A DNA stretch of 64,000 nt from Providencia alcalifaciens (lineage in GTDB: Bacteria; Pseudomonadota; Gammaproteobacteria; Enterobacterales; Enterobacteriaceae): the NCBI RefSeq assembly GCF_020271745.1, contig NZ_CP084296.1:3348001-3412000 (forward strand), read 5' to 3'. A program made the position numbers and the translations under genes. Position 1 is the stretch's first letter; each line of letters starts with the position of its first letter. Below, piece by piece: positions 1-64,000 of this stretch. The notes under the pieces are model-generated. The model worked only from the letters and a program-made list of their open reading frames with translations. It was not told where the DNA came from and searched no databases.

Positions 1-770
1 CACTCTATTTTGGGGATAACCGTTACGCGACGATTTCATCGAATACGACCTTTAATAACGATAAGTTTGACGTTTCGCAGGCGGGTATAAATGGCTCCTT
101 TGATGCAGATAATAACTGGACTTACGGACTAAATACCTCAGTAGAAAATGGAGGCAACAAAAACCTTTCCATCACTACGGGTTACCAAACGCCGGTCGTG
201 AGTACCAATGCCAACTACAGTCAGGGTCAAGGTTATCGTCAATATGGTGTTTCCGCTAACGGGTCAATGCTTGTGCACGCAGGTGGTGTGACTTTGTCAC
301 CAAATACCGCCTCGACCGTGGCATTAATTGAAGCCAAAGGTGCAGAAGGCGCAACGGTTATGGGCGCGCAGAATACCAAAATAGACAGTCAGGGTTATGC
401 CGTAGCTCCATACGTTCGCCCTTATCGCATTAATAATGTAGAGCTTGATCCGAAAGGTAGCTCAGAAGATATCGTATTCATCAACACGACAGCACAAGTC
501 GTACCTTATGAAGGCAGTGTGGTGAAAGTGACTTTTGGCACGAAAGTAGAAAAAAATGAAGTATATAACGTCGTGAGAGCAGGTAATAAACCGCTGCCTT
601 TTGGTGCCAATGTCGTGAACGCAGGTGGCGATTATATTGGTATTGTAGGGCAAGGTGGTACGGTATTTATCACGAATAACGAATCTAAACTTGCAACCGT
701 GAAATGGGACGGTGGTGAATGTTCATTCTCATTAACCGCTGGAAATAGTCAGGAGAGTCTATGTCAATAA
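1..770 (+). CDS. Fimbrial outer-membrane usher, C-terminal part (partial at left edge)
   Basis: The reading frame is open from base 3 to the stop at 768-770; its 5' part lies outside the window. The protein end has usher features: beta-barrel strands, a plug-and-barrel tail ending with KWDGGECSFSLTAG, and the CTD motif LPFGANVVNAGGDYIGIVGQ (residues for the folded C-terminal domains that bind chaperone-subunit complexes). Ushers of the PapC/MrpC/FimD family form the outer-membrane pore through which pilins are assembled. The stop overlaps the start of the next fimbrial gene, showing one operon. Which named usher it is cannot be told from the fragment. The family assignment is firm. Confidence 0.9.
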   Translation, partial: LYFGDNRYATISSNTTFNNDKFDVSQAGINGSFDADNNWTYGLNTSVENGGNKNLSITTGYQTPVVSTNANYSQGQGYRQYGVSANGSMLVHAGGVTLSPNTASTVALIEAKGAEGATVMGAQNTKIDSQGYAVAPYVRPYRINNVELDPKGSSEDIVFINTTAQVVPYEGSVVKVTFGTKVEKNEVYNVVRAGNKPLPFGANVVNAGGDYIGIVGQGGTVFITNNESKLATVKWDGGECSFSLTAGNSQESLCQ

Positions 771-1771
771 TCAAAAAATGGCGCTGGCTAATTGGGGCGA
801 GTGTACTTTTTACAACACAATACGCCGCCGCATACTTTACAGGTTGGGATTATTGTGACAGAAGCAGTCAGCCCACTTATAAACTGAATATGGATATGGG
901 ACGAGTGGTTGTGAATGCAAACGTGCCAGTTGGTGGGGTTATCGCCAGTAAAACGTGGCCGTTGGATACCAGTAACCGTATTTATTTAACTTGTTACGGG
1001 CGCAATGTGATTAATGCGGATATTGTGATGCCGGGACTGCACGAAATTGAGAATAAAGTGTATCAATCCAGTGTTCCGGGTATTGGGATGAAATTTGAAC
1101 GCGCAGGCCAAGTAAGTATGGTTTACCCCCATGAACATGTGGTCAATGGGGGGTGGGGAACAGACTACTATTTAGCAGGTTCTACATTCACGTTAAAGTT
1201 GATTAAAACAGCGGAGATCACCGGCTCTGGCACTATCGCAAAAGGGGAATATACCCAATATGGTTATAAAGGAAGCTCAAGACCCATTTTAACCACGTCG
1301 TTAAATGCCAATGCGATCACCATTGTTTCCCCTTCATGCATTATTGAAAGTGGTAAACAACAGAATGTGTATCTCGATACGATTAAGCGTTCCGATTTGA
1401 CCACTCGGGATCATACGGCGGGACCGAAAAACTTTGATATTGTTTTGCGATGCAGTGGCGGAACAACGATGTCGGGGAATGCGGATATTAAGATGGACTT
1501 CAGTGCCAATAGTTCCGTCAGCGCGGTTGAAGGCGTATTAAAAAATGATGCGACGGGTTCTAGTGCTGCAAAAGGAGTTGGAATCCAAGTTATCGAAAGA
1601 GGTAGTTATGCGCCAGTCAACTTTGGTAAGCCTTTTCCTGTTGGGAAATTAACAAATTCTCAAGAAAGAGTATTTACCTTGCAGTTTATCGCGCGTTATT
1701 TCCAGTTTGCTGATTCAATTTCGGCAGGCGAAGTGAGATCTCACATGGTTTTCAATGTAACTTACGATTAA
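761..1771 (+). CDS. Two-domain fimbrial tip adhesin
   Basis: 336 residues, starting inside the last codons of the usher gene (10-base overlap), so translation is coupled. It has a signal peptide (WLIGASVLFTTQYAAA), an N-terminal region of about 160 residues without pilin similarity, and a C-terminal pilin domain that starts near SPSCIIESG and ends in the typical beta-zipper tail MVFNVTYD. Length and layout match MrkD/PapG/FimH-like adhesins (receptor-binding domain plus pilin domain) rather than a structural subunit of about 180 residues. It is the last gene of the operon on this strand. The ligand cannot be predicted from the sequence. Similar length and position in the operon support the adhesin call, but the lectin domain was not matched to a named family. 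Confidence 0.8.
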   Translation: MSIIKKWRWLIGASVLFTTQYAAAYFTGWDYCDRSSQPTYKLNMDMGRVVVNANVPVGGVIASKTWPLDTSNRIYLTCYGRNVINADIVMPGLHEIENKVYQSSVPGIGMKFERAGQVSMVYPHEHVVNGGWGTDYYLAGSTFTLKLIKTAEITGSGTIAKGEYTQYGYKGSSRPILTTSLNANAITIVSPSCIIESGKQQNVYLDTIKRSDLTTRDHTAGPKNFDIVLRCSGGTTMSGNADIKMDFSANSSVSAVEGVLKNDATGSSAAKGVGIQVIERGSYAPVNFGKPFPVGKLTNSQERVFTLQFIARYFQFADSISAGEVRSHMVFNVTYD

Positions 1772-1794
1772 AAAGTATATTAAATTTCTATAGG

Positions 1795-1837
1795 AAATCG
1801 CATATTTTTAATAAAAGATGTGCGATTTTTTGTTTTT
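1795..1837 (+). terminator. Intrinsic terminator of the first fimbrial operon
   Basis: An 8-base stem (AAATCGCA at 1795-1802 with TGCGATTT at 1821-1828) is followed by a T-rich run. It lies 24 bases after the adhesin stop. Confidence 0.6.
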
Positions 1838-1914
1838 AAATTAATACTGGCAGTAGTGTGAGGTTAGATTTTTATTATATATATAATATGCAACTTTAAT
1901 TTTTAGGAAGAAAT

Positions 1915-1983
1915 AAAAATACCCATAAAGCTAAATTTAATCGATGAAGATTAATAGCTACATTAGCTTTATGGGTATTTTTT
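1915..1983. terminator. Perfect 20-bp inverted repeat, likely bidirectional terminator
   Basis: Bases 1915-1934 and 1964-1983 are exact reverse complements, separated by about 29 bases, with A-rich and T-rich flanks. It sits between two convergent transcription units (adhesin operon and MrpJ-like gene). A terminator reading both ways is the simplest view; the arms are longer than usual. Confidence 0.6.
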
Positions 1984-2002
1984 GATAATCAAAAAAAGAT
2001 TA

Positions 2003-2314
2003 TTATGTGTGATGTTTAGATGGAATAATTACACTTTCTGCTGCATATTGTAATTCTCTATTTGGAATATCGAATGAATGGTCATCACTATTATTAATTT
2101 CACTTCTATAACCGTTAAAAAACCATTCAATAGGGCACATTAAAATTTCAGAAATATCAAGGAGATGGTCAATTGGAATCTTGTTAATACCATTTTCATA
2201 CCGTGATATTTGCTGCTGACTTAAATGTAACTTATTTGCTAAATTTGCACCTGACAAGCCTAGCTCTTTTCTCCGGGTTTTTATTCTAAGACCAATGACA
2301 CTATGAATGTCCAT
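2003..2314 (-). CDS. MrpJ-like HTH (XRE) fimbrial/motility regulator
   Basis: 103 residues. Residues about 7-62 form an XRE/Cro-type helix-turn-helix with the signature SQQQISRYENG in the recognition helix region, which is the hallmark of MrpJ and its paralogues in Proteus and Providencia. In Proteus mirabilis MrpJ represses flagellar genes when fimbriae are made, and such genes sit beside fimbrial operons. Here the gene is convergent with the fimbrial operon, not its last gene, so it must have its own promoter. The C-terminal third is hydrophilic and not recognisable. It could also regulate only its neighbouring operon; the direct targets are not visible. Confidence 0.8.
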   Translation of the reverse strand: MDIHSVIGLRIKTRRKELGLSGANLANKLHLSQQQISRYENGINKIPIDHLLDISEILMCPIEWFFNGYRSEINNSDDHSFDIPNRELQYAAESVIIPSKHHT

Positions 2315-2908
2315 ATGACATGCTCAACTTATTATTAAGGTTATTATCAGTCGTTTTCACTATATATTATATTAAATTACAAGCTGTTTTAAAAGCTAAT
2401 AATTAAAATTAACCTAAAATTAAAGTATTTAACTTTCAATGTCAGCCTTTCATTTAATGATAATCACATTCAAAATTTTTATGCTTGTTACTGTAATGTC
2501 ATTTTGAATATTCTGAATTTAAATAACAATAAGAATATCCCGCTAGAATTATTCGGTTAAATCTGTCTATTTAATAAAATCGACAACTATTTATTTGTAT
2601 GTTAATTGTTTAATAGATTGGTCAATTTGGTTAAATTGTTTCATTTTGGAACTTTCTTAATTTTGGGATGTTCCTCAATTTTTATTTTCATGGGGTTTCT
2701 TTGTTTTAAATTTAAATATAAACGTCAGGATTTTTTTTAAATTAAAGTTTAAATAATTTTTTTATTATCTTTTATTTTTATATTAAATATAACTAAATTT
2801 ATTATATTAGATAATAAAAAGAAATTTCTTTAGCGCTACACTAAGTATAGATATCAAGTATACTTGAGTTAACTGAATTCGCTTTATCACTGAGTGTATG
2901 AGGGTAAT
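2315..2908. other. AT-rich intergenic region
   Basis: Nearly 600 bases, very AT-rich, without a credible open reading frame. It must hold the divergent promoters of the MrpJ-like gene and of grxB. The only clear element is the palindrome at 2854-2867, listed separately. Such composition is typical of H-NS-silenced flanks of fimbrial loci. Confidence 0.5.
2854..2867. promoter_or_regulatory. 14-bp perfect palindrome upstream of grxB
   Basis: TCAAGTATACTTGA is fully symmetric and ends 41 bases before the grxB start codon, a position expected for an operator over a promoter. The binding protein is unknown. Confidence 0.35.
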
Positions 2909-3553
2909 ATGAAACTGTATATTTATGATCATTGTCCATTTTTTGTTCGTGCCAGAATGATTTTTGGCTTGAAAAAGGTTGCGATAGAAGAGGTTATTTT
3001 GTTGGATAACGATATCGAAACCCCAACACGTATGATAGGACGTAAAATGGTACCTATTCTAGAGAAAGAAGATGGTCGCTATTTACCAGAGAGTTTGGAC
3101 ATTGTGCGTTATGTTGACCAATTAAGTGAACCTCGCCTAGCCGCAGGAGAAATTAGTCCTGAAATTGATAGCTGGTATAAAGCGGTTTCTTCGACGGTAT
3201 CTAAATTAGTGACACCACGCTTTACGGAATCTGAATTTCCTGAGATAGCGACGGAGGAGGCTAAAGCTGCGTATATTCAGCGTGTTAGCAAGTTTCATGG
3301 CGATGACCTATCTGTGCTGCGTAAGGAAACACATACTCTATTGATTGAGTTAGAGCCGTATATGGATCGATTAGATGTATGGCTAGAAAAGCGTAACAAA
3401 GCACTTGTGGATATTAACGATTTTATTATATTCCCTGTGCTGCGTAGCTTAAGTATCGTGAAAGAAATAGGCTTTAGTACCACAATTCATGACTATATGG
3501 ACCGTACATCAAAAGCGACGGGAATTAATTTGTTATTCAGCCAAGCCAAATAA
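2909..3553 (+). CDS. grxB: Glutaredoxin 2 with altered active site (CPFF)
   Basis: 215 residues from the ATG at 2909, exactly the E. coli Grx2 length; GAGG at 2900-2903 is the ribosome site. An upstream GTG at 2894 would add only five residues. The N-terminal thioredoxin fold (MKLYIYDHCPF, then VPILEKEDGRYLPESLDIVRYVD) and the helical C-terminal domain match GrxB, a GST-like glutaredoxin that reduces disulfides with glutathione. The family motif is C-P-Y/F-C; here it reads C9-P-F-F12, codons tgt cca ttt ttt, so the second cysteine is gone. The enzyme should then work only by a monothiol mechanism, for example deglutathionylation. The rest of the protein looks intact. Confidence 0.93.
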   Translation: MKLYIYDHCPFFVRARMIFGLKKVAIEEVILLDNDIETPTRMIGRKMVPILEKEDGRYLPESLDIVRYVDQLSEPRLAAGEISPEIDSWYKAVSSTVSKLVTPRFTESEFPEIATEEAKAAYIQRVSKFHGDDLSVLRKETHTLLIELEPYMDRLDVWLEKRNKALVDINDFIIFPVLRSLSIVKEIGFSTTIHDYMDRTSKATGINLLFSQAK

Positions 3554-3582
3554 TATTTAAGTAACACCAATATAGAAAGATA

Positions 3583-3615
3583 AAAAAACCGCCAAATTAA
3601 GAATGGCGGTTTTTT
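3583..3615. terminator. Bidirectional terminator between grxB and hslJ
   Basis: A 12-base stem (AAAAAACCGCCA / TGGCGGTTTTTT) with A and T tracts on both sides serves both convergent genes. Confidence 0.85.
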
Positions 3616-3635
3616 ATTTTGCAATAAAAGTAGAG

Positions 3636-4073
3636 TTACTGCATATAATCACTCAAAATATAAACAAGTTTATAATGCCCTTGCGTCAACGTTAAATGAT
3701 CTTTGGTTAATGTTACTGTTGCACCATTTGTCAGCATACGGTTAATTAAGGTATCCCATCGTGAAAGATCTTCATCTACACACTCTAATTCTGTTTTACT
3801 TAATGTTTTAACTTTTAGTGTTGCATTATTAATTGCACCCATTCCGTTAAAGTCATTACACATAGAGGCAGAGACAAACATTTTTTCACCGAATGAAATG
3901 GACGGTGCGGTCTGTTTTTTGGCAATACGCTGACCATCCACTTCCGTTAAGACAAAATTATGATGCATCAGCTGCTGCTCAAGGGATTGCGGACTACTAC
4001 CAGCATTTACTTGATGGGTTTGGCAAGCTGCAAGTAACAACCCAAAGAGCGTTAGAGGGATCAGTCTTTTCAT
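3636..4073 (-). CDS. hslJ: HslJ-like META-domain lipoprotein
   Basis: 145 residues from the ATG at 4073, chosen because it gives the lipoprotein signal MKRLIPLTLFGLLLAACQ with the lipobox LAAC; the frame is open further upstream but inside the ldhA end. After the signal comes one META domain (FVLTEVDGQRI, then SFGEKMFVSASMCNDFNG and the conserved C near ELECVDEDL). HslJ is a heat-inducible outer-membrane-associated protein linked to novobiocin resistance in E. coli. It begins 14 bases after ldhA, the same pairing as in E. coli, so the two are probably co-transcribed. Confidence 0.88.
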   Translation of the reverse strand: MKRLIPLTLFGLLLAACQTHQVNAGSSPQSLEQQLMHHNFVLTEVDGQRIAKKQTAPSISFGEKMFVSASMCNDFNGMGAINNATLKVKTLSKTELECVDEDLSRWDTLINRMLTNGATVTLTKDHLTLTQGHYKLVYILSDYMQ

Positions 4074-4087
4074 GATGCAAGATCCAG

Positions 4088-5086
4088 CTAAGGCTTCACA
4101 ACGTTCGGGCAATTTTCGCCACGACTGATCTGTTGAATATTACTCAGTGTTGTTAAGCTGATACTTGTTAAGGCTTCTTCGGTTAAAAACGCCTGATGGC
4201 CGGTAAATAATACGTTATGACAAGAAGATAATCGGCGGAAGACATCATCTTGAATTACATCATTAGATTTATCTTCAAAGAAGAGATCTCTTTCATTCTC
4301 ATACACATCCATGCCCAATGCGCCAATCTTTTGGGATTTAAGTGCATTAATCGCGGCAGCCGAATCGACTAAAGCTCCACGGCTGGTATTGATGATCATC
4401 ACGCCTGATTTCATGCGATTAAACGCATTTTCATCCAGCAAATGGTGGTTCTCTGGTGTTAAAGGGCAGTGCAGAGAAATAACATCAGATTCCCGATACA
4501 AGGTGTCTAAATCGACATATTCGGCACCCATATCAAGGACCGCTTGGTTAGGGTATGGGTCATGAGCCAGTAAGCGCATCCCAAATCCTTTTAAAATCCG
4601 TAAAGTGGCTTGGCCAATTTTGCCCGTACCAATAATGCCCGCGGTACGGTTATGCATATTAAAGCCAGTTAAACCTTCGAGAGAAAAGTTAGCATCACGC
4701 GTACGCTGATACGCGCGATGAATACGGCGATTCAAACATAGCATCATGCCAACAGCATGTTCTGCAACCGCTTCAGGAGAATAAGCCGGAACGCGAACGA
4801 CTTGAATGCCCAACTCATTGGCGGCATCTAAATCAACATTATTAAAGCCGGCACAGCGTAAAGCGAGAATATGGACATCGAGAGCTGCGAGCTCTTCCAG
4901 CACCGCACGGTTCGCTTCATCATTAACAAAAATGCAAACTGCGTCAGCACCGACGGCATTTTTAGCTGTCTGAACCGTTAATGGAAAATCAAAGTATTCA
5001 ATATTAAAATTAAACTCTGATTGTTGGTTGACCTGTTCCATATGTTTGCGATCATACTGTTTGGTGCTATAGGAAACAATTTTCAT
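4088..5086 (-). CDS. ldhA: Fermentative D-lactate dehydrogenase
   Basis: 332 residues from the ATG at 5086 (E. coli LdhA has 329); the longer frame to 5146 lacks family similarity. It reduces pyruvate to D-lactate with NADH in mixed-acid fermentation. Visible features are the Rossmann motif GTGKIGQATLRILKGFG, the catalytic Arg in NTSRGALVD, Glu in GMDVYENE and His in TGHQAFLTEEAL. A GGAG ribosome site precedes the start. It is followed at 14 bases by hslJ. Confidence 0.96.
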   Translation of the reverse strand: MKIVSYSTKQYDRKHMEQVNQQSEFNFNIEYFDFPLTVQTAKNAVGADAVCIFVNDEANRAVLEELAALDVHILALRCAGFNNVDLDAANELGIQVVRVPAYSPEAVAEHAVGMMLCLNRRIHRAYQRTRDANFSLEGLTGFNMHNRTAGIIGTGKIGQATLRILKGFGMRLLAHDPYPNQAVLDMGAEYVDLDTLYRESDVISLHCPLTPENHHLLDENAFNRMKSGVMIINTSRGALVDSAAAINALKSQKIGALGMDVYENERDLFFEDKSNDVIQDDVFRRLSSCHNVLFTGHQAFLTEEALTSISLTTLSNIQQISRGENCPNVVKP

Positions 5087-5245
5087 CAGAGGAACTCCAT
5101 AATTTATAGGAACCAATAAATGACAAGCTGTAGGTAAAATAAACAAACCTACAAAAATATGCGTTCAGAATAAGACAATTAGTGGCGTAAATCACCTCTA
5201 AATTAAGAAAATATCTTACTGTTTACGTTTGATTTTCGTTTACAC

Positions 5246-5266
5246 ACTATCTTTAACAAAGATAGT
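5246..5266. promoter_or_regulatory. Perfect dyad upstream of ldhA
   Basis: Arms ACTATCTTT and AAAGATAGT flank a three-base centre AAC, 160 bases upstream of the ldhA start. It could be an operator for ldhA or, with the following ATTTTTA on the plus strand, a weak terminator. No known consensus fits. Confidence 0.35.
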
Positions 5267-5362
5267 CATTTTTAGTATTAAAATAATGCGATTATTAAGT
5301 TTTACTTTTTCTTTTAAAGAATAGATAGATTTTGGGTAATAGATAAAGCTAAGGAGCGGCGT

Positions 5363-5707
5363 GAAGTTTGCATAATTGGTCTATCAGGGGCAAGGGAAAC
5401 AACGCTCGCTCAAAAGTTATCGGAAAAATTTAGTCTCCCTGCATAGGATTATGATGAAATTTATTGGGATAAACGCCAAATGAAGTATGTCAAAAACCTC
5501 AGGATAACATTAAATCTCTGGTCGCTGACATCAAGTATCAAGACAGCAGGATAGTGGAAAGGGCTTATGACAAGCCAATTTGATCAGCGATTGGATAAAT
5601 TTTTTGCAGCTAATCCGGTATTTGCCGAAAAGATAAAGGTTGTGCATGATACACAATCATGTTCTTGTGAAATTGCCAACCATGCAGCATCACTAAGAAC
5701 TGACTGA
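5363..5707 (+). pseudogene. Decayed P-loop kinase-like gene
   Basis: Reading from 5363 gives EVCIIGLSGARETTLAQKLS, a Walker A motif (expected GLSGAGKTT) in which G-K has become R-E, followed by a stop, then DYDEIYWDKRQ, a second stop, and a tail with SQFDQRLDKFFAANPVFAEK up to the stop at 5705-5707. The motif order resembles small P-loop kinases of the adenylate kinase/topology-modulation type. Two in-frame stops and a ruined nucleotide-binding loop show it is not functional. Exact parent family is uncertain. Confidence 0.6.
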
Positions 5708-5931
5708 AAATAATGAAGTAACAGAGTGAACAGATAGGGTTAAGTTGTTCATTTCTGGTTTAAAAGATTAGAATATATTTATCTAAATAGAGAAAGTTAT
5801 TATGGAAATGACCTACATCGCAATGCAAGTCGTCGAACTGCTCGTCCCAATGCATCCTTTCACTTTATTTTCGTCCATCTCATCAATGGTATTTATCGTT
5901 GCCTCATGAAGATGGTACTCAGAGAAGATTC

Positions 5932-8574
5932 ATGAAACGGGCAATAAAAATACTGTTTTTCCTATTAGGGGTGAGTGTTGTGCTCCTAATCATATTATGG
6001 TCAACATTAACCCGTTGGGCGCCTGTTGTTGCTAAACATTTTTTACCTGAGCAGGTGACGCTGTCACTTTCTGAACCACAGTTTGTTAACCGCCAGATTA
6101 GACTTCCCAGCATAGGATTAAGTGCAAGTAATTGCTCTCTGGTGACAGTAACAGATGCTAGGGTCTCATTTTTCCCAATTAGAGCCAAAATTGATGAGCT
6201 TGATGTTAATGCGGAATGTTTGGATAGCATCAAAACAAGTGAGGAGTCACCAAGTTCTCCTATCAATATCACCGAGATACTGGATGCGCTCCCTCAATTT
6301 TCACTCGTCATTGATAAAGTCTCACTGCATTCTTGGGAACAATATCAAGGGAGTTTATGGTTACGCAGTACCGCTGACTCGCCACTTATGCTGGATTATC
6401 AAGGGGAAAATGTCCGGGTTTCTTCTTTTATTAATTTGCAAAATCAACTGATTGTGCAGCAATTTTCGGCTACGTTACCTCAGAGCACATTAGCGTTAGA
6501 AGAGTTGCAAGCGCTGGATCAACGTAAGCCACAAGAAGAGCCTCAACATATTGAATTAACCGCGCAATTGGCTTTACCTCTGACGACGGCTCAACTGCCT
6601 GAAACGGGAGATATCGAAGCTCAATTTAAGCTTATTGAGTTAAATAAACGCTTAAAGACAAAACTGCATTGGCAGCGCGACGAAGGCTTACTTACCGTTA
6701 CGGATATTGAGCAGCAACAAGAATTATTCCATCTTCCATGGCAGGTTTCATCATCACAAGTGACCGTAACGGATGGTCGCTGGCGCTGGGATGATGCACA
6801 AATCCCGCTTCACGGTGGAATTGCATTTCAAATTGATAACTGGAATCAAACCCTGAGTGAGTTTGTGGTTTCAGGGCGTTTGAACATGTTGACTGATGCA
6901 AAAAAAGGAAAAGCTAACTTAGTCCTGACGCTTGAGCCTAGTCGTATCAATCTCCTCGATGCAGATATTGATTTTAGACTTAACGGTCAAGTGAAATACG
7001 ATGACATGGTGCTGGATATCAATTTGCCAGCGAAAATTGCAGGTCAGCTGGTTTCACCCACCGTCGCATTTATGCCCGGTTCATTAATGAGAGCCTATGG
7101 GCAGGTTTCCCCGACAATTTTGTTACGGGAAATACGCTTGCCTTTGGCGGGGACGCGTTTAAATGCCGACGGAATTTCGGGGCGCTTACAAGCGATTTTA
7201 AAAGTAAAAGAACAGTATTGGGGTGACTTTGATATTCACCTCGATGGCAGTGCGAATAAGTTTAATATTGATAAAGGTAAATGGTTCTGGAATTACTGGG
7301 GAAATGCTCAGTTACCCGCGTTAGCCGCTCGTTGGGATGTGAAAGGTAACGGTAATTGGCAAGATACACAATTAACGCTCAATAGTTTAAATACCGGATT
7401 TGACCAAATTAAATATGGTTTACTCTCCATGTCTGCTCCGCGCCTTAAATTAACCTCGCCGTTGGTTTGGCAGCGAGATCAAGCAAAAGCTGATTTTTAT
7501 GGTGTATTGCAATTAACCAGTGATCAAATGCTATTTGGCACAGACAGCTATTTACCTAAAATTACGGCGAATGCAGAACTTAAAGGAACATCCCCAGCCA
7601 GCTTTCAGTTAAAAGGGGATTTAAGTACTAAGCAAGTAGGGCCGATCGTCATATTTGGACGATGGGACGGTGAACGTCTGCGTGGTGAAGCGCGTTGGCC
7701 TGAACAGTCAGTTCAAGCATTTCAGACATTAATTCCGAAAGACTTAAATATTGAATTACGTGAGGGGAAACTATTTTCTCAAGCGGCTTTTTCCATGACG
7801 CCAGAAAATGGTTTTATTGCTGGTGGACATTGGCGAGTGCAAAATACGAGCTTATGGATGAAGGATGGTGAGCTGAATGGTTTGGATTTTGTCTTACCAT
7901 GGAAATTACATAATAGTACGTGGACATTAGGTGAAAAATCACCCGTTGAATTACGTATCAAGCATATTTCGAATTTGTTTGAGTTTACCGATATTAAAGC
8001 GGATTTATCGGGAACATATCCTCCGACGGAAACCCACCCAATCCAACTGAGTAATGTTGGATTTAAAATGTTAGGCGGTGAAATCAATCTCGATGTACTT
8101 CGCTGGCCACAAAATAAACCCGCGACGATTAGTGTCCATCAAGTGGAGCTTAGCGAGCTATTCACAAAACTAAAAGTTTCACAATTTGCTGTTTCTGGTC
8201 GAGTAAATGGCGAGTTGCCATTTTACCTGAATAACCCTGATTGGATTATTAAAGGGGGGTGGATGGAAAATAACGGGCCTTTGACATTACGTTTAGAGAC
8301 TAATTTTGTAGAGTCTATTGCCAAAGATAATATTTCAGCGGGATCGGCAATTGGATGGCTACAATACCTTGAAATTCAACGCAGCCGTACGGATGTGAAT
8401 GTCACAAACTTGGGATTGCTCACGATGTCGACTATTCTTGAAGGGTATAACACCAAAGAAGCCAAGAAGCGTGAAGTTCACTTAAATTATCACCATGAAG
8501 AGAATATTTTTCAGTTATGGCGCAGTTTACGTTTTGGTACTAGCTTAGAAGAATGGCTCGAAAAGAATATATAA
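5932..8574 (+). CDS. ydbH: YdbH, AsmA-like intermembrane lipid transport protein
   Basis: 880 residues from the ATG at 5932 (E. coli YdbH has 879); the earlier ATG at 5899 would put charged residues before the membrane anchor. Residues about 5-25 form an inner-membrane helix (ILFFLLGVSVVLLIILW); the remainder is a long beta-rich periplasmic part with no enzyme motif, as in AsmA/TamB bridge proteins. With TamB and YhdP, YdbH moves phospholipids between inner and outer membrane. It starts a three-gene operon with ynbE and ydbL: the ynbE frame opens just after it. Confidence 0.93.
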   Translation: MKRAIKILFFLLGVSVVLLIILWSTLTRWAPVVAKHFLPEQVTLSLSEPQFVNRQIRLPSIGLSASNCSLVTVTDARVSFFPIRAKIDELDVNAECLDSIKTSEESPSSPINITEILDALPQFSLVIDKVSLHSWEQYQGSLWLRSTADSPLMLDYQGENVRVSSFINLQNQLIVQQFSATLPQSTLALEELQALDQRKPQEEPQHIELTAQLALPLTTAQLPETGDIEAQFKLIELNKRLKTKLHWQRDEGLLTVTDIEQQQELFHLPWQVSSSQVTVTDGRWRWDDAQIPLHGGIAFQIDNWNQTLSEFVVSGRLNMLTDAKKGKANLVLTLEPSRINLLDADIDFRLNGQVKYDDMVLDINLPAKIAGQLVSPTVAFMPGSLMRAYGQVSPTILLREIRLPLAGTRLNADGISGRLQAILKVKEQYWGDFDIHLDGSANKFNIDKGKWFWNYWGNAQLPALAARWDVKGNGNWQDTQLTLNSLNTGFDQIKYGLLSMSAPRLKLTSPLVWQRDQAKADFYGVLQLTSDQMLFGTDSYLPKITANAELKGTSPASFQLKGDLSTKQVGPIVIFGRWDGERLRGEARWPEQSVQAFQTLIPKDLNIELREGKLFSQAAFSMTPENGFIAGGHWRVQNTSLWMKDGELNGLDFVLPWKLHNSTWTLGEKSPVELRIKHISNLFEFTDIKADLSGTYPPTETHPIQLSNVGFKMLGGEINLDVLRWPQNKPATISVHQVELSELFTKLKVSQFAVSGRVNGELPFYLNNPDWIIKGGWMENNGPLTLRLETNFVESIAKDNISAGSAIGWLQYLEIQRSRTDVNVTNLGLLTMSTILEGYNTKEAKKREVHLNYHHEENIFQLWRSLRFGTSLEEWLEKNI

Positions 8575-8591
8575 AAGGGAAAAGAACTAAC

Positions 8592-8798
8592 GTGAAAACA
8601 TTAAAATTGATCATAATGATGGCAATGGCATCGCTATTAACGGCATGTTTACGTGTAGAAGTCGCTACGCCAGATAAGCCAATTAACATCAATATGAATG
8701 TTAAGATTGAGCATGAAATCCAAATTAAAGCAGACCGACAAGTCGAAGAGTTATTAAAAGAAAACAGCGATCTATTCGGTGAGGTACCTGCGAAATGA
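8592..8798 (+). CDS. ynbE: YnbE, small outer-membrane lipoprotein partner of YdbH
   Basis: 68 residues with a GTG start at 8592, chosen because it gives a normal lipoprotein signal (VKTLKLIIMMAMASLLTAC) with lipobox LTAC. The mature part carries the family core PININMNVKIEHEIQIKAD followed by EELLKENSDLF. YnbE forms an outer-membrane multimer that completes the YdbH bridge. It begins 17 bases after ydbH and overlaps the start of ydbL by four bases (ATGA). Confidence 0.9.
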   Translation: MKTLKLIIMMAMASLLTACLRVEVATPDKPININMNVKIEHEIQIKADRQVEELLKENSDLFGEVPAK

Positions 8799-9124
8799 TG
8801 AACTGGTTTAAAGTCGTCACGTTATGTTCTACCTTAAGCATATTTTCTGCATTTGCACTGACGGTGGAAGAAGGTAAAACTCACGGTATTGTGGGGGAAA
8901 CCTTATCAGGATATTTGGCGGTAATTGACCAAAGTAGTGCGGATGCAAAGCAATTGGTTGAACATATCAATGTCGAAAGAAAAAAACGATATACAGAAAT
9001 TGCAGATAGAAATGGGCTTAAAACCAATGATGTCGCAAGAATGGCAGGACAGAAATTGATTGAACGTGCACCGACGGGAGAATATGTACGCGGTATTAAT
9101 GGGCAGTGGATGCAGAAAAAATAA
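8795..9124 (+). CDS. ydbL: YdbL, periplasmic DUF1318 protein
   Basis: 109 residues, signal peptide MNWFKVVTLCSTLSIFSAFA, then the DUF1318 core (GYLAVIDQSSADAKQLVEHIN, NVERKKRYTEIADRNGL, GQKLIER). Two adjacent ATG codons at 8795 and 8798 are both possible. It is the last gene of ydbH-ynbE-ydbL; in E. coli YdbL helps keep the YdbH-YnbE interaction in balance. Translation is coupled to ynbE. Confidence 0.9.
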   Translation: MMNWFKVVTLCSTLSIFSAFALTVEEGKTHGIVGETLSGYLAVIDQSSADAKQLVEHINVERKKRYTEIADRNGLKTNDVARMAGQKLIERAPTGEYVRGINGQWMQKK

Positions 9125-9125
9125 A

Positions 9126-9167
9126 AATGCGCACTATTTTCAATTCTAGATGCAACAAGTGCGCATT
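9126..9167 (+). terminator. Hairpin after ydbL
   Basis: A 10-base stem AATGCGCACT / AGTGCGCATT with a 22-base loop, followed by ATTTTC. It lies directly at the end of the ydbL gene and could also act for azoR on the other strand. Confidence 0.55.
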
Positions 9168-9223
9168 ATTTTCGATTCTAAATTAAGAATGAGCAATCAA
9201 GCTTTATTTAACGAGGCATGCTG

Positions 9224-9838
<615 letters not shown>

Positions 9839-10045
9839 TCATGTGTCTATCTCATCAGATAATGATGATACTCGGTATATGGCAGATTAATAGGAAGAAA
9901 TTTAGAAGTCATGCTTCAAAAAAATTGATGGTATTTGTATGAGATAACTAAAATCATAAAACAAACCAAAATATTATCTTTAGCCACCACATGATTATAG
10001 ATTAACGAGTGGCGTTACAACGAATTGAAATATAAGGATTTAAGA

Positions 10046-13000
10046 ATGGATCCCATTCTATCAGCATTATTTGCTGAAATTGAACAAACATCACTGCGTG
10101 ATCAATGGCAACTGAAGAAGCGCCTTCACGGCATCGCAAAAATACAAGATCAAAAATCCCGCATGGCAGTTATCGAAGTCATCAAAGGGGATATTGAAAA
10201 GGCAAAACAGAAGGTTGAGAAAAAACGTCTGAATATGCCGAAAATTGTTTACCCTGAAAACTTACCCGTTAGCCAAAGAAAACAAGCTATTTTTGATGCG
10301 ATTAATCAGCATCAAGTGGTGATCATTGCGGGTGAAACTGGGTCAGGTAAAACCACGCAGATCCCTAAAATTTGCTTAGAGCTGGGCCGCGGAGTGAAGG
10401 GCTTTATTGGTCATACTCAGCCAAGAAGATTGGCTGCACGCTCAGTGGCTTCGCGCCTTGCACAAGAGTTAGAGTGTGAGCTAGGTACAAATGTCGGTTA
10501 TAAAGTCCGCTTTAGTGACCAAGTGAGTGATACCACCCAAGTTAAATTAATGACGGATGGTATTTTATTGGCGGAATTGCAGAATGATAAATTGTTGCTG
10601 CAATACGACACAATTATTATCGATGAAGCCCATGAACGCAGTTTAAATATTGATTTTATTTTAGGCTATTTGCGTCAATTATTACCTAAGCGCCCTGATT
10701 TAAAAGTCATTATTACATCAGCGACGATTGATCCAGAACGATTTTCTCGACACTTTGGTCATGCACCGATTGTTGAGGTTTCAGGACGGACATACCCGGT
10801 TGAAGTGCGTTATCGTCCAATTATGGGGGATGATAATGACAGTGAGCGTGACCAAATTGACGGTATTATCGATGCGGTTAATGAGTTAGGACGTGAAAGT
10901 GCCGGTGATATTCTGATATTTATGAGTGGTGAACGAGAGATTCGTGACACCGCTGATGCACTATCCAAGCTACAACTGCGTCATACGGAAGTCTTACCGC
11001 TGTTTGCACGGTTATCTAACAGTGAGCAAAACCGTATTTTTCACCCTCATGGTGGTCGCCGGATTATTCTTGCAACGAACGTGGCCGAAACCTCTCTGAC
11101 GGTTCCGGGGATCAAATATGTGATTGATACGGGTTATGCGCGTATCAGCCGTTATAGTTATCGAACCAAGGTACAACGCTTACCTGTCGAAGCGATTTCA
11201 CAAGCGTCTGCCAATCAGCGTAAAGGACGGTGTGGTCGTGTTTCAGACGGTATCTGTATCCGCTTGTATTCTGAAGAGGATTTCTTATCTCGACCAGAGT
11301 TTACCGATCCTGAAATCCTGAGAACCAACTTGGCATCGGTTATTTTACAGATGACCTCAATCGGGCTTGGGGATATCGCGGCATTTCCATTCGTTGAAGC
11401 GCCGGATAAGCGTAATATTCAAGATGGTGTCAAATTACTGGAAGAGCTTGGCGGGATCCAACCTCATAAAGATGCAGATAAAGGTTATCGATTAACCGAT
11501 GTCGGGCGCCAGCTAGCACAATTACCCGTTGACCCACGTTTAGCGCGAATGGTGATTGAAGCCAGAAAGTATGGCGCGGTACGCGAAGCAATGGTGATCG
11601 TTTCGGCATTATCGATTCAAGATCCCCGAGAAAGACCGTTGGATAAGCAGCAAGCTTCTGATGAAAAACATCGACGTTTCCATGATAAGCAATCAGATTT
11701 TCTGGCGTTTTTAAATCTATGGGATTATTTAAAACAGCAGCAAGAGGAATTATCCAACGCACAATTTAGAAAAATGTGCCGTCAAGATTTCCTTAACTAT
11801 TTGCGAATTCGCGAGTGGCAAGATCTCTACACGCAGTTGCGCCAAGTCGTGAAAGAACAAGGATTTGCTATCAACAGTGCCCCAGCAGATTTTCGCAGTA
11901 TTCATGTCTCGCTATTGGCAGGGTTGCTCTCGCATATCGGTCAAAAAGATGCTGAAAAACACGAGTTTACAGGAGCAAGGAATGCTCGATTCACTATCTT
12001 TCCAGGTTCAGGTTTATTCAAAAAACCACCGAAGTGGACGATGGTCGCTGAACTGGTTGAAACATCAAAGCTGTGGGGACGAATTGCGGCTTCCATTGAT
12101 CCTGAATGGATTGAACCACTCGCCGAGCATTTGGTAAAACATCACTATAGTGAGCCCCATTGGTCAAAATCAGAAGGTGCTGTGACAGCATCGGAAAAAG
12201 TGACTTTATATGGGCTGCCGATTGTGGCTTCACGCCAAGTCAATTATGGTTCGATTGATCCATTATTATGCCGCGAGCTATTTATTCGTCACGCGCTGGT
12301 GGAAGGTGACTGGAATACCCGTCACGCTTTCTTTAGAGCTAACCTAAAACTGTTATCAGAGGTGGAAGATTTGGAACACAAATCACGCCGCCGAGACATT
12401 TTAGTGGATGATGAAACGCTTTTTGCATTTTATGACCAACGTATCCCGAATGATGTGATTTCCTCTCGCCATTTTGATAAATGGTGGAAAACCGCATCAA
12501 AACAGCAACCTGATTTGCTCAGTTTTGAAAAAAATATGCTGATCAAAGAAGATGCAGGGAATGTATCGGCGCTTGATTACCCGAATTATTGGCATCAAGG
12601 TGACCTTAAATTCCGTTTAAGTTACCAGTTTGAGCCTGGCACTGACGCCGATGGAGTCACCATTCATATCCCATTAGCTATTTTGAATCAGGTGCAAAAT
12701 GTGGGTTTTGACTGGCAAGTTCCGGGTCTGCGTCATGAATTAATCGTTGCGTTAATTAAATCATTGCCTAAACCTATTCGTCGTAATTTTGTGCCAGCGC
12801 CAAACTATGCCTCTGCATTTTTGGAGCGTGTTCCAACCCCTGAAGGCAGTGTGTTAGATAAGCTAGAGCGCGAACTTCGTCGAATGACGGGGGTAACGGT
12901 AGAGCGTGAGGCTTGGCAGTTAGATCAACTTCCAGTGCATTTAAAAATGACCTACCGAGTGGTGAATGACAAAAATAAAACCGTCGCGGAAGGGCAAGAT

Positions 13001-13945
13001 CTGGATGCTTTAAAAGATAGCCTTAAGGAAAAAGTGCAAGAAACACTATCAGAGGTTGTGGATGATGGTATTGAACAAAGTGGATTGCATATTTGGAGTT
13101 TTGGTGAGTTACCACAACGTTATGAACAAAAACGCGGAGGATATTCAGTTAAAGCCTATCCTGCATTAGTGGATGAAAAGAACAGTGTGGGGATCCGTGT
13201 TTTTGAAACTGAATTCGAGCAACAGCAAGCAATGTGGGGCGGAGTTCGTCGGTTATTACTCTTAAATATTCCTTCGCCGATCAAGTATTTGCATGAAAAG
13301 CTGCCGAATAAATCCAAATTGGGGCTCTATTTTAACCCTTATGGCAAAGTGCTTGAACTCATTGATGATTGTATCGCATGCGGTATTGATCAACTGATTG
13401 CAACCTATGGCGGCGCGGTGTGGACGCAAGAGCAGTTCGAATCATTGAAAGAGTACGCGAGAGCGGAATTGAACGATGTGGTTGTAAATATCGCCAAGCA
13501 AGTTGAGCAGATCTTAACGGCGGTGTTTGCTATCAATAAACGGTTGAAAGGCCGCGTTGATTTTTCGATGGCGCTCGCATTATCTGATATCAAAGCTCAA
13601 ATGTCTGGGTTGGTATTTAAAGGGTTTGTGACAGAGCAGGGCTGGAAACGATTACCGGATATTTTGCGCTACTTAAACGGTATTGAACGTCGGTTAGAAA
13701 AGTTAGCCATTGACCCAAATCGTGACCGTGCGCAGATGAGCAAAGTTGAACACGTACAAAGCATGTGGCAGCAGTGGATGAGTAAATTAACACCACTACA
13801 AAAGCAGTTACCGGAAGTACAGGAAGTTCGCTGGATGATTGAAGAGTTACGAGTGAGTTTGTTCGCCCAACAGCTAGGAACGCCATATCCGATATCGGAT
13901 AAACGGATAATTCAAACTATGGAAAGTTTAACGCAGCAACTTTAG
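10046..13945 (+). CDS. hrpA: ATP-dependent RNA helicase HrpA
   Basis: 1299 residues from the ATG at 10046, with AAGGA at 10033-10037; an upstream TTG in frame at 10025 lacks a good site. DExH-box helicase: Walker A GETGSGKTTQ (about 95-104), DEAH at 193-196, SAT motif TSATID, and motif VI near QRKGRCGRV. The long C-terminal part is the HrpA-specific DUF3418 region. E. coli HrpA rescues stalled and collided ribosomes. Length equals the family norm, so it is intact. Confidence 0.96.
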   Translation: MDPILSALFAEIEQTSLRDQWQLKKRLHGIAKIQDQKSRMAVIEVIKGDIEKAKQKVEKKRLNMPKIVYPENLPVSQRKQAIFDAINQHQVVIIAGETGSGKTTQIPKICLELGRGVKGFIGHTQPRRLAARSVASRLAQELECELGTNVGYKVRFSDQVSDTTQVKLMTDGILLAELQNDKLLLQYDTIIIDEAHERSLNIDFILGYLRQLLPKRPDLKVIITSATIDPERFSRHFGHAPIVEVSGRTYPVEVRYRPIMGDDNDSERDQIDGIIDAVNELGRESAGDILIFMSGEREIRDTADALSKLQLRHTEVLPLFARLSNSEQNRIFHPHGGRRIILATNVAETSLTVPGIKYVIDTGYARISRYSYRTKVQRLPVEAISQASANQRKGRCGRVSDGICIRLYSEEDFLSRPEFTDPEILRTNLASVILQMTSIGLGDIAAFPFVEAPDKRNIQDGVKLLEELGGIQPHKDADKGYRLTDVGRQLAQLPVDPRLARMVIEARKYGAVREAMVIVSALSIQDPRERPLDKQQASDEKHRRFHDKQSDFLAFLNLWDYLKQQQEELSNAQFRKMCRQDFLNYLRIREWQDLYTQLRQVVKEQGFAINSAPADFRSIHVSLLAGLLSHIGQKDAEKHEFTGARNARFTIFPGSGLFKKPPKWTMVAELVETSKLWGRIAASIDPEWIEPLAEHLVKHHYSEPHWSKSEGAVTASEKVTLYGLPIVASRQVNYGSIDPLLCRELFIRHALVEGDWNTRHAFFRANLKLLSEVEDLEHKSRRRDILVDDETLFAFYDQRIPNDVISSRHFDKWWKTASKQQPDLLSFEKNMLIKEDAGNVSALDYPNYWHQGDLKFRLSYQFEPGTDADGVTIHIPLAILNQVQNVGFDWQVPGLRHELIVALIKSLPKPIRRNFVPAPNYASAFLERVPTPEGSVLDKLERELRRMTGVTVEREAWQLDQLPVHLKMTYRVVNDKNKTVAEGQDLDALKDSLKEKVQETLSEVVDDGIEQSGLHIWSFGELPQRYEQKRGGYSVKAYPALVDEKNSVGIRVFETEFEQQQAMWGGVRRLLLLNIPSPIKYLHEKLPNKSKLGLYFNPYGKVLELIDDCIACGIDQLIATYGGAVWTQEQFESLKEYARAELNDVVVNIAKQVEQILTAVFAINKRLKGRVDFSMALALSDIKAQMSGLVFKGFVTEQGWKRLPDILRYLNGIERRLEKLAIDPNRDRAQMSKVEHVQSMWQQWMSKLTPLQKQLPEVQEVRWMIEELRVSLFAQQLGTPYPISDKRIIQTMESLTQQL

Positions 13946-13997
13946 CTTGGGATCAATAGTAGCCTTAGGCTGACGATAATTTATTGGTTAATAAGAT

Positions 13998-14040
13998 AAA
14001 AAATGCGCGATGTGGCAATGGTACCACTTGCGCATTTTTT
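13998..14040 (+). terminator. hrpA terminator
   Basis: Stem AAAAAATGCG / CGCATTTTTT with an inner GTGG/CCAC pairing, T-run at the end, 52 bases after hrpA. Confidence 0.75.
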
Positions 14041-14157
14041 ATTGTGAAATTATGGCACTCAATTCTTATTTAGTTACAACATACTGTTGGGTTTCACTAT
14101 TTCTACATTAACAGCCGAGTTGTCCGCAATATATAGCTAGCAAGTATTATTTTGGAT

Positions 14158-14403
14158 TTATCGCTCAATGGCTGGTTCTATTCGCTGCTGAGTCGCTAAT
14201 TTAAACTGAAAGCCTTCGGCACGCTCTTGCGCTTTAATTTCAGGTGATTTTTGCTGAAAGGGAGTTGGCTGTTGAGTCAGGAACGATTGGGTTACAGCCG
14301 CAATATTATGAGCCATTGAATGTGGCACTTCTGATGCTGAATGAATAAGAGCAGGGCGATCAGCAAATGTAACGGAACGCAGATTTGTTGGGGTTATGTG
14401 CAT
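14158..14403 (-). CDS. Small protein of unknown function
   Basis: 81 residues, not recognised. The start is backed by a strong ribosome site (GAGGAG seven bases before the ATG). The protein is hydrophilic, without signal peptide or membrane helix, and rich in Gln, Ala and Pro, ending in RIEPAIER. It lies between hrpA (convergent) and ydgI (same strand, with a terminator between), so it is its own transcription unit. It has no enzyme motif and no cysteine. The good ribosome site and isolated position support a real gene; its role is unknown. Confidence 0.55.
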   Translation of the reverse strand: MHITPTNLRSVTFADRPALIHSASEVPHSMAHNIAAVTQSFLTQQPTPFQQKSPEIKAQERAEGFQFKLATQQRIEPAIER

Positions 14404-14509
14404 TTAAGTCTCCTCATTGGTGAATAGTCATTCAAAAACTACATCACAAAAAAGGATGATAATTGTAAAAAACGAGGCGGTTGAAAAGGTCAAAATAAAG
14501 ATAATAAAA

Positions 14510-14545
14510 AATGAGCTAAATTCAATAGGTTAAATTTAGCTCATT
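14510..14545 (-). terminator. ydgI terminator
   Basis: Perfect 13-base stem (AATGAGCTAAATT / AATTTAGCTCATT), 10-base loop, followed on the minus strand by a T-rich run, directly after the ydgI stop. Confidence 0.8.
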
Positions 14546-14558
14546 AATAAAGAGTGGA

Positions 14559-15950
14559 TCACGCTAATAGGGAATATAACGCCGGCACTGAGGCTATCGC
14601 AATCCCAAATGCTAAAATTTTCTCAATTAACTTCAGTGGCGCTTTTGCTGTTTGTTGTGAACGGGCATACAGAAAAATGATGATCCCCGGCGCATAGAGC
14701 ACCACAGAGAGCATTAAGTTAATCAATCCTGACGCGTACAATAACCATAATCCATAGACCGCGGCAACAAAACCAACCGCAAGGAGGGCTTTACTATGAC
14801 GTTGATAAGCAACTTTGACTAAGAAGGCGCCGACCAAAAAGTAAGGCACCAAAATCATCTCTGAAGCAATAGTCAGTAGAGTATTGTAGTTACTGCCACT
14901 TAACCAAATCAGCACTAATGATAGTTGAACCGCGCCGTTGGTTAACCATAAAGATGAAGATGGAGCATCATTCTTATTTAATTTATTGAAAATTTTAGGG
15001 AATGATTGGTATTGTGCGGCAATATACGGAACTTCAGCTGCCATAATTGTCCAGCTCAAATAGGCGCCACAAACAGAGATAATCAAACCTGCGGCAATAA
15101 TGATGTCACCGCTAGAGCCAATCAAAGAGACCATTAAAGTTGCCATCGATGGGTTTTTAATTTCAGCCAGATCGGCGCGAGGCATGATCCCAAGTGATAA
15201 AAGCGTGACAAGAATATAGATAATTAACGCTGAACTTACCGCAAAAATGGTAGCTAGACCGACATCACGGCGATTTTTAGCTCGAGCAGAGACGACAACT
15301 GCTCCTTCAATACCAATAAAGACCCATAAAGTAATCAGCATGGTGTCTTTAACTTGCTCCCAAACGGGAATACCGAGGTCAATCCCGCTAAAATCGGCAT
15401 CAAAAATATCGAGCTTAAAGGCAAAGAATGCGAGTACGATAAATAACCCAAGAGGGACTAATTTCGCCATCGTGGCGAGCTTGTTGATCCCCGCAGCAGT
15501 TTGTACACCGCGAAGAACTAAGTAATGCACAACCCACAGTAAGATAGATTCACCGATTAGAGCTTGCCAAGTATTACCATCGCCAAACACAATGTTATCC
15601 GGCGTGTCAGTAAAGAAGCTTATCGCGGCAAAGACAATCACTAAATAGGAAACGTTAGCGACAACAGCACACAGCCAATAGCCCCATGCGGAACAAAAGC
15701 CAATAAACTCACCGAATCCTACTTTTGCATAAGTAAATATTCCGCCATCTAGGTCAGGACGAATTCTGGAAAGGAGCAAAAGAGAGAATGCAAGAAATAA
15801 GATCCCGACGCCCGTGATGGACCAGCCGATAATTAATGCTAATGGGCTTGCCACTTCAGCCATATTCTGTGGAAGGCTAAATACACCAGCACCAACCATT
15901 GAGCTAAGAACTAGCGCGGTGAGTGCAGTAAGGCTTAATGTATTTTTCAA
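14559..15950 (-). CDS. ydgI: YdgI, arginine:ornithine antiporter-like (APC family)
   Basis: 463 residues from a TTG at 15950, chosen because AGGA lies six bases before it and the protein then begins like ArcD (KNTLSLTALTALVLSSMVG); another TTG at 15977 would add nine residues. Twelve membrane helices are expected; the APC-family substrate loop GAGVFSLPQNMAE is near residue 20. Similar to ArcD of the arginine deiminase pathway and to E. coli YdgI, beside ydgH as here. No arginine deiminase genes are in view, so the substrate is inferred only. Confidence 0.87.
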   Translation of the reverse strand: MKNTLSLTALTALVLSSMVGAGVFSLPQNMAEVASPLALIIGWSITGVGILFLAFSLLLLSRIRPDLDGGIFTYAKVGFGEFIGFCSAWGYWLCAVVANVSYLVIVFAAISFFTDTPDNIVFGDGNTWQALIGESILLWVVHYLVLRGVQTAAGINKLATMAKLVPLGLFIVLAFFAFKLDIFDADFSGIDLGIPVWEQVKDTMLITLWVFIGIEGAVVVSARAKNRRDVGLATIFAVSSALIIYILVTLLSLGIMPRADLAEIKNPSMATLMVSLIGSSGDIIIAAGLIISVCGAYLSWTIMAAEVPYIAAQYQSFPKIFNKLNKNDAPSSSLWLTNGAVQLSLVLIWLSGSNYNTLLTIASEMILVPYFLVGAFLVKVAYQRHSKALLAVGFVAAVYGLWLLYASGLINLMLSVVLYAPGIIIFLYARSQQTAKAPLKLIEKILAFGIAIASVPALYSLLA

Positions 15951-16283
15951 TGTATATCCTGGTTGTTGTGCAATCAAAAGTTAAAATCACGTTAAGATAG
16001 CAATGCTATAAATGGATTCACTGTCACGGCTTTTAAATCCAGTTGGATCACCTGCTAAATTAGAGTGTGGATTCTACGAATGAAATGCGACAGATGCAAT
16101 GGGAAAATATGCACAGAACAAGATGTTTTATTCACTTTCACTGCTTATGGTAAATAGGCACGCATTTTATAAAGTGCTAACTCGGGCTGTTCAGGAATAG
16201 GTATCAGGAAGTAGGGGGATTCAAACAAAAAAAGCCAGCTTGTGATATTTAAGCTGGCTTTCATAATAAAATAGAGCTATCGA
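15951..16283. other. Intergenic region between ydgI and ydgH
   Basis: About 330 bases holding the ydgI promoter and the ydgH terminator. A small dyad ATAGCA-A-TGCTAT lies at 15997-16009. No gene was seen. Confidence 0.5.
16231..16261 (-). terminator. ydgH terminator
   Basis: Perfect 11-base stem AAAGCCAGCTT / AAGCTGGCTTT, 9-base loop, then TTTTTTTG on the minus strand, 23 bases after ydgH. Confidence 0.85.
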
Positions 16284-17234
16284 TTATTTGAATAGGTCTG
16301 CACTGATGGTGACGCTGCCACCATTAGACTGCCATTCACGAGTGATATGGTAGTATTTAGCACCTTTAGCTTCTGCGCGTTTGGCGATTTGATAACGAAC
16401 TTCAGGGGTATTAGTGTAATAACCGGAGAAGGTAATGGAATCAAATGGAACCATCATAGCTGCTGCTGTTTTGTTCACTTCTTCAATGACATAGCCACTT
16501 GGTAATGTCACACTAGTACGACCTGGCTGGCTTGAGGAAGTTTCGAAGAAACGGCCAACCGCTTCGGTTGGTTCTTCAGAGCTTGCAACGCCTGGGATCA
16601 GAACTTTATCTGCAGCTTCACCACCTTGCGCTAACAGCGCACGACCAGATTCTGAATCAGCAGGAACAACCGCTTCCTCTTTTTGAATTTGGCGCTTAGG
16701 TGCATCTTTCTTATAGATATATGCGGTTGCTAAAGTGTTACCGCCATCATTCATGGCTACGTTGCGAACCACATAAAATGAGGCTGCATCTTTTTCTTTG
16801 GCTTTTTTCGCGATTGCTTCGTATAAGTCAGGTTCAGATGGGTAGAAACCACTTACAGTGACGGCATCAAAAGGTTGATACACTTTTGCGTCTGCTTTAG
16901 ACATTTCTTCAACACCACCGAAAACTCGGCGAGCAGATTCTTCACGTTTTGATGCATCTTTTGCGTACACATCAGCAACAACACGCATGTTGCCACTGTC
17001 ACCTACATCATCAAGGCTTTGAATGTAAAAGGCATAAGCCCCCATTTTATCAGCCCTACGGGAAACTGCATCGGATGCTTCATAGATAGCATTAAAACGC
17101 CCAGTGACGGTTATACGCTCATAAGGTTGTAATTCAGTAGCCTGTTTTGGCGTTAATTCAACAGCCGCCTGTGTAGCGGTTATACTAGTTAATGATAGCA
17201 CCGCGGCTGCGATGACCGTAGTTTTCAGCTTCAT
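16284..17234 (-). CDS. ydgH: YdgH, periplasmic triple DUF1471 protein
   Basis: 316 residues from the ATG at 17234 (AAGGA ribosome site); E. coli YdgH has 314. Signal peptide MKLKTTVIAAAVLSLTSITATQA, then three DUF1471 (YhcN/BhsA-like) domains, each with the pattern 'F-x-x-[IV]-T-[VF]-[ST]-G' (ERITVTGRF, DAVTVSGFY, DSITFSGYY) and an A-x-x-Y/F-Y strand. Single-domain relatives act in biofilm and stress response; the role of YdgH is not well defined. It is divergent from pntA, the E. coli order. Confidence 0.93.
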   Translation of the reverse strand: MKLKTTVIAAAVLSLTSITATQAAVELTPKQATELQPYERITVTGRFNAIYEASDAVSRRADKMGAYAFYIQSLDDVGDSGNMRVVADVYAKDASKREESARRVFGGVEEMSKADAKVYQPFDAVTVSGFYPSEPDLYEAIAKKAKEKDAASFYVVRNVAMNDGGNTLATAYIYKKDAPKRQIQKEEAVVPADSESGRALLAQGGEAADKVLIPGVASSEEPTEAVGRFFETSSSQPGRTSVTLPSGYVIEEVNKTAAAMMVPFDSITFSGYYTNTPEVRYQIAKRAEAKGAKYYHITREWQSNGGSVTISADLFK

Positions 17235-19151
<1,917 letters not shown>

Positions 19152-19161
19152 GGGGTAACTT

Positions 19162-20553
19162 ATGTTGTCAAGTGGAGTTGTGACAGCAGCCTACATCGTT
19201 GCTGCTATCCTATTTATTTTCAGCCTCGCGGGGCTATCTCGCCATGAAAGTTCTCAGCGTGGGAACACATACGGCATTATCGGTATGGGGATCGCCCTGA
19301 TTGCAACCATCTTAGGACCTCATAGCGCCAATGTGGGTTGGATGATTGTGGCAATGGTGATCGGTGCCGTGATTGGTATTCGTTTAGCCAAAAAAGTCGA
19401 AATGACCGAAATGCCTGAGCTGGTTGCTATTTTGCACAGCTTTGTGGGCTTGGCCGCGGTACTTGTGGGCTTCAACAGCTTTATTGCAAGTGAAGGTCAT
19501 GCAAGCAGCGTGATGGAAAATATTCATTTAACGGAAGTTTTCTTGGGTATTTTCATCGGTGCGGTCACGTTTACAGGCTCAATTGTGGCTTATGGCAAAC
19601 TGTCAGGAAAAATGTCATCGAAGCCGATGATGTTACCAAATCGCCATAAACTTAACCTTGCGGCCTTAGTTGTTTCATTTATTTTGCTGGTTATTTTTGT
19701 TAAAACTGACAGCGTTGGCTTGCAAGTGTTTGTTATGTTGATCATGACCGCGATTGCATTAGCCTTCGGTTGGCATTTAGTTGCCTCTATCGGCGGTGCA
19801 GATATGCCAGTGGTTGTTTCCATGCTGAACTCATACTCAGGATGGGCCGCCGCAGCGGCAGGTTTCATGCTTAGTAATGACTTGCTGATCGTGACAGGGG
19901 CCTTAGTCGGTTCTTCGGGTGCCATCCTTTCTTATATTATGTGCAAAGCGATGAACCGTTCGTTTGTGAGTGTTATTGCCGGCGGATTTGGTACTGATGG
20001 TTCCTCAACGGGCTCTGAAGAAGAGATGGGCGAGTACCGCGAAACTACGGCGGAAGAAGTTGCTGAAATGTTGAAAAACTCAACCTCAGTGATCATCACT
20101 CCGGGCTATGGTCTGGCGGTGGCTCAAGCTCAATATCCGGTACATGATATTACGGCAAAACTGCGTGAACGAGGCATTAAGGTTCGCTTCGGTATTCACC
20201 CTGTTGCAGGGCGCTTACCGGGACACATGAACGTACTGTTAGCGGAAGCGAAAGTTCCTTATGACATCGTGTTAGAAATGGATGAAATCAATGATGATTT
20301 CGCCGAAACCGATACGGTGCTGGTTATCGGTGCGAATGATACCGTGAACCCAGCGGCACAAGAAGATCCAAACAGCCCAATTGCAGGTATGCCTGTATTA
20401 GAAGTTTGGAAAGCGAATAATGTCATTGTGTTTAAGCGTTCAATGAATACAGGGTATGCAGGGGTACAAAATCCACTGTTCTTTAAAGAAAATACTCAAA
20501 TGTTATTTGGTGATGCGAAAGCAAGTGTGGATGCAATTTTAAAAGCGCTGTAA
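19162..20553 (+). CDS. pntB: NAD(P) transhydrogenase subunit beta
   Basis: 463 residues (E. coli 462). N-terminal eight or nine membrane helices, then the soluble NADP(H)-binding dIII domain (about 290-463) with [25 protein letters not shown] and [12 protein letters not shown]. It partners PntA; the start follows pntA by 10 bases with a GGGG-type ribosome site. It supplies NADPH that glutathione- and thioredoxin-linked genes in this window would use. Confidence 0.97.
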
Positions 20554-20578
20554 TTGCTCATCATTGACGGTATAAAAT

Positions 20579-20605
20579 AAAACGCCCTGAATTCAGGGCG
20601 TTTTT
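20579..20605 (+). terminator. pntAB terminator
   Basis: Stem AACGCCCTGA / TCAGGGCGTT with a T-run, 25 bases after pntB. Confidence 0.88.
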
Positions 20606-20724
20606 ATATTTGAATATTTTCTTTTTTATTATTAATTGAATTATGAGTAGTTAAGATAATAATAAAAAGTTCACAATAATATCTATTTACGAGCCTCTAA
20701 ATTTGATTACTATTGCAAATTTAA

Positions 20725-21669
20725 TTAATCATCTGCGGCACTAATAGGGCATACAAAACCGTCAGGTTTGATCGCTAATAAATCGCATTTTAGTTTATCA
20801 ATAACATGTTCAGCTGTATTACCTAAGAACGCAGCAGAAAGCCCAGTGCGACCTAATATGCCGAGCACCACGACACCCGCATGTAGCTCTTCACACATGT
20901 CAGGAATGATTTTTTCAGGTAGCCCTTCACGAACATGCGTGTATTTTTCATCAATGGCAAACTTCTGCCGCAGGCTTTTCATGGCTATCAGATGCTGGCC
21001 GCGTAGGGCATTGTTATACAAGCTTGGGTCAAAATCAGGCAGTTCAATGGCAATATTCATTGGTGCAATTGGGTAAGCGCTGACTAAATGAATTTTCTGC
21101 TCTTTAATGATCCTTTGCGCGAGATCTTGGGTTTTTTCAACCAATTTGATATTTAGGTCATCATGGTAAGACTCTTCATTAGAAAGATTCACCGCAACTA
21201 CCACAGAGCCATGATCTGGCCAAACTTTATCTTTCACCATCCAAACAGGACACGGGCATTTTCTTAATAAATGCCAGTCTAGCGGAGTAAAAATGATGGA
21301 TTCTAAGTTGTCAGTTTGGTGTGCCATTTTCAGTAGAAGGTCATGTTGACCGCTAATCACTTCTTGAATGATGGCTTCATAAGGCTTGTTGTGCCAAATG
21401 ACTTTAATTTCTATCTCAATACCTGCTTCTAAATAAAAATGGGCTTGCTGCTTGATCCAAGCGGCTTTTTGACTGATAACCCCTTTACGCATCGCATTGC
21501 GCTCTTCAGGAGAAAGCAGGGTGGTCATGTCATAAGATAGGTCATAGATAGGCAGGAAGGCTTTTATCCGTCCGCCATTACGCTGCACAATATAAACTGC
21601 ACGCCTTAATGCCGGTTGATCATCCTGATTTGGGTCAATTGCTACTAAAAGATTTTTATAGTTAGCCAT
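20725..21669 (-). CDS. uspE: Universal stress protein E
   Basis: 314 residues (E. coli UspE 316). Two tandem Usp domains: the first starts [14 protein letters not shown], the second around [12 protein letters not shown] and ends with the ATP-type loop [21 protein letters not shown]. UspE acts in stress resistance, motility and aggregation. It lies upstream-to-downstream after fnr on the same strand, as in E. coli, but 126 bases away with a hairpin between, so it likely has its own promoter. Confidence 0.95.
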
Positions 21670-21760
21670 GCTGATATCCTCTCAATAAACGGATAGTTCC
21701 ATCTCTCTAAACTATGTTATTGGGGATAAATACGCAAGAAATGTGATTGAAAAGTAACAA

Positions 21761-21783
21761 CGGATCACAAAGTTTGTGACCCG
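21761..21783 (-). terminator. Hairpin after fnr
   Basis: Imperfect stem CGG-TCACAAA / TTTGTGA-CCG, followed on the minus strand by GTTGTTACTTTT, 12 bases past the fnr stop. Confidence 0.55.
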
Positions 21784-21795
21784 TTTATAGGAATA

Positions 21796-22551
21796 TTAGC
21801 AAGAAACAGAGGATACTTTACCAGCGATATCAGTCAGTTTTGCCATATCGTCGATGGTAATATATTTACCTTTAACGCTGAGCATACCGCTTTTTTGGAA
21901 GCGACCTAACAGACGGCTAATTGTCTCAACGGTTAAGCCAAGGTAATTACCAATATCACCACGAGTCATGGTGAGTCTGAATTCTCTTGGCGAGAAACCA
22001 CGCTCAGCAAAACGATGAGATAGGTTAAGAATAAATGCAGCTAAACGTTCTTCCGCATTTTTCTTAGATAATAAGAGGATCATTTCTTGGTCCCCTTTAA
22101 TTTCACCGCTCATCAGGCGCATAATTTGCTGGCGCAAGTTAGGCATTTTGCCAGATAAGTCGTCCAGTGTTTCAAATGGAATTTCACAAACCATTGAAGT
22201 TTCTAATGCTTGAGCAAAACTTGGGTGTTGCGTATGAATAATGGCATCAAAACCAACGAGGTCACCCGCTAAGTGGAAACCGGTGATTTGCTCATCGCCT
22301 TCTTCAGTAATGGTGTAGCTTTTAATTGTGCCAGAGCGAATAGCGTATAAAGAACGTAATTCATCGCCTGCTTTAAATAAAGCTTGGCCTTTTTGAATAG
22401 GTTTTTTACGTTCGATAATATTATCGAGTTGATCCAGTTCGTGTTCATTCAGTGTAAAAGGAATGCATAACTGACTAATACTACAATCCTGGCAATGAAT
22501 AGCACAACCACCAGACTGGATGCGACGAACAACTCTTTTTTCTGGGATCAT
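21796..22551 (-). CDS. fnr: FNR, oxygen-sensing global regulator
   Basis: 251 residues (E. coli 250). The [4Fe-4S] ligands are visible as C20, C23 and C29, with C16 also present, and the fourth in the stretch SMVCEIPFE. Residues about 30-150 are the cyclic-nucleotide-like sensor domain, then the long dimer helix ([13 protein letters not shown]) and a C-terminal helix-turn-helix [20 protein letters not shown], whose E-x-x-S-R reads TTGAT. It activates anaerobic and represses aerobic genes. An FNR-type site lies just before the gene. Confidence 0.97.
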
Positions 22552-22578
22552 ATTAAATGCTCAATCAGGTTAAAATTA

Positions 22579-22592
22579 TTGATATGAGTCAA
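22579..22592 (-). promoter_or_regulatory. FNR box upstream of fnr
   Basis: On the minus strand TTGACTCATATCAA fits TTGAT-N4-ATCAA with one mismatch, and has the same TTGAC-N4-ATCAA form as the known autoregulatory site of E. coli fnr. It ends 28 bases before the start codon, the right place for autorepression. Confidence 0.7.
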
Positions 22593-22892
22593 TTTTAGCA
22601 TAAGATAATTGAACAGGTAAGTGCTATATAAGACAGAAATGAGTTATTAAATAAAAAAGCAAAGAATGCTAAATTTACCAATCCAATAGATTCAGCAGAT
22701 CATGCTAATTTACAGGATATTAGTAATTGCATGGTTTGACATACATTAAATACATAAATTTAATATATAAAAAGATGGATAAAAAACTTAATAAAATATG
22801 TTTTATTTTACGTAATTTATTAGCATTAAATTAACACAAGAATAAACAGAAAAATATCATTTTTTCCTATTAACCTATAAAAAGAGGTCATA

Positions 22893-23903
22893 ATGAGTAA
22901 CAATTTGATGTCGTTGCCCCCATTAATGACAGCTGTCGACATTATTGATCCGAGTGTTTCGGATGAACTGCAGCTAATAGAGATTCCGCTCCCTAAACTC
23001 CTTCCTGGACATTTAATCGTTAAAGTGGAAGCCGCAGGTGTTAACCGTCCTGATATTTTCCAACGAAAAGGCTCATACCCACCACCGCCAGATGCTTCGC
23101 CAATCATGGGGCTTGAGGTATCGGGTACGGTTGTGGCTAAAGCTGACGATGTGACTACATGGGCGATAGGCGACCGAATTTGTGCTCTAGTGGCAGGTGG
23201 TGGTTACGCCGAGTACTGCTTAGTGCATCAAGATATCGCTTTGCCATTAGGAAATTTATCCTTTGAAGACGGGGCGGCTATCCCAGAAAATTTTTTTACT
23301 GTTTGGGCGAATATGTTTCAGATTGGTCAGTTGAAGCAAGGGGAAACGGTACTTATTCATGGTGGTACCTCGGGTATTGGTAGTGTAGCCATCCAGCTTG
23401 CAAAAGCATTTGGGGCTACGGTGATAACGACGGTTGGTTCAGAAGATAAAGCGATAGCGGCGAAATCACTTGGTGCGGATTGTGTGATTAATTACCGAAC
23501 AGACGATTTTGTTAAAGTCACACAGGAATATACAAATCATCATGGCGTGAATGTGGTCATTGATATTATTGGCGGTGATTATGTCAGCAAAAATTACGTG
23601 GTAGCAGCAAAATTTGGGCGGATCATCCAAATTGGCATGATGAAAGGAAACCCAACTCAGCTGAACATGATGCCAATGATGGTAAAACGTTTAACTCACA
23701 CTGGGTCAACAATGCGCTCTCGTAGTAATGAAGAGAAAGCGCAAATCGCAAAAGAGCTGTATCAGCAAGTTTGGCGGATGTTACAGAACGGTAAGATAAA
23801 ACCATTAATTAACAAAATATATATATTGTGTCAGGTGGAACGCGCACATCACTATATGGAATCGGGAGAGTTGATTGGTAAAGTTATATTAGTAAACAAA
23901 TAG
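22893..23903 (+). CDS. Zinc-free quinone oxidoreductase (PIG3/QOR type)
   Basis: 336 residues with a clear AAGAGGT ribosome site. Medium-chain dehydrogenase fold: N-terminal GroES-like domain (VEAAGVNRPDIFQRKGSYPPPP) and Rossmann domain with the NADPH loop HGGTSGIGSVAIQLAKAFGA. The VNRPDxxQRxGxYPPPP stretch is typical of the TP53I3/PIG3 subgroup, which reduces quinones with NADPH. Catalytic zinc ligands are missing, as expected. It stands alone between fnr (divergent) and tyrDC. Confidence 0.88.
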   Translation: MSNNLMSLPPLMTAVDIIDPSVSDELQLIEIPLPKLLPGHLIVKVEAAGVNRPDIFQRKGSYPPPPDASPIMGLEVSGTVVAKADDVTTWAIGDRICALVAGGGYAEYCLVHQDIALPLGNLSFEDGAAIPENFFTVWANMFQIGQLKQGETVLIHGGTSGIGSVAIQLAKAFGATVITTVGSEDKAIAAKSLGADCVINYRTDDFVKVTQEYTNHHGVNVVIDIIGGDYVSKNYVVAAKFGRIIQIGMMKGNPTQLNMMPMMVKRLTHTGSTMRSRSNEEKAQIAKELYQQVWRMLQNGKIKPLINKIYILCQVERAHHYMESGELIGKVILVNK

Positions 23904-24305
23904 TTATTGCATATTTATTTTTTAAATTTTTATGTGATTAGATAATGGTTACGCAGGGTATTATTTTTATTTATAACAAATAATTTACATTATCAAGTCT
24001 TTTAAGCGTAAATATCTCTTTACAGATGATTAATTTTTGAATTTTTGTGCCTGTCCACAAATCCGAACAAAATTAAGACGAGTTTGTTAATGTTTTAATG
24101 AAGATGGATTATATCTATAGACAAGTTGGCTAATTAACGGCTTGTCTACTACTGAATATAAGTTAAGGATATAAGTGTAGTCATATCATTAACAAGTTGT
24201 CATTCGACACAGACATCCCCCCGTTATTGCACTTTCCAATGATAATAAGTTGAGTAACTTAATGCAGCTGGTGCCAGCCAGTTGTAGTTTGAAGGTGTAG
24301 TGAGA
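23904..24305. other. Long leader and promoter region of tyrDC
   Basis: About 400 bases without a gene. It carries a near-perfect TyrR box (listed separately) and ends in a GAAGGT ribosome site. Short hairpins such as CTGG-TG-CCAG near 24269 were seen but not assigned. Confidence 0.5.
24007..24024 (+). promoter_or_regulatory. TyrR box upstream of tyrDC
   Basis: CGTAAATATCTCTTTACA matches the TyrR consensus TGTAAA-N6-TTTACA at 11 of 12 informative positions, including the essential G and C. It lies 282 bases before the decarboxylase start, and TyrR is the natural regulator for tyrosine genes such as tyrP. Confidence 0.7.
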
Positions 24306-26246
24306 ATGAATAATTTTAAAAATAAAAACATGAATGTAGATGCATTATTCCTCGGACCTAAATCTGAAAATGCGGTATTTTTCAGAGAAATGATGGAATA
24401 CGCAGTGACTGAGCATATGCATTGGCGTTCTGGTTATCATCCCGAAGATCCCGATTTAATTACTACCGTCGATAGATATGCACCGGAATATCGGGATACG
24501 TTATATCGTACTGAAGGTATCCTTAATCAGCTGTCCTCGAAATTAAAAACTACGTCAGTGCCTTGGTTTTCACCGCGTTACATGGGGCATATGAACGCAG
24601 ATACTCTGATGATCTCCAATCTCGCGTATGTCATGGCAATGATGTACAACCCAAATAACTGCGCTCAAGAATCTTCACCGACGACGACGGTATTAGAAAT
24701 CGAAGCTGGGTTAGATTTATGCGGTATGTTTGGGTATGACGTGCAAAAATCTTGGGGGCACATTACCTCTGGTGGCACAGTAGCTAACTACGAAGGGTTA
24801 TGGGTAGCAAGAAATATCAAAACCTTACCTTTAGCCATGGCATCCCATCCCCAAGCCAAACAACTTTTAACGAATGTTTCAGAAACCGCGTTACTGAATA
24901 TGCGTACCAGTGATGTACTGGATCTAATTGATGAATTGAAAAAACAAGGGTTGTTTGAAGAGATCCGTAATCTGACTTGCCGAGGCACCGGTGTTGAACA
25001 AGGTAAACTCGGTAAATTATTAGTGCCGCAATCCAAGCATTATTCGTGGATGAAAGCGATGGATATCTTAGGGTTAGGGCAGCAAAACATTGTTCAACTT
25101 CCCGTTGATAAACGTTATCGTACGGATGTTTCGCAAATGAGGGACATTGTTTTCTCATTGATTGAAAAGGGCGAGCCTATTCTTGCGGTGGTGGCTGTTG
25201 TTGGGACTACTGAAACAGGTGCTATTGATAATGTCGCTGAAGTCATCAAATTACGAGAAGAATGTGAACAACGTTATGGCGTTTCATTCTATGTGCATAT
25301 TGATGCCGCGTATGCAGGCTATGCCTGTGCGATGTTCCGTGATGAAAACAACCAATTCCTTGAATATGATGCACTTATTACGCGATACCATAACGAAGGG
25401 GTTTTCCCGCCAGATATCGTTTGGCCAAAACCCGATGTTTATCAAAGTTTCCGCGCTTTAAACCAAGCTGATTCCATCACAGTCGATCCGCATAAAGTCG
25501 GTTTTATTCCTTATGCGGCTGGGGCGATTTGTATGAAGGACAAACGCATTGTCGATTTGATTTCCTATCATGCGGCCTATGTGTTTGAAGAAGTGAAAGA
25601 AAGTAGCCGTAAAACCGATAAACAACAGAATGTATTATTGGGTTCATCAATTATGGAAGGCTCAAAAGCTGGCGCGACGGCAGCGGCAGTATGGGCTGCA
25701 CATCGGTTAGTTCCGCTGAACTTATTGGGGTATGGCAAAGTCATCGCAGCTGGGGTAACAACTGCCAATTGGATGATTGAAAGAATCAATGCCAGCAAGC
25801 CGTTTGTTATTGATGGACGTGAGTTTACATTGGCGGCGATGCCTGCACCGGATTTCCACATGATCAACTTTATGTTTAGGGAAACAGGAAATACCTCATT
25901 AGAGAAGCAAAACCAGTTAAATAAACGTTTGTATGAACTTTGCTCTTATGCGGCAGGACGTACTTATACGAATGATTTTTTAACGTCGTCAACATCACTA
26001 ACCTATGAAGAATACGGTGATAATCCTCAGAATTTGTGTCTAGAGGCGAATTTCAAGGAAGAGGAATGGCATAAAGTCCATTCAATTTATGTATTAAGGG
26101 CCGCAATTATGACCCATTGCCTGCGTGATAAACAGCACTTCGATAACTACTGGAATGAATTAAGAAACATCTTTGAAGACAAACTACAACAGCTCATTGA
26201 TGAAGAAAATAAACGTAATCATTCCATTCAAAAAGTTAGTGTTTAA
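24306..26246 (+). CDS. tyrDC: Tyrosine decarboxylase
   Basis: 646 residues from the ATG at 24306 (GAAGGT nine bases upstream; a GTG at 24300 is too close). PLP enzyme of the group II decarboxylases: HIDAAYAGYA and the Schiff-base lysine in ITVDPHKVGFIPY (K397). The N-terminal part (GHMNADTLMISNLAYVMAMMYNPNN, ESSPTTTVLEIEAG) resembles enterococcal TyrDC, longer than plant or animal AADCs. It makes tyramine and CO2 from tyrosine. The tyrosine permease follows after 22 bases. In Providencia such an operon produces tyramine that reaches animal hosts. Dopa or phenylalanine may be side substrates. Confidence 0.92.
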   Translation: MNNFKNKNMNVDALFLGPKSENAVFFREMMEYAVTEHMHWRSGYHPEDPDLITTVDRYAPEYRDTLYRTEGILNQLSSKLKTTSVPWFSPRYMGHMNADTLMISNLAYVMAMMYNPNNCAQESSPTTTVLEIEAGLDLCGMFGYDVQKSWGHITSGGTVANYEGLWVARNIKTLPLAMASHPQAKQLLTNVSETALLNMRTSDVLDLIDELKKQGLFEEIRNLTCRGTGVEQGKLGKLLVPQSKHYSWMKAMDILGLGQQNIVQLPVDKRYRTDVSQMRDIVFSLIEKGEPILAVVAVVGTTETGAIDNVAEVIKLREECEQRYGVSFYVHIDAAYAGYACAMFRDENNQFLEYDALITRYHNEGVFPPDIVWPKPDVYQSFRALNQADSITVDPHKVGFIPYAAGAICMKDKRIVDLISYHAAYVFEEVKESSRKTDKQQNVLLGSSIMEGSKAGATAAAVWAAHRLVPLNLLGYGKVIAAGVTTANWMIERINASKPFVIDGREFTLAAMPAPDFHMINFMFRETGNTSLEKQNQLNKRLYELCSYAAGRTYTNDFLTSSTSLTYEEYGDNPQNLCLEANFKEEEWHKVHSIYVLRAAIMTHCLRDKQHFDNYWNELRNIFEDKLQQLIDEENKRNHSIQKVSV

Positions 26247-26268
26247 TTAATTTTGTTAGGATCTCAAT

Positions 26269-27477
26269 ATGAAAAATCGCACACTTGGTAGTGTTTTTAT
26301 TGTTGCAGGTACTACGATCGGCGCTGGAATGTTGGCGATGCCAATTGCAGCGGGAAGTAATGGGTTTTCAGTCAGTTTGGTGATGTTATTTGGCCTGTGG
26401 GCGTTAATGTGTTACACCGCATTATTGTTGGTTGAAGTTTACCAGCATGAATCCCATGAAACAGGGATAGGTAGTGTTGCTCAGCGCTATTTAGGCTCGA
26501 GTGGGAAGTTCATCACAGGTTTCAGTATGATGTTTTTAATGTATGCTTTAACCGCCGCCTATGTGACGGGAGCAGGGCAAATCATTACCTCTAATCTGAA
26601 AGGTAGCTTTGCCATTGAAATGGCAGACTGGATGGGCATTGTCGTCTTTACCATCATTGGTGGTGGGGTGGTTTGCTTTGGTACTTCATCCGTCGATTTT
26701 ATTAACCGCATCTTATTTACTGCCAAGATTGTGTTCTTAGTGATCATTTTGGCGATGATGTTCCCACATGTTGAACAGTTAAATTTATTGTCAGCACCGA
26801 CTGATAAAATCCTGATCCTCGCGGCTATTCCTGTCTTTTTTACCTCATTTGGTTTCCACGGAAGTGTACCAAGTGTCGTAAAATATATGGGCGGTGATGT
26901 CAAAAAACTGCGTATTATCTTTATATTAGGAAGTGCGATCCCGCTAGTTGCCTACATTCTATGGCAAATCGCAACACTGGGCAGCATTGGCACGAATACC
27001 TTTGTGGGGATTTTAGCTGAGAACTCTGGGTTAAATGGATTATTGGAAGCCATTAAAGCGGTTGCGCAGTCAGGTAAAACTGAATTCGTCGCACAAATGT
27101 TTATGAGTTTAGCATTAGCCACATCATTCCTTGGGGTTGCGCTAGGCTTATTTGATTTCTTAGCCGACTTGTTTAAGCGCCAAGATAACGCATCAGGGCG
27201 TCTTCAAACTGGGCTGATTACCTTTTTACCTCCGCTTGTTTTCGCATTATTTTACCCGAAAGGTTTCGTGATGGCGTTGGGTTATGCGGCAATCGCGTTA
27301 TCTATCTTAGCGTTATTACTGCCAAGCGCGATGGCTCTGAAATCTCGTCATGTTAACCCTCGCAAATATCAAGTACTCGGTGGTAAGCCAGCATTAATGA
27401 TTGTGTTCCTATGTGGTGTTGCCGTTATCGGAATCCAGCTCGGTATTGTCTTCAAGGTTCTGCCTGATATTGGCTAA
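26269..27477 (+). CDS. tyrP: Tyrosine permease
   Basis: 402 residues (E. coli TyrP 403). HAAAP-family transporter with about 11 membrane helices; the N-terminal [21 protein letters not shown] loop is typical. It likely imports tyrosine for the decarboxylase upstream, perhaps exchanging it with tyramine, although the Gram-positive antiporter of this pathway belongs to another family. Start: ATG after TTAGGATCTCAAT. Confidence 0.9.
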
Positions 27478-27504
27478 CACTAACGAGTTATTGTTTTGAT
27501 TTAG

Positions 27505-27536
27505 AAAGCCAGTTCTCTCGCAGAACTGGCTTTTTT
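27505..27536 (+). terminator. tyrDC-tyrP terminator
   Basis: Perfect 12-base stem AAAGCCAGTTCT / AGAACTGGCTTT with a T-run, 27 bases after tyrP. Confidence 0.9.
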
Positions 27537-27598
27537 CACTTACAGGGATCACTAAAAACACTTTTTGTACGCTTAGACGTTAATTTTCTCGCTATCAT

Positions 27599-27617
27599 AA
27601 TGATAATGGTTATCATT
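27599..27617 (+). promoter_or_regulatory. Fur box upstream of padR-like gene
   Basis: AATGATAATGGTTATCATT is a dyad (8-3-8). It matches the 7-1-7 Fur motif TGATAAT-N-ATTATCA with one mismatch. It lies 110 bases before the PadR start and should give iron repression. Confidence 0.7.
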
Positions 27618-27636
27618 AGCACGTAATGATAAAAAC

Positions 27637-27698
27637 AGATATATCTAATTCTGGCATTATTTAAAAAACCGATTATGATATTAGATATATCGGTTTTT
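27637..27698 (+). promoter_or_regulatory. Inverted repeats between the Fur box and the PadR start
   Basis: AGATATATCTAAT (27637-27649) and ATTAGATATATCG (27680-27692) are inverted copies with one mismatch. An inner hairpin, AAAAACCGAT / ATCGGTTTTT with trailing T's, overlaps the second copy. This may be a PadR operator, an attenuator, or both. Confidence 0.45.
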
Positions 27699-27726
27699 AA
27701 CTTTTGCACATTCACTGAGAGATCAA

Positions 27727-28323
27727 ATGGACAATCCAAAAAACCTCGATACATGTCTATGTGAGGGGAAAAGTGTTCGACGCATGTTTAATCCAAAACA
27801 ACTGCGTATTTATATTTTGCATTTACTCTCAGGTGGCGTGAACTATGGTTATGAATTGATAAAAAAAATCAGTGAGGAAACAGCAGGATTTTATTGTCCA
27901 AGCCCCGGTGTGATTTATCCGACACTGACATTACTGGAAGAACTGGGTTTTATTTCAACCAGTAAGGAAACGGGCAAAGGGCGAAAATGTTTTGTGATCA
28001 CACCAGAAGGTCGCTGCTTTTTACTTTTAAAAGCTCACATTCTGGCTGAAGTTAAAATGAAGCTAAATTATGCACAAGAGCTGAAAGCAGGTAACCAATT
28101 CGCCAATGAAATTGAGTTAGCGGTCGATAAATTCAAATCATTACTCCGGCATAAAATTGTGTTACAGCAGTTATCGAAACAAGAATCTACCCAAGTGGTG
28201 GATATTATCAACCAAGCCGTGAAGCGAATTGAGCAAGTGAACGAGGCGCTATTAGTATCCGAAAATAACGTCATCTCGGAAAATAATGCCGTTTTAGAAG
28301 AGAACGCAGTAGAAGGAAAATAA
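27727..28323 (+). CDS. PadR-family regulator, YqjI-like
   Basis: 198 residues. PadR winged helix at about 24-100 (LLSGGVNYGYELIKKISEET, SPGVIYPTLTLLEELGFI) and a long helical C-terminus rich in Asn and Glu. The SPGVIYPTL motif and layout resemble E. coli YqjI, a metal-responsive repressor of the ferric reductase gene yqjH. Its N-terminus is short and has only C10 and C12 (TCLCEG) instead of the His/Cys-rich tail of YqjI. A Fur box lies upstream. No yqjH-like gene is adjacent; a 72-residue protein is coupled after it. Ribosome site GAGAG. Confidence 0.82.
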   Translation: MDNPKNLDTCLCEGKSVRRMFNPKQLRIYILHLLSGGVNYGYELIKKISEETAGFYCPSPGVIYPTLTLLEELGFISTSKETGKGRKCFVITPEGRCFLLLKAHILAEVKMKLNYAQELKAGNQFANEIELAVDKFKSLLRHKIVLQQLSKQESTQVVDIINQAVKRIEQVNEALLVSENNVISENNAVLEENAVEGK

Positions 28324-28324
28324 C

Positions 28325-28543
28325 ATGGCAAAAACCCGTCATATTATCCAAGTTAAAGAGCAAATTCAGATGAAAGAAACCGTACAGCCGGAACACGTTA
28401 TTCAGCCCGAAGAAAACAAGCAAATTGAACAGGAAGAAAAGCACCCTGATTCAAAGGTGAAGAGCAAAGTAAAGTTTAAAGAAGTGGTCTGCCCAAGTGT
28501 ACCAATGTCATACTTTAAACGAGCAAAGAAACAGAAATATTAA
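28325..28543 (+). CDS. Small basic hydrophilic protein, unknown
   Basis: 72 residues starting one base after the stop of the PadR gene, so translation is coupled. It is rich in Lys, Glu and Gln, has one Cys (KFKEVVCPSVPM), and a basic tail KRAKKQKY. No signal, membrane helix or known domain. Its position suggests a job linked to the metal or iron regulation of the PadR gene. The function is unknown. Confidence 0.6.
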   Translation: MAKTRHIIQVKEQIQMKETVQPEHVIQPEENKQIEQEEKHPDSKVKSKVKFKEVVCPSVPMSYFKRAKKQKY

Positions 28544-28680
28544 GCGAATATTATGGCAAAACAGTTATTCATAAACTGAGAGTAAATAGGGTGATTGGCC
28601 GCCATTTCACCGATAAGGATTTGCGTTACTTTATTAATAATTATTTTGTCACGGTATTGTTTTGTTATTGAAGCAATGAA

Positions 28681-28711
28681 AGCCCCTAGTGCACGTAGGC
28701 ATCTAGGGGCT
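28681..28711. terminator. Hairpin after the PadR unit
   Basis: Perfect 9-base stem AGCCCCTAG / CTAGGGGCT followed by TGATTATTTT. Confidence 0.65.
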
Positions 28712-28719
28712 TGATTATT

Positions 28720-28965
28720 TTAGATCTCTAGTAAAGTTTGAATTCGTTTCATTTGCTCAATCCACTGCTGCTGAAAAAGATCATCTTCATGAGAATGATT
28801 TGAGCCTTTTCAGAAATTAAACTGGTTTGACTCTTTTCCAATTTGTTTTCTGAGAAGGCGGATTGTTTCTCTATCTTCTGGTAAATCCCTTCCAGACCCA
28901 GATACTCTTCCAAGCGATTATTATGAATACACCAATAACGCGAACGGCTGACCGTAATAACTTAC
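28720..28965 (-). pseudogene. Unidentified decayed gene fragment
   Basis: On the minus strand one frame reads VSRSRYWCIHNNRLEEYLGL and continues through IEKQSAFSENKLEKSQ; after a one-base frame change it continues SHEDDLFQQQWIEQMKRIQ to the stop codon at 28720-28722. Two coherent, glutamate/glutamine-rich stretches in different frames suggest a frameshifted C-terminus without a start. The parent protein was not recognised. Confidence 0.4.
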
Positions 28966-29155
28966 GGAAATTGTAGGATGAAACTTTAGCTGTGTTTCAT
29001 AACGCAGATCATTCACTCCATTTATCTGTTGCTGAGAGTCATTTGTTATAAATCATTCTTATAATGGCGTTACTTTGGTGAATAAAACTGCTGAGCGTTA
29101 GGGTTTAGCGCCATCGATGGTTAAAATTGAGCCTCAAACAACAAGAGAGATAATA

Positions 29156-29632
29156 ATGGATATACAAATTAGAACGGCAACTCGTGAAGATGCCCCGCTG
29201 ATTTTAGAGATGATTATTGAGTTAGCCGTCTATGAAAAAGCGCGTCATGAAGTAAAAGCCAGTGTTGCTGATATTGAAAACTCATTGTTCGCACCAGATT
29301 CCAAAACCGAAGCATTACTGTGTTACGTTGACGGTAAACCTGCAGGTTATGCCGTGTTTTTTACCAGTTATTCAACATGGTTAGGCAATAATGGGATTTA
29401 TTTAGAGGATTTGTACGTTTCACCAGAATACCGTGGCGCGGGGGCAGGAAAAAAACTCCTCAAGCACATTGCTAAATTGGCTTTTGAACGTCAGTGCCAG
29501 CGCTTAGAGTGGAGTGTATTAGATTGGAATCAGCCAGCCATTGATTTTTACCAAAGCATCGGAGCACAACCACAAGACGAATGGGTGCGATATCGTATGG
29601 ATGCTGAAACAATTGCGAAGTTTGCCAATTAA
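29156..29632 (+). CDS. GNAT N-acetyltransferase, diamine acetyltransferase-like
   Basis: 158 residues from the ATG at 29156 (MDIQIRTATREDAPLILEMI). The acetyl-CoA loop lies in LEDLYVSPEYRGAGAGKKLL, and the FFTSYSTWLGNNGIYLEDLYV region and ending WNQPAIDFYQSIGA resemble spermidine/spermine N-acetyltransferases (SAT1-like). Possible substrate polyamines or thialysine-like amines. It is a single gene. A longer frame to 29117 lacks a ribosome site. Confidence 0.85.
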   Translation: MDIQIRTATREDAPLILEMIIELAVYEKARHEVKASVADIENSLFAPDSKTEALLCYVDGKPAGYAVFFTSYSTWLGNNGIYLEDLYVSPEYRGAGAGKKLLKHIAKLAFERQCQRLEWSVLDWNQPAIDFYQSIGAQPQDEWVRYRMDAETIAKFAN

Positions 29633-29700
29633 TTTGCTAGCAAAGCGATATTAACTGCTAAAAAGTATTAACGCTTAAATAATATTTTCATCACCAAACT

Positions 29701-29728
29701 AAAGCCAGCAAATAACGTTGCTGGCTTT
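29701..29728 (+). terminator. GNAT gene terminator
   Basis: Stem AAAGCCAGCA / TGCTGGCTTT with a downstream T-rich run. Confidence 0.8.
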
Positions 29729-30032
29729 ATTGTTACTTTTTTATATTCCTATCTACACTTGAAACAATCCCTTTTTTCGAGTGGGTGACTTTTTTGTGAT
29801 ATATAGCGACTTAACCTAAGCTAAATTCTGATAAAGTTATAATAAATAATAAGATAGCTTGGTGAAATGGCTGTTATATAGACTTTGTCCGTTATAAAAA
29901 TAATAAAACAATAAAATGTAGATGATATTTATTTCAAGAAAAAACAGTTTTGTAATGTGACTAATTAATTTAATTAACGACCAAAAACAACTGTAGTTCA
30001 CTAATTTATTCAATGAATAGAGAAGGGATGGT
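29729..30032. other. AT-rich promoter region of yhiI-rbbA-yhhJ
   Basis: Some 300 bases with no gene. Nothing recognisable beyond low GC content was seen. Confidence 0.4.
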
Positions 30033-31103
30033 ATGAAAATAAATAAGCGCAAAGTATCGTTTTATCTTATTTTGGTTCTGGCAATTATGGCTGCCGGATA
30101 TTATTACTGGAGCCAAAATTCGAGTGGTCTTCCTGATGGTTTCGCACAAAGTAATGGCAGAATTGAAGCCACCGAGATAGATATTGCGACTAAAACAGCG
30201 GGGCGAATCGATACCATCCTTGTCAAAGAAGGGGATTTTGTCCAACAGGGGCAAGAACTCGCCCGTATGGATACCCGCGCGCTACAGGAACAACTCCATG
30301 AAGTACAAGCTCAGTTACGCCAAGCCATTAGTGCGGTTGCCACGGCAGAATCAGGATTAGTACAGCGCAAAAGTGAGAAATTGGCGGCTCAAGCCGTGGT
30401 TCGTCAACGTGAAGCTGAGTTAGATGCCGCACAAAAACGGTTAAATCGTTCTCGCGTCCTGGTTAAAACTAAAGCGGTCTCTCAACAACAAGTGGATGAT
30501 GATACGGCACAAATGCAAGGCTCGAAGGCTGCTCTTGAAGCCTCAAAGGCTCAAGTTGCCGCATCCACTGCCGCCATTGACTCAGCGCAAGCGGGTATTG
30601 TCCAAGCGAAAAACCGTGTAGAAGCCGCAACGGCTACAGAAAGACGCATTACTGCTGATTTAGAAGACAGTATTCTAAAAGCACCGCGTAATGGTCGCAT
30701 TCAATATCGAGTGGCGGAGCCGGGTGAAGTTCTAGGTTCTGGTGGTCGTGTGTTGAATATGGTGGATTTAAGCGATGTGTATATGACTTTTTTCTTACCA
30801 ACGGAACAGGCTGGTAAGGTGGCTCTTGGAAGTGAGGTTCATATTATTCTCGATGCTGCCCCGAATATTGTGATCCCAGCCAAAACCACATTCGTTGCCA
30901 GTGTTGCGCAATTTACACCTAAAACAGTGGAAACCCAGAATGAACGATTGAAACTCATGTTCCGGGTTCGTGCACGCATTTCCCCAGAATTATTGGAAAA
31001 ACACCTTGAATATGTCAAAACAGGTTTACCCGGAAAAGCGTATGTTCGCTTAGATGCACAAGTAGCATGGCCAACCGATCTTGAGGTGAGATTACCACAA
31101 TGA
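30033..31103 (+). CDS. yhiI: HlyD-type membrane-fusion protein
   Basis: 356 residues (E. coli YhiI 355). Membrane anchor [19 protein letters not shown], lipoyl-like half-domains ([35 protein letters not shown]), and a long coiled-coil of about 100 residues rich in Ala, Gln and Arg. It would link the RbbA-YhhJ exporter to the outer membrane. Four bases overlap with rbbA. Confidence 0.92.
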
Positions 31104-33856
31104 CCGATAAATTGATGGATGATGTGATTGTTGATTTACAGCATGTCAGCCAACATTACGGTGATAACTGTGCGTTGGATGACATCACTCTCGCAATTCC
31201 TGCTCGAAAAATGGTGGGGCTGATTGGTCCTGATGGCGTGGGAAAATCAAGCTTAATGTCACTGATTGCAGGCGCCCGCGTGATCCAGCAGGGGCAAGTC
31301 AACGTACTCAATGGAGACATGCATAACAGCGACCATCGTCGCAACGTCTGCCCCAAAATTGCTTACATGCCTCAAGGGTTAGGGAAAAACCTTTACCATA
31401 CGCTTTCCGTGTATGAAAACGTGGATTTTTTCGGCAGACTATTTGGGCAATCCAACGAAGAGCGAGCGTATCGCATTCAGGATCTTCTTGAAAGTACTGG
31501 GCTCGCCCCCTTTAAAGATCGACCCGCAGGGAAGTTATCGGGCGGCATGAAACAAAAGTTGGGATTATGTTGCGCGTTAATTCATGACCCGGATTTATTA
31601 ATTCTTGATGAACCGACAACGGGAGTGGACCCATTATCTCGAGCACAATTTTGGGATCTGATCGACCGCATTCGAGAACGACAAGCCAATATGAGCGTAC
31701 TGGTGGCAACAGCCTATATGGAAGAGGCGGAGCGTTTTGACTGGTTGGTGGCGATGGATGATGGCAAAGTGATGGCGACTGGGCATGCTTCTGAATTAAA
31801 AGCCCAAACAGGCTGTGACGATCTCGAAGCGGCCTTTATCGCATTATTACCCGAAGAAAAACGTGCTGGTCACCAAAAAGTGGTTATTCCTCCTCGAGAT
31901 ACGCGAGGTGATGATGTTATCGCCATTGAAGCTAAAGATTTAACTATGCGTTTTGGCAACTTTGTGGCGGTGGATCATGTGAATTTTAAAATTCCAAAAG
32001 GGGAGATTTTCGGCTTTTTAGGCTCCAATGGCTGTGGTAAATCCACCACCATGAAAATGTTAACAGGCTTACTGCAAGCCAGTGAAGGGAAAGCGTGGCT
32101 TTTTGGGCAAGAAATTGACCCAAAAGATATTGAAACCCGCAAGCGCGTTGGGTACATGTCCCAAGCTTTCTCTTTGTACAGTGAATTAAGTGTTCAGCAA
32201 AATCTTGAATTACATGCCAAACTATTCCACATTCCTGAAGATAAAATTAACCAGCGCATCGATGAAATGTGCCAGCGTTTTGACTTGGATGATGTGCGTG
32301 AAACACTCCCTGATGACCTACCTCTAGGGATACGTCAACGCCTCTCTTTGGCCGTGGCAGTTATCCACCAGCCAGAAATGTTGATCCTCGATGAACCGAC
32401 TTCTGGGGTTGACCCCGTCGCGCGAGATATGTTCTGGAACTTAATGGTGGATCTTTCGAGACGTGACGGTGTCACTATTTTTATCTCCACCCACTTTATG
32501 AACGAAGCCGAACGCTGTGACCGTATCTCATTGATGCATGCGGGCAAAGTACTGGATTGCGATACGCCAGAAAACCTAATTAAAAAGCGTGGGTTAGACA
32601 CCTTAGAAGCCACATTTATTGCCTATTTGCAGGATGCAGTTGGAGATAAAGATTCGGGCAAAGAGAGCGCACCTGAGTTTCATGTCGATACCAAACTAAA
32701 AGAGCAAGCAGAGGATGCACTCAAAAAACGCTTCAGTTTACGACGCTTATTTAGCTATAGCATTCGTGAAGGTATGGAGCTACGGCGCGATCCTGTACGT
32801 TCCACATTAGCGTTATTAGGGACGGTGATCCTGATGTTTATCATGGGATATGGGATCAGTATGGACGTGGAAAACCTACGTTTTGCTGTGCTCGACCGAG
32901 ACCAAACGGGCTTAAGCCAAGGCTATACGCTGAACTTAGCGGGCTCTCGCTACTTTATTGAGCAGCCTCCATTGCAAGATTATGAGCAGCTCGAATCAGG
33001 TATGCGTAGTGGAAAAATCACAGTAGCGATTGAAATTCCACCTAATTTTGCTCGTGATATTGCAAAAGGAAATAACGTTAAACTGGGGGTATGGATAGAC
33101 GGTGCGATGCCAAACCGAGCGGAAACGGTACGTGGCTATGTGCAAGCGATGCATTTAGCGTGGTTAAGCACGATGGCGGCACGCCAGCCGGCAGGTGTTG
33201 CAGGAATTCCAGCTATTGATATCGAAACACGCTATCGCTATAACCCGGATGTTCGTAGCTTACCGGCGATTGTTCCTGCCGTTATTCCTCTGTTGTTGAT
33301 GATGATCCCTGCGATGCTCAGCGCGCTCAGTGTAGTGCGTGAAAAAGAGTTGGGCTCAATTATTAACCTTTATGTCACCCCGATCACCAAATTAGAATTC
33401 CTGCTCGGTAAACAACTTCCTTATATTGTTTTAGGAATGTTCAACTTTGTTTTACTTTGCATTTTATCTGTCTATGTTTTTGGCGTGGAATTTAAAGGTA
33501 GTTTCTTGTCGTTGAGCTTAGCGGCATTTTTGTATATCACCATTGCAACTGGAATGGGGCTGCTGATTTCGTGTTTTATGAAAAGCCAAATCGCTGCCAT
33601 TTTTGGGACCTCAATTATTACCTTGATCCCTGCGACACAATTCTCCGGCATGATAGACCCAGTCTCCTCCTTGGAAGGCATTGGTCGTTGGGTAGGGCAG
33701 ATTTATCCGACATCCCATTTCTTAACCATTACCAGGGGAACCTTCTCTAAAGGGCTTAATTTCTTTGATTTACAAGCCTCATTTATCCCGTTAGCCATCA
33801 CAATCCCGATTGTGATTGGCTTGAGTGTTTATTTCCTGAAAAAACAGGAGGCATAG
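31100..33856 (+). CDS. rbbA: RbbA, double ABC ATPase fused to ABC-2 membrane domain
   Basis: 918 residues (E. coli 911). First ATPase: Walker [10 protein letters not shown] (43-51) and signature LSGGMKQ. Second: GSNGCGKST (308-316), but its signature is LPLGIRQ rather than LSGGQ. From about 560, an ABC-2 membrane domain with a large periplasmic loop and five or six helices. E. coli RbbA has been called a ribosome-associated ATPase, but operon and domains fit an exporter. Next gene two bases away. Confidence 0.93.
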
Positions 33857-33858
33857 GG

Positions 33859-34986
33859 ATGTTCCGTAAAATACAGAATATTTTTAACTTGGGCGTGAAA
33901 GAATTACGAAGCTTAGGGCGCGATAAGGCAATGCTGGCGTTAATTATATTTGCGTTTACTGTCTCGATTTATTCATCTGCAACGGTAACGCCAGGTTCGC
34001 TGCATAATGCCCCGATAGCCATTGCTGATCAGGATAAATCTCAGCTTTCAAACCGTATCATTAATAGCTTCTATGAACCGTATTTCTTACCGCCTGCGGA
34101 TATTGTGCCGAATGAAATAGATGGCTTACTGGATAGAGGTGCCTACACGTTTGCAATTGATATTCCCCCAAACTTTCAAAAGGATGTACTTGCAGGACGT
34201 CACCCTCAATTACAAGTTAATATCGATGCAACGCGCATGAGCCAGGCTTTTTTAGGAAATAGCTACATCCAAAATATTACTTTAGGAGAAGTGAACGAGT
34301 TTTTGGCAAAATACCGTAGCCAAGGGCGTTTACCCGTTGATCTTGAAGTGCGTATGCGGTTCAACCCAAACTTAACGCAATCTTGGTTTGGCTCGGTGAT
34401 GGCTATCATTAACAACATCACAATGTTATCGATTGTTCTCACTGGTGCAGCGCTGATCCGGGAACGTGAACATGGCACTGTCGAGCACTTAATGGTGATG
34501 CCGTTAACGCCTTTTGAAATCATGATGTCAAAGATTTGGTCGATGGGATTAGTGGTACTGATTGCCTCGGCAGTTTCACTGTTGCTGGTGGTGAAAACCT
34601 TGCTGCAAGTACCGATTGAAGGGTCGATATTGCTGTTTATGTGTGGGGTTGCGCTCAGCCTGTTTGCCACCACATCGATAGGGATTTTTATGGGGACGAT
34701 TGCGCGCTCAATGCCACAATTTGGTCTATTGATGATCTTAGTGTTATTACCATTAAACATGCTTTCTGGGGGGATGACAGCCCGTGAAAGTATGCCGCAA
34801 CTGGTGCAAGACATCATGCTAACCATGCCGACAACCCACTTTGTTAGCCTAGCACAAGCCATTTTATATCGTGGTGCAGGATTCCAAATTGTGTGGCCGC
34901 AGTTTGTTATTTTGGTGGTCATTGGTAGCGTATTTTTCAGCTTTGCATTAATGCGCTTTCGCAAAACTATCGCCACGATGGCATAG
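33859..34986 (+). CDS. yhhJ: ABC-2 permease YhhJ
   Basis: 375 residues (E. coli 374). N-terminal helix, a periplasmic part (about 50-170), and a C-terminal block of five helices with the ABC-2 motif LIREREHGTVEHLMVMPLTP. Together with the fused membrane domain of RbbA it likely forms the export pore. Last gene of yhiI-rbbA-yhhJ, two bases after rbbA, with GGAGG before its start. Confidence 0.93.
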   Translation: MFRKIQNIFNLGVKELRSLGRDKAMLALIIFAFTVSIYSSATVTPGSLHNAPIAIADQDKSQLSNRIINSFYEPYFLPPADIVPNEIDGLLDRGAYTFAIDIPPNFQKDVLAGRHPQLQVNIDATRMSQAFLGNSYIQNITLGEVNEFLAKYRSQGRLPVDLEVRMRFNPNLTQSWFGSVMAIINNITMLSIVLTGAALIREREHGTVEHLMVMPLTPFEIMMSKIWSMGLVVLIASAVSLLLVVKTLLQVPIEGSILLFMCGVALSLFATTSIGIFMGTIARSMPQFGLLMILVLLPLNMLSGGMTARESMPQLVQDIMLTMPTTHFVSLAQAILYRGAGFQIVWPQFVILVVIGSVFFSFALMRFRKTIATMA

Positions 34987-35037
34987 CTTTTATTGCATTA
35001 GGTCGCATCACATCATATCGGACTATTTTTCACAAAA

Positions 35038-35062
35038 CGCTTGCAGATTTTATCTGCAAGCG
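35038..35062 (+). terminator. Hairpin after yhhJ
   Basis: Perfect 10-base stem CGCTTGCAGA / TCTGCAAGCG, 5-base loop; no T-run follows, so it may be an mRNA end or processing structure. Confidence 0.5.
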
Positions 35063-35097
35063 CTCTAATGCTGTGCCTATCAATTTTTAATTAATGA

Positions 35098-35134
35098 TTA
35101 GATTTTGCCTATCAAATCGATAGCAACGACTGAT
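35098..35134 (+). promoter_or_regulatory. OxyR-type site upstream of ahpC
   Basis: The sequence reads TTAG-N7-CTAT-N7-ATAG-N7-TGAT, against the OxyR consensus ATAG-N7-CTAT-N7-ATAG-N7-CTAT: the two inner blocks are perfect and the spacing is exact. It ends 57 bases before the ahpC start. Confidence 0.72.
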
Positions 35135-35191
35135 TGGATTAAGTCTCTGCGAAACAGTAACTTAATAGTCAACCAAACAGGAGGACATCAA

Positions 35192-35755
35192 ATGTCATTA
35201 ATTAATACTCAAATCAAACCTTTTTCTAATCAAGCTTTTAAAGACGGCAAATTTATCGAAGTAACAGAGAAAGATGTTGCGGGTAAATGGAGCGTTTTCT
35301 TCTTCTATCCAGCGGACTTCACTTTCGTTTGCCCAACTGAATTAGGCGACATTGCTGACCATTACGCTGAATTCCAAAAAATGGGCGTAGATATCTACTC
35401 TGTATCGACTGACACCCACTTTACTCACAAAGCATGGCACGAAAGCTCTGAAACCATCGGTAAAATCAAATACGCGATGATCGGCGACCCAACAGGTGCT
35501 CTGACTCGTAACTTCGAAAACATGCGTGAAAACGAAGGTCTGGCTGACCGTGGTACATTCGTTGTTGACCCACAAGGTATCATCCAAGCTATCGAAATCA
35601 CTGCGGAAGGCATTGGCCGTGACGCTGCTGACTTACTGCGTAAAGTTAAAGCTGCTCAATATGTTGCAAGCCACCCAGGTGAAGTTTGCCCAGCTAAATG
35701 GAAAGAAGGTGAAGCAACACTGTCTCCATCTTTAGATTTAGTCGGCAAAATCTAA
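35192..35755 (+). CDS. ahpC: Alkyl hydroperoxide reductase AhpC
   Basis: 187 residues from the ATG at 35192, preceded by AGGAGGACATCAA; identical length to E. coli AhpC. 2-Cys peroxiredoxin: peroxidatic C47 in DFTFVCPTE and resolving Cys in GEVCPAKW near residue 166. It reduces hydrogen peroxide and organic peroxides and is recycled by AhpF, next in the operon. OxyR-type site upstream. Confidence 0.97.
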
Positions 35756-35792
35756 TCGATAACCCTCGATAAGAATATTGCAAAATAAGCCA

Positions 35793-35833
35793 CGTTGCAG
35801 GTACTAAACACAATTAAGTAAAAGCCTGCAACG
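35793..35833 (+). other. ahpC-ahpF intergenic hairpin
   Basis: Nine-base arms CGTTGCAGG / CCTGCAACG lie 38 bases after ahpC and before ahpF, with no T-run. Likely an mRNA-processing or attenuation structure that would make AhpC more abundant than AhpF. Confidence 0.5.
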
Positions 35834-35881
35834 GGCTATTCGACGGGTATATGTACCCGATTTTATGACCAAGGGGATTAC

Positions 35882-37456
35882 ATGCTCGATAATAATTTAC
35901 AGGCTCAATTAAAAGCCTATCTGGAAAGATTAACTAAACCCGTAGAGTTAGTGTCGAATTTAGATGACAGCGCAAAATCAATTGAAATAAAACAATTACT
36001 TGAACAAATTGCGTCGCTGTCTGACAAGGTGACTGTCCGTGAAGAGCACGATGCTGCACAAAGAACACCTTCATTTTTAATCACCAACCCAGGGACTCAT
36101 ATTGGCGTGCGTTTTGCAGGCTCACCATTAGGCCATGAATTTACCTCTTTAGTGCTGGCACTCCTGCAAGTGGGTGGTCATCCATCCAAAGAAGCACAAG
36201 AATTGTTGGATCAAGTGAAAGGGCTCGAAGGCGACTTTAACTTTGAAACTTACTATTCATTATCTTGCCATAACTGCCCTGACGTCGTGCAGGCGCTGAA
36301 CTTAATGGCAGTATTGAATCCGAACATCAGCCATACGGCGATTGATGGTGCGCTGTTCCAAAACGAAATTGACGAACGCAACATCATGGGTGTTCCCGCT
36401 GTTTTCTTAAACGGCAAAGAATTTGGTCAAGGCCGCATGACATTAAGCGAAATCGTGAGCAAGGTGGATACCAATGCTGACGCGCGTGCGGCAAAAGCGA
36501 TTAGCGAACGTGACCCATTTGAAGTTCTGATCATCGGTAGTGGTCCTGCGGGTGCATCCGCTGCGGTTTATACTGCGCGTAAAGGTATTCGTACTGGTGT
36601 TATTGGTGAGCGTTTCGGTGGGCAAGTCATGGATACCGTTGATATCGAAAACTATATTTCGGTATTAAAAACTGAAGGCGCAATTTTAGCTGGTGCTCTG
36701 AAAAATCATGTAGATAGCTACAAAGTGGATGTGATTGATGGTCAATCAGTGACTAAACTTATCCCTGCTGAAGAAATGGGCGGATATCATCAAATCGAAA
36801 CCGCATCAGGCGGTGTGATGAAGGCGCGCAGTATCATTATCGCCACTGGTGCACGCTGGAGAAACATGGGTGTTCCGGGCGAACAAGAGTACCGCACAAA
36901 AGGGGTAACATTCTGTCCTCACTGTGATGGCCCACTGTTTAAAGGCAAGCGTGTTGCGGTAATCGGTGGCGGTAACTCCGGTATCGAAGCGGCTATCGAT
37001 TTAGCAGGTATTGTTGAGCATGTGACGGTATTGGAATTCGCGTCAGAATTGAAAGCGGACTCCGTGTTACAAGCTAAAGCCCGTAGCATGAGCAATATCG
37101 ATATTATTTTGAATGCACAAACCCTTGAAGTTAAAGGTGATGGTAGCAAAATGACCAGCTTAGAGTACAAAGACCGCACTGATGAAAGCGTGCACTCTTT
37201 GGAAGTGGCAGGTGCGTTTGTTCAAATCGGTTTATTACCAAATACCAATTGGTTAGGCGATACTGTTGCTCGCAACCGTATGGGTGAAATTGAAGTCGAT
37301 GCTCGTAACGAAACCAGCGTGAAGGGTGTATTCGCTGCTGGCGACTGTACAACCGTGCCTTACAAACAAATTATCATTTCCGCCGGAGAGGGGGCCAAAG
37401 CCGCATTGAGCGCATTTGACTACCTTATCCGCACAAGTACCAGAACCGCTGAATAG
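35882..37456 (+). CDS. ahpF: Alkyl hydroperoxide reductase AhpF
   Basis: 524 residues (E. coli 521). N-terminal double thioredoxin-fold domain with the redox pair SCHNCPDVV, then FAD and NADH domains ([41 protein letters not shown]). It passes electrons from NADH to AhpC. Separated from ahpC by 126 bases with a hairpin, probably one operon. Confidence 0.97.
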
Positions 37457-37480
37457 CTCATAGTTTAGCGGGTTGTAGCC

Positions 37481-37512
37481 AAAAGGCACTCGGGGGCGAG
37501 TGCCTTTTTTTT
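37481..37512 (+). terminator. ahpCF terminator
   Basis: Perfect 12-base stem AAAAGGCACTCG / CGAGTGCCTTTT, 4-base loop, long T-run. Confidence 0.92.
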
Positions 37513-37564
37513 GTGCGTCTAAGAATCAAGATAAAAAAGATAGTTCCATTAAGAAGAGTACCAA

Positions 37565-37891
37565 TCACTTCACCCACACATCGATAACTCTCGCAACCAC
37601 TGGCAGTAACTGCGTCAATATCACGCTGCCCACAAACCATAGGATGATTTTATTGGCGCTGGCGGCTAAAGCTTCTTTGGTGGAATAGTTGGATTTAATC
37701 ACGGCGATATTGGTTTTAACTTCATGCAGATCATTTTTCATTTTATTGACCTCTTTTTCTAAGCTATTTAACTTTGAATCCATATTGTTTCCCCCATGAA
37801 GTGCCCTCTGGTGATGCGGTTTAAATGAATCATCGCTGTAAGAAACGAATAACATGAAAGGGGCTTGTTTTTCTCGGAATTGATTCGCCAT
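37565..37891 (-). CDS. Small coiled-coil/membrane protein
   Basis: 108 residues from the ATG at 37891, which has a strong GAGGAG site. A second start at 37783 (MDSKLNSLEKEVNKMKNDLH) also has a G-rich site (GGGGGA) and would give a tidy 72-residue protein. That part is a coiled-coil (heptads over about 30 residues) followed by one membrane helix (KIILWFVGSVILTQLLPVVA). The layout recalls phage-type hemolysin XhlA/DUF1640-like small membrane proteins. No neighbour suggests a role. Both starts are possible. Confidence 0.6.
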   Translation of the reverse strand: MANQFREKQAPFMLFVSYSDDSFKPHHQRALHGGNNMDSKLNSLEKEVNKMKNDLHEVKTNIAVIKSNYSTKEALAASANKIILWFVGSVILTQLLPVVARVIDVWVK

Positions 37892-38069
37892 TGCGTTTCT
37901 CCTCAATCCTTTAACTGAACGCGCTCATCCATTAATTGCGTTTTGAGCAAACGAATGGGCATAAAAATCGGTGTATGGGTAGGAGGGTATTTTGATGAAG
38001 AGAGAGAGTCAAAAAATAGTGTAAAGATAGCGCTGAAGTTACTCCTAAAAACGTTGAGTTGCTAGCTAA

Positions 38070-38088
38070 AGCCCTGTGGAGCAGGGCT
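38070..38088. terminator. Hairpin downstream of yebB-like gene
   Basis: 7-base GC-rich stem AGCCCTG / CAGGGCT; T-run short. Confidence 0.45.
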
Positions 38089-38136
38089 CTTTATCAGTGT
38101 AGGCAGAATCAATCAATCGGTTGTTAAAGTACGAAA

Positions 38137-38718
38137 TTAATGAATATCTTCGTGACTACGGTACACCAAAGAAAGCTCTGGATGATGCCATAAGCTAGCA
38201 GGGGTGACGGTCGTGCGCTCCCAAGGAATAGAACCAATAAACCACAGTTTCCAGAATTTTAATTTGGCATTCGGATTTTTTGTTAATAATTCTTGGAAAG
38301 TTTCGATTTCACCAATGCGAATAGATAAGGCGGACTGGTAAATATCGAATACAAATTTTGAGCAAAATTGGCGTGATGAATCGTATTTAAACCCGGTGTG
38401 ATAAAACTTATTTAATCGTGGAAAAACTTGTGTCACTAACGCCTGTTTTTGTGCCTCGGTTAAATGTGTGGATAAGCGGCGCACACTGTAACGATGCTCA
38501 GATGAGCGGGCAATAAAACGGGATAATGTGGTAGTGCTCGATAAAGGAATGCGGCTTTCTGCCACTAAATAATCGTCACCATCATGGCCGATGATCATGC
38601 CCACATGGTTACTCCAACACTTTGAGGCAGAAGCGATTTGGCGAAAAACTTCAGTCCCAATACTAGTGAAAACAATGTCACCGATTTCCAGTTCATAGGG
38701 GTAATTAATTTTTGTCAT
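38137..38718 (-). CDS. YebB/YiiX-like papain-fold hydrolase
   Basis: 193 residues from the ATG at 38718 (GAGGTG site). The order is typical of the permuted NlpC/P60-like (DUF830) family: an N-terminal [16 protein letters not shown], His in [13 protein letters not shown], then much later Cys in [18 protein letters not shown]. coli YebB (200 residues) is similar. No signal peptide. These enzymes are thought to cut amide bonds of lipids or peptides, but the substrate is unknown. Confidence 0.82.
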
Positions 38719-38813
38719 AGTACACCTCAATAGGGTGAAAAGTTACATTGAGGTCATCTTATAAGTCGCCCAATATCGGCGGCAATCAGAATTGCGGCGA
38801 ATATCATTTCTGT

Positions 38814-40301
38814 TTAACTTGGGTATATTTTCAGCAATGCATCACGTAGTAATTGAATATTCTGGACGATCTCGAGCTCGGTATGGGCGGCATATCCAAA
38901 TAGAATGGCATCATTATTTTGGCTGTTAATACAATAACGAGATAACGGCTGCGCACCAAAACCAAGGTCATGGCACTGCTCTAAGATAATCTCTAAGTTA
39001 TAGCCTTTTTTTACCCAACAGACGGTATGGATCCCTGAATCATTCATTTGTGCATCAAAAATGTGGGGGAGATATTGATTGATGGATTGGCAAAAAACAG
39101 ATTGGCGTTCATAGCAAATTTTGCGGATCTTACGAATATGTCTCGCGTAATGACCTTCTTGAATAAACTGCGCTAAGGCGGCTTGCTCTAAATAGCTACA
39201 ATGACTGTCACTGTAGTATTTCATCATCGTAAAAGCTTCACTCAGATTTTCTGGCACAATTAAAAATCCAAGGCGAAAACCGGGATACATCATTTTAGAA
39301 AATGTACCAGCATAAATAACACGTTGATGATTATCCAGCCCTTGCAAGGCTTGAATCGGTTTGGATAAAAAACGAAATTCGCTGTTGTAATCATCCTCAA
39401 ATATCCAAGCATTATTTTGTTGCGCCCAATCTAATAATGCGAGGCGGCGGGGTAAGCTTAAGGTTGTTCCAAGTGGAAATTGATGAGATGGCGTGGTGTA
39501 AATCAGTTTGGCATCACTATGATGTGCGGCAGCGTATTCAATATTCATTCCTTCATTATCGAAAGGGATCGGTGAGACATTGGCACCGGCGGCGGTTAAA
39601 ATAGCACGAGCACTGTCATAACCTGGGTCATCGAGCCAAACCGTATCATTTTGTTTTAATAAGACTTTTGCCACCAAATTTATCGCCTGTTGGGTTCCAT
39701 TGACGATAATAATTTGTTTTTCATGACAATGAACGCCTCGGGTTGAACGCACATAATCAACCAATAATTTTTTGAGCGGTATATAACCATCAGGGTGATT
39801 ATAGTGCGTGATATCATGTTTGGATTTTCGCCAAACTCGCCCTAATAACCGCCCCCAAAGGTCATGGGGAAACTGATCAACACAGCCAACGCCAATATTA
39901 AATATTGAGCGCTTATTGGTATTGGGGCGTGACTGTGCCCAAAGTGGTTGAAGGTTATCCAACATGGGGTTCAGATGAAGTGCAGGATTTTCTTGTTGGA
40001 AAGCAGCTTGATTGGTGGTTATTGTACGAACTAACTCATCAGGAATTTGTGCAGAAACATACGTTCCAGAGCCTTGCTTTGAATATAAATAGCCTTCATC
40101 TATTAGGCGTTCAAATCCCGCAATTACTGAATTACGAGAAATTGACATCATTTCAGCTAGCGCCCGAGTCGAAGGCAATTTTAGGCCAGTAGCAATTCGG
40201 CCATCCAATATTGCATTACGGATCGTATGGTAAACCCCTTCATTAATTCGACCTTGCTCAATTAATAACAATGGGAACTGAGCTTGCTGCTTTCGTCTCA
40301 T
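38814..40301 (-). CDS. MocR/PdxR-type regulator (GntR HTH plus aminotransferase domain)
   Basis: 495 residues. N-terminal GntR-type winged helix at about 20-85 (RIATGLKLPSTRALAEMMSISRNSV), then a type I aminotransferase-like domain (GTQQAINLVAKVL; DDPGYDSA; FEDDYNSEFRF; GTFSKMMYPGFRLGF with the PLP lysine in TFSK). Regulators of this type usually bind PLP or an amino acid and control a neighbouring divergent gene. The divergent gene is a GNAT, 102 bases away. Target therefore likely that GNAT and itself. Confidence 0.9.
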   Translation of the reverse strand: MRRKQQAQFPLLLIEQGRINEGVYHTIRNAILDGRIATGLKLPSTRALAEMMSISRNSVIAGFERLIDEGYLYSKQGSGTYVSAQIPDELVRTITTNQAAFQQENPALHLNPMLDNLQPLWAQSRPNTNKRSIFNIGVGCVDQFPHDLWGRLLGRVWRKSKHDITHYNHPDGYIPLKKLLVDYVRSTRGVHCHEKQIIIVNGTQQAINLVAKVLLKQNDTVWLDDPGYDSARAILTAAGANVSPIPFDNEGMNIEYAAAHHSDAKLIYTTPSHQFPLGTTLSLPRRLALLDWAQQNNAWIFEDDYNSEFRFLSKPIQALQGLDNHQRVIYAGTFSKMMYPGFRLGFLIVPENLSEAFTMMKYYSDSHCSYLEQAALAQFIQEGHYARHIRKIRKICYERQSVFCQSINQYLPHIFDAQMNDSGIHTVCWVKKGYNLEIILEQCHDLGFGAQPLSRYCINSQNNDAILFGYAAHTELEIVQNIQLLRDALLKIYPS

Positions 40302-40403
40302 AAGTGGATCCTAAATAAATAACAAAAGTGTATCTTATAGAGTACCAGATAGCTCTGTACTATAACCTCATTCAGTTATATGTCTACAAATGGAAGGGTT
40401 ATT
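40302..40403. promoter_or_regulatory. Shared divergent promoter region
   Basis: Only 102 bases separate the MocR-type gene and its divergent GNAT. It contains TATAGAGTAC and GTACTATA as near-inverted motifs, a plausible regulator site. Confidence 0.45.
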
Positions 40404-40862
40404 ATGAATAATGCGGAACTACCGGTGTCTATTGAGTTTGTTTCCCTTGAGCACTACCCAGAATGGTTAGTTTATTGGTTGGAATATCAAAAGTTTTATC
40501 ATGTGGATTTAAGCGAAGAAATCACATTAACAGCATGGGCGCGTTTCTTTGATGAAAAAGAGCCGATGCACTGTGCTGTAGCGTTAGAAGGGGGCAAAGT
40601 GGTTGGTTTTGTTAACTATCTTTACCACCGTTCCACTTGGGCAGAAAATGATTTTTGTTATTTAGAAGATCTTTATGTGACCCCTGAAGTTCGCGGTCGC
40701 CATGTGGGGAAACAGTTAATTGAGTTTGTTCAGCAACAAGCGCAACAGAAACAATGTGGACGTTTATATTGGCACACACAAGAAACCAATTTACGCGGAC
40801 AAAAGCTATACAATTGGGTCGCAGAAAAACCGGGTGTTATTGAGTATAGAATGCCACTATGA
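40404..40862 (+). CDS. GNAT acetyltransferase divergent from MocR gene
   Basis: 152 residues from the ATG at 40404; a longer frame from 40380 is less likely. Acetyl-CoA loop in CYLEDLYVTPEVRGRHVGKQLIEFV, and GRLYWHTQETNLRGQKLYNWV near the end. Its divergent arrangement with a PLP-type regulator suggests control by an amino-acid-related effector. The acceptor is unknown. Confidence 0.86.
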   Translation: MNNAELPVSIEFVSLEHYPEWLVYWLEYQKFYHVDLSEEITLTAWARFFDEKEPMHCAVALEGGKVVGFVNYLYHRSTWAENDFCYLEDLYVTPEVRGRHVGKQLIEFVQQQAQQKQCGRLYWHTQETNLRGQKLYNWVAEKPGVIEYRMPL

Positions 40863-40884
40863 TGAGTAATTAATAAAATAAAGA

Positions 40885-40906
40885 CCCGCTGTTTGATGGC
40901 AGCGGG
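40885..40906. terminator. Hairpin between GNAT and ybiA
   Basis: 7-base stem CCCGCTG / CAGCGGG between convergent genes; followed by ATATTTATG on the plus strand. Confidence 0.5.
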
Positions 40907-40924
40907 ATATTTATGCAGGAAATC

Positions 40925-41464
40925 TTAATTAGATAATTGTGCTCGTACTTCCATTAATGCAAAGCCCAATAAGTTTAAGCCTTTCCACGTGAGAGGATTT
41001 TCAATATTCTCCGCATCTTCCGCTAAACCAATTCCCCATATTTTATCGACAGGGCTAGCTTCCACAAGGACACGCTCATTTGTTGCCAACAAGAACTGCT
41101 TGAGTGCATCATTTTGAGAAAATTTGGCTAAATTAGCGTTTATAACAATATCAAATCGGTTTGTATCCCAAATATCTTGCTTAAAGCCACGAACTTCTCG
41201 TCCAAAAGCTTTTGCTGCACCAGGATTCGGAGCATGGATAATTTTTTGCAGGATTTCACTATCACCAAATAAACGCGCTTTTTCTGCCATCATAAAATGT
41301 TCGGCACTGGCGAAACGGTTACCATCAACGATAAACGGGGCGGGATACCATTGGCTAAAACAGCTTTTTGTAACTTGCTGTTGTTTGGTTTGATGCCCCC
41401 AGAAAAAGACATACTTAAATTTCTTACCCGTTCGGTAGAGCTTACAAAGATTTTTTATATCCAT
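40925..41464 (-). CDS. ybiA: NADAR/YbiA-family N-glycosidase
   Basis: 179 residues from the ATG at 41464; the frame runs upstream but without a plausible protein. The NADAR fold motifs are visible: FWGHQTKQ (position about 22), SQWYPAPFIVDGNRFASAEHFMMAEKARLFGD, PNPGAAKAFGREVRGF, and WGIGLAEDAEN near the C-terminus. YbiA hydrolyses the N-glycosidic bond of early riboflavin intermediates, removing damaged ones. Isolated gene. Confidence 0.88.
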   Translation of the reverse strand: MDIKNLCKLYRTGKKFKYVFFWGHQTKQQQVTKSCFSQWYPAPFIVDGNRFASAEHFMMAEKARLFGDSEILQKIIHAPNPGAAKAFGREVRGFKQDIWDTNRFDIVINANLAKFSQNDALKQFLLATNERVLVEASPVDKIWGIGLAEDAENIENPLTWKGLNLLGFALMEVRAQLSN

Positions 41465-41680
41465 AGGACTAACTTGAAAAATAATAATTAGATTTAGTGA
41501 GAGTAACGATAAATAAATGTATTGGCTATCGGAATAACCTACACTGTATTTTTGAATAAAGCTCACACTCTGGAAAGGTATTTATCTGCATCGCTTTTTT
41601 TAACTAACATCTCATTGATTTTAACGATATAGTCACATTTATCAATTCATAATGGTTTGAAAAAAAAGAATTTCTTAATC

Positions 41681-42589
41681 ATGGAAAAGATTTTACTCGT
41701 GTTGTGGCCGTTGTTTGCTCTCATCGCAATGGGTTTTGTTTTACGTAGAACAGCACTATTTTCTGCCGATTTTTGGCCTAGCGCAGAAAAACTCAATTAC
41801 TTTATTTTATTCCCTGCATTATTAATAAATAGTTTAGCGAATGCGCCACTCAATAATCCCAAATTACCCTATCTTGCCTGCGCCATTTTTTTCATCCTTG
41901 CTGTAAGTTCACTGCTTGTCGTGGTAAATAAATATTTATTTAAAATACCCATTCCACGATTTGGGGCTCACATTCAAGGGATTATTCGTTTTAATACTTA
42001 TTTAGGATTGGCGATTGTTGCCGATCTTTTTGGTTCAGAAGGAATTGCGATTTCAGCTGTGATTATGGCGATTTTAGTTCCTAGCTGTAATGTCATTGCG
42101 GTATTGTCGTTAAGTGCAGGAAAGAAAGTTTCACTGAAGCAGCTGGTCATGCCTATTGCTAAAAATCCATTGATTATTTCTTGTTTCATCGGAATTTTAT
42201 TAAACTTATTACCGATAGGTTTACCATTTGGGTCTGACCAATTTTTAAAATTATTGGCCGCAGCCAGTTTGCCTTTAGGATTAATTTGTATTGGTGGGGC
42301 ACTACAAACAGCAACGCTCAGGAAAGAGTTTAAACCTATTATGGTTTCAACATTATTTCGCTTGCTTGCTATGCCAGTTCTAGCTTCTTTTACAGCTTAT
42401 TTATTTGAATTACCAACATTAGAAAGTGTGCTTTTAGTCATCTTTTTCTCTATACCTACTGCACCAACGTCCTATATTTTAACTAAGCAGCTTAATGGTG
42501 ATAGCCAATTAATGGCAGGGATCATTACTTTCCAAACTATTCTTGCCGTTATTACATTACCACTAGTTTTAACACTAATTACTCAATAA
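41681..42589 (+). CDS. AEC-family transporter
   Basis: 302 residues from the ATG at 41681 (a TTG at 41657 is an alternative). About ten membrane helices, beginning EKILLVLWPLFALIAMGFVLRR and ending in ILAVITLPLVLTLI; the core motif SLPLGLICIGGALQ fits the auxin efflux carrier family. Such transporters in enterobacteria carry malonate or other small acids. It stands alone between ybiA (divergent) and an MliC-like gene. Confidence 0.85.
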   Translation: MEKILLVLWPLFALIAMGFVLRRTALFSADFWPSAEKLNYFILFPALLINSLANAPLNNPKLPYLACAIFFILAVSSLLVVVNKYLFKIPIPRFGAHIQGIIRFNTYLGLAIVADLFGSEGIAISAVIMAILVPSCNVIAVLSLSAGKKVSLKQLVMPIAKNPLIISCFIGILLNLLPIGLPFGSDQFLKLLAAASLPLGLICIGGALQTATLRKEFKPIMVSTLFRLLAMPVLASFTAYLFELPTLESVLLVIFFSIPTAPTSYILTKQLNGDSQLMAGIITFQTILAVITLPLVLTLITQ

Positions 42590-42606
42590 TATTGTTTTTA
42601 TATAAA

Positions 42607-42639
42607 AAAGCAGCATCGTAATAATTATGATGCTGCTTT
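42607..42639. terminator. Bidirectional terminator
   Basis: Perfect 11-base stem AAAGCAGCATC / GATGCTGCTTT between convergent AEC and MliC-like genes. Confidence 0.8.
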
Positions 42640-42667
42640 CTACGACTAAGTGAAGTTAGAGATGCAA

Positions 42668-43000
42668 TTATTTAACCAGTTTACAATCACGACCTTTGTC
42701 ATCAGAAACACGGTTGTTAACAGCATCATCTTCAGAAATAGTGGCTAAGTTTAAGCCTGCTTTGCTGCTCCATAGTTGAAAGTTTTCACCAACATAGCGA
42801 GCGCCACTCGCGGCTTCTTTGCTTTTCAGTAAAATCAATTCATCGCTGTAAAGCATCACTGCTGTATCTTGATTAGGAAAAGAAACTTTAATTTTTTGTC
42901 CATCACAGTTATAGGTTTGTGTTTTAGCTGCGAATGCAGATGAAGATGCAGCTAAAATTGATAATGCAGTAATAGAAGAAACTAAAAGTGTTTTTTTCAT
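42668..43000 (-). CDS. MliC-like C-type lysozyme inhibitor (periplasmic)
   Basis: 110 residues. Signal peptide MKKTLLVSSITALSILAASSSAFA, then YNCDGQKIKVSF, SGARYVGENFQLWSSKAGL and the final CKLVK cysteine; these are MliC (DUF333-like/YdhA) motifs, with SGARY being the lysozyme-binding loop. Unlike MliC there is no lipobox, so it is likely soluble in the periplasm, as the PliC group. It protects peptidoglycan from host lysozyme. Confidence 0.83.
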   Translation of the reverse strand: MKKTLLVSSITALSILAASSSAFAAKTQTYNCDGQKIKVSFPNQDTAVMLYSDELILLKSKEAASGARYVGENFQLWSSKAGLNLATISEDDAVNNRVSDDKGRDCKLVK

Positions 43001-43368
43001 TGGGTTTCCTTAATACCTTTTAAGTATTTATACCAGCGTTCATAAACATTGAAGCTATAAGCTAGAGCATCATAATATTACGTTTAAATATACATTGCAT
43101 AAACATTTAGTCACTACTTGATGAAATTTAATAATGTTCTTAATTCGGGTTTAATCTGTTTCATAAATAAAAATGTAAATACTTTAGATATTTTCATATT
43201 AAATTAATTCCGGGATTCGCAATAGGTGAAATAGTTAAATCACAAGTAGAATAAACTAAGATTTTAACTTATTAAATTCTCAAGAGTTAAATGCAATTTC
43301 TTGTGAGTGATCGATGAATAACATACACTGAAGGCGTAAATTTTACGTCATTTGATAAGGAGTTAAGC
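43001..43368. other. Divergent promoter region mliC-like / amn
   Basis: About 370 AT-rich bases without a gene. A dyad CGTAAA-T-TTTACG lies near 43336-43348, just before the AAGGAG of amn. Whether a Pho box exists, as for E. coli amn, could not be decided. Confidence 0.4.
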
Positions 43369-44835
43369 GTGTCTTTGGAACAATGCCGAAAATATGAAAA
43401 TCTTTCTATAGAAGAGACAATCGAAACACTCTCATTACTCTATTCAAATGCCATTGAAGCCTTGAGAAATGCTATTGCAACCTACGTTGATAAAGGAACG
43501 TTACCCGATGCTAACGCCCGAAAAAATGGGTTGTTTGCCTACCCTGAGTTGTGCGTAACTTGGGAGGGAAAGGTTGACCATTGTGAAAAAACGCGAGCTT
43601 ATGCCCGTTTTGTGAAACGGGGAGATTACAGTATTACAGTGACCCAACCTGACCTGTTTCGAGCTTACCTCGTTGAGCAATTAACTATTTTTCAGCAAGA
43701 CTATGACGTATCTTTTGCAGTTCGTCCGTCTAAAACTGAAATTCCATATCCATTTGTTATTGATGGCTCAGATTTAATTCTTGATAGAAGTATGAGTAGC
43801 AGTTTGGCTGCGCATTTTCCTATCACAGATCTCTCTCATATCAGTGATGATATTACGGATGGTTTATATCATGTGACGGATGATATGCCATTGTCCCACT
43901 TTGATGCACTGCGCGTAGATTTCTCTTTAGCACGGTTAAAACATTATACAGGAACACCGCCTGAGCATGTTCAGCCTTATATTTTGTTTACCAACTATAA
44001 CCGCTATGTTGATGAGTTTGTGAATTGGGCCTGTGAGCAAATTCGTGATCCAGACAGCCGTTATATCGCGTTATCTTGTGTAGGACATAACTATTTAACC
44101 GCTGAAAATGCCGATCCTCAATTTGCCACATCCGATTTAACGTGGAAAAAATTCCAAATGCCTGCATATCATCTGATTGCACGTGATGGCGCAGGAATTA
44201 CATTAGTGAATATTGGTGTGGGTCCAGCAAACGCAAAAAATATTTGTGATCATTTAGCGGTATTGCGTCCTCACACTTGGTTAATGATTGGTCACTGTGG
44301 CGGACTGCGTGAAAGTCAAAAAATTGGTGACTATGTTTTAGCTCATGCCTATTTACGTGACGATCATATTTTAGATGATGTATTACCACCAGATATTCCT
44401 ATTCCAAGTATTGCTGAAGTTCAGCGGGCGCTATATGACGCAACTAAGCAGGTGAGTAATATGCCTGGTGAGCTAGTTAAACAGCGTTTACGTACGGGAA
44501 CAGTGGTCACAACGGATGACCGTAACTGGGAATTAAGATTTTTTGCAACCGCACGCAGATTCAGCCTTAGTCGAGCCGTTGCTGTGGATATGGAAAGTGC
44601 CACAATTGCCGCACAAGGTTACCGTTTCCGTGTCCCATATGGCACATTACTTTGCGTGTCTGATAAACCGATTCACGGGGAAATCAAACTGCCGGGACAA
44701 GCGAATAGTTTTTATGAAGGCGCAATATCGGAGCATCTACAAATTGGGATCCGTGCCATCGACCTGCTACGACAAGAAGGTGATAAGCTACACTCCCGAA
44801 AATTAAGAACATTCGACGAGCCGCCATTTAGATAA
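43369..44835 (+). CDS. amn: AMP nucleosidase
   Basis: 488 residues, GTG start with AAGGAG eight bases upstream; E. coli Amn has 484. N-terminal regulatory domain and a C-terminal nucleoside-phosphorylase-like catalytic domain (IGVGPANAKNICDHLAVLRPHTWLMIGHCGG; AVAVDMESATIAAQGYRF, with the E-S-A-T of the active site). It splits AMP to adenine and ribose 5-phosphate. Followed after 18 bases by a GNAT gene. Confidence 0.95.
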   Translation: MSLEQCRKYENLSIEETIETLSLLYSNAIEALRNAIATYVDKGTLPDANARKNGLFAYPELCVTWEGKVDHCEKTRAYARFVKRGDYSITVTQPDLFRAYLVEQLTIFQQDYDVSFAVRPSKTEIPYPFVIDGSDLILDRSMSSSLAAHFPITDLSHISDDITDGLYHVTDDMPLSHFDALRVDFSLARLKHYTGTPPEHVQPYILFTNYNRYVDEFVNWACEQIRDPDSRYIALSCVGHNYLTAENADPQFATSDLTWKKFQMPAYHLIARDGAGITLVNIGVGPANAKNICDHLAVLRPHTWLMIGHCGGLRESQKIGDYVLAHAYLRDDHILDDVLPPDIPIPSIAEVQRALYDATKQVSNMPGELVKQRLRTGTVVTTDDRNWELRFFATARRFSLSRAVAVDMESATIAAQGYRFRVPYGTLLCVSDKPIHGEIKLPGQANSFYEGAISEHLQIGIRAIDLLRQEGDKLHSRKLRTFDEPPFR

Positions 44836-44853
44836 TCTAGAGGAGGGGAATAC

Positions 44854-45381
44854 GTGATCCCTAAACTTGAAACAGATAGATTAATTTTAGCAAAACATGA
44901 GGTGAGTGATTTTTCAGCGCTTTCTCAGTTATGGGGACAACGCTCAATGGTTCAACATATTGGCGGTGTTCCTTCAACGGAGCGTGAATCATGGATGCGC
45001 ATGCTTGCATATGGCGGGCTTTGGCCTCTACTCGGGTTTGGCTATTGGGCGGTGAGAGAAAAAGCGACAGGAAATTATGTGGGAGACCTTGGGTTTGCCG
45101 ATTTTCACCGCATTGTTGAACCTCACGTTAAAGGTATTCCTGAAGCGGGATGGGTCATTGCGCCTGAATATCAAGGCAAAGGTTACGCGACGGAGGCGAT
45201 GCAAGCTGCATTGTCTTGGTTAATTACGCAGCAGAAATACCAAGAAAGTATCTGCTTTATAGGGCCCCAAAATATACCTTCACTGCGTGTCGCTGAAAAG
45301 TTAGGGTATATACAAGATAAAGAAGTATTTATGAACGGCAGTATCTCGGTATTATTACGTAAAAATCTGATTCAATTGTAA
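44854..45381 (+). CDS. RimJ/RimL-type GNAT acetyltransferase
   Basis: 175 residues, GTG start with the strong site AGGAGGGGAA. N-terminus IPKLETDRLILAKHEVSDF is typical of the RimL-like group; acetyl-CoA loop in GWVIAPEYQGKGYATEAMQAAL. Only 18 bases after amn, so probably in one operon. Acceptor unknown. Confidence 0.87.
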   Translation: MIPKLETDRLILAKHEVSDFSALSQLWGQRSMVQHIGGVPSTERESWMRMLAYGGLWPLLGFGYWAVREKATGNYVGDLGFADFHRIVEPHVKGIPEAGWVIAPEYQGKGYATEAMQAALSWLITQQKYQESICFIGPQNIPSLRVAEKLGYIQDKEVFMNGSISVLLRKNLIQL

Positions 45382-45400
45382 TTATCCCACTTTTGATAAC

Positions 45401-45437
45401 GGTCAATCCTATTCTTATTTATAGAATAGGATTGACC
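45401..45437 (+). terminator. Strong hairpin after the amn-GNAT unit
   Basis: Perfect 15-base arms (GGTCAATCCTATTCT / AGAATAGGATTGACC) with a 7-base loop. No T-run, so termination is likely but not certain. Confidence 0.6.
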
Positions 45438-45482
45438 CTCTCAGTAGACGCTTAAAATTATTTGGTCGATTTTAAGAACACG

Positions 45483-45548
45483 ATGTCTAGCCATTTTCTT
45501 GCGTTCGAAAAACCTATTTTTGAGCTTCATGAAAAAATTGAAGCATTT
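45483..45548 (+). pseudogene. Possible truncated accA start fragment
   Basis: A start at 45483 gives MSSHFLAFEKPIFELHEKIE, which shares about half its residues with the N-terminus of acetyl-CoA carboxylase alpha (M-S-L-N-F-L-D-F-E-Q-P-I-A-E-L-E-A-K-I). The similarity ends after about 22 codons, and stops follow. It may be a displaced copy of an accA 5' end. The match is from memory of the family and short. Confidence 0.35.
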
Positions 45549-45621
45549 TACCGTAAGCGGATAGACTGGCGTAAAAAGACTGTGTGGTGGTCGATGCCAT
45601 GCAACCCGTTTTAGCTAAATC

Positions 45622-45702
45622 ACCACTAATGGCTCGTTCCGTCGTGAATTTTTAAATGCATATTTATTTGAATCATTGAGCTAAGTCCGAGAATTAGCGT
45701 GA
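45622..45702 (+). pseudogene. IS3-family transposase remnant
   Basis: Reading from 45622: TTNGSFRREFLNAYLFESLS, stop, VRELA. This is the conserved block of IS3-type OrfB near the last catalytic Glu (N-G-S-F-R-R-E-[FL]-L-[DN]-A-Y-x-F-x-S-L-S-E-V-R-E). Only this scrap remains, so an element once sat here. Confidence 0.55.
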
Positions 45703-46447
45703 TTTTGGCAGTAAGATTATAACCAAAATCGAACTCATGACAGTTTAAATCACCTCCCGCCAGAGGCGATCACTCTAATTTGGTGTGTCTTAATGAATGG
45801 AGTGTGGACATCTACAATTGTGAAATTCTTAATTAATGAATTGATAATTAATGATTATTTATTTACTTATTTGTTTATTTTATTGATGCCAAAATAATAA
45901 CTCCAAATAGGTGTATTTCTCATTTTTTTGTAACTTCTTGATATTAGTTTATAAAAAATGTTTATTTTAGGTGAAAGTTTTGTTTTTTTATTTAATCGCA
46001 AATGATAATGCTAACATTGGCGTATCAAAATCTGATTGATTAAAGTTTTCATAAATAACCAACCAAACTTAATTATTTGGTATGTAAAGTGATTTAATAA
46101 TTTTTATAAACTGTAACATTATGGCATGTAAGGAAAAGTACGAGATGTGAGGGTTTGCTTTTAAGTTCTAGCTCTTTATAATTGAACTCACTTAGCCAAT
46201 CAGGTACGAATGTTTTATATATTTATTTAATTTCTAATTACTAATTAATATTTGGTAATTGGTGATTATTTTTATTTTTTTTTGTGTAAATTGCTAATTT
46301 AGTATTTAAAGAAAATGAAATCAACAATAAGCACGAAAATTGTAATGAGAAAACTTCTATTTTCTGTGGATTTTTCATTAAAAAAACAGAAAAAATGAAA
46401 TGACTGACACTGAACTAGTAAATGAATAAAATGTTTTACAACAACAG

Positions 46448-46668
46448 ATATCTCAATATGAATGAGATATTAATAAGGTCTCAGTGGGTAGGTTAGTTAA
46501 TTTATCAATATCATTGAACTTTCTATTTTAGAAAGTACTTAAACATTTTTACTTGAGATGGGAAAATCAAATTCTGATGACGTATCAATGTTAAAAAAAT
46601 TGATATCGGCTTCCGATACTGTCTACTTTTATTAATTATAGTAGAGAAATATTTTCTAGTAATAGAAA
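46448..46668 (+). promoter_or_regulatory. Cluster of dyads in the fimbrial promoter region
   Basis: Perfect short dyads at 46448-46470 (ATATCTCA / TGAGATAT), 46518-46536 (ACTTTCTA / TAGAAAGT), 46604-46618 (TATCGG / CCGATA) and 46653-46668 (TTTCTA / TAGAAA). Two share TTTCTA...TAGAAA. They lie 38 to 260 bases before the pilin start and may be operators. Confidence 0.45.
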
Positions 46669-46706
46669 TAAATCAAGTTGTTTATTTATAATTCATTGAG
46701 GAATAT

Positions 46707-47237
46707 ATGAAGAAGTTATTTTTATTAGCATTAGTTTCTAGTGCTATGAGCACCTCTGTAATTGCTGCGGATATGGGCCACGGAAAAGTAAATTTTAAAG
46801 GTGCCATTATTGATGCGCCATGTTCTATTTCACCAGATTCGATTGATCAAACTGTTGAGCTTGGACAAATATCAAACATGGCGTTAGTGGATGGCGGTAA
46901 GTCTAGTCCACAAAATTTTGATATTGCTTTAGAGAATTGCGATATCACTGCATTAAACAAAGGTGTTCAATTAACATTTAGTGGTGCAGCGGCTTCATTT
47001 GATAATACAAATAAAACATTAGGTATCGTGGGTACTGGTGCAGGAGCAGGCGTACAAATTACGAATGGTAGCGGGAATATCATTACTTTAGGTACACCAA
47101 CACCATTCCAAAATATTCAAGATGGTAATAATACTCTGCGTTTTTCTGCGTATTTAATGGGTAATGGCGGTGATATTAAAACTATCACTGCGGGTGAATT
47201 TAGCTCAGTAGCTGACTTTACGCTGTCATACGAATAA
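46707..47237 (+). CDS. Major fimbrial subunit (pilin)
   Basis: 176 residues with a GAGGA ribosome site. Signal peptide MKKLFLLALVSSAMSTSVIA, mature start ADMGHGKVNFKGAIIDAPCSI, the two pilin cysteines (C in APCSI and NCDI), and the beta-zipper end DFTLSYE. Resembles MrpA/PapA. It is first in the operon and probably the shaft subunit. Start of a ten-gene chaperone-usher locus. Confidence 0.93.
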   Translation: MKKLFLLALVSSAMSTSVIAADMGHGKVNFKGAIIDAPCSISPDSIDQTVELGQISNMALVDGGKSSPQNFDIALENCDITALNKGVQLTFSGAAASFDNTNKTLGIVGTGAGAGVQITNGSGNIITLGTPTPFQNIQDGNNTLRFSAYLMGNGGDIKTITAGEFSSVADFTLSYE

Positions 47238-47313
47238 TTAATGTTTAATAGCCAGTAAAAAAGGATATTTTGCTGGTTTATTTCAAATGGAAGCCTGCGT
47301 AGAAGAGGAAGCA

Positions 47314-47850
47314 ATGAAATATTTAACGGCCAGTAAGCTGCTTTTATGGAGTCTTAGTATATATGTCCTCATAAATATTTCCCCTGCAAATGCGTTAAGC
47401 TCGGTAAAGATGACTGGCAGTATCATTGAAACGGCCTGCGCTATTGATGTAGGAAGTCGTGACCAAACCATTAATATGGGAAGCCTCTCTCTAAGTGATA
47501 TCCGTCGAGATGGACAAGGGCCAGTACATCCGTTTGTTATTAAGTTAGTTAATTGTGTTCTTGAGCGTCAAAACCCGAATAAACCTAATTGGCAATACTT
47601 TAGAGTCACTTTTGATGGTGCACATCAAAGCGGATTATTTAGTGTGAATGGACAAGCCAAAGGTGTCGGACTACAAATTCAGCGTAATGACGACGGAACA
47701 ATTATTGTTCCAGGACAGGCTCTGTCTGATCAAATTTTGACGAAAGGCTCCCGTGATTTAGCTTACAGCTTAAGGTTGGTTGCTAATCATTCTCCATTAG
47801 TTTCAGGACAGTATTACAGCCAATTACGCTTTAAATTGGATTATGAATAA
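47314..47850 (+). CDS. PapH/MrpB-like minor fimbrial subunit
   Basis: 178 residues from the ATG at 47314 (AGAGGAAG site); the frame to 47287 has no signal peptide. Signal peptide ends near NISPANA, then MTGSIIETACAIDVGSRDQTINMG and the tail LRFKLDYE. Position directly after the main pilin matches papH/mrpB, the subunit that ends growth and anchors the fibre. Confidence 0.88.
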   Translation: MKYLTASKLLLWSLSIYVLINISPANALSSVKMTGSIIETACAIDVGSRDQTINMGSLSLSDIRRDGQGPVHPFVIKLVNCVLERQNPNKPNWQYFRVTFDGAHQSGLFSVNGQAKGVGLQIQRNDDGTIIVPGQALSDQILTKGSRDLAYSLRLVANHSPLVSGQYYSQLRFKLDYE

Positions 47851-47950
47851 TCGAATAATTGATTTTATATCTAAAAATCAATACTTGGTTTTGCATGAAA
47901 ATTAAAAGCTAAATGATTTTATTAATAAAAAAAGAAATAAGAAGGTCGAG

Positions 47951-50521
47951 ATGATGGCCCTAGGTTATATTCATATGCCGTTGTTACGGATAAGCCGTCC
48001 TCGGTTGATGGGACTCCTTGTTGCTTTGTCCTTATTAAGTTGTAACAGCTACGCTGAGCAGATTGAATTTAATACGGATATTTTAGATGTCAATGACCGT
48101 GCAAATATTGATTTAGCCCAGTTTTCACGTCCGGGCTTTTTAATGCCAGGTGAATATCGTTTTTCTATTTTTATAAATAAACATCAATTACCTGAACAAA
48201 ACGTATTTTATTACGTACCCGACGATAAGCCAGATGAAAGTATTGCCTGTTTAAGCCCTACGTTAATTGAACAACTGGCGCTTAAACCCGATTTATTGTC
48301 AACCTTAAAATGGTGGCATGATGGCATGTGTTTATCACTGGACAGCTTACCGGGTACGGAAGTCAAAGGGGATTTAGCTGCTTCTGCTTTATATATCAAT
48401 TTACCTCAAGCGTATTTGGAATATACAGACGAAAACTGGGATCCGCCTGCACGTTGGGAGGATGGGTTACCCGGTGCTATTTTTGATTATAACCTCAATG
48501 CACAGGTTGGTCAGCAAACTCGTAGCGAGCAGCGAACAAATGCCAATGTCAGTGGTAATGGTGTTGCGGGTGTGAACTTAGGTGTGTGGCGTATGCGTGC
48601 AGATTGGCAAATGCGTTTAGACAAGCAGCAAGGCCAAGGCACGGTGAGTTCATTGGATTGGAGTCGATATTATGTCTATCGTGCAATTAAATCTCTCGGG
48701 GCAAAACTCACCTTAGGTGAAGATTATTTAGCCTCAGATATTTTTGACAGCTTTCGCTTTACGGGGCTTAGCCTGATCACTGACATCAATATGTTACCGC
48801 CTAATTTACGGGGATATGCCCCCGAAATAACGGGGGTAGCCCAAAGTAATGCTACCGTTATCGTGAGCCAGCAAGACCGTATTATTTATCAAACACAAGT
48901 TGCAGCCGGTCCTTTTCGTATTCAAGACTTAAATGATGCACTCTCCGGTGAGATTAATGTTGAAGTTAAAGAACAAGATGGGTCGACTCAAAAGTTTACG
49001 GTGAATACAGCCAGTGTTCCTTACCTCACTCGCCCAGGGCAATTACGTTATAAGCTTGCCGCTGGACGCCCAACAGATTGGCGCCACCAGGTGAGTGGTG
49101 AAACATTTGCGAGTGGTGAGTTTTCGTGGGGAGTGAATAATGGTTGGTCACTATATGGTGGCGGTATTGCAGCCGAGAATTACGCTTCCGCTGCAGTCGG
49201 TATCGGCCGAGATCTGATGATGTTTGGCGCGCTCTCTTTTGATATCACCCATGCGCGCTCGCGGTTAAAAGGGTTAACTGAAATCGGCGATAAAACGTAT
49301 CAGGGTAATTCATATCGTTTGAGTTATTCGAAGCGATTTGATGCCTACAATAGCCAAGTGACGTTTGCGGGATATCGTTTTGCTGAGCAAGGTTTTATGA
49401 GTATGTCTGAGTACTTAAATGCGCAGTCCATGGGGGCCCGTCAGTATAACAGTAAGGAAATGTATACCGTTTCCTATAACCAACAATTTCCGGAGTTAGG
49501 GCTCAGTGCTTATGTAAATTATTACCATCAAACCTACTGGGATCAGCCTGATAATGATCGTTATAGCCTGTCTTTAGCTCGCTATTTTGATATCGGAAAA
49601 TGGAAAAATCTAAGTGTTAACTTGACCGCTTATCGAAATAGTTATCGGCAGACTAATGATGATGGCGCCTATCTTTCCCTTTCATTACCTTGGGGGGATA
49701 GAGGCTCGATTAGCATGAACAGCAGTTGGGATAAGAGTGATAATTCTCAACGGATCAGTTATTACGACCGATTAGATGAGCGTAGTAACTATCAATTAAG
49801 CACCGGATGGTCTCGTTCTGGTGGATTAATGAGTGGTTATTACACGCATCAAGCTGATTTAGCGCAAATCAATGCAAATGCCACTTATCAGCAAGATAGA
49901 TATCGTTCGGCTGGCTTATCACTTCAAGGTGGTTTTACGGCGATAAAGCAAGGTGTTGCGATGCATCGTAGTAATCAGTTAGGTGGGACTCGAATTTTTG
50001 TCGATACCGATAGTGTTCCTGATATCCCATTACGAGGTCATGGCTCAACTATCCGAACAAACTATTTGGGGCAGGCCGTATTAACAGACGTGAACAGTTA
50101 TTACCGTAATCAGGTCAGGGTAGATTTAAATACATTACCTGATGAGGCTCAGGTATCACAATCGATTAAGCAAGGTACCTTAACAGAAGGCGCGATTGGT
50201 TACCGAAAGTTCGATGTTGTCGCTGGACACAGTGCAATGGCCTTGTTGCGTTTATCTGATAATAGTGTTCCTCCATTTGGTGCACAAGTTTTCAATACAA
50301 AAGGCCAACAAGTAGGAATGGTGGGGGATGATGGGAATACGTATTTAACTGGGCTCAACCCTAACGATAGGTTGCAAGTTCGTTGGGATGATAAAGCACA
50401 ATGCGAAATCACCTTGCCTAAAATATTACCGCAGAGCGACACGTTGTTAACGAATTGGTTATTACCGTGCCATGCGACTGGCATCTTACCTCTCGAGCAG
50501 ACACAGACGGTCGCTGAATAG
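47951..50521 (+). CDS. Fimbrial usher (PapC/MrpC type)
   Basis: 856 residues. Signal peptide ends near SCNSYA; the N-terminal domain begins EQIEFNTDILDVNDRANID, then the barrel with the plug, and the C-terminal domains ending CEITLPKILPQ...LPCHATG. Typical PapC-family length. It forms the outer-membrane pore and orders the subunits. A 100-base gap lies between the previous gene and this one. Confidence 0.93.
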   Translation: MMALGYIHMPLLRISRPRLMGLLVALSLLSCNSYAEQIEFNTDILDVNDRANIDLAQFSRPGFLMPGEYRFSIFINKHQLPEQNVFYYVPDDKPDESIACLSPTLIEQLALKPDLLSTLKWWHDGMCLSLDSLPGTEVKGDLAASALYINLPQAYLEYTDENWDPPARWEDGLPGAIFDYNLNAQVGQQTRSEQRTNANVSGNGVAGVNLGVWRMRADWQMRLDKQQGQGTVSSLDWSRYYVYRAIKSLGAKLTLGEDYLASDIFDSFRFTGLSLITDINMLPPNLRGYAPEITGVAQSNATVIVSQQDRIIYQTQVAAGPFRIQDLNDALSGEINVEVKEQDGSTQKFTVNTASVPYLTRPGQLRYKLAAGRPTDWRHQVSGETFASGEFSWGVNNGWSLYGGGIAAENYASAAVGIGRDLMMFGALSFDITHARSRLKGLTEIGDKTYQGNSYRLSYSKRFDAYNSQVTFAGYRFAEQGFMSMSEYLNAQSMGARQYNSKEMYTVSYNQQFPELGLSAYVNYYHQTYWDQPDNDRYSLSLARYFDIGKWKNLSVNLTAYRNSYRQTNDDGAYLSLSLPWGDRGSISMNSSWDKSDNSQRISYYDRLDERSNYQLSTGWSRSGGLMSGYYTHQADLAQINANATYQQDRYRSAGLSLQGGFTAIKQGVAMHRSNQLGGTRIFVDTDSVPDIPLRGHGSTIRTNYLGQAVLTDVNSYYRNQVRVDLNTLPDEAQVSQSIKQGTLTEGAIGYRKFDVVAGHSAMALLRLSDNSVPPFGAQVFNTKGQQVGMVGDDGNTYLTGLNPNDRLQVRWDDKAQCEITLPKILPQSDTLLTNWLLPCHATGILPLEQTQTVAE

Positions 50522-50676
50522 AATACGGTAAGTTTACCATCATTATCTATGCCTCATTCATCAATGTTTGGGGCATCGAATAAATCAGGTTTGGTCAGCT
50601 CACCGAGCTGGTGAAGAAAATAAAAAATGACATGATTGAAGAGGGTTATTCCTTCTTAATACTAAGGTAAAAGAAT

Positions 50677-51450
50677 ATGTTACAGAGTAATAAAATCAAT
50701 AAAAGAAATCATCATCCTATAGCCCCTTTTTTGGTTGGAGCCATGTTGATATCTGCGACATTGTCGTCCGCGCAAGCCGCAGTCGCTTTAGATCGCACCC
50801 GTGCAATTATGACAGGTGAAGATAAATCCATTAGTTTAAATATTAGTAATGAAAATAAGCAATTACCTTATTTAGCACAAGGCTGGATTGAAAATGCCCA
50901 AGGTGAAAAAATCACTGAACCCTTTACGGTATTACCTCCCGTTCAGCGTATTGAGCCTGGCGCTAAAAGCCAAGTGAAAATTCAAGCATTGCCGAGTATC
51001 GCATCACTGCCGCAAGACAGGGAATCCGTTTATTATTTCAATTTGCGTGAAATTCCACCTAAGAGTGATAAACCCAACACACTTCAGCTGGCGTTGCAAA
51101 CGCGAATTAAGTTGTTCTATCGTCCAAAAGCGATTATTCCAACTCGCCAACAGATGGAGAATCCATGGCAAGAAAAAATCACCCTCACTCGTCAAGGTGA
51201 CCAATACAGTGTGGAGAATCCAACGCCATATTTTGTGACTATTGTTGATGCAGCTTCAGAGAAAGACGGAAAAACAGTCGCGGGATTTGAACCGTTGATG
51301 GTTGCCCCTAAAAGCAGTTTGTTAATGGGGGGAAGTGCAAAAGCCTTAGAAAGTAAGCCTGTTCTTACTTATATCAATGACTACGGTGGACGACCAACAT
51401 TGACGTTTACTTGTCAAGATAATCACTGTCGTGTGGTATCAGATAAATAG
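50677..51450 (+). CDS. Periplasmic fimbrial chaperone (PapD type)
   Basis: 257 residues. Signal peptide ends ATLSSAQA, then AVALDRTRAIMTGEDKSISL with the conserved Arg, the alternating hydrophobic strand TLQLALQTRIKLFYRP with the conserved Lys, and the second Ig domain. It donates a strand to pilins in the periplasm. It follows the usher by 155 bases. Confidence 0.93.
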   Translation: MLQSNKINKRNHHPIAPFLVGAMLISATLSSAQAAVALDRTRAIMTGEDKSISLNISNENKQLPYLAQGWIENAQGEKITEPFTVLPPVQRIEPGAKSQVKIQALPSIASLPQDRESVYYFNLREIPPKSDKPNTLQLALQTRIKLFYRPKAIIPTRQQMENPWQEKITLTRQGDQYSVENPTPYFVTIVDAASEKDGKTVAGFEPLMVAPKSSLLMGGSAKALESKPVLTYINDYGGRPTLTFTCQDNHCRVVSDK

Positions 51451-51500
51451 TAACTTCAAACGAAATGGAGTTAAAGCCGATTTCAACGCAGGAGAGCATC

Positions 51501-52109
51501 ATGAAAGAAGCCAATAAGATACCTCATTATATGATGGTGTACGGTTTAGGGTTGTGCTTACTCAGTAGCACAGCGCTCAGTACTGAACTCGACAAAGTGG
51601 ATAACTGGGATGTCGATGGTGCTAATGGCACATTGTATGTACACGGGGCTTTAACGGAAAGTGCTTGTCGATTAGCAATGTCTTCAGCACATCAAACAGT
51701 TGAACTGGGGTCATTAGGCTCGGGGCAATTACAGAAAGCCGGTCAAACAGGTACCCCTGTCGCGGTACAGCTGCGTTTAGAAGATTGTTTAAGTGGTGAA
51801 AGTCGTAATCGTAATAAACTCGGAAACTTATTGTGGAGCCATGGTATGCCTGCGATGAAAATTCGTTTTTTGGCAGAGGCAGACAATCAAAACCCGCAAT
51901 TAGCTGCTGTTACGGGGGCGAAAGGGATTGCATTGCAGTTGAGCAATGCTTCTTATAATCCCATTGCAATAGGGCAATACAGTACTCCTGAGCTAGTTTC
52001 TCCGGGACAGAATCAATTGACTTATTATATTACCCCGACCCGTACTACAGCAGGATTAAGTTCGGGAGCTTATCAGGCAATTATTCGGTTTCAGGTAAGT
52101 TATGATTAG
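51501..52109 (+). CDS. Minor fimbrial subunit, extended
   Basis: 202 residues from the ATG at 51501 (GGAGAG site). Signal peptide, an acidic extension (DKVDNWDVDGANGTLYVHG), then pilin core with cysteines in ESACRLAMS and LEDCLSG, and end IIRFQVSYD. Perhaps a PapJ/MrpE-type adaptor. Next gene begins six bases later. Confidence 0.85.
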   Translation: MKEANKIPHYMMVYGLGLCLLSSTALSTELDKVDNWDVDGANGTLYVHGALTESACRLAMSSAHQTVELGSLGSGQLQKAGQTGTPVAVQLRLEDCLSGESRNRNKLGNLLWSHGMPAMKIRFLAEADNQNPQLAAVTGAKGIALQLSNASYNPIAIGQYSTPELVSPGQNQLTYYITPTRTTAGLSSGAYQAIIRFQVSYD

Positions 52110-52115
52110 GAGTCA

Positions 52116-52655
52116 ATGATGTTATTAATGCAGCATATGGCCATAGGAATTAAAGGCCTTATTGTGTTCAGCTTTCTTTTTTTTAGCTCACTATTATTTG
52201 GCAGTTTATTCCAGGTCGTACGTGCCGATACAGCAAATCTGAATTTAACGTTGACCATTACGGTACCTCCACAGTGCACGTTTAGTAATGATAGCTTAAT
52301 GCAAGTTGTGCGTTTTGGAGATGTACAACAAGGATTAATTGATGGGGTGAGTTATAAGCGAACCCCCATTGATACCGGATTATCTTGCAGTAACTTAGAA
52401 AAAAATGCGTTGAATATGGGGTTATCATGGGATTCCACAACTGTTAACGGCGTTTCTGCTATCAGGACAAACCGAACAAATTTAGGTATTACTATTTATC
52501 AGGATTCGACTCGCTTAAGTAACGGAGCATCAATTAACTTTACCCATGGTGAGTCTCCGAACTTGTATGCGGTACCGATAAAACCTAGCGGTGTAATGCT
52601 CAGTGATGCGGGAGCGTTCACTGGCACAATGACCGTGACGTTAAATTATCAATAA
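52116..52655 (+). CDS. Minor/tip fimbrial subunit, paralogue 1
   Basis: 179 residues, GGAG site. Signal peptide, then a short pilin: VPPQCTFSNDSL, RFGDVQQGLIDGVSYKRTPID, and AVPIKPSG near the end. It shares IRTNRTNLGI, YQDSTRLSNG and AVP[IV]KPSG with the next gene product, so the two arose by duplication. It resembles E. coli YfcP/YfcQ/YfcR minor pilins by length and motif. Confidence 0.85.
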   Translation: MMLLMQHMAIGIKGLIVFSFLFFSSLLFGSLFQVVRADTANLNLTLTITVPPQCTFSNDSLMQVVRFGDVQQGLIDGVSYKRTPIDTGLSCSNLEKNALNMGLSWDSTTVNGVSAIRTNRTNLGITIYQDSTRLSNGASINFTHGESPNLYAVPIKPSGVMLSDAGAFTGTMTVTLNYQ

Positions 52656-52670
52656 AAGCGGGGAGATCTC

Positions 52671-53168
52671 ATGAATAATACTCTCTTTATTCGGTGCTTT
52701 ATCGGCCTGATTTATTTGTTAAGTCCGGTATTATCACAAGCATTGGATGTCTATTTTACAGGAACACTGGTTGTTACACCGCCAGAGTGTACCGTGAATA
52801 GCGGTACGGTTGCGGATGTCAATTTTGGCGATATCCATGAAACACTGATTGACAATAGCAGCTATAAACGCACGCGGATTGATTACACCTTAAATTGTAC
52901 GAATGTTTATAGCAATGCATTAAAAATGACGGTCAGTTGGAGCCCGATTACGCTCAATGGACAAAATGTCATTCGTACAAATAGGACTAATTTAGGGATC
53001 GCTGTTTATCAGGATTCTACTCGTTTAAGTAATGGTGATGTTGTTAATTTTACCTATGGTAGCAGTGAGCCTACGCTTTATGCGGTGCCAGTAAAACCCT
53101 CGGGAACGGTATTAACAGATGGCGGAGATTTCAATGGGACATTAACTTTTGTGGTGGATTACCGTTAA
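52671..53168 (+). CDS. Minor/tip fimbrial subunit, paralogue 2
   Basis: 165 residues, GGGGAG site. Motifs VTPPECTVNSG, NFGDIHETLIDNSSYKRTRID, IRTNRTNLGIAVYQDSTRL, AVPVKPSGTVL; closely related to the previous protein. Ends TFVVDYR. Fifteen bases from the previous gene. Confidence 0.85.
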   Translation: MNNTLFIRCFIGLIYLLSPVLSQALDVYFTGTLVVTPPECTVNSGTVADVNFGDIHETLIDNSSYKRTRIDYTLNCTNVYSNALKMTVSWSPITLNGQNVIRTNRTNLGIAVYQDSTRLSNGDVVNFTYGSSEPTLYAVPVKPSGTVLTDGGDFNGTLTFVVDYR

Positions 53169-53178
53169 GGAGAACAAG

Positions 53179-53676
53179 ATGAAATTTATTCACCGACAAC
53201 AAGTAGTACTCTGTTTTTTCTGTGTAATAAGCAATCCATTTGCGCTGGGATTAGAGGCAAATCTTTACGGTAATTTAATTGTGACACCACCAGAATGTAT
53301 TCTCAATAATAATAATCAAGCCGCAATTCATTTTGGTGATATTTTATTAACACGTATTGACGGTAATAACTACTCACAAACATTACCATTGAATCTATCG
53401 TGTACAGGATTAGCAAAAAATAATCTAACATTGACTTTAGAAGGTGATGGGACATCGTTTAATAGCGATGGTGCATTAAAAACAAGTAACAATAAATTAG
53501 GCGTTGCTTTTTATATCAATAATGTTCGACAAGCGATTAATCAGCCAGTGAATATTAATTATACGTCTTTGCCTTCTTTAAAAGCCGCGCCGATTAAAAA
53601 TATGACCGCGGGGTTTAATGATACAGATGGTGGTAGTTTTACTGCGTTGGCGACATTAAAGGTGAACTATCAATGA
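53179..53676 (+). CDS. Minor/tip fimbrial subunit, paralogue 3
   Basis: 165 residues from the ATG at 53179 (AAGGAGAAC site), not from the overlapping frame at 53149. Motifs VTPPECILNNNN, HFGDILLTRIDGNNY, and AAPIKNMTAG; ends TLKVNYQ. More distant from the first two, still the same family. Overlaps the next gene by four bases. Confidence 0.84.
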   Translation: MKFIHRQQVVLCFFCVISNPFALGLEANLYGNLIVTPPECILNNNNQAAIHFGDILLTRIDGNNYSQTLPLNLSCTGLAKNNLTLTLEGDGTSFNSDGALKTSNNKLGVAFYINNVRQAINQPVNINYTSLPSLKAAPIKNMTAGFNDTDGGSFTALATLKVNYQ

Positions 53677-54197
53677 AAAAATTACTGATAAGCACAAGTC
53701 AACGTTATTGTTATTTATGTAGTTTAGGGGGGCTATTCATGATGATGTCCTCATCAGTAGAAGCCAATTGGTCTTTTGATGGCACGCTAGTACTGCCTCC
53801 CGTTTGTGAATTAGGGCAAACTAATCCTATACGCGTTTCTTTTGGAAAGGTGGGGGTGCGTAAAGTGGATGGGAATCTATTTAAACAAGACATTCCGTAT
53901 CAATTGAATTGTCAAGGTGACTTAAGTCAACCGTGGAATGTGACATTGACCTTCAGTGGGACACTTGCTGGTACGGGATTTGATAACGCGACATTACTAG
54001 CAAGTAGCCCTTTGAATAACGGAAAATTAGGTCTTCAAATTCAAAAGGATGGAATACCGTTAGAACTGAATAAAGCGTTTGCAATTGATAGTTCAAATCC
54101 ACCAAGATTATCTGCGGTTCCAATTAAGCGCGCAGGAGCGGAACTGGTTGGTGATAATTTTACTGCGACTGGGACATTGACAATCGATTTTCAATGA
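53673..54197 (+). CDS. Minor/tip fimbrial subunit, paralogue 4
   Basis: 174 residues, ATGA overlap with the previous gene. Motifs GTLVLPPVCELGQ, SFGKVGVRKVDGN, AVPIKRAG; ends TLTIDFQ. The fourth related pilin in a row. Its coupling to paralogue 3 suggests matched amounts. Confidence 0.84.
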   Translation: MKKLLISTSQRYCYLCSLGGLFMMMSSSVEANWSFDGTLVLPPVCELGQTNPIRVSFGKVGVRKVDGNLFKQDIPYQLNCQGDLSQPWNVTLTFSGTLAGTGFDNATLLASSPLNNGKLGLQIQKDGIPLELNKAFAIDSSNPPRLSAVPIKRAGAELVGDNFTATGTLTIDFQ

Positions 54198-54221
54198 CAC
54201 GATGAAAGGGAAATAAGAAAA

Positions 54222-54764
54222 ATGCAAATACCATTACGTCAATTATGGCCTTTAGTCTTGTCACTCAGTTTAGTGGGCGCCCCATTTTGTGCACAGTCGG
54301 AAACCGTACAATTTGATGGAACGTTAGTTGAGGACGCTTGTGAAGTATACCCTGGTGATGAAAATATCGAATTGGATTTTGGCACCATTGTAGACAAATA
54401 TCTGTACTTGAACACACGAACACACAGTCAGCCATTTACAATTCGGTTAATTAATTGTGATTTAGTGTTGGGTAAAGAAGTTCAAGTAACTTTTATGGGC
54501 ACTGAAAGTGCAGCATTACCGGGGTTGTTAGCGCTTAATGCTGGGAGTCAAGCGAGTGGGATCGCTATTGGGCTAGAAACTGGAAATGGCACACCAATTT
54601 TATTGAATAAAGCAAAAAACTATATTCAGCAATTGCATACGGGGAATGGTAATAATCTCAACCTGAAAGCATATGTAGAGGGAGAGCCAACTCGCTTACT
54701 AACTAAAACAATAGGACGTGGAGCCTTTGAGGCGACCGCAACCTTTATGTTGGAGTATGAATAA
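54222..54764 (+). CDS. Last fimbrial subunit
   Basis: 180 residues. Signal peptide ends GAPFCAQS, then VQFDGTLVEDACEVYPGDEN, LDFGTIVDKYLYL, the second Cys in LINCDLVLG, and the tail TATFMLEYE. This resembles a shaft-like pilin (papA/mrpA type) more than the four before it. A decayed second copy follows. Confidence 0.86.
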   Translation: MQIPLRQLWPLVLSLSLVGAPFCAQSETVQFDGTLVEDACEVYPGDENIELDFGTIVDKYLYLNTRTHSQPFTIRLINCDLVLGKEVQVTFMGTESAALPGLLALNAGSQASGIAIGLETGNGTPILLNKAKNYIQQLHTGNGNNLNLKAYVEGEPTRLLTKTIGRGAFEATATFMLEYE

Positions 54765-54998
54765 TATTAATGTGAATTGGAAACAGTTTTAGAGATTATT
54801 TTCGGTTTTATTAAGTTAACTTCCATTAAAAATGGGAGGATTAACGATGCATGTGAAGTTTATCCCAGGGATGAAAATATTGAATTAAATTTTGGGGCAG
54901 TGATGGATAACCCAAACGAATTGCTAACAAAAATTATTAAGTATAGTCAGTTTAGTATTATAAATATTTTTATTAGAGTACGAGTCGTTATTATTTAA
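54765..54998 (+). pseudogene. Decayed duplicate of the preceding pilin gene
   Basis: The stretch from 54846 encodes DACEVYPRDENIELNFGAVM, very close to DACEVYPGDENIELDFGTIV of the gene just before, and then ELLTKI, matching RLLTKT near the end of that protein. The middle is missing, so a tandem copy has suffered an internal deletion. No signal peptide and no pilin tail remain. Confidence 0.72.
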
Positions 54999-55042
54999 AA
55001 ATCATGACTAATGATAAATCATTTATTTTTAGACCCAAAAGG

Positions 55043-55077
55043 AGATAAGGAAAATTATGTAAAAATTTTCCTTATCT
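55043..55077 (+). terminator. Fimbrial operon terminator
   Basis: Perfect 14-base stem AGATAAGGAAAATT / AATTTTCCTTATCT with a T-rich tail. Confidence 0.78.
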
Positions 55078-55300
55078 ATTATTTTTCTATTTTACCCAAT
55101 AATACCATTTGTGGTCCTCATGCCCCGATTTAATAAGTGGGGCATGGTGAGGGTGATATGTTGGCATTCGTAATCAGGTAAGGTATGACGCTGTTGGGCG
55201 AGCCATCGTTCGGGCCTTTCAGACTGCAAGCACTACACGCTGGATTATATTTCTCTTAAATGTCCCCAGTGCTGATTGAGTTACTGACTGAAAAACAACT

Positions 55301-55322
55301 AGGCTGACATTGCTATCAGCCT
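55301..55322 (-). terminator. yehS terminator
   Basis: 7-base stem AGGCTGA / TCAGCCT followed on the minus strand by AGTTGTTTTTC. Confidence 0.6.
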
Positions 55323-55359
55323 CTTGCCATAATGTTTACGAATATTATGGTGTTCTAAA

Positions 55360-55827
55360 TTATTTATTTCCACGTAGGCGCAACGTTAAGCCTTTTAATA
55401 GGTAACGAAGTAGTTGGTCGCCACATTCACGATAATTTTTATGTTCTGGGTTACGGAAAATAGCACTTAATTCTGGTTTTGAAACTCGGAAATCAACAGA
55501 CTGGTAAATTTCCAGTAAATCAACGTCTTTCAGTTCAAAGGCGACACGCAACTTTTTGAAAATAATATTGTTATTGATTCTATCTTCAACTTCTGGAGCT
55601 GGACGACTTTCATCTTTACCACGGCGATGATAAATCAATCCATTAAGAAAGTGACCAAGCACAAGGTCGCTACATTCAACATAGTCTGGATCGGTATCTT
55701 TCTTTAGCCAAAGGCTCATTTCTTCTTTTGTGACTGAAAAGTCTGCAAGTTTTACGATTTCAACCATCTGAGCATCGCTCAAATCCAACATATAACGAAC
55801 ACTTCGTAAAACGTAATTATTTAGCAT
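55360..55827 (-). CDS. yehS: YehS, DUF1456 family protein
   Basis: 155 residues (E. coli YehS 156). Two copies of a DUF1456 repeat: NYVLRSVRYMLDLSDAQMVEI ... DYVECSDLVLGHFLNGLI, and IIFKKLRVAFELKDVDLLEIYQ ... NYRECGDQLLRYLLKGL. Function unknown. Single gene upstream of its own hairpin. Confidence 0.92.
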   Translation of the reverse strand: MLNNYVLRSVRYMLDLSDAQMVEIVKLADFSVTKEEMSLWLKKDTDPDYVECSDLVLGHFLNGLIYHRRGKDESRPAPEVEDRINNNIIFKKLRVAFELKDVDLLEIYQSVDFRVSKPELSAIFRNPEHKNYRECGDQLLRYLLKGLTLRLRGNK

Positions 55828-55929
55828 GGGGTTAATTATCCAACGGATCGATTAAAAAAACAGGCTTCTATTAGCCATGAAACGTTATTATAAAGCAAAG
55901 GTGGCTACCGATGCTTTATAAATTATTGT

Positions 55930-56244
55930 TTAGCCCATAAAGTAAATAAGTCCAAAGAAAAAGGCTAATGTTAATCCGACGGTGATCAACATATTTTTCA
56001 GTAAGGATGCCGCCACAACACAAAATAGTGCTCCCCAAAGATAAGGATTATCAGGAAAACTACGTAATTCATGATTTTCTAATAAGATTACAGGAGCACA
56101 AATTGCGGTAAGCAAACAGGGGGCTGAATAACTGAGTGCTTGGCGTACAATTAATGGTAATCGTATTGGTAATTGGGGGATCAGAAAAATATAACGTAGG
56201 GAGAAAACGACAGCCGTTAAACTGATAATTAAAATCCAGATCAT
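55930..56244 (-). CDS. AzlD-type subunit of branched-chain amino acid exporter
   Basis: 104 residues, four hydrophobic helices (IWILIISLTAVVFSLRYIFL; LSYSAPCLLTAICAPVIL; LWGALFCVVAASLL; LAFFFGLIYFMG). AzlD/YgaH-like small partner of the AzlC protein. Its start overlaps the AzlC stop by four bases. Together they export branched-chain amino acids (valine, in E. coli YgaZH). Confidence 0.87.
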   Translation of the reverse strand: MIWILIISLTAVVFSLRYIFLIPQLPIRLPLIVRQALSYSAPCLLTAICAPVILLENHELRSFPDNPYLWGALFCVVAASLLKNMLITVGLTLAFFFGLIYFMG

Positions 56245-56942
56245 TTTTCTTCCCTTAATAAACGAGAGACACCTACAGAAACAAACATCCCACCAACACC
56301 GGCAATCACTATTGCACTACTGATCGAATACATTGATAGGGTAATCGCAGTAATTAATGAAAATAAAACACCGCAGGCGGTACTGATTTTTTTAGTGAGT
56401 GGAACGACGATAGCTAATAGCGTTGCGACTACTGAAAAATCTAAATGTAATTTGCTTAAATCACCCACTAAATTTGCCATCACAATGCCGCACAAGCTAG
56501 TCACTAACCATACAATATAAAAACTAAATCCGGCGCCAAATAAATAGGAAAAACTGAGAGGTTGACGTTTGGCTGCACTAATTGCGAATAGCTCATCAGT
56601 TAATAGAAAGCCAATGCTTACACGTTGTGGTGTCGTGAAATCTTTTACGTGAGGGCGCATGGTTAGCCCATATAAAAGATGTTGAGATGTAATAAAAAAA
56701 ACAGAAATCACAATCGTAATATAGCCCGCCCCTGAATTGAGTAAACCTAGGGTGACTAATTGACCTGCGCCTGCAAAAACCATTGCAGACATTGCGATGC
56801 TTTGCCAAAAAGAAAGTCCTGTTTCAATGGCCATGGAGCCAGCAAGAACCCCCCATGGAATAACTGCAAGGTTTAAGGGTAATGTGTGGATGGCTCCATC
56901 CATCATTGTGCGCTGCCATGGCTTTGGTTGTTGGGACGACAT
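56241..56942 (-). CDS. AzlC-type large subunit of branched-chain amino acid exporter
   Basis: 233 residues from the ATG at 56942 (AGGTG site); an ATG at 56975 is an alternative. AzlC motifs: MSAMVFAGAGQLVTLGLLNSGAG, SQHLLYGLTMRPHVKDF, GFLLTDELFAISAAK. About eight helices. Forms an exporter with AzlD next in the operon. Divergent from leuE, another leucine exporter. Confidence 0.88.
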   Translation of the reverse strand: MSSQQPKPWQRTMMDGAIHTLPLNLAVIPWGVLAGSMAIETGLSFWQSIAMSAMVFAGAGQLVTLGLLNSGAGYITIVISVFFITSQHLLYGLTMRPHVKDFTTPQRVSIGFLLTDELFAISAAKRQPLSFSYLFGAGFSFYIVWLVTSLCGIVMANLVGDLSKLHLDFSVVATLLAIVVPLTKKISTACGVLFSLITAITLSMYSISSAIVIAGVGGMFVSVGVSRLLREEK

Positions 56943-57402
56943 TGATGTGCACCTGTATGTTGAAATGTCATTCATTGAATAAAAGTCTAAAAAGAGACAA
57001 GGTTGATTTAACTACAGGTATTTAGAGTACAAATCATTATTCGATACGCTGTAGGCATCCATTGTTATATCGTGAAATGTGAAATAAATCACTATCTCTA
57101 CCTACAACCTTTCAATAGCATTAAAAACTTATTTTTTGTTCATTATTGAAGCTTCGTGTCATTTAAAGGATATTTTTAGTTGGCTTCTGATTAAGTGTTT
57201 TTATTTGAAGTTTTGTTTCAATTTAAGGTATTAAAATCAACATAAATAACTAGTTTAATGTCAAATTAATGGTTTTGTAGTTTGTATTTAAGGTGTTTGA
57301 TGGTGGTATCTTTTATTAAAAATAAAAGCTGTGTATCATAGTATCTATTAAGCCAAAATGTGAATTAATTGTTATAACTTTTATTGGGTTAGCGGGTTTA
57401 TT
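56943..57402. other. Divergent azlC / leuE promoter region
   Basis: 460 AT-rich bases with no gene. Both divergent units export branched-chain amino acids, so a shared Lrp-type control is possible, but no consensus could be read. Confidence 0.4.
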
Positions 57403-58044
57403 ATGCTTGAAAATTTAGGTATTACAAACTTATGGACTTATCTTATCGGTGTGATTTTTATTACATTGGTACCAGGCCCTAATTCTCTATTTGTTTTAAC
57501 GAGTAGCGCAAAATATGGTGTGAAAAATGGTTATAAAGCAGCACTTGGTGTGTTTACTGGCGATGCATTGCTCATTTTTTTATCATTTTTAGGTGTCGCG
57601 TCTTTAGTCAAAACGTCTCCTCTATTTTTTAGCGTGATCAAATATGCGGGTGCTGCCTATCTATTTTACTTAGGTATTAAAACGTTATATTCAGTATTGC
57701 ATAAAAAAGAATCTGCAACAGATGTCGATGGGATCATATTAGAAACAAAAGGGACGTATAAGAAAGCCGTCTTTTTAAGTTTGCTAAATCCAAAAATGAT
57801 CATTTTTTATGTTTCATTTTTCATTCAATTTATTGACCCAGCGTACCCAAGTGCAGGGGTGCCATTCTTCGTACTCGGCGTAATATTAGAAGTATGTAGC
57901 ATGTTTTATCTATCAATGCTGATATTTGGTGCTGTTGCAGTGACCAACATGGTCAAACACAATAAAAAATTATCTAAATTTTCAAATAGCTGTATTGGTG
58001 CCGTCTTTTTAATGTTCGGTGCGAAATTAGCATTAACAGCCTAA
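57403..58044 (+). CDS. leuE: LeuE, leucine exporter (LysE/RhtB family)
   Basis: 213 residues (E. coli 212). LysE-family: IFITLVPGPNSLFVLTSSAKYGVKNGYKAALGVFTGDALL at residues about 18-57, then helices of the family, ending ALTA. It exports leucine and similar amino acids. Confidence 0.93.
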   Translation: MLENLGITNLWTYLIGVIFITLVPGPNSLFVLTSSAKYGVKNGYKAALGVFTGDALLIFLSFLGVASLVKTSPLFFSVIKYAGAAYLFYLGIKTLYSVLHKKESATDVDGIILETKGTYKKAVFLSLLNPKMIIFYVSFFIQFIDPAYPSAGVPFFVLGVILEVCSMFYLSMLIFGAVAVTNMVKHNKKLSKFSNSCIGAVFLMFGAKLALTA

Positions 58045-58074
58045 TTTATTGATTTATCAATTTTTATCAAAGGG

Positions 58075-58103
58075 TAGCTGGCGAATATGCCAGCTATTTT
58101 TTT
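58075..58103 (+). terminator. leuE terminator
   Basis: Stem TAGCTGGC / GCCAGCTA, 6-base loop, T-run of seven. Confidence 0.85.
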
Positions 58104-58260
58104 GTTTTTAATTTAGCTTTTCAGGTTTTTTCCTGTTTGCCTTCAGAGTGATGCCTGTCATGATGGTGCTAATTTAGTCACGACTAAGTAAGCCGCTGTA
58201 CAAGGAAGTATAAGTACGGCCATATACAAAACCATCGAGTTGATACTGATTGAGGTTGTT

Positions 58261-59016
58261 ATGCACATTCTGGGATTATTAATCTATTTTATTCCTGCGA
58301 TTTATTTCGCTGTTCATTCAATAAAGAGTAATCAAAACTCTTATTGGTTATTCATTTTATTTGTTTTTCCAATTTTGGGCTCGGTTGTTTATGCGCTGGT
58401 CATTTGGATGCCGGCTATGCGTTATTCCCGCCATGGATATAAGTTAGAAAGAGCGATTAAAAAACAATTAGCACCCAATAAAAGCATCAATCAAGCTCTA
58501 AAAGAGTATGAATTAAACCCGACCACGAATAGTTGTGTGACACTGGCAGACGCCTATACGGATAAAGGGGATTATCAAAATGCGATTAAATACTATCAGG
58601 AATCACTGCAAGGAATTAATCAGTATTCACCAGATATTATGTTGAAATATGCTGATGTACTGTATGAAGCGGGTGAATACGCACGTTGTAAAGAGACGCT
58701 AGACTTATTGTGTGAAAAAAATCCAACGTTCAACTCGAATACAGGGCATTTTTTATATGCTCGTTCTTTAGCACGTCTAGGGTTGGTTACAGAAGCTGAT
58801 AATGAATTTCGTGCCTTATTAAATCATCGTGACCATATTGAATATAAGGTCGCTTACGCTGAGTTTTTATTTGAACAAAAACGAGTGATTGAAGCGATGC
58901 CATTAATTGATGAAGTGATTAAAACTTATTCACTTTTACCTAAAGCGGCACAGAATTATAATAAGCACTGGTATCAAACAGCAGTAAAATTAAAAAATAG
59001 TAAGTTAATAGAGTAA
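58261..59016 (+). CDS. Membrane-anchored TPR protein
   Basis: 251 residues from the ATG at 58261 (TGAGG site). Two N-terminal membrane helices (ILGLLIYFIPAIYFAVHSI; YWLFILFVFPILGSVVYALVIW, similar to PLDc_N), then about four TPR repeats (for example SCVTLADAYTDKGDYQNAIKYYQESL and LKYADVLYEAGEYARCKETL). TPRs bind partners, but no partner is visible; it stands alone. Known relatives are mostly unstudied. Confidence 0.78.
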   Translation: MHILGLLIYFIPAIYFAVHSIKSNQNSYWLFILFVFPILGSVVYALVIWMPAMRYSRHGYKLERAIKKQLAPNKSINQALKEYELNPTTNSCVTLADAYTDKGDYQNAIKYYQESLQGINQYSPDIMLKYADVLYEAGEYARCKETLDLLCEKNPTFNSNTGHFLYARSLARLGLVTEADNEFRALLNHRDHIEYKVAYAEFLFEQKRVIEAMPLIDEVIKTYSLLPKAAQNYNKHWYQTAVKLKNSKLIE

Positions 59017-59055
59017 GTTATTTTTTAAAAACGTTCATTAAAACATTTCGTTACT

Positions 59056-59082
59056 GGCTCTCCATCGTTGATATGGAGAGCC
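59056..59082 (+). terminator. Terminator after the TPR gene
   Basis: Perfect 10-base stem GGCTCTCCAT / ATGGAGAGCC, 7-base loop; weak T tail. Confidence 0.65.
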
Positions 59083-59100
59083 AAATTATTGTAATTATTC

Positions 59101-59262
59101 TTACCCGCGTTTTATATCTCTACCGAATGGAGTGACTGATGTACATTTCCCGAATAGTGGCAATGTTTTCTGTTTCAAATCATCCATCAAGCTATAAATA
59201 ACAGGAACAAACAGTAAGCTGAGAACGGTTGAACTCATCAAGATACTGATAATTTTATCCAT
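59101..59262 (-). pseudogene. RND efflux transporter C-terminal remnant
   Basis: The minus strand reads SILMSSTVLSLLFVPVIYSL then MDDLKQKTLPLFGKC and ends at a stop (59101-59103). This is the last membrane helix and tail of an AcrB/MexF-like RND pump. Only about 50 codons remain; the rest of the gene is gone, cut at a short direct repeat. Confidence 0.7.
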
Positions 59263-59282
59263 AATAAATTGATAATTTTATC
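59247..59282. repeat. 13-bp direct repeat at the junction of two gene remnants
   Basis: TGATAATTTTATC occurs at 59247-59259 and again at 59270-59282, 23 bases apart. The RND remnant ends and the LysR remnant begins right at this repeat, as expected for a deletion joint. Confidence 0.6.
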
Positions 59283-59762
59283 AGCAATACCCTGAAATCA
59301 CCGTGCACTTAATTGCCGCAGGTGGTCCTATTGATTTTAATAAGGCGGGGCGATCTTGTTCTTCGTCGTAATGATTTCACGTGGGATGACAATATTTATG
59401 CGAAGAAAATATGTGCAGAGTGGACGGGTATTATCAAGAAAAGTGATAGCCAACCCTATCATGAGATAAATTTGCTCGTACCAGCCTCCTGGCCCAAAGT
59501 TTGGCGTACATGGCAAGCCCGCAGTGGCATCAATTTACAACATAATAAACAAATTAATTTCGAACATTTCTACCTATGTTTGCAGGCTGCATTAGCAGAT
59601 CAGGGCGTCGCTATCGCATCTTTTCTCATGGTTGCTGATGAAATTAGTACACAACAATTCATGGCTCCAGAAGGGTTTATTGAAGATGGCTCGGCATATT
59701 ATTTACTTTCACCTAAAGAAATAAAAGCAGATACCCAGCGGCTATTTTTATGGAGTGGTTAG
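59282..59762 (+). pseudogene. LysR-family regulator remnant (GcvA-like), 5' truncated and frameshifted
   Basis: From 59282 the frame reads YPEITVHLIAAGGPIDFNKAG, then a one-base shift gives DLVLRRNDFTWDDNIYAKKI, and the frame runs to the stop at 59760-59762 with FEHFYLCLQAALADQGVAIA. These are ligand-domain motifs of GcvA-type LysR proteins. No start or helix-turn-helix is left. The 149-codon open frame after the shift could be mistaken for an intact gene. Confidence 0.7.
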
Positions 59763-59944
59763 AAACAAATGTGAATCAAACCCTGTTGTTGACTCTGCAA
59801 TCAGCATAAAATTTGTATAATTTTAAGGGTTTGGTCATTTAATCACCGAACCTACTTGCGTAGTGAAGTTTTTATGCCCTAACTATTTCGCTGCGTGCTA
59901 TATTTCCAAGAATCGTTTTTGATGTCTTTATGTTGGAGTAAATA

Positions 59945-61048
59945 ATGAGCAAAATTCGGGTTGGTGTCATTTTCGGTGGTAAATCCACTGAGCATGAAGT
60001 TTCGTTGCAATCAGCTAAAAATATTATTAATGGATTAGATCGTAGTAAGTTTGATGTTTGCCTTATTGGTATTAATAAAGAAGGGCAATGGCATGAATAT
60101 GATGAGGCGAGCTTCCTATTACATGGTGATGATCCTGCTCATATCGCGTTAAATACTCCAAAACGTAGCATTGCAGTTGTTCCAGGTAAACAAAGTGAAC
60201 AATTCATTTCTCTAGAAGATGCTAAGCCTCTCCCGCAAATAGATGTTATTTTCCCAATTGTCCACGGTAACTTAGGTGAAGATGGTTCTCTACAAGGTTT
60301 ACTGCGTATGGCGAACTTGCCGTTTGTTGGACCGGGTGTTCTAGGCTCATCGGCTTGCATGGATAAAGATGTCACCAAACGCCTTTTAAGGGATGCAGGG
60401 TTACATATTGCACCATTTATTACGCTATTGAAAAGTGGTCGTGGTGAAATCAGCTATGCTGCAACGGTTGAGAAACTGGGCTTACCATTATTTATTAAAC
60501 CGGCTAACCAAGGTTCATCGGTTGGGATCAGTAAAGTTAATAATGAAAGCGAGTTTAACGCAGCATTAGATTTTGCATTCTTATTCGACGTAAAAGTACT
60601 GATTGAAAGCGCAGTAAAAGGGCGTGAAATCGAGTGTGCGGTGCTTGGAAATGAACATCCACTCGCTAGTCCATGTGGTGAAATCGTGCTGCATGACAGC
60701 TTCTATGCTTATCATACTAAGTATATTGATGAAAATGGAGCGTCTGTTGTTGCTCCGGCGGATTTAGAGCAGGATGTGAGTGAAAAAATCCGCACAATTG
60801 CGCTTGAAGCTTATCAAGCTTTAAACTGCAGTGGTATGTCACGCGTTGATGTATTTTTAACAGAAACGAATGATGTTGTGATTAATGAAATCAACACATT
60901 ACCGGGTTTCACAAATATCAGTATGTATCCGAAACTATGGCAACAAGGTGGTATGACTTATCAAGAACTGATCAGTCGTTTAATTGAACTTGGGATTGAA
61001 AAATTCCAGCAAACAGCCGCGTTAAAAACAGCCTGTGATGAAATTTAA
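59945..61048 (+). CDS. ddlA: D-alanine--D-alanine ligase A
   Basis: 367 residues (E. coli DdlA 364), with a TGGAGTAAAT ribosome site. ATP-grasp enzyme: VIFGGKSTEHEVSLQSAKNI at the N-terminus, HGNLGEDGSLQGLL, KPANQGSSVGISKV, and the metal site VINEINTLPGFTNISMYPKLW near the end. It makes the D-Ala-D-Ala dipeptide of cell wall. Single gene, intact. Confidence 0.96.
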   Translation: MSKIRVGVIFGGKSTEHEVSLQSAKNIINGLDRSKFDVCLIGINKEGQWHEYDEASFLLHGDDPAHIALNTPKRSIAVVPGKQSEQFISLEDAKPLPQIDVIFPIVHGNLGEDGSLQGLLRMANLPFVGPGVLGSSACMDKDVTKRLLRDAGLHIAPFITLLKSGRGEISYAATVEKLGLPLFIKPANQGSSVGISKVNNESEFNAALDFAFLFDVKVLIESAVKGREIECAVLGNEHPLASPCGEIVLHDSFYAYHTKYIDENGASVVAPADLEQDVSEKIRTIALEAYQALNCSGMSRVDVFLTETNDVVINEINTLPGFTNISMYPKLWQQGGMTYQELISRLIELGIEKFQQTAALKTACDEI

Positions 61049-61069
61049 TCTCTGATATTTATGTAAGCT

Positions 61070-61096
61070 TTGCCGATAGCAGACAGCTATCGGCAA
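61070..61096. terminator. Bidirectional terminator after ddlA
   Basis: Perfect 11-base stem TTGCCGATAGC / GCTATCGGCAA, 5-base loop, between convergent genes. Confidence 0.65.
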
Positions 61097-61117
61097 TATC
61101 ACTATAAAGTTAACGCA

Positions 61118-61906
61118 TTAATTCACTAGGTTTTTGTTGCACCAAACATAATTGATGTAACGGAACAACGGCTCAAATCCAAATTTTTTATATAAATCAA
61201 ATCCTGCTTCTGAAGCATCTAAAAAGCAATGCTCGACTCGTTGCTGGCGACAAAATGCGAGAGCATAATCAATAAGCTGAGAAGCATAGCCTTTACCCTG
61301 AAACTTAGGTTCAGTACCGATATCGTCGAAACGCGCCAATTCGCCTTCAATGGTCACCGTCATGGATGTTGCGGGCTCTCCATTCACTAATAAGACTAGA
61401 TGGAATTGTGGTGCGCCTTGCTGCAAGGCATCTTCGTGGTAGCGAACATACTCTTGGATCACTGTATCGTGCTCTTCTGAAAGATAGAAGGCAGAAACTA
61501 ATGGTTTAGCCCAAAGAGATAAATCATGGTTTGCAAGTACGATATCTACCTGATTATCAGGCAAATCAACTTCTTTTTGCTGTGACAAAGTTAGCGCCAT
61601 TGCTGTAGTGACGCTGTCACGTTTATAGTTAAGTGCTTCAATATCTTTGACGACTTTTGGTAACATCTCTTCAGGGATCACCAAGGTGTGGTTCTTTTTC
61701 TGTGATACAAAGAGGTTGTACGCTTGCATAAAAGCATGATGGGTAGAGTCGGGTTGCAGATAGATAAAATTGAACGCTGGGGAATTTAATGGCGTTAAAT
61801 AACAAATTGTATGTTGTGCAATCTGGATACTGTGCTCACAAATCGAAGTCCAAAACGTCTTTTCGATCGATTGGTAATGTCGTAAATAGTAGAGCGGTAT
61901 GTTCAT
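61118..61906 (-). CDS. GNAT-family acetyltransferase, two-domain
   Basis: 262 residues with an AGGTAA site. The N-terminal 120 residues have no clear motif; the C-terminal GNAT domain shows FDDIGTEPKFQGKGYASQLIDYAL (acetyl-CoA loop) and LDASEAGFDLYKKFGFEPL. Acceptor unknown. Confidence 0.85.
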   Translation of the reverse strand: MNIPLYYLRHYQSIEKTFWTSICEHSIQIAQHTICYLTPLNSPAFNFIYLQPDSTHHAFMQAYNLFVSQKKNHTLVIPEEMLPKVVKDIEALNYKRDSVTTAMALTLSQQKEVDLPDNQVDIVLANHDLSLWAKPLVSAFYLSEEHDTVIQEYVRYHEDALQQGAPQFHLVLLVNGEPATSMTVTIEGELARFDDIGTEPKFQGKGYASQLIDYALAFCRQQRVEHCFLDASEAGFDLYKKFGFEPLFRYINYVWCNKNLVN

Positions 61907-62671
61907 TAGTCAGTTACCTGATACAAAATGTGTTAGTTAAAATGGAGCAAATAACAAATCTGACCCCATGTAAAATTCTGTTAACTTATTGGCAGTAAAG
62001 CCTTTGTGATCTATCTATTGATAATAACTAAACCTTTAAAATCAGCAACCGTTGCGGTAGTTGTCATCCTATTTTTGGCTTTAGATCTCACTCTTGTGCA
62101 ACGCTTTCACTGTTATTAATCAATATCTATAAAGTAAATTTAAAGATGAGTTAAGGCGTTTCGTGCGATATGCAGATAGATTGTCATTTGATGCTATCTT
62201 ACATTGCTCATTTACTCTATAAAATGTCATGTAAATTTATAAAAAGCTTTGTAACTCAATGAGATTATCTTACTAATTTTTCTATTATGATAGTAGAAAT
62301 AAAGAGATCGTACCTGCATAAATATGCTAAATAGAGTGACGTAAATAAGATGAATGGCGTTATAAATCGCGACTACTCAGGATTGGTATACAAAATTAAA
62401 TATCAAAAAATAAGTTTGATAGATGCCCAACTAAAGAGTTTTTAGCTTAGTAAAATAGGCAAGCGTATTTGGCTCTACATGATGCGTCTTTAGGCAAATA
62501 GCAGTCCAAAAAACATTGTCTAAGGAGTAAAAACACACTTCGTTGTGAGTCATTTTATGGGATCCTAATAAATTAACTGAAAGTTCCTAGTCTATTGATG
62601 AAATTGAGATTGCTGTCACCATAGTACATGGGATAGCATTTATTGAATTAAGAGAAGATTAAGGAATTTTT
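61907..62671. other. Long intergenic region without a recognisable gene
   Basis: 765 AT-rich bases. A 31-codon frame at 62350 is the longest with an ATG and good composition, but it has no ribosome site and is not called. It holds the yqfB promoter. Confidence 0.45.
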
Positions 62672-63010
62672 GTGAATAATATCCCCGAAACCATTACGTT
62701 CTTTGAGCGTTTATTACCACTGGTTGTTTCTGGTGAAAAAGTGATCACTATTCGTGATGAAAGTGAGAGTCATTATGTGCCAGGCTCGGTTGTCAAAGTC
62801 TATGCTTTAGAAACCGGTGATTACTACACCGATATTGAAATACTTTCTGTTGAGCCGCTTAACTACGATGATATTTCAGAGTATCACGCGACTCAAGAAG
62901 CGATGACATTGGAGACGTTGAAAGCCTTAATTCGTGAAATTTATCCAACAGAAAATTGCCTGTATGTTATTCATTATCGATTAACAACGGTAAAAGCCGA
63001 ATCACGATAA
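62672..63010 (+). CDS. yqfB: N4-acetylcytidine amidohydrolase (YqfB, ASCH domain)
   Basis: 112 residues, GTG start with AAGGA six bases before it. The catalytic ASCH motif is G-E-K23-V-I-T26-I-R-D-E-S-E-S-H, with Lys and Thr matching K21 and T24 of E. coli YqfB (103 residues), and Glu in QEAMTL. It removes the acetyl group of N4-acetylcytidine. The protein is complete; the C-terminus is a few residues longer. Confidence 0.93.
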   Translation: MNNIPETITFFERLLPLVVSGEKVITIRDESESHYVPGSVVKVYALETGDYYTDIEILSVEPLNYDDISEYHATQEAMTLETLKALIREIYPTENCLYVIHYRLTTVKAESR

Positions 63011-63116
63011 CGGTTTTTCACTGCGTTATAAATGCTTTTGTGGCTGGAGATACATCACTGTAATATTTGGTATTATCAAGGTAGGGGTAACTAATAAATA
63101 CCGAGTATAAAATAGA

Positions 63117-63148
63117 CGCTCTATGGAAATAACTGACGCCATAGAGCG
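63117..63148. terminator. Terminator between yqfB and dcyD
   Basis: Perfect 10-base stem CGCTCTATGG / CCATAGAGCG between convergent genes, followed by ATATTT. Confidence 0.7.
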
Positions 63149-63155
63149 ATATTTA

Positions 63156-64000
63156 TTATTTAATGGTTTTGTTGATTTCTGAATAGGCGAAAAGGGCTTG
63201 AGCGCCGCCAGTATGGACAAATAATACCGATGTTTTTTCAGAGGAATTGTCTAAATAATCAATTAAACCCGCCATCGCTTTACCAGTATAAACTGGGTCA
63301 AGAAGGATCCCTTCTTTTTGAGCTAATAGCGCTATTGCATCTAAGCCACCACGATTTGGCATGCCATACATTGGCGCAAAAAAATCATCCCAAAGTGTAA
63401 TTTCCGGTGTGTTTTTAATTTGCAGTAATTCTGCTAACTCATTTTGCAGCTTTTCAACTTTTGGCGCCTGATCTTGCTGTGTACGAGAAACGGTGACACC
63501 AATGAGTTGTGAAGTAGGGAGTAATTCTTGTAAGCCGATCGCTAAGCCAGCGTGAGTTCCAGCGCTACCAGAAGCCACAATCACTTTATCAAATTCAATA
63601 TTGGTCGGTTTTTGTTGGGCAATTTCAATCGCACATTGAACGTAACCTAATGCGCCCAGACCGTTAGAGCCGCCGACAGGGACGATATAAGCATCTTGCA
63701 AGTCTAACGATTTAATTAACTCTGCCATTTGTGCTTGTGGATCGGTTAATTCATCACACATTATGCATTGAGTACCAAATAAATCGGTGAGTAGTTTATT
63801 GCCATTATGCAGGAAATTGCTGTCTTCACTTTGAATAGGATTTTCTAATAAAGCGACACATTTTAGCCCGTACATTGCCGCTACGGCAGCAGTTTGACGG
63901 ACATGGTTAGATTGAATTGCACCCGCTGTCACGATAATCTTTGCATTTTGGGCTAAGGCATCCGCCATTAAAAACTCAAGTTTACGCAACTTATTTCCGC
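63156..64000 (-). CDS. dcyD: D-cysteine desulfhydrase (partial at right edge)
   Basis: The frame is open to the right edge; about 280 residues of about 328 are visible. It begins with the G-N-K-L-R-K motif, whose Lys carries PLP in this family, and continues [49 protein letters not shown]-like, and [21 protein letters not shown]. Splits D-cysteine to pyruvate, sulfide and ammonia; close relatives act on ACC. E. coli DcyD was the model. A TTG at 63989 is internal, not the start. Confidence 0.93.

Follow-up and report, generated by a model that had tools for sequence, protein, structure and literature searches.

How does Providencia decide on the production of tyramine? The gut-clearance flow in Bactrocera dorsalis was attributed in a 2024 study to the tyramine of P. 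rettgeri (PMC11697180), in agreement with the remark of an earlier sequence-only reading of this DNA that Providencia tyramine affects animal hosts, while the literature searched contains no description of how Providencia decides on tyramine production. The window analysed here, a stretch of 64,000 nucleotides from Providencia alcalifaciens (contig NZ_CP084296.1, positions 3,348,001 to 3,412,000), carries the tyrosine decarboxylase gene tyrDC followed by a tyrP gene (Table 1). Our answer, to which we assign a probability of roughly 0.6, is that the tyrDC-tyrP genes of Providencia are controlled in two layers, with TyrR acting on transcription and a structured leader gating translation.

The two genes are arranged head to tail on the + strand with a gap of 22 bp and are an operon with a predicted terminator behind tyrP, as the sequence-only reading had claimed for the operon; the terminator was read by eye and was not reported by the automatic terminator scan. 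The conserved start of tyrDC is the ATG at 24306, in place of which the ORF program starts at the GTG at 24300. TyrDC is scored at 647 bits by TIGR03811 (tyr_de_CO2_Ent), below the NCBI equivalog cut-off of 905, and at 124 bits by the Pfam model tyr_de_CO2_C (cut-off 27), and it aligns over its full length, PLP lysine motif DPHK included, with the solved decarboxylases 7cwx and 5hsi. The permease of the operon reaches 644 bits with the TyrP equivalog NF011711 (cut-off 482) and is a paralogue, 62% identical, of a canonical tyrP located elsewhere in the genome. Together, the genes would constitute an operon for tyrosine-to-tyramine decarboxylation and exchange. In Gram-positive bacteria (Enterococcus, Lactobacillus, Staphylococcus) a homologous decarboxylase, about 41% identical, is likewise followed by a tyrosine/tyramine exchanger; to our knowledge these hosts have no TyrR and control the genes by other means. 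The tyrDC gene is found in all 24 Providencia genomes, three of which carry in-frame stops in it (G011, G018 and G019), and the gene order quinone oxidoreductase, tyrDC, tyrP is common to Providencia, Moellerella and Photorhabdus, which argues for a chromosomal and old locus. Viral and phage collections returned no relatives of the locus, and plasmids only distant homologues (≤65%).

Table 1. Predicted and annotated features of the tyrDC-tyrP locus, in positions of the window
Feature	Position	Strand	Description
Upstream conserved element	23972-23989	+	TATAACAAATnnTTTACA (TATAAC-AAATAA-TTTACA)
Strong TyrR box (predicted)	24007-24024	+	CGTAAATATCTCTTTACA (CGTAAA-TATCTC-TTTACA), 11/12
Inverted repeat	24044-24061	+	TTTGT-N8-ACAAA; conserved in Providencia, Moellerella and Photorhabdus
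Putative promoter core	24087-24115	+	-35 TTAATG (24087-24092), 17 bp, -10 TATATC (24110-24115)
Hairpin H1	24118-24148	+	24118-24128 with 24138-24148, at the predicted 5' end
Structured leader RNA	24121-24305	+	about 185 nt; fold z-score -3.5
Long-range helix P6/P7 (proposed)	24135-24226	+	P6, 24135-24140 with 24221-24226; P7, 24143-24147 with 24211-24215
SD-sequestering helix H3 (predicted)	24228-24299	+	UGCACUUUC (24228-24236) with GAAGGUGUA (24291-24299), extending to 24224/24303
Small hairpin H4	24246-24261	+	nested within H3
Hairpin H5	24263-24286	+	5' of the Shine-Dalgarno; best covariation support
Shine-Dalgarno (SD) of tyrDC	24291-24297	+	GAAGGTG, conserved
tyrDC	24306-26246	+	PLP-dependent tyrosine decarboxylase, 646 aa
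tyrP	26269-27477	+	tyrosine permease/exchanger, 402 aa
Intrinsic terminator 3' of tyrP	27505-27536	+	AAAGCCAGTTCT-CTCGC-AGAACTGGCTTT-TTT, read by eye

The predicted TyrR box, which ends 281 bp ahead of the ATG of tyrDC, agrees with the consensus TGTAAA-N6-TTTACA at 11 of 12 positions and keeps the essential G-N14-C (G at 24008, C at 24023). A strong TyrR box has been defined by at least 10 matches and an invariant G and C 14 bp apart (PMC4374768), and the site belongs to this class both by its match count and by its G-C pair. By chance, 64 kb should contain 0.65 sites with one mismatch or none, and half of the shuffles contain at least one; the whole genome holds 18, most falling inside genes, compared with 24 for the reversed pattern used as a control, and thus shows no enrichment. 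A match of 11/12 is therefore at chance level without comparative evidence and, since the match by itself is not significant, the case for the box is built on its conservation. When the region upstream of tyrDC was aligned across the 24 Providencia genomes, the box ranked first among all 18-mers, with 98.8% identity against a regional mean of 76% and against 47% in the 44 bases immediately 5' of it, a result that confirms the 11/12 box singled out by the sequence-only reading. It is retained upstream of tyrDC in 24/24 genomes; 23 of them contain a single copy of the exact motif, with zero control matches, and the remaining genome differs in the spacer only. The six spacer bases are as strictly conserved as both arms. 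TyrR itself needs no conserved spacer in its box, so another constraint may act on these bases.

The genome encodes a single TyrR orthologue, which scores above the cut-off and matches the TyrR-type structures 2jhe (1-185) and 1g2h (460-515), corresponding to the ligand and HTH domains. Boxes of the same consensus and grammar are present at aroF-tyrA, a standard TyrR target (TGTAAACTTATCTTTACT and TGTAATTTTTTATGTACA), and at the canonical tyrP (TGTAATTTATTATTTACA and TGTAATTCAGATTTGACA, with a spacing of 23 bp), but at these targets the sites are either two boxes near the gene or a strong and a weak box separated by 23 bp, whereas tyrDC has one strong box and, 35 bp upstream of it, an element without the essential G. 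Taken together, the conservation of the box, the single orthologue and the boxes at known targets support the proposal that TyrR would control tyrDC-tyrP. No comparable box is found upstream of tyrDC in Photorhabdus, Chromobacterium and most Xenorhabdus and Photobacterium loci, and in Moellerella the strong box has decayed; TyrR is present in the tested Photorhabdus and Moellerella genomes. By this comparison of sequences, the tyrDC box is specific to Providencia and is no general property of tyrDC operons. The comment that TyrR control is not commonly stated for tyrDC also held, as no paper connecting TyrR with tyrDC was found in the literature searched; the text of a reconstruction of TyrR regulons in the Proteobacteria lists genes for biosynthesis, transport and degradation and mentions no tyrosine decarboxylase (PMC5343134).

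Strong boxes before genes that consume aromatic amino acids or products of these are familiar from tpl of Citrobacter, ipdC of Enterobacter cloacae and stlA of Photorhabdus. TyrR activates tpl and ipdC. The stlA gene is activated by TyrR through a box that, like that of tyrDC, has one mismatch (PMC3838401), and a TyrR orthologue is likewise present. The tyrDC case differs from these three in that the target is tyrosine decarboxylation, the box is farther from the inferred start and a structured leader follows.

A putative promoter core is contained in the block TTAATATTTTAA...TATAYCTAT (about 24087-24118), which is common to Providencia and Photorhabdus and was not picked up by the consensus promoter scan; transcription is expected to start near 24121. 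The centre of the strong box would then be ~106 bp 5' of the start, and 74 bp (about 7 turns) from the centre of the putative -35. A box ~106 bp from the start would be farther away than at tyrP or ipdC, which counts against the model. Two other promoter candidates were rejected, a sigma-54 promoter GG-N10-GC at 24128-24141, whose spacing varies in the L085/L091 group as read from the alignment, and a box-proximal promoter TTGTGC-N17-CAAAAT at 24045-24073, which is not conserved. The sequence-only reading had thought it likely that either the leader is long or another, weak box exists, and both guesses find support. A leader of ~185 nt is predicted; as to the second box, a conserved element is present 35 bp upstream of the strong box (centre to centre) and matches the TyrR consensus at 10/12 positions, but its essential G is replaced by A. 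Moellerella keeps this element while the strong box is lost, and with the G missing as well the element is doubtful as an ordinary weak TyrR box and may serve a role other than TyrR binding. Between box and promoter lies the inverted repeat, the sole full match to TTTGT-N8-ACAAA in the genome, which is probably the site of a further regulator; its centre would fall near -69 relative to the inferred start. A location near -69 is a usual one for an activator.

Downstream of the expected start, the leader of the window folds at -53.8 kcal/mol, with a z-score of -3.5 against dinucleotide shuffles, and its covariation score is 0.237, compared with 0.154 when shuffled and 0.03-0.10 when slid. Leader pairs were judged against a covariation null in which the phylogeny and each branch's substitutions are retained. 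In hairpin H5, both partners of a pair changed in a compensatory way five times on the tree, its best pairs having E-values of 3.4e-4 and 0.012, and the leader has a conserved structure backed by this covariation. Hairpin H1 is broken in several species; when its partners were permuted among species, none of 300 permutations reached the score of the true pairing, and its per-pair covariation is weak (E 0.27) and suggestive only. The structured leader had been missed by the sequence-only reading, and it may be the newer part of the locus to be described, more so than the TyrR box.

The second most conserved block upstream of tyrDC, CACTTTCCAATGATAATAAG, is predicted to pair with the Shine-Dalgarno. 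Inside Providencia this anti-SD helix H3 shows no covariation because it is nearly invariant there, and Moellerella retains it through changes of C-G to U-A and of U-G to C-G. Most species have a high predicted pairing of the SD, the few with low or partial pairing being L082, L090 and L094, and from these folds the leader may hide the ribosome site of tyrDC. A long-range helix, P6/P7, is mutually exclusive with H1 and might be extended by GUUGG (24125-24129) pairing with CCAAU (24237-24241). P6 is nearly invariant, and P7, which is retained in species that lost H1, changes in step between clades (UGUCU/AGACA, UGUUUAU/AUAAACA, GCAUGUCU/AGACAUGU and GUGCUU/AAGCAC); with a per-pair E-value of 0.08, suggestive only, and with the partners of some rows fitted by hand, P6/P7 stays a proposal. 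When each state is forced, the SD-closed fold has the better energy in most species (in the window, -53.9 versus -36.9 for P0+P6), whereas in the L082-L084/L094 group the two states are roughly level or the order is inverted. The predicted anti-SD strand and the proposed competing upstream helix would be shared with translational riboswitches, the alx-type pH element and SpeFL-type leaders. The tyrDC leader differs from such SD-sequestering leaders in that the window has no Rfam family at gathering score and the leader matches no described family, no conserved ORF is found in it, and it is seen only at tyrDC of two genera, since a covariance model of its 3' part retrieved only Providencia and Moellerella tyrDC leaders among 392 family genomes. 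Photorhabdus leaders, when aligned, are without the Providencia anti-SD block and for this reason were not pooled.

The two-layer reading, in which the data bear out the gene content, the conservation of the box, the presence of TyrR and its other targets, the covariation of H5 and the stability of the fold, can be set out as follows, the inferred steps being TyrR binding, its direction, the start site, the gating of the SD and the signal. In the first layer, TyrR with bound tyrosine or phenylalanine would occupy the strong box, helped or modulated by the upstream element, and would act on the promoter starting near 24121 to activate transcription, while the older inverted repeat, common to Photorhabdus, probably binds another activator. 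In the second layer, UGCACUUUC would cover the Shine-Dalgarno within the ~185 nt leader in most species, and the competing 5' helix P6/P7 may open or reset the SD-closed fold, tyrosine, acid pH and a small RNA being the candidate signals. From the conserved TyrR site one would predict that tyrDC levels are governed by the tyrosine and phenylalanine of the diet or the host, and from a leader that may conceal the ribosome site, that tyramine passes another gate, independent of the first; both control layers, if true, would connect what the host eats with what the bacterium senses and with a neuroactive product.

Where the first layer is concerned, the alternatives bear on the direction of TyrR action and on the identity of the protein that binds the box. 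TyrR might be a repressor that keeps tyrDC silent, release coming with low tyrosine or with the displacement of TyrR by another activator, a reading that draws on the repression of most biosynthetic targets by E. coli TyrR with tyrosine (PMC5343134), and on the spacing of 35 bp between element and box, which could allow looping. We regard repression as unlikely, given that the catabolic targets tpl, ipdC and stlA are activated and that at the canonical tyrP a separate strong-weak pair is retained beside the promoter; moreover, activation is the more likely direction because the box, ~106 bp upstream of the start, does not overlap the inferred promoter. It is rather improbable that the conserved 18-mer is the site of another regulator and resembles a TyrR box by chance: both invariant arms fit TyrR in sequence (11/12) and in spacing, the operon in question serves tyrosine catabolism, and the genome has TyrR together with targets of the validated type, even though the N6 spacer is conserved like the arms, sites with one mismatch or none occur genome-wide at chance level, and Moellerella has TyrR and keeps the upstream element, yet not the strong box.

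As to the second layer, it is possible, if somewhat doubtful, that TyrR control acts alone and that the leader is an ordinary 5' UTR of some length, its hairpins shielding the mRNA and no switch being involved. Stabilising hairpins typically sit where H1 (the predicted 5' end) and H5 (beside the SD) are placed, no covariation of the SD helix is seen among Providencia genomes, and some species are predicted to have a partly open SD; a plain UTR is harder to reconcile with the fact that CACTTTCCAATGATAATAAG, second in conservation, is predicted to pair with the SD in a helix kept by compensatory change in Moellerella, and that P7 changes in concert between clades. At the other extreme, the leader might bind tyrosine (or tyramine) directly as a new class of metabolite-sensing RNA, which we hold to be quite improbable, and the same low credence attaches to the corresponding switch between an SD-closed fold (H1 and H3) and an open fold held by P6/P7. 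If this were true, two sensors of one substrate, TyrR and an RNA, would together set the output of tyramine. We know of no tyrosine riboswitch, our literature search for one returned no paper, and the tyrDC leader would be the first if it senses tyrosine. Almost no credence is given to a leader peptide sensing tyrosine in the manner of TnaC or SpeFL. The candidate, MKMDYIYRQVG (ORF 24100-24135), has two Tyr codons in a short ORF directly before H1, and it was rejected since neither its start nor its frame is conserved, the ATG being missing in L080, L084, L085 and others, and since its Tyr codons coincide with the -10 common to Photorhabdus.

By itself, the TyrR motif is weak evidence, as its two perfect consensus matches in the genome illustrate: one is between convergent genes (L112:1256-1273) and one at G000:C1:2936684-2936701, and neither lies at a known TyrR target. 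In Moellerella (loci L008 and L097), the strong TyrR box ahead of tyrDC has been lost, despite the presence of TyrR, and the upstream element, TATAACAATTCATTTACATCATCAAG, is retained. A putative regulator site, the inverted repeat TTTGT-N8-ACAAA, is common to the upstream regions of tyrDC in Providencia, Moellerella and Photorhabdus, and a search of the genome returned no further exact copy.

Features around the tyramine operon (window positions)
Feature	Position	Strand
Inverted repeat, upstream of tyrDC	24044-24061	
Fur-box-like palindrome, TAATGATAATGGTTATCATTA	27598-27618	
PadR-family regulator, YqjI-like	27727-28323	
Broken frame	28749-28913	minus
Broken frame	28921-29016	minus

In-frame stop codons interrupt tyrDC in three of the Providencia genomes, namely G018, G019 and G011 (loci L087, L094, L095 and L096), which may reflect loss of tyramine production in some lineages or, alternatively, assembly errors.

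Downstream of the operon, the Fur-box-like palindrome precedes the PadR-family regulator gene and suggests its iron-linked control. Between 28550 and 29110 neither strand contains a long ORF, and the two broken frames within this interval look like a decayed gene.
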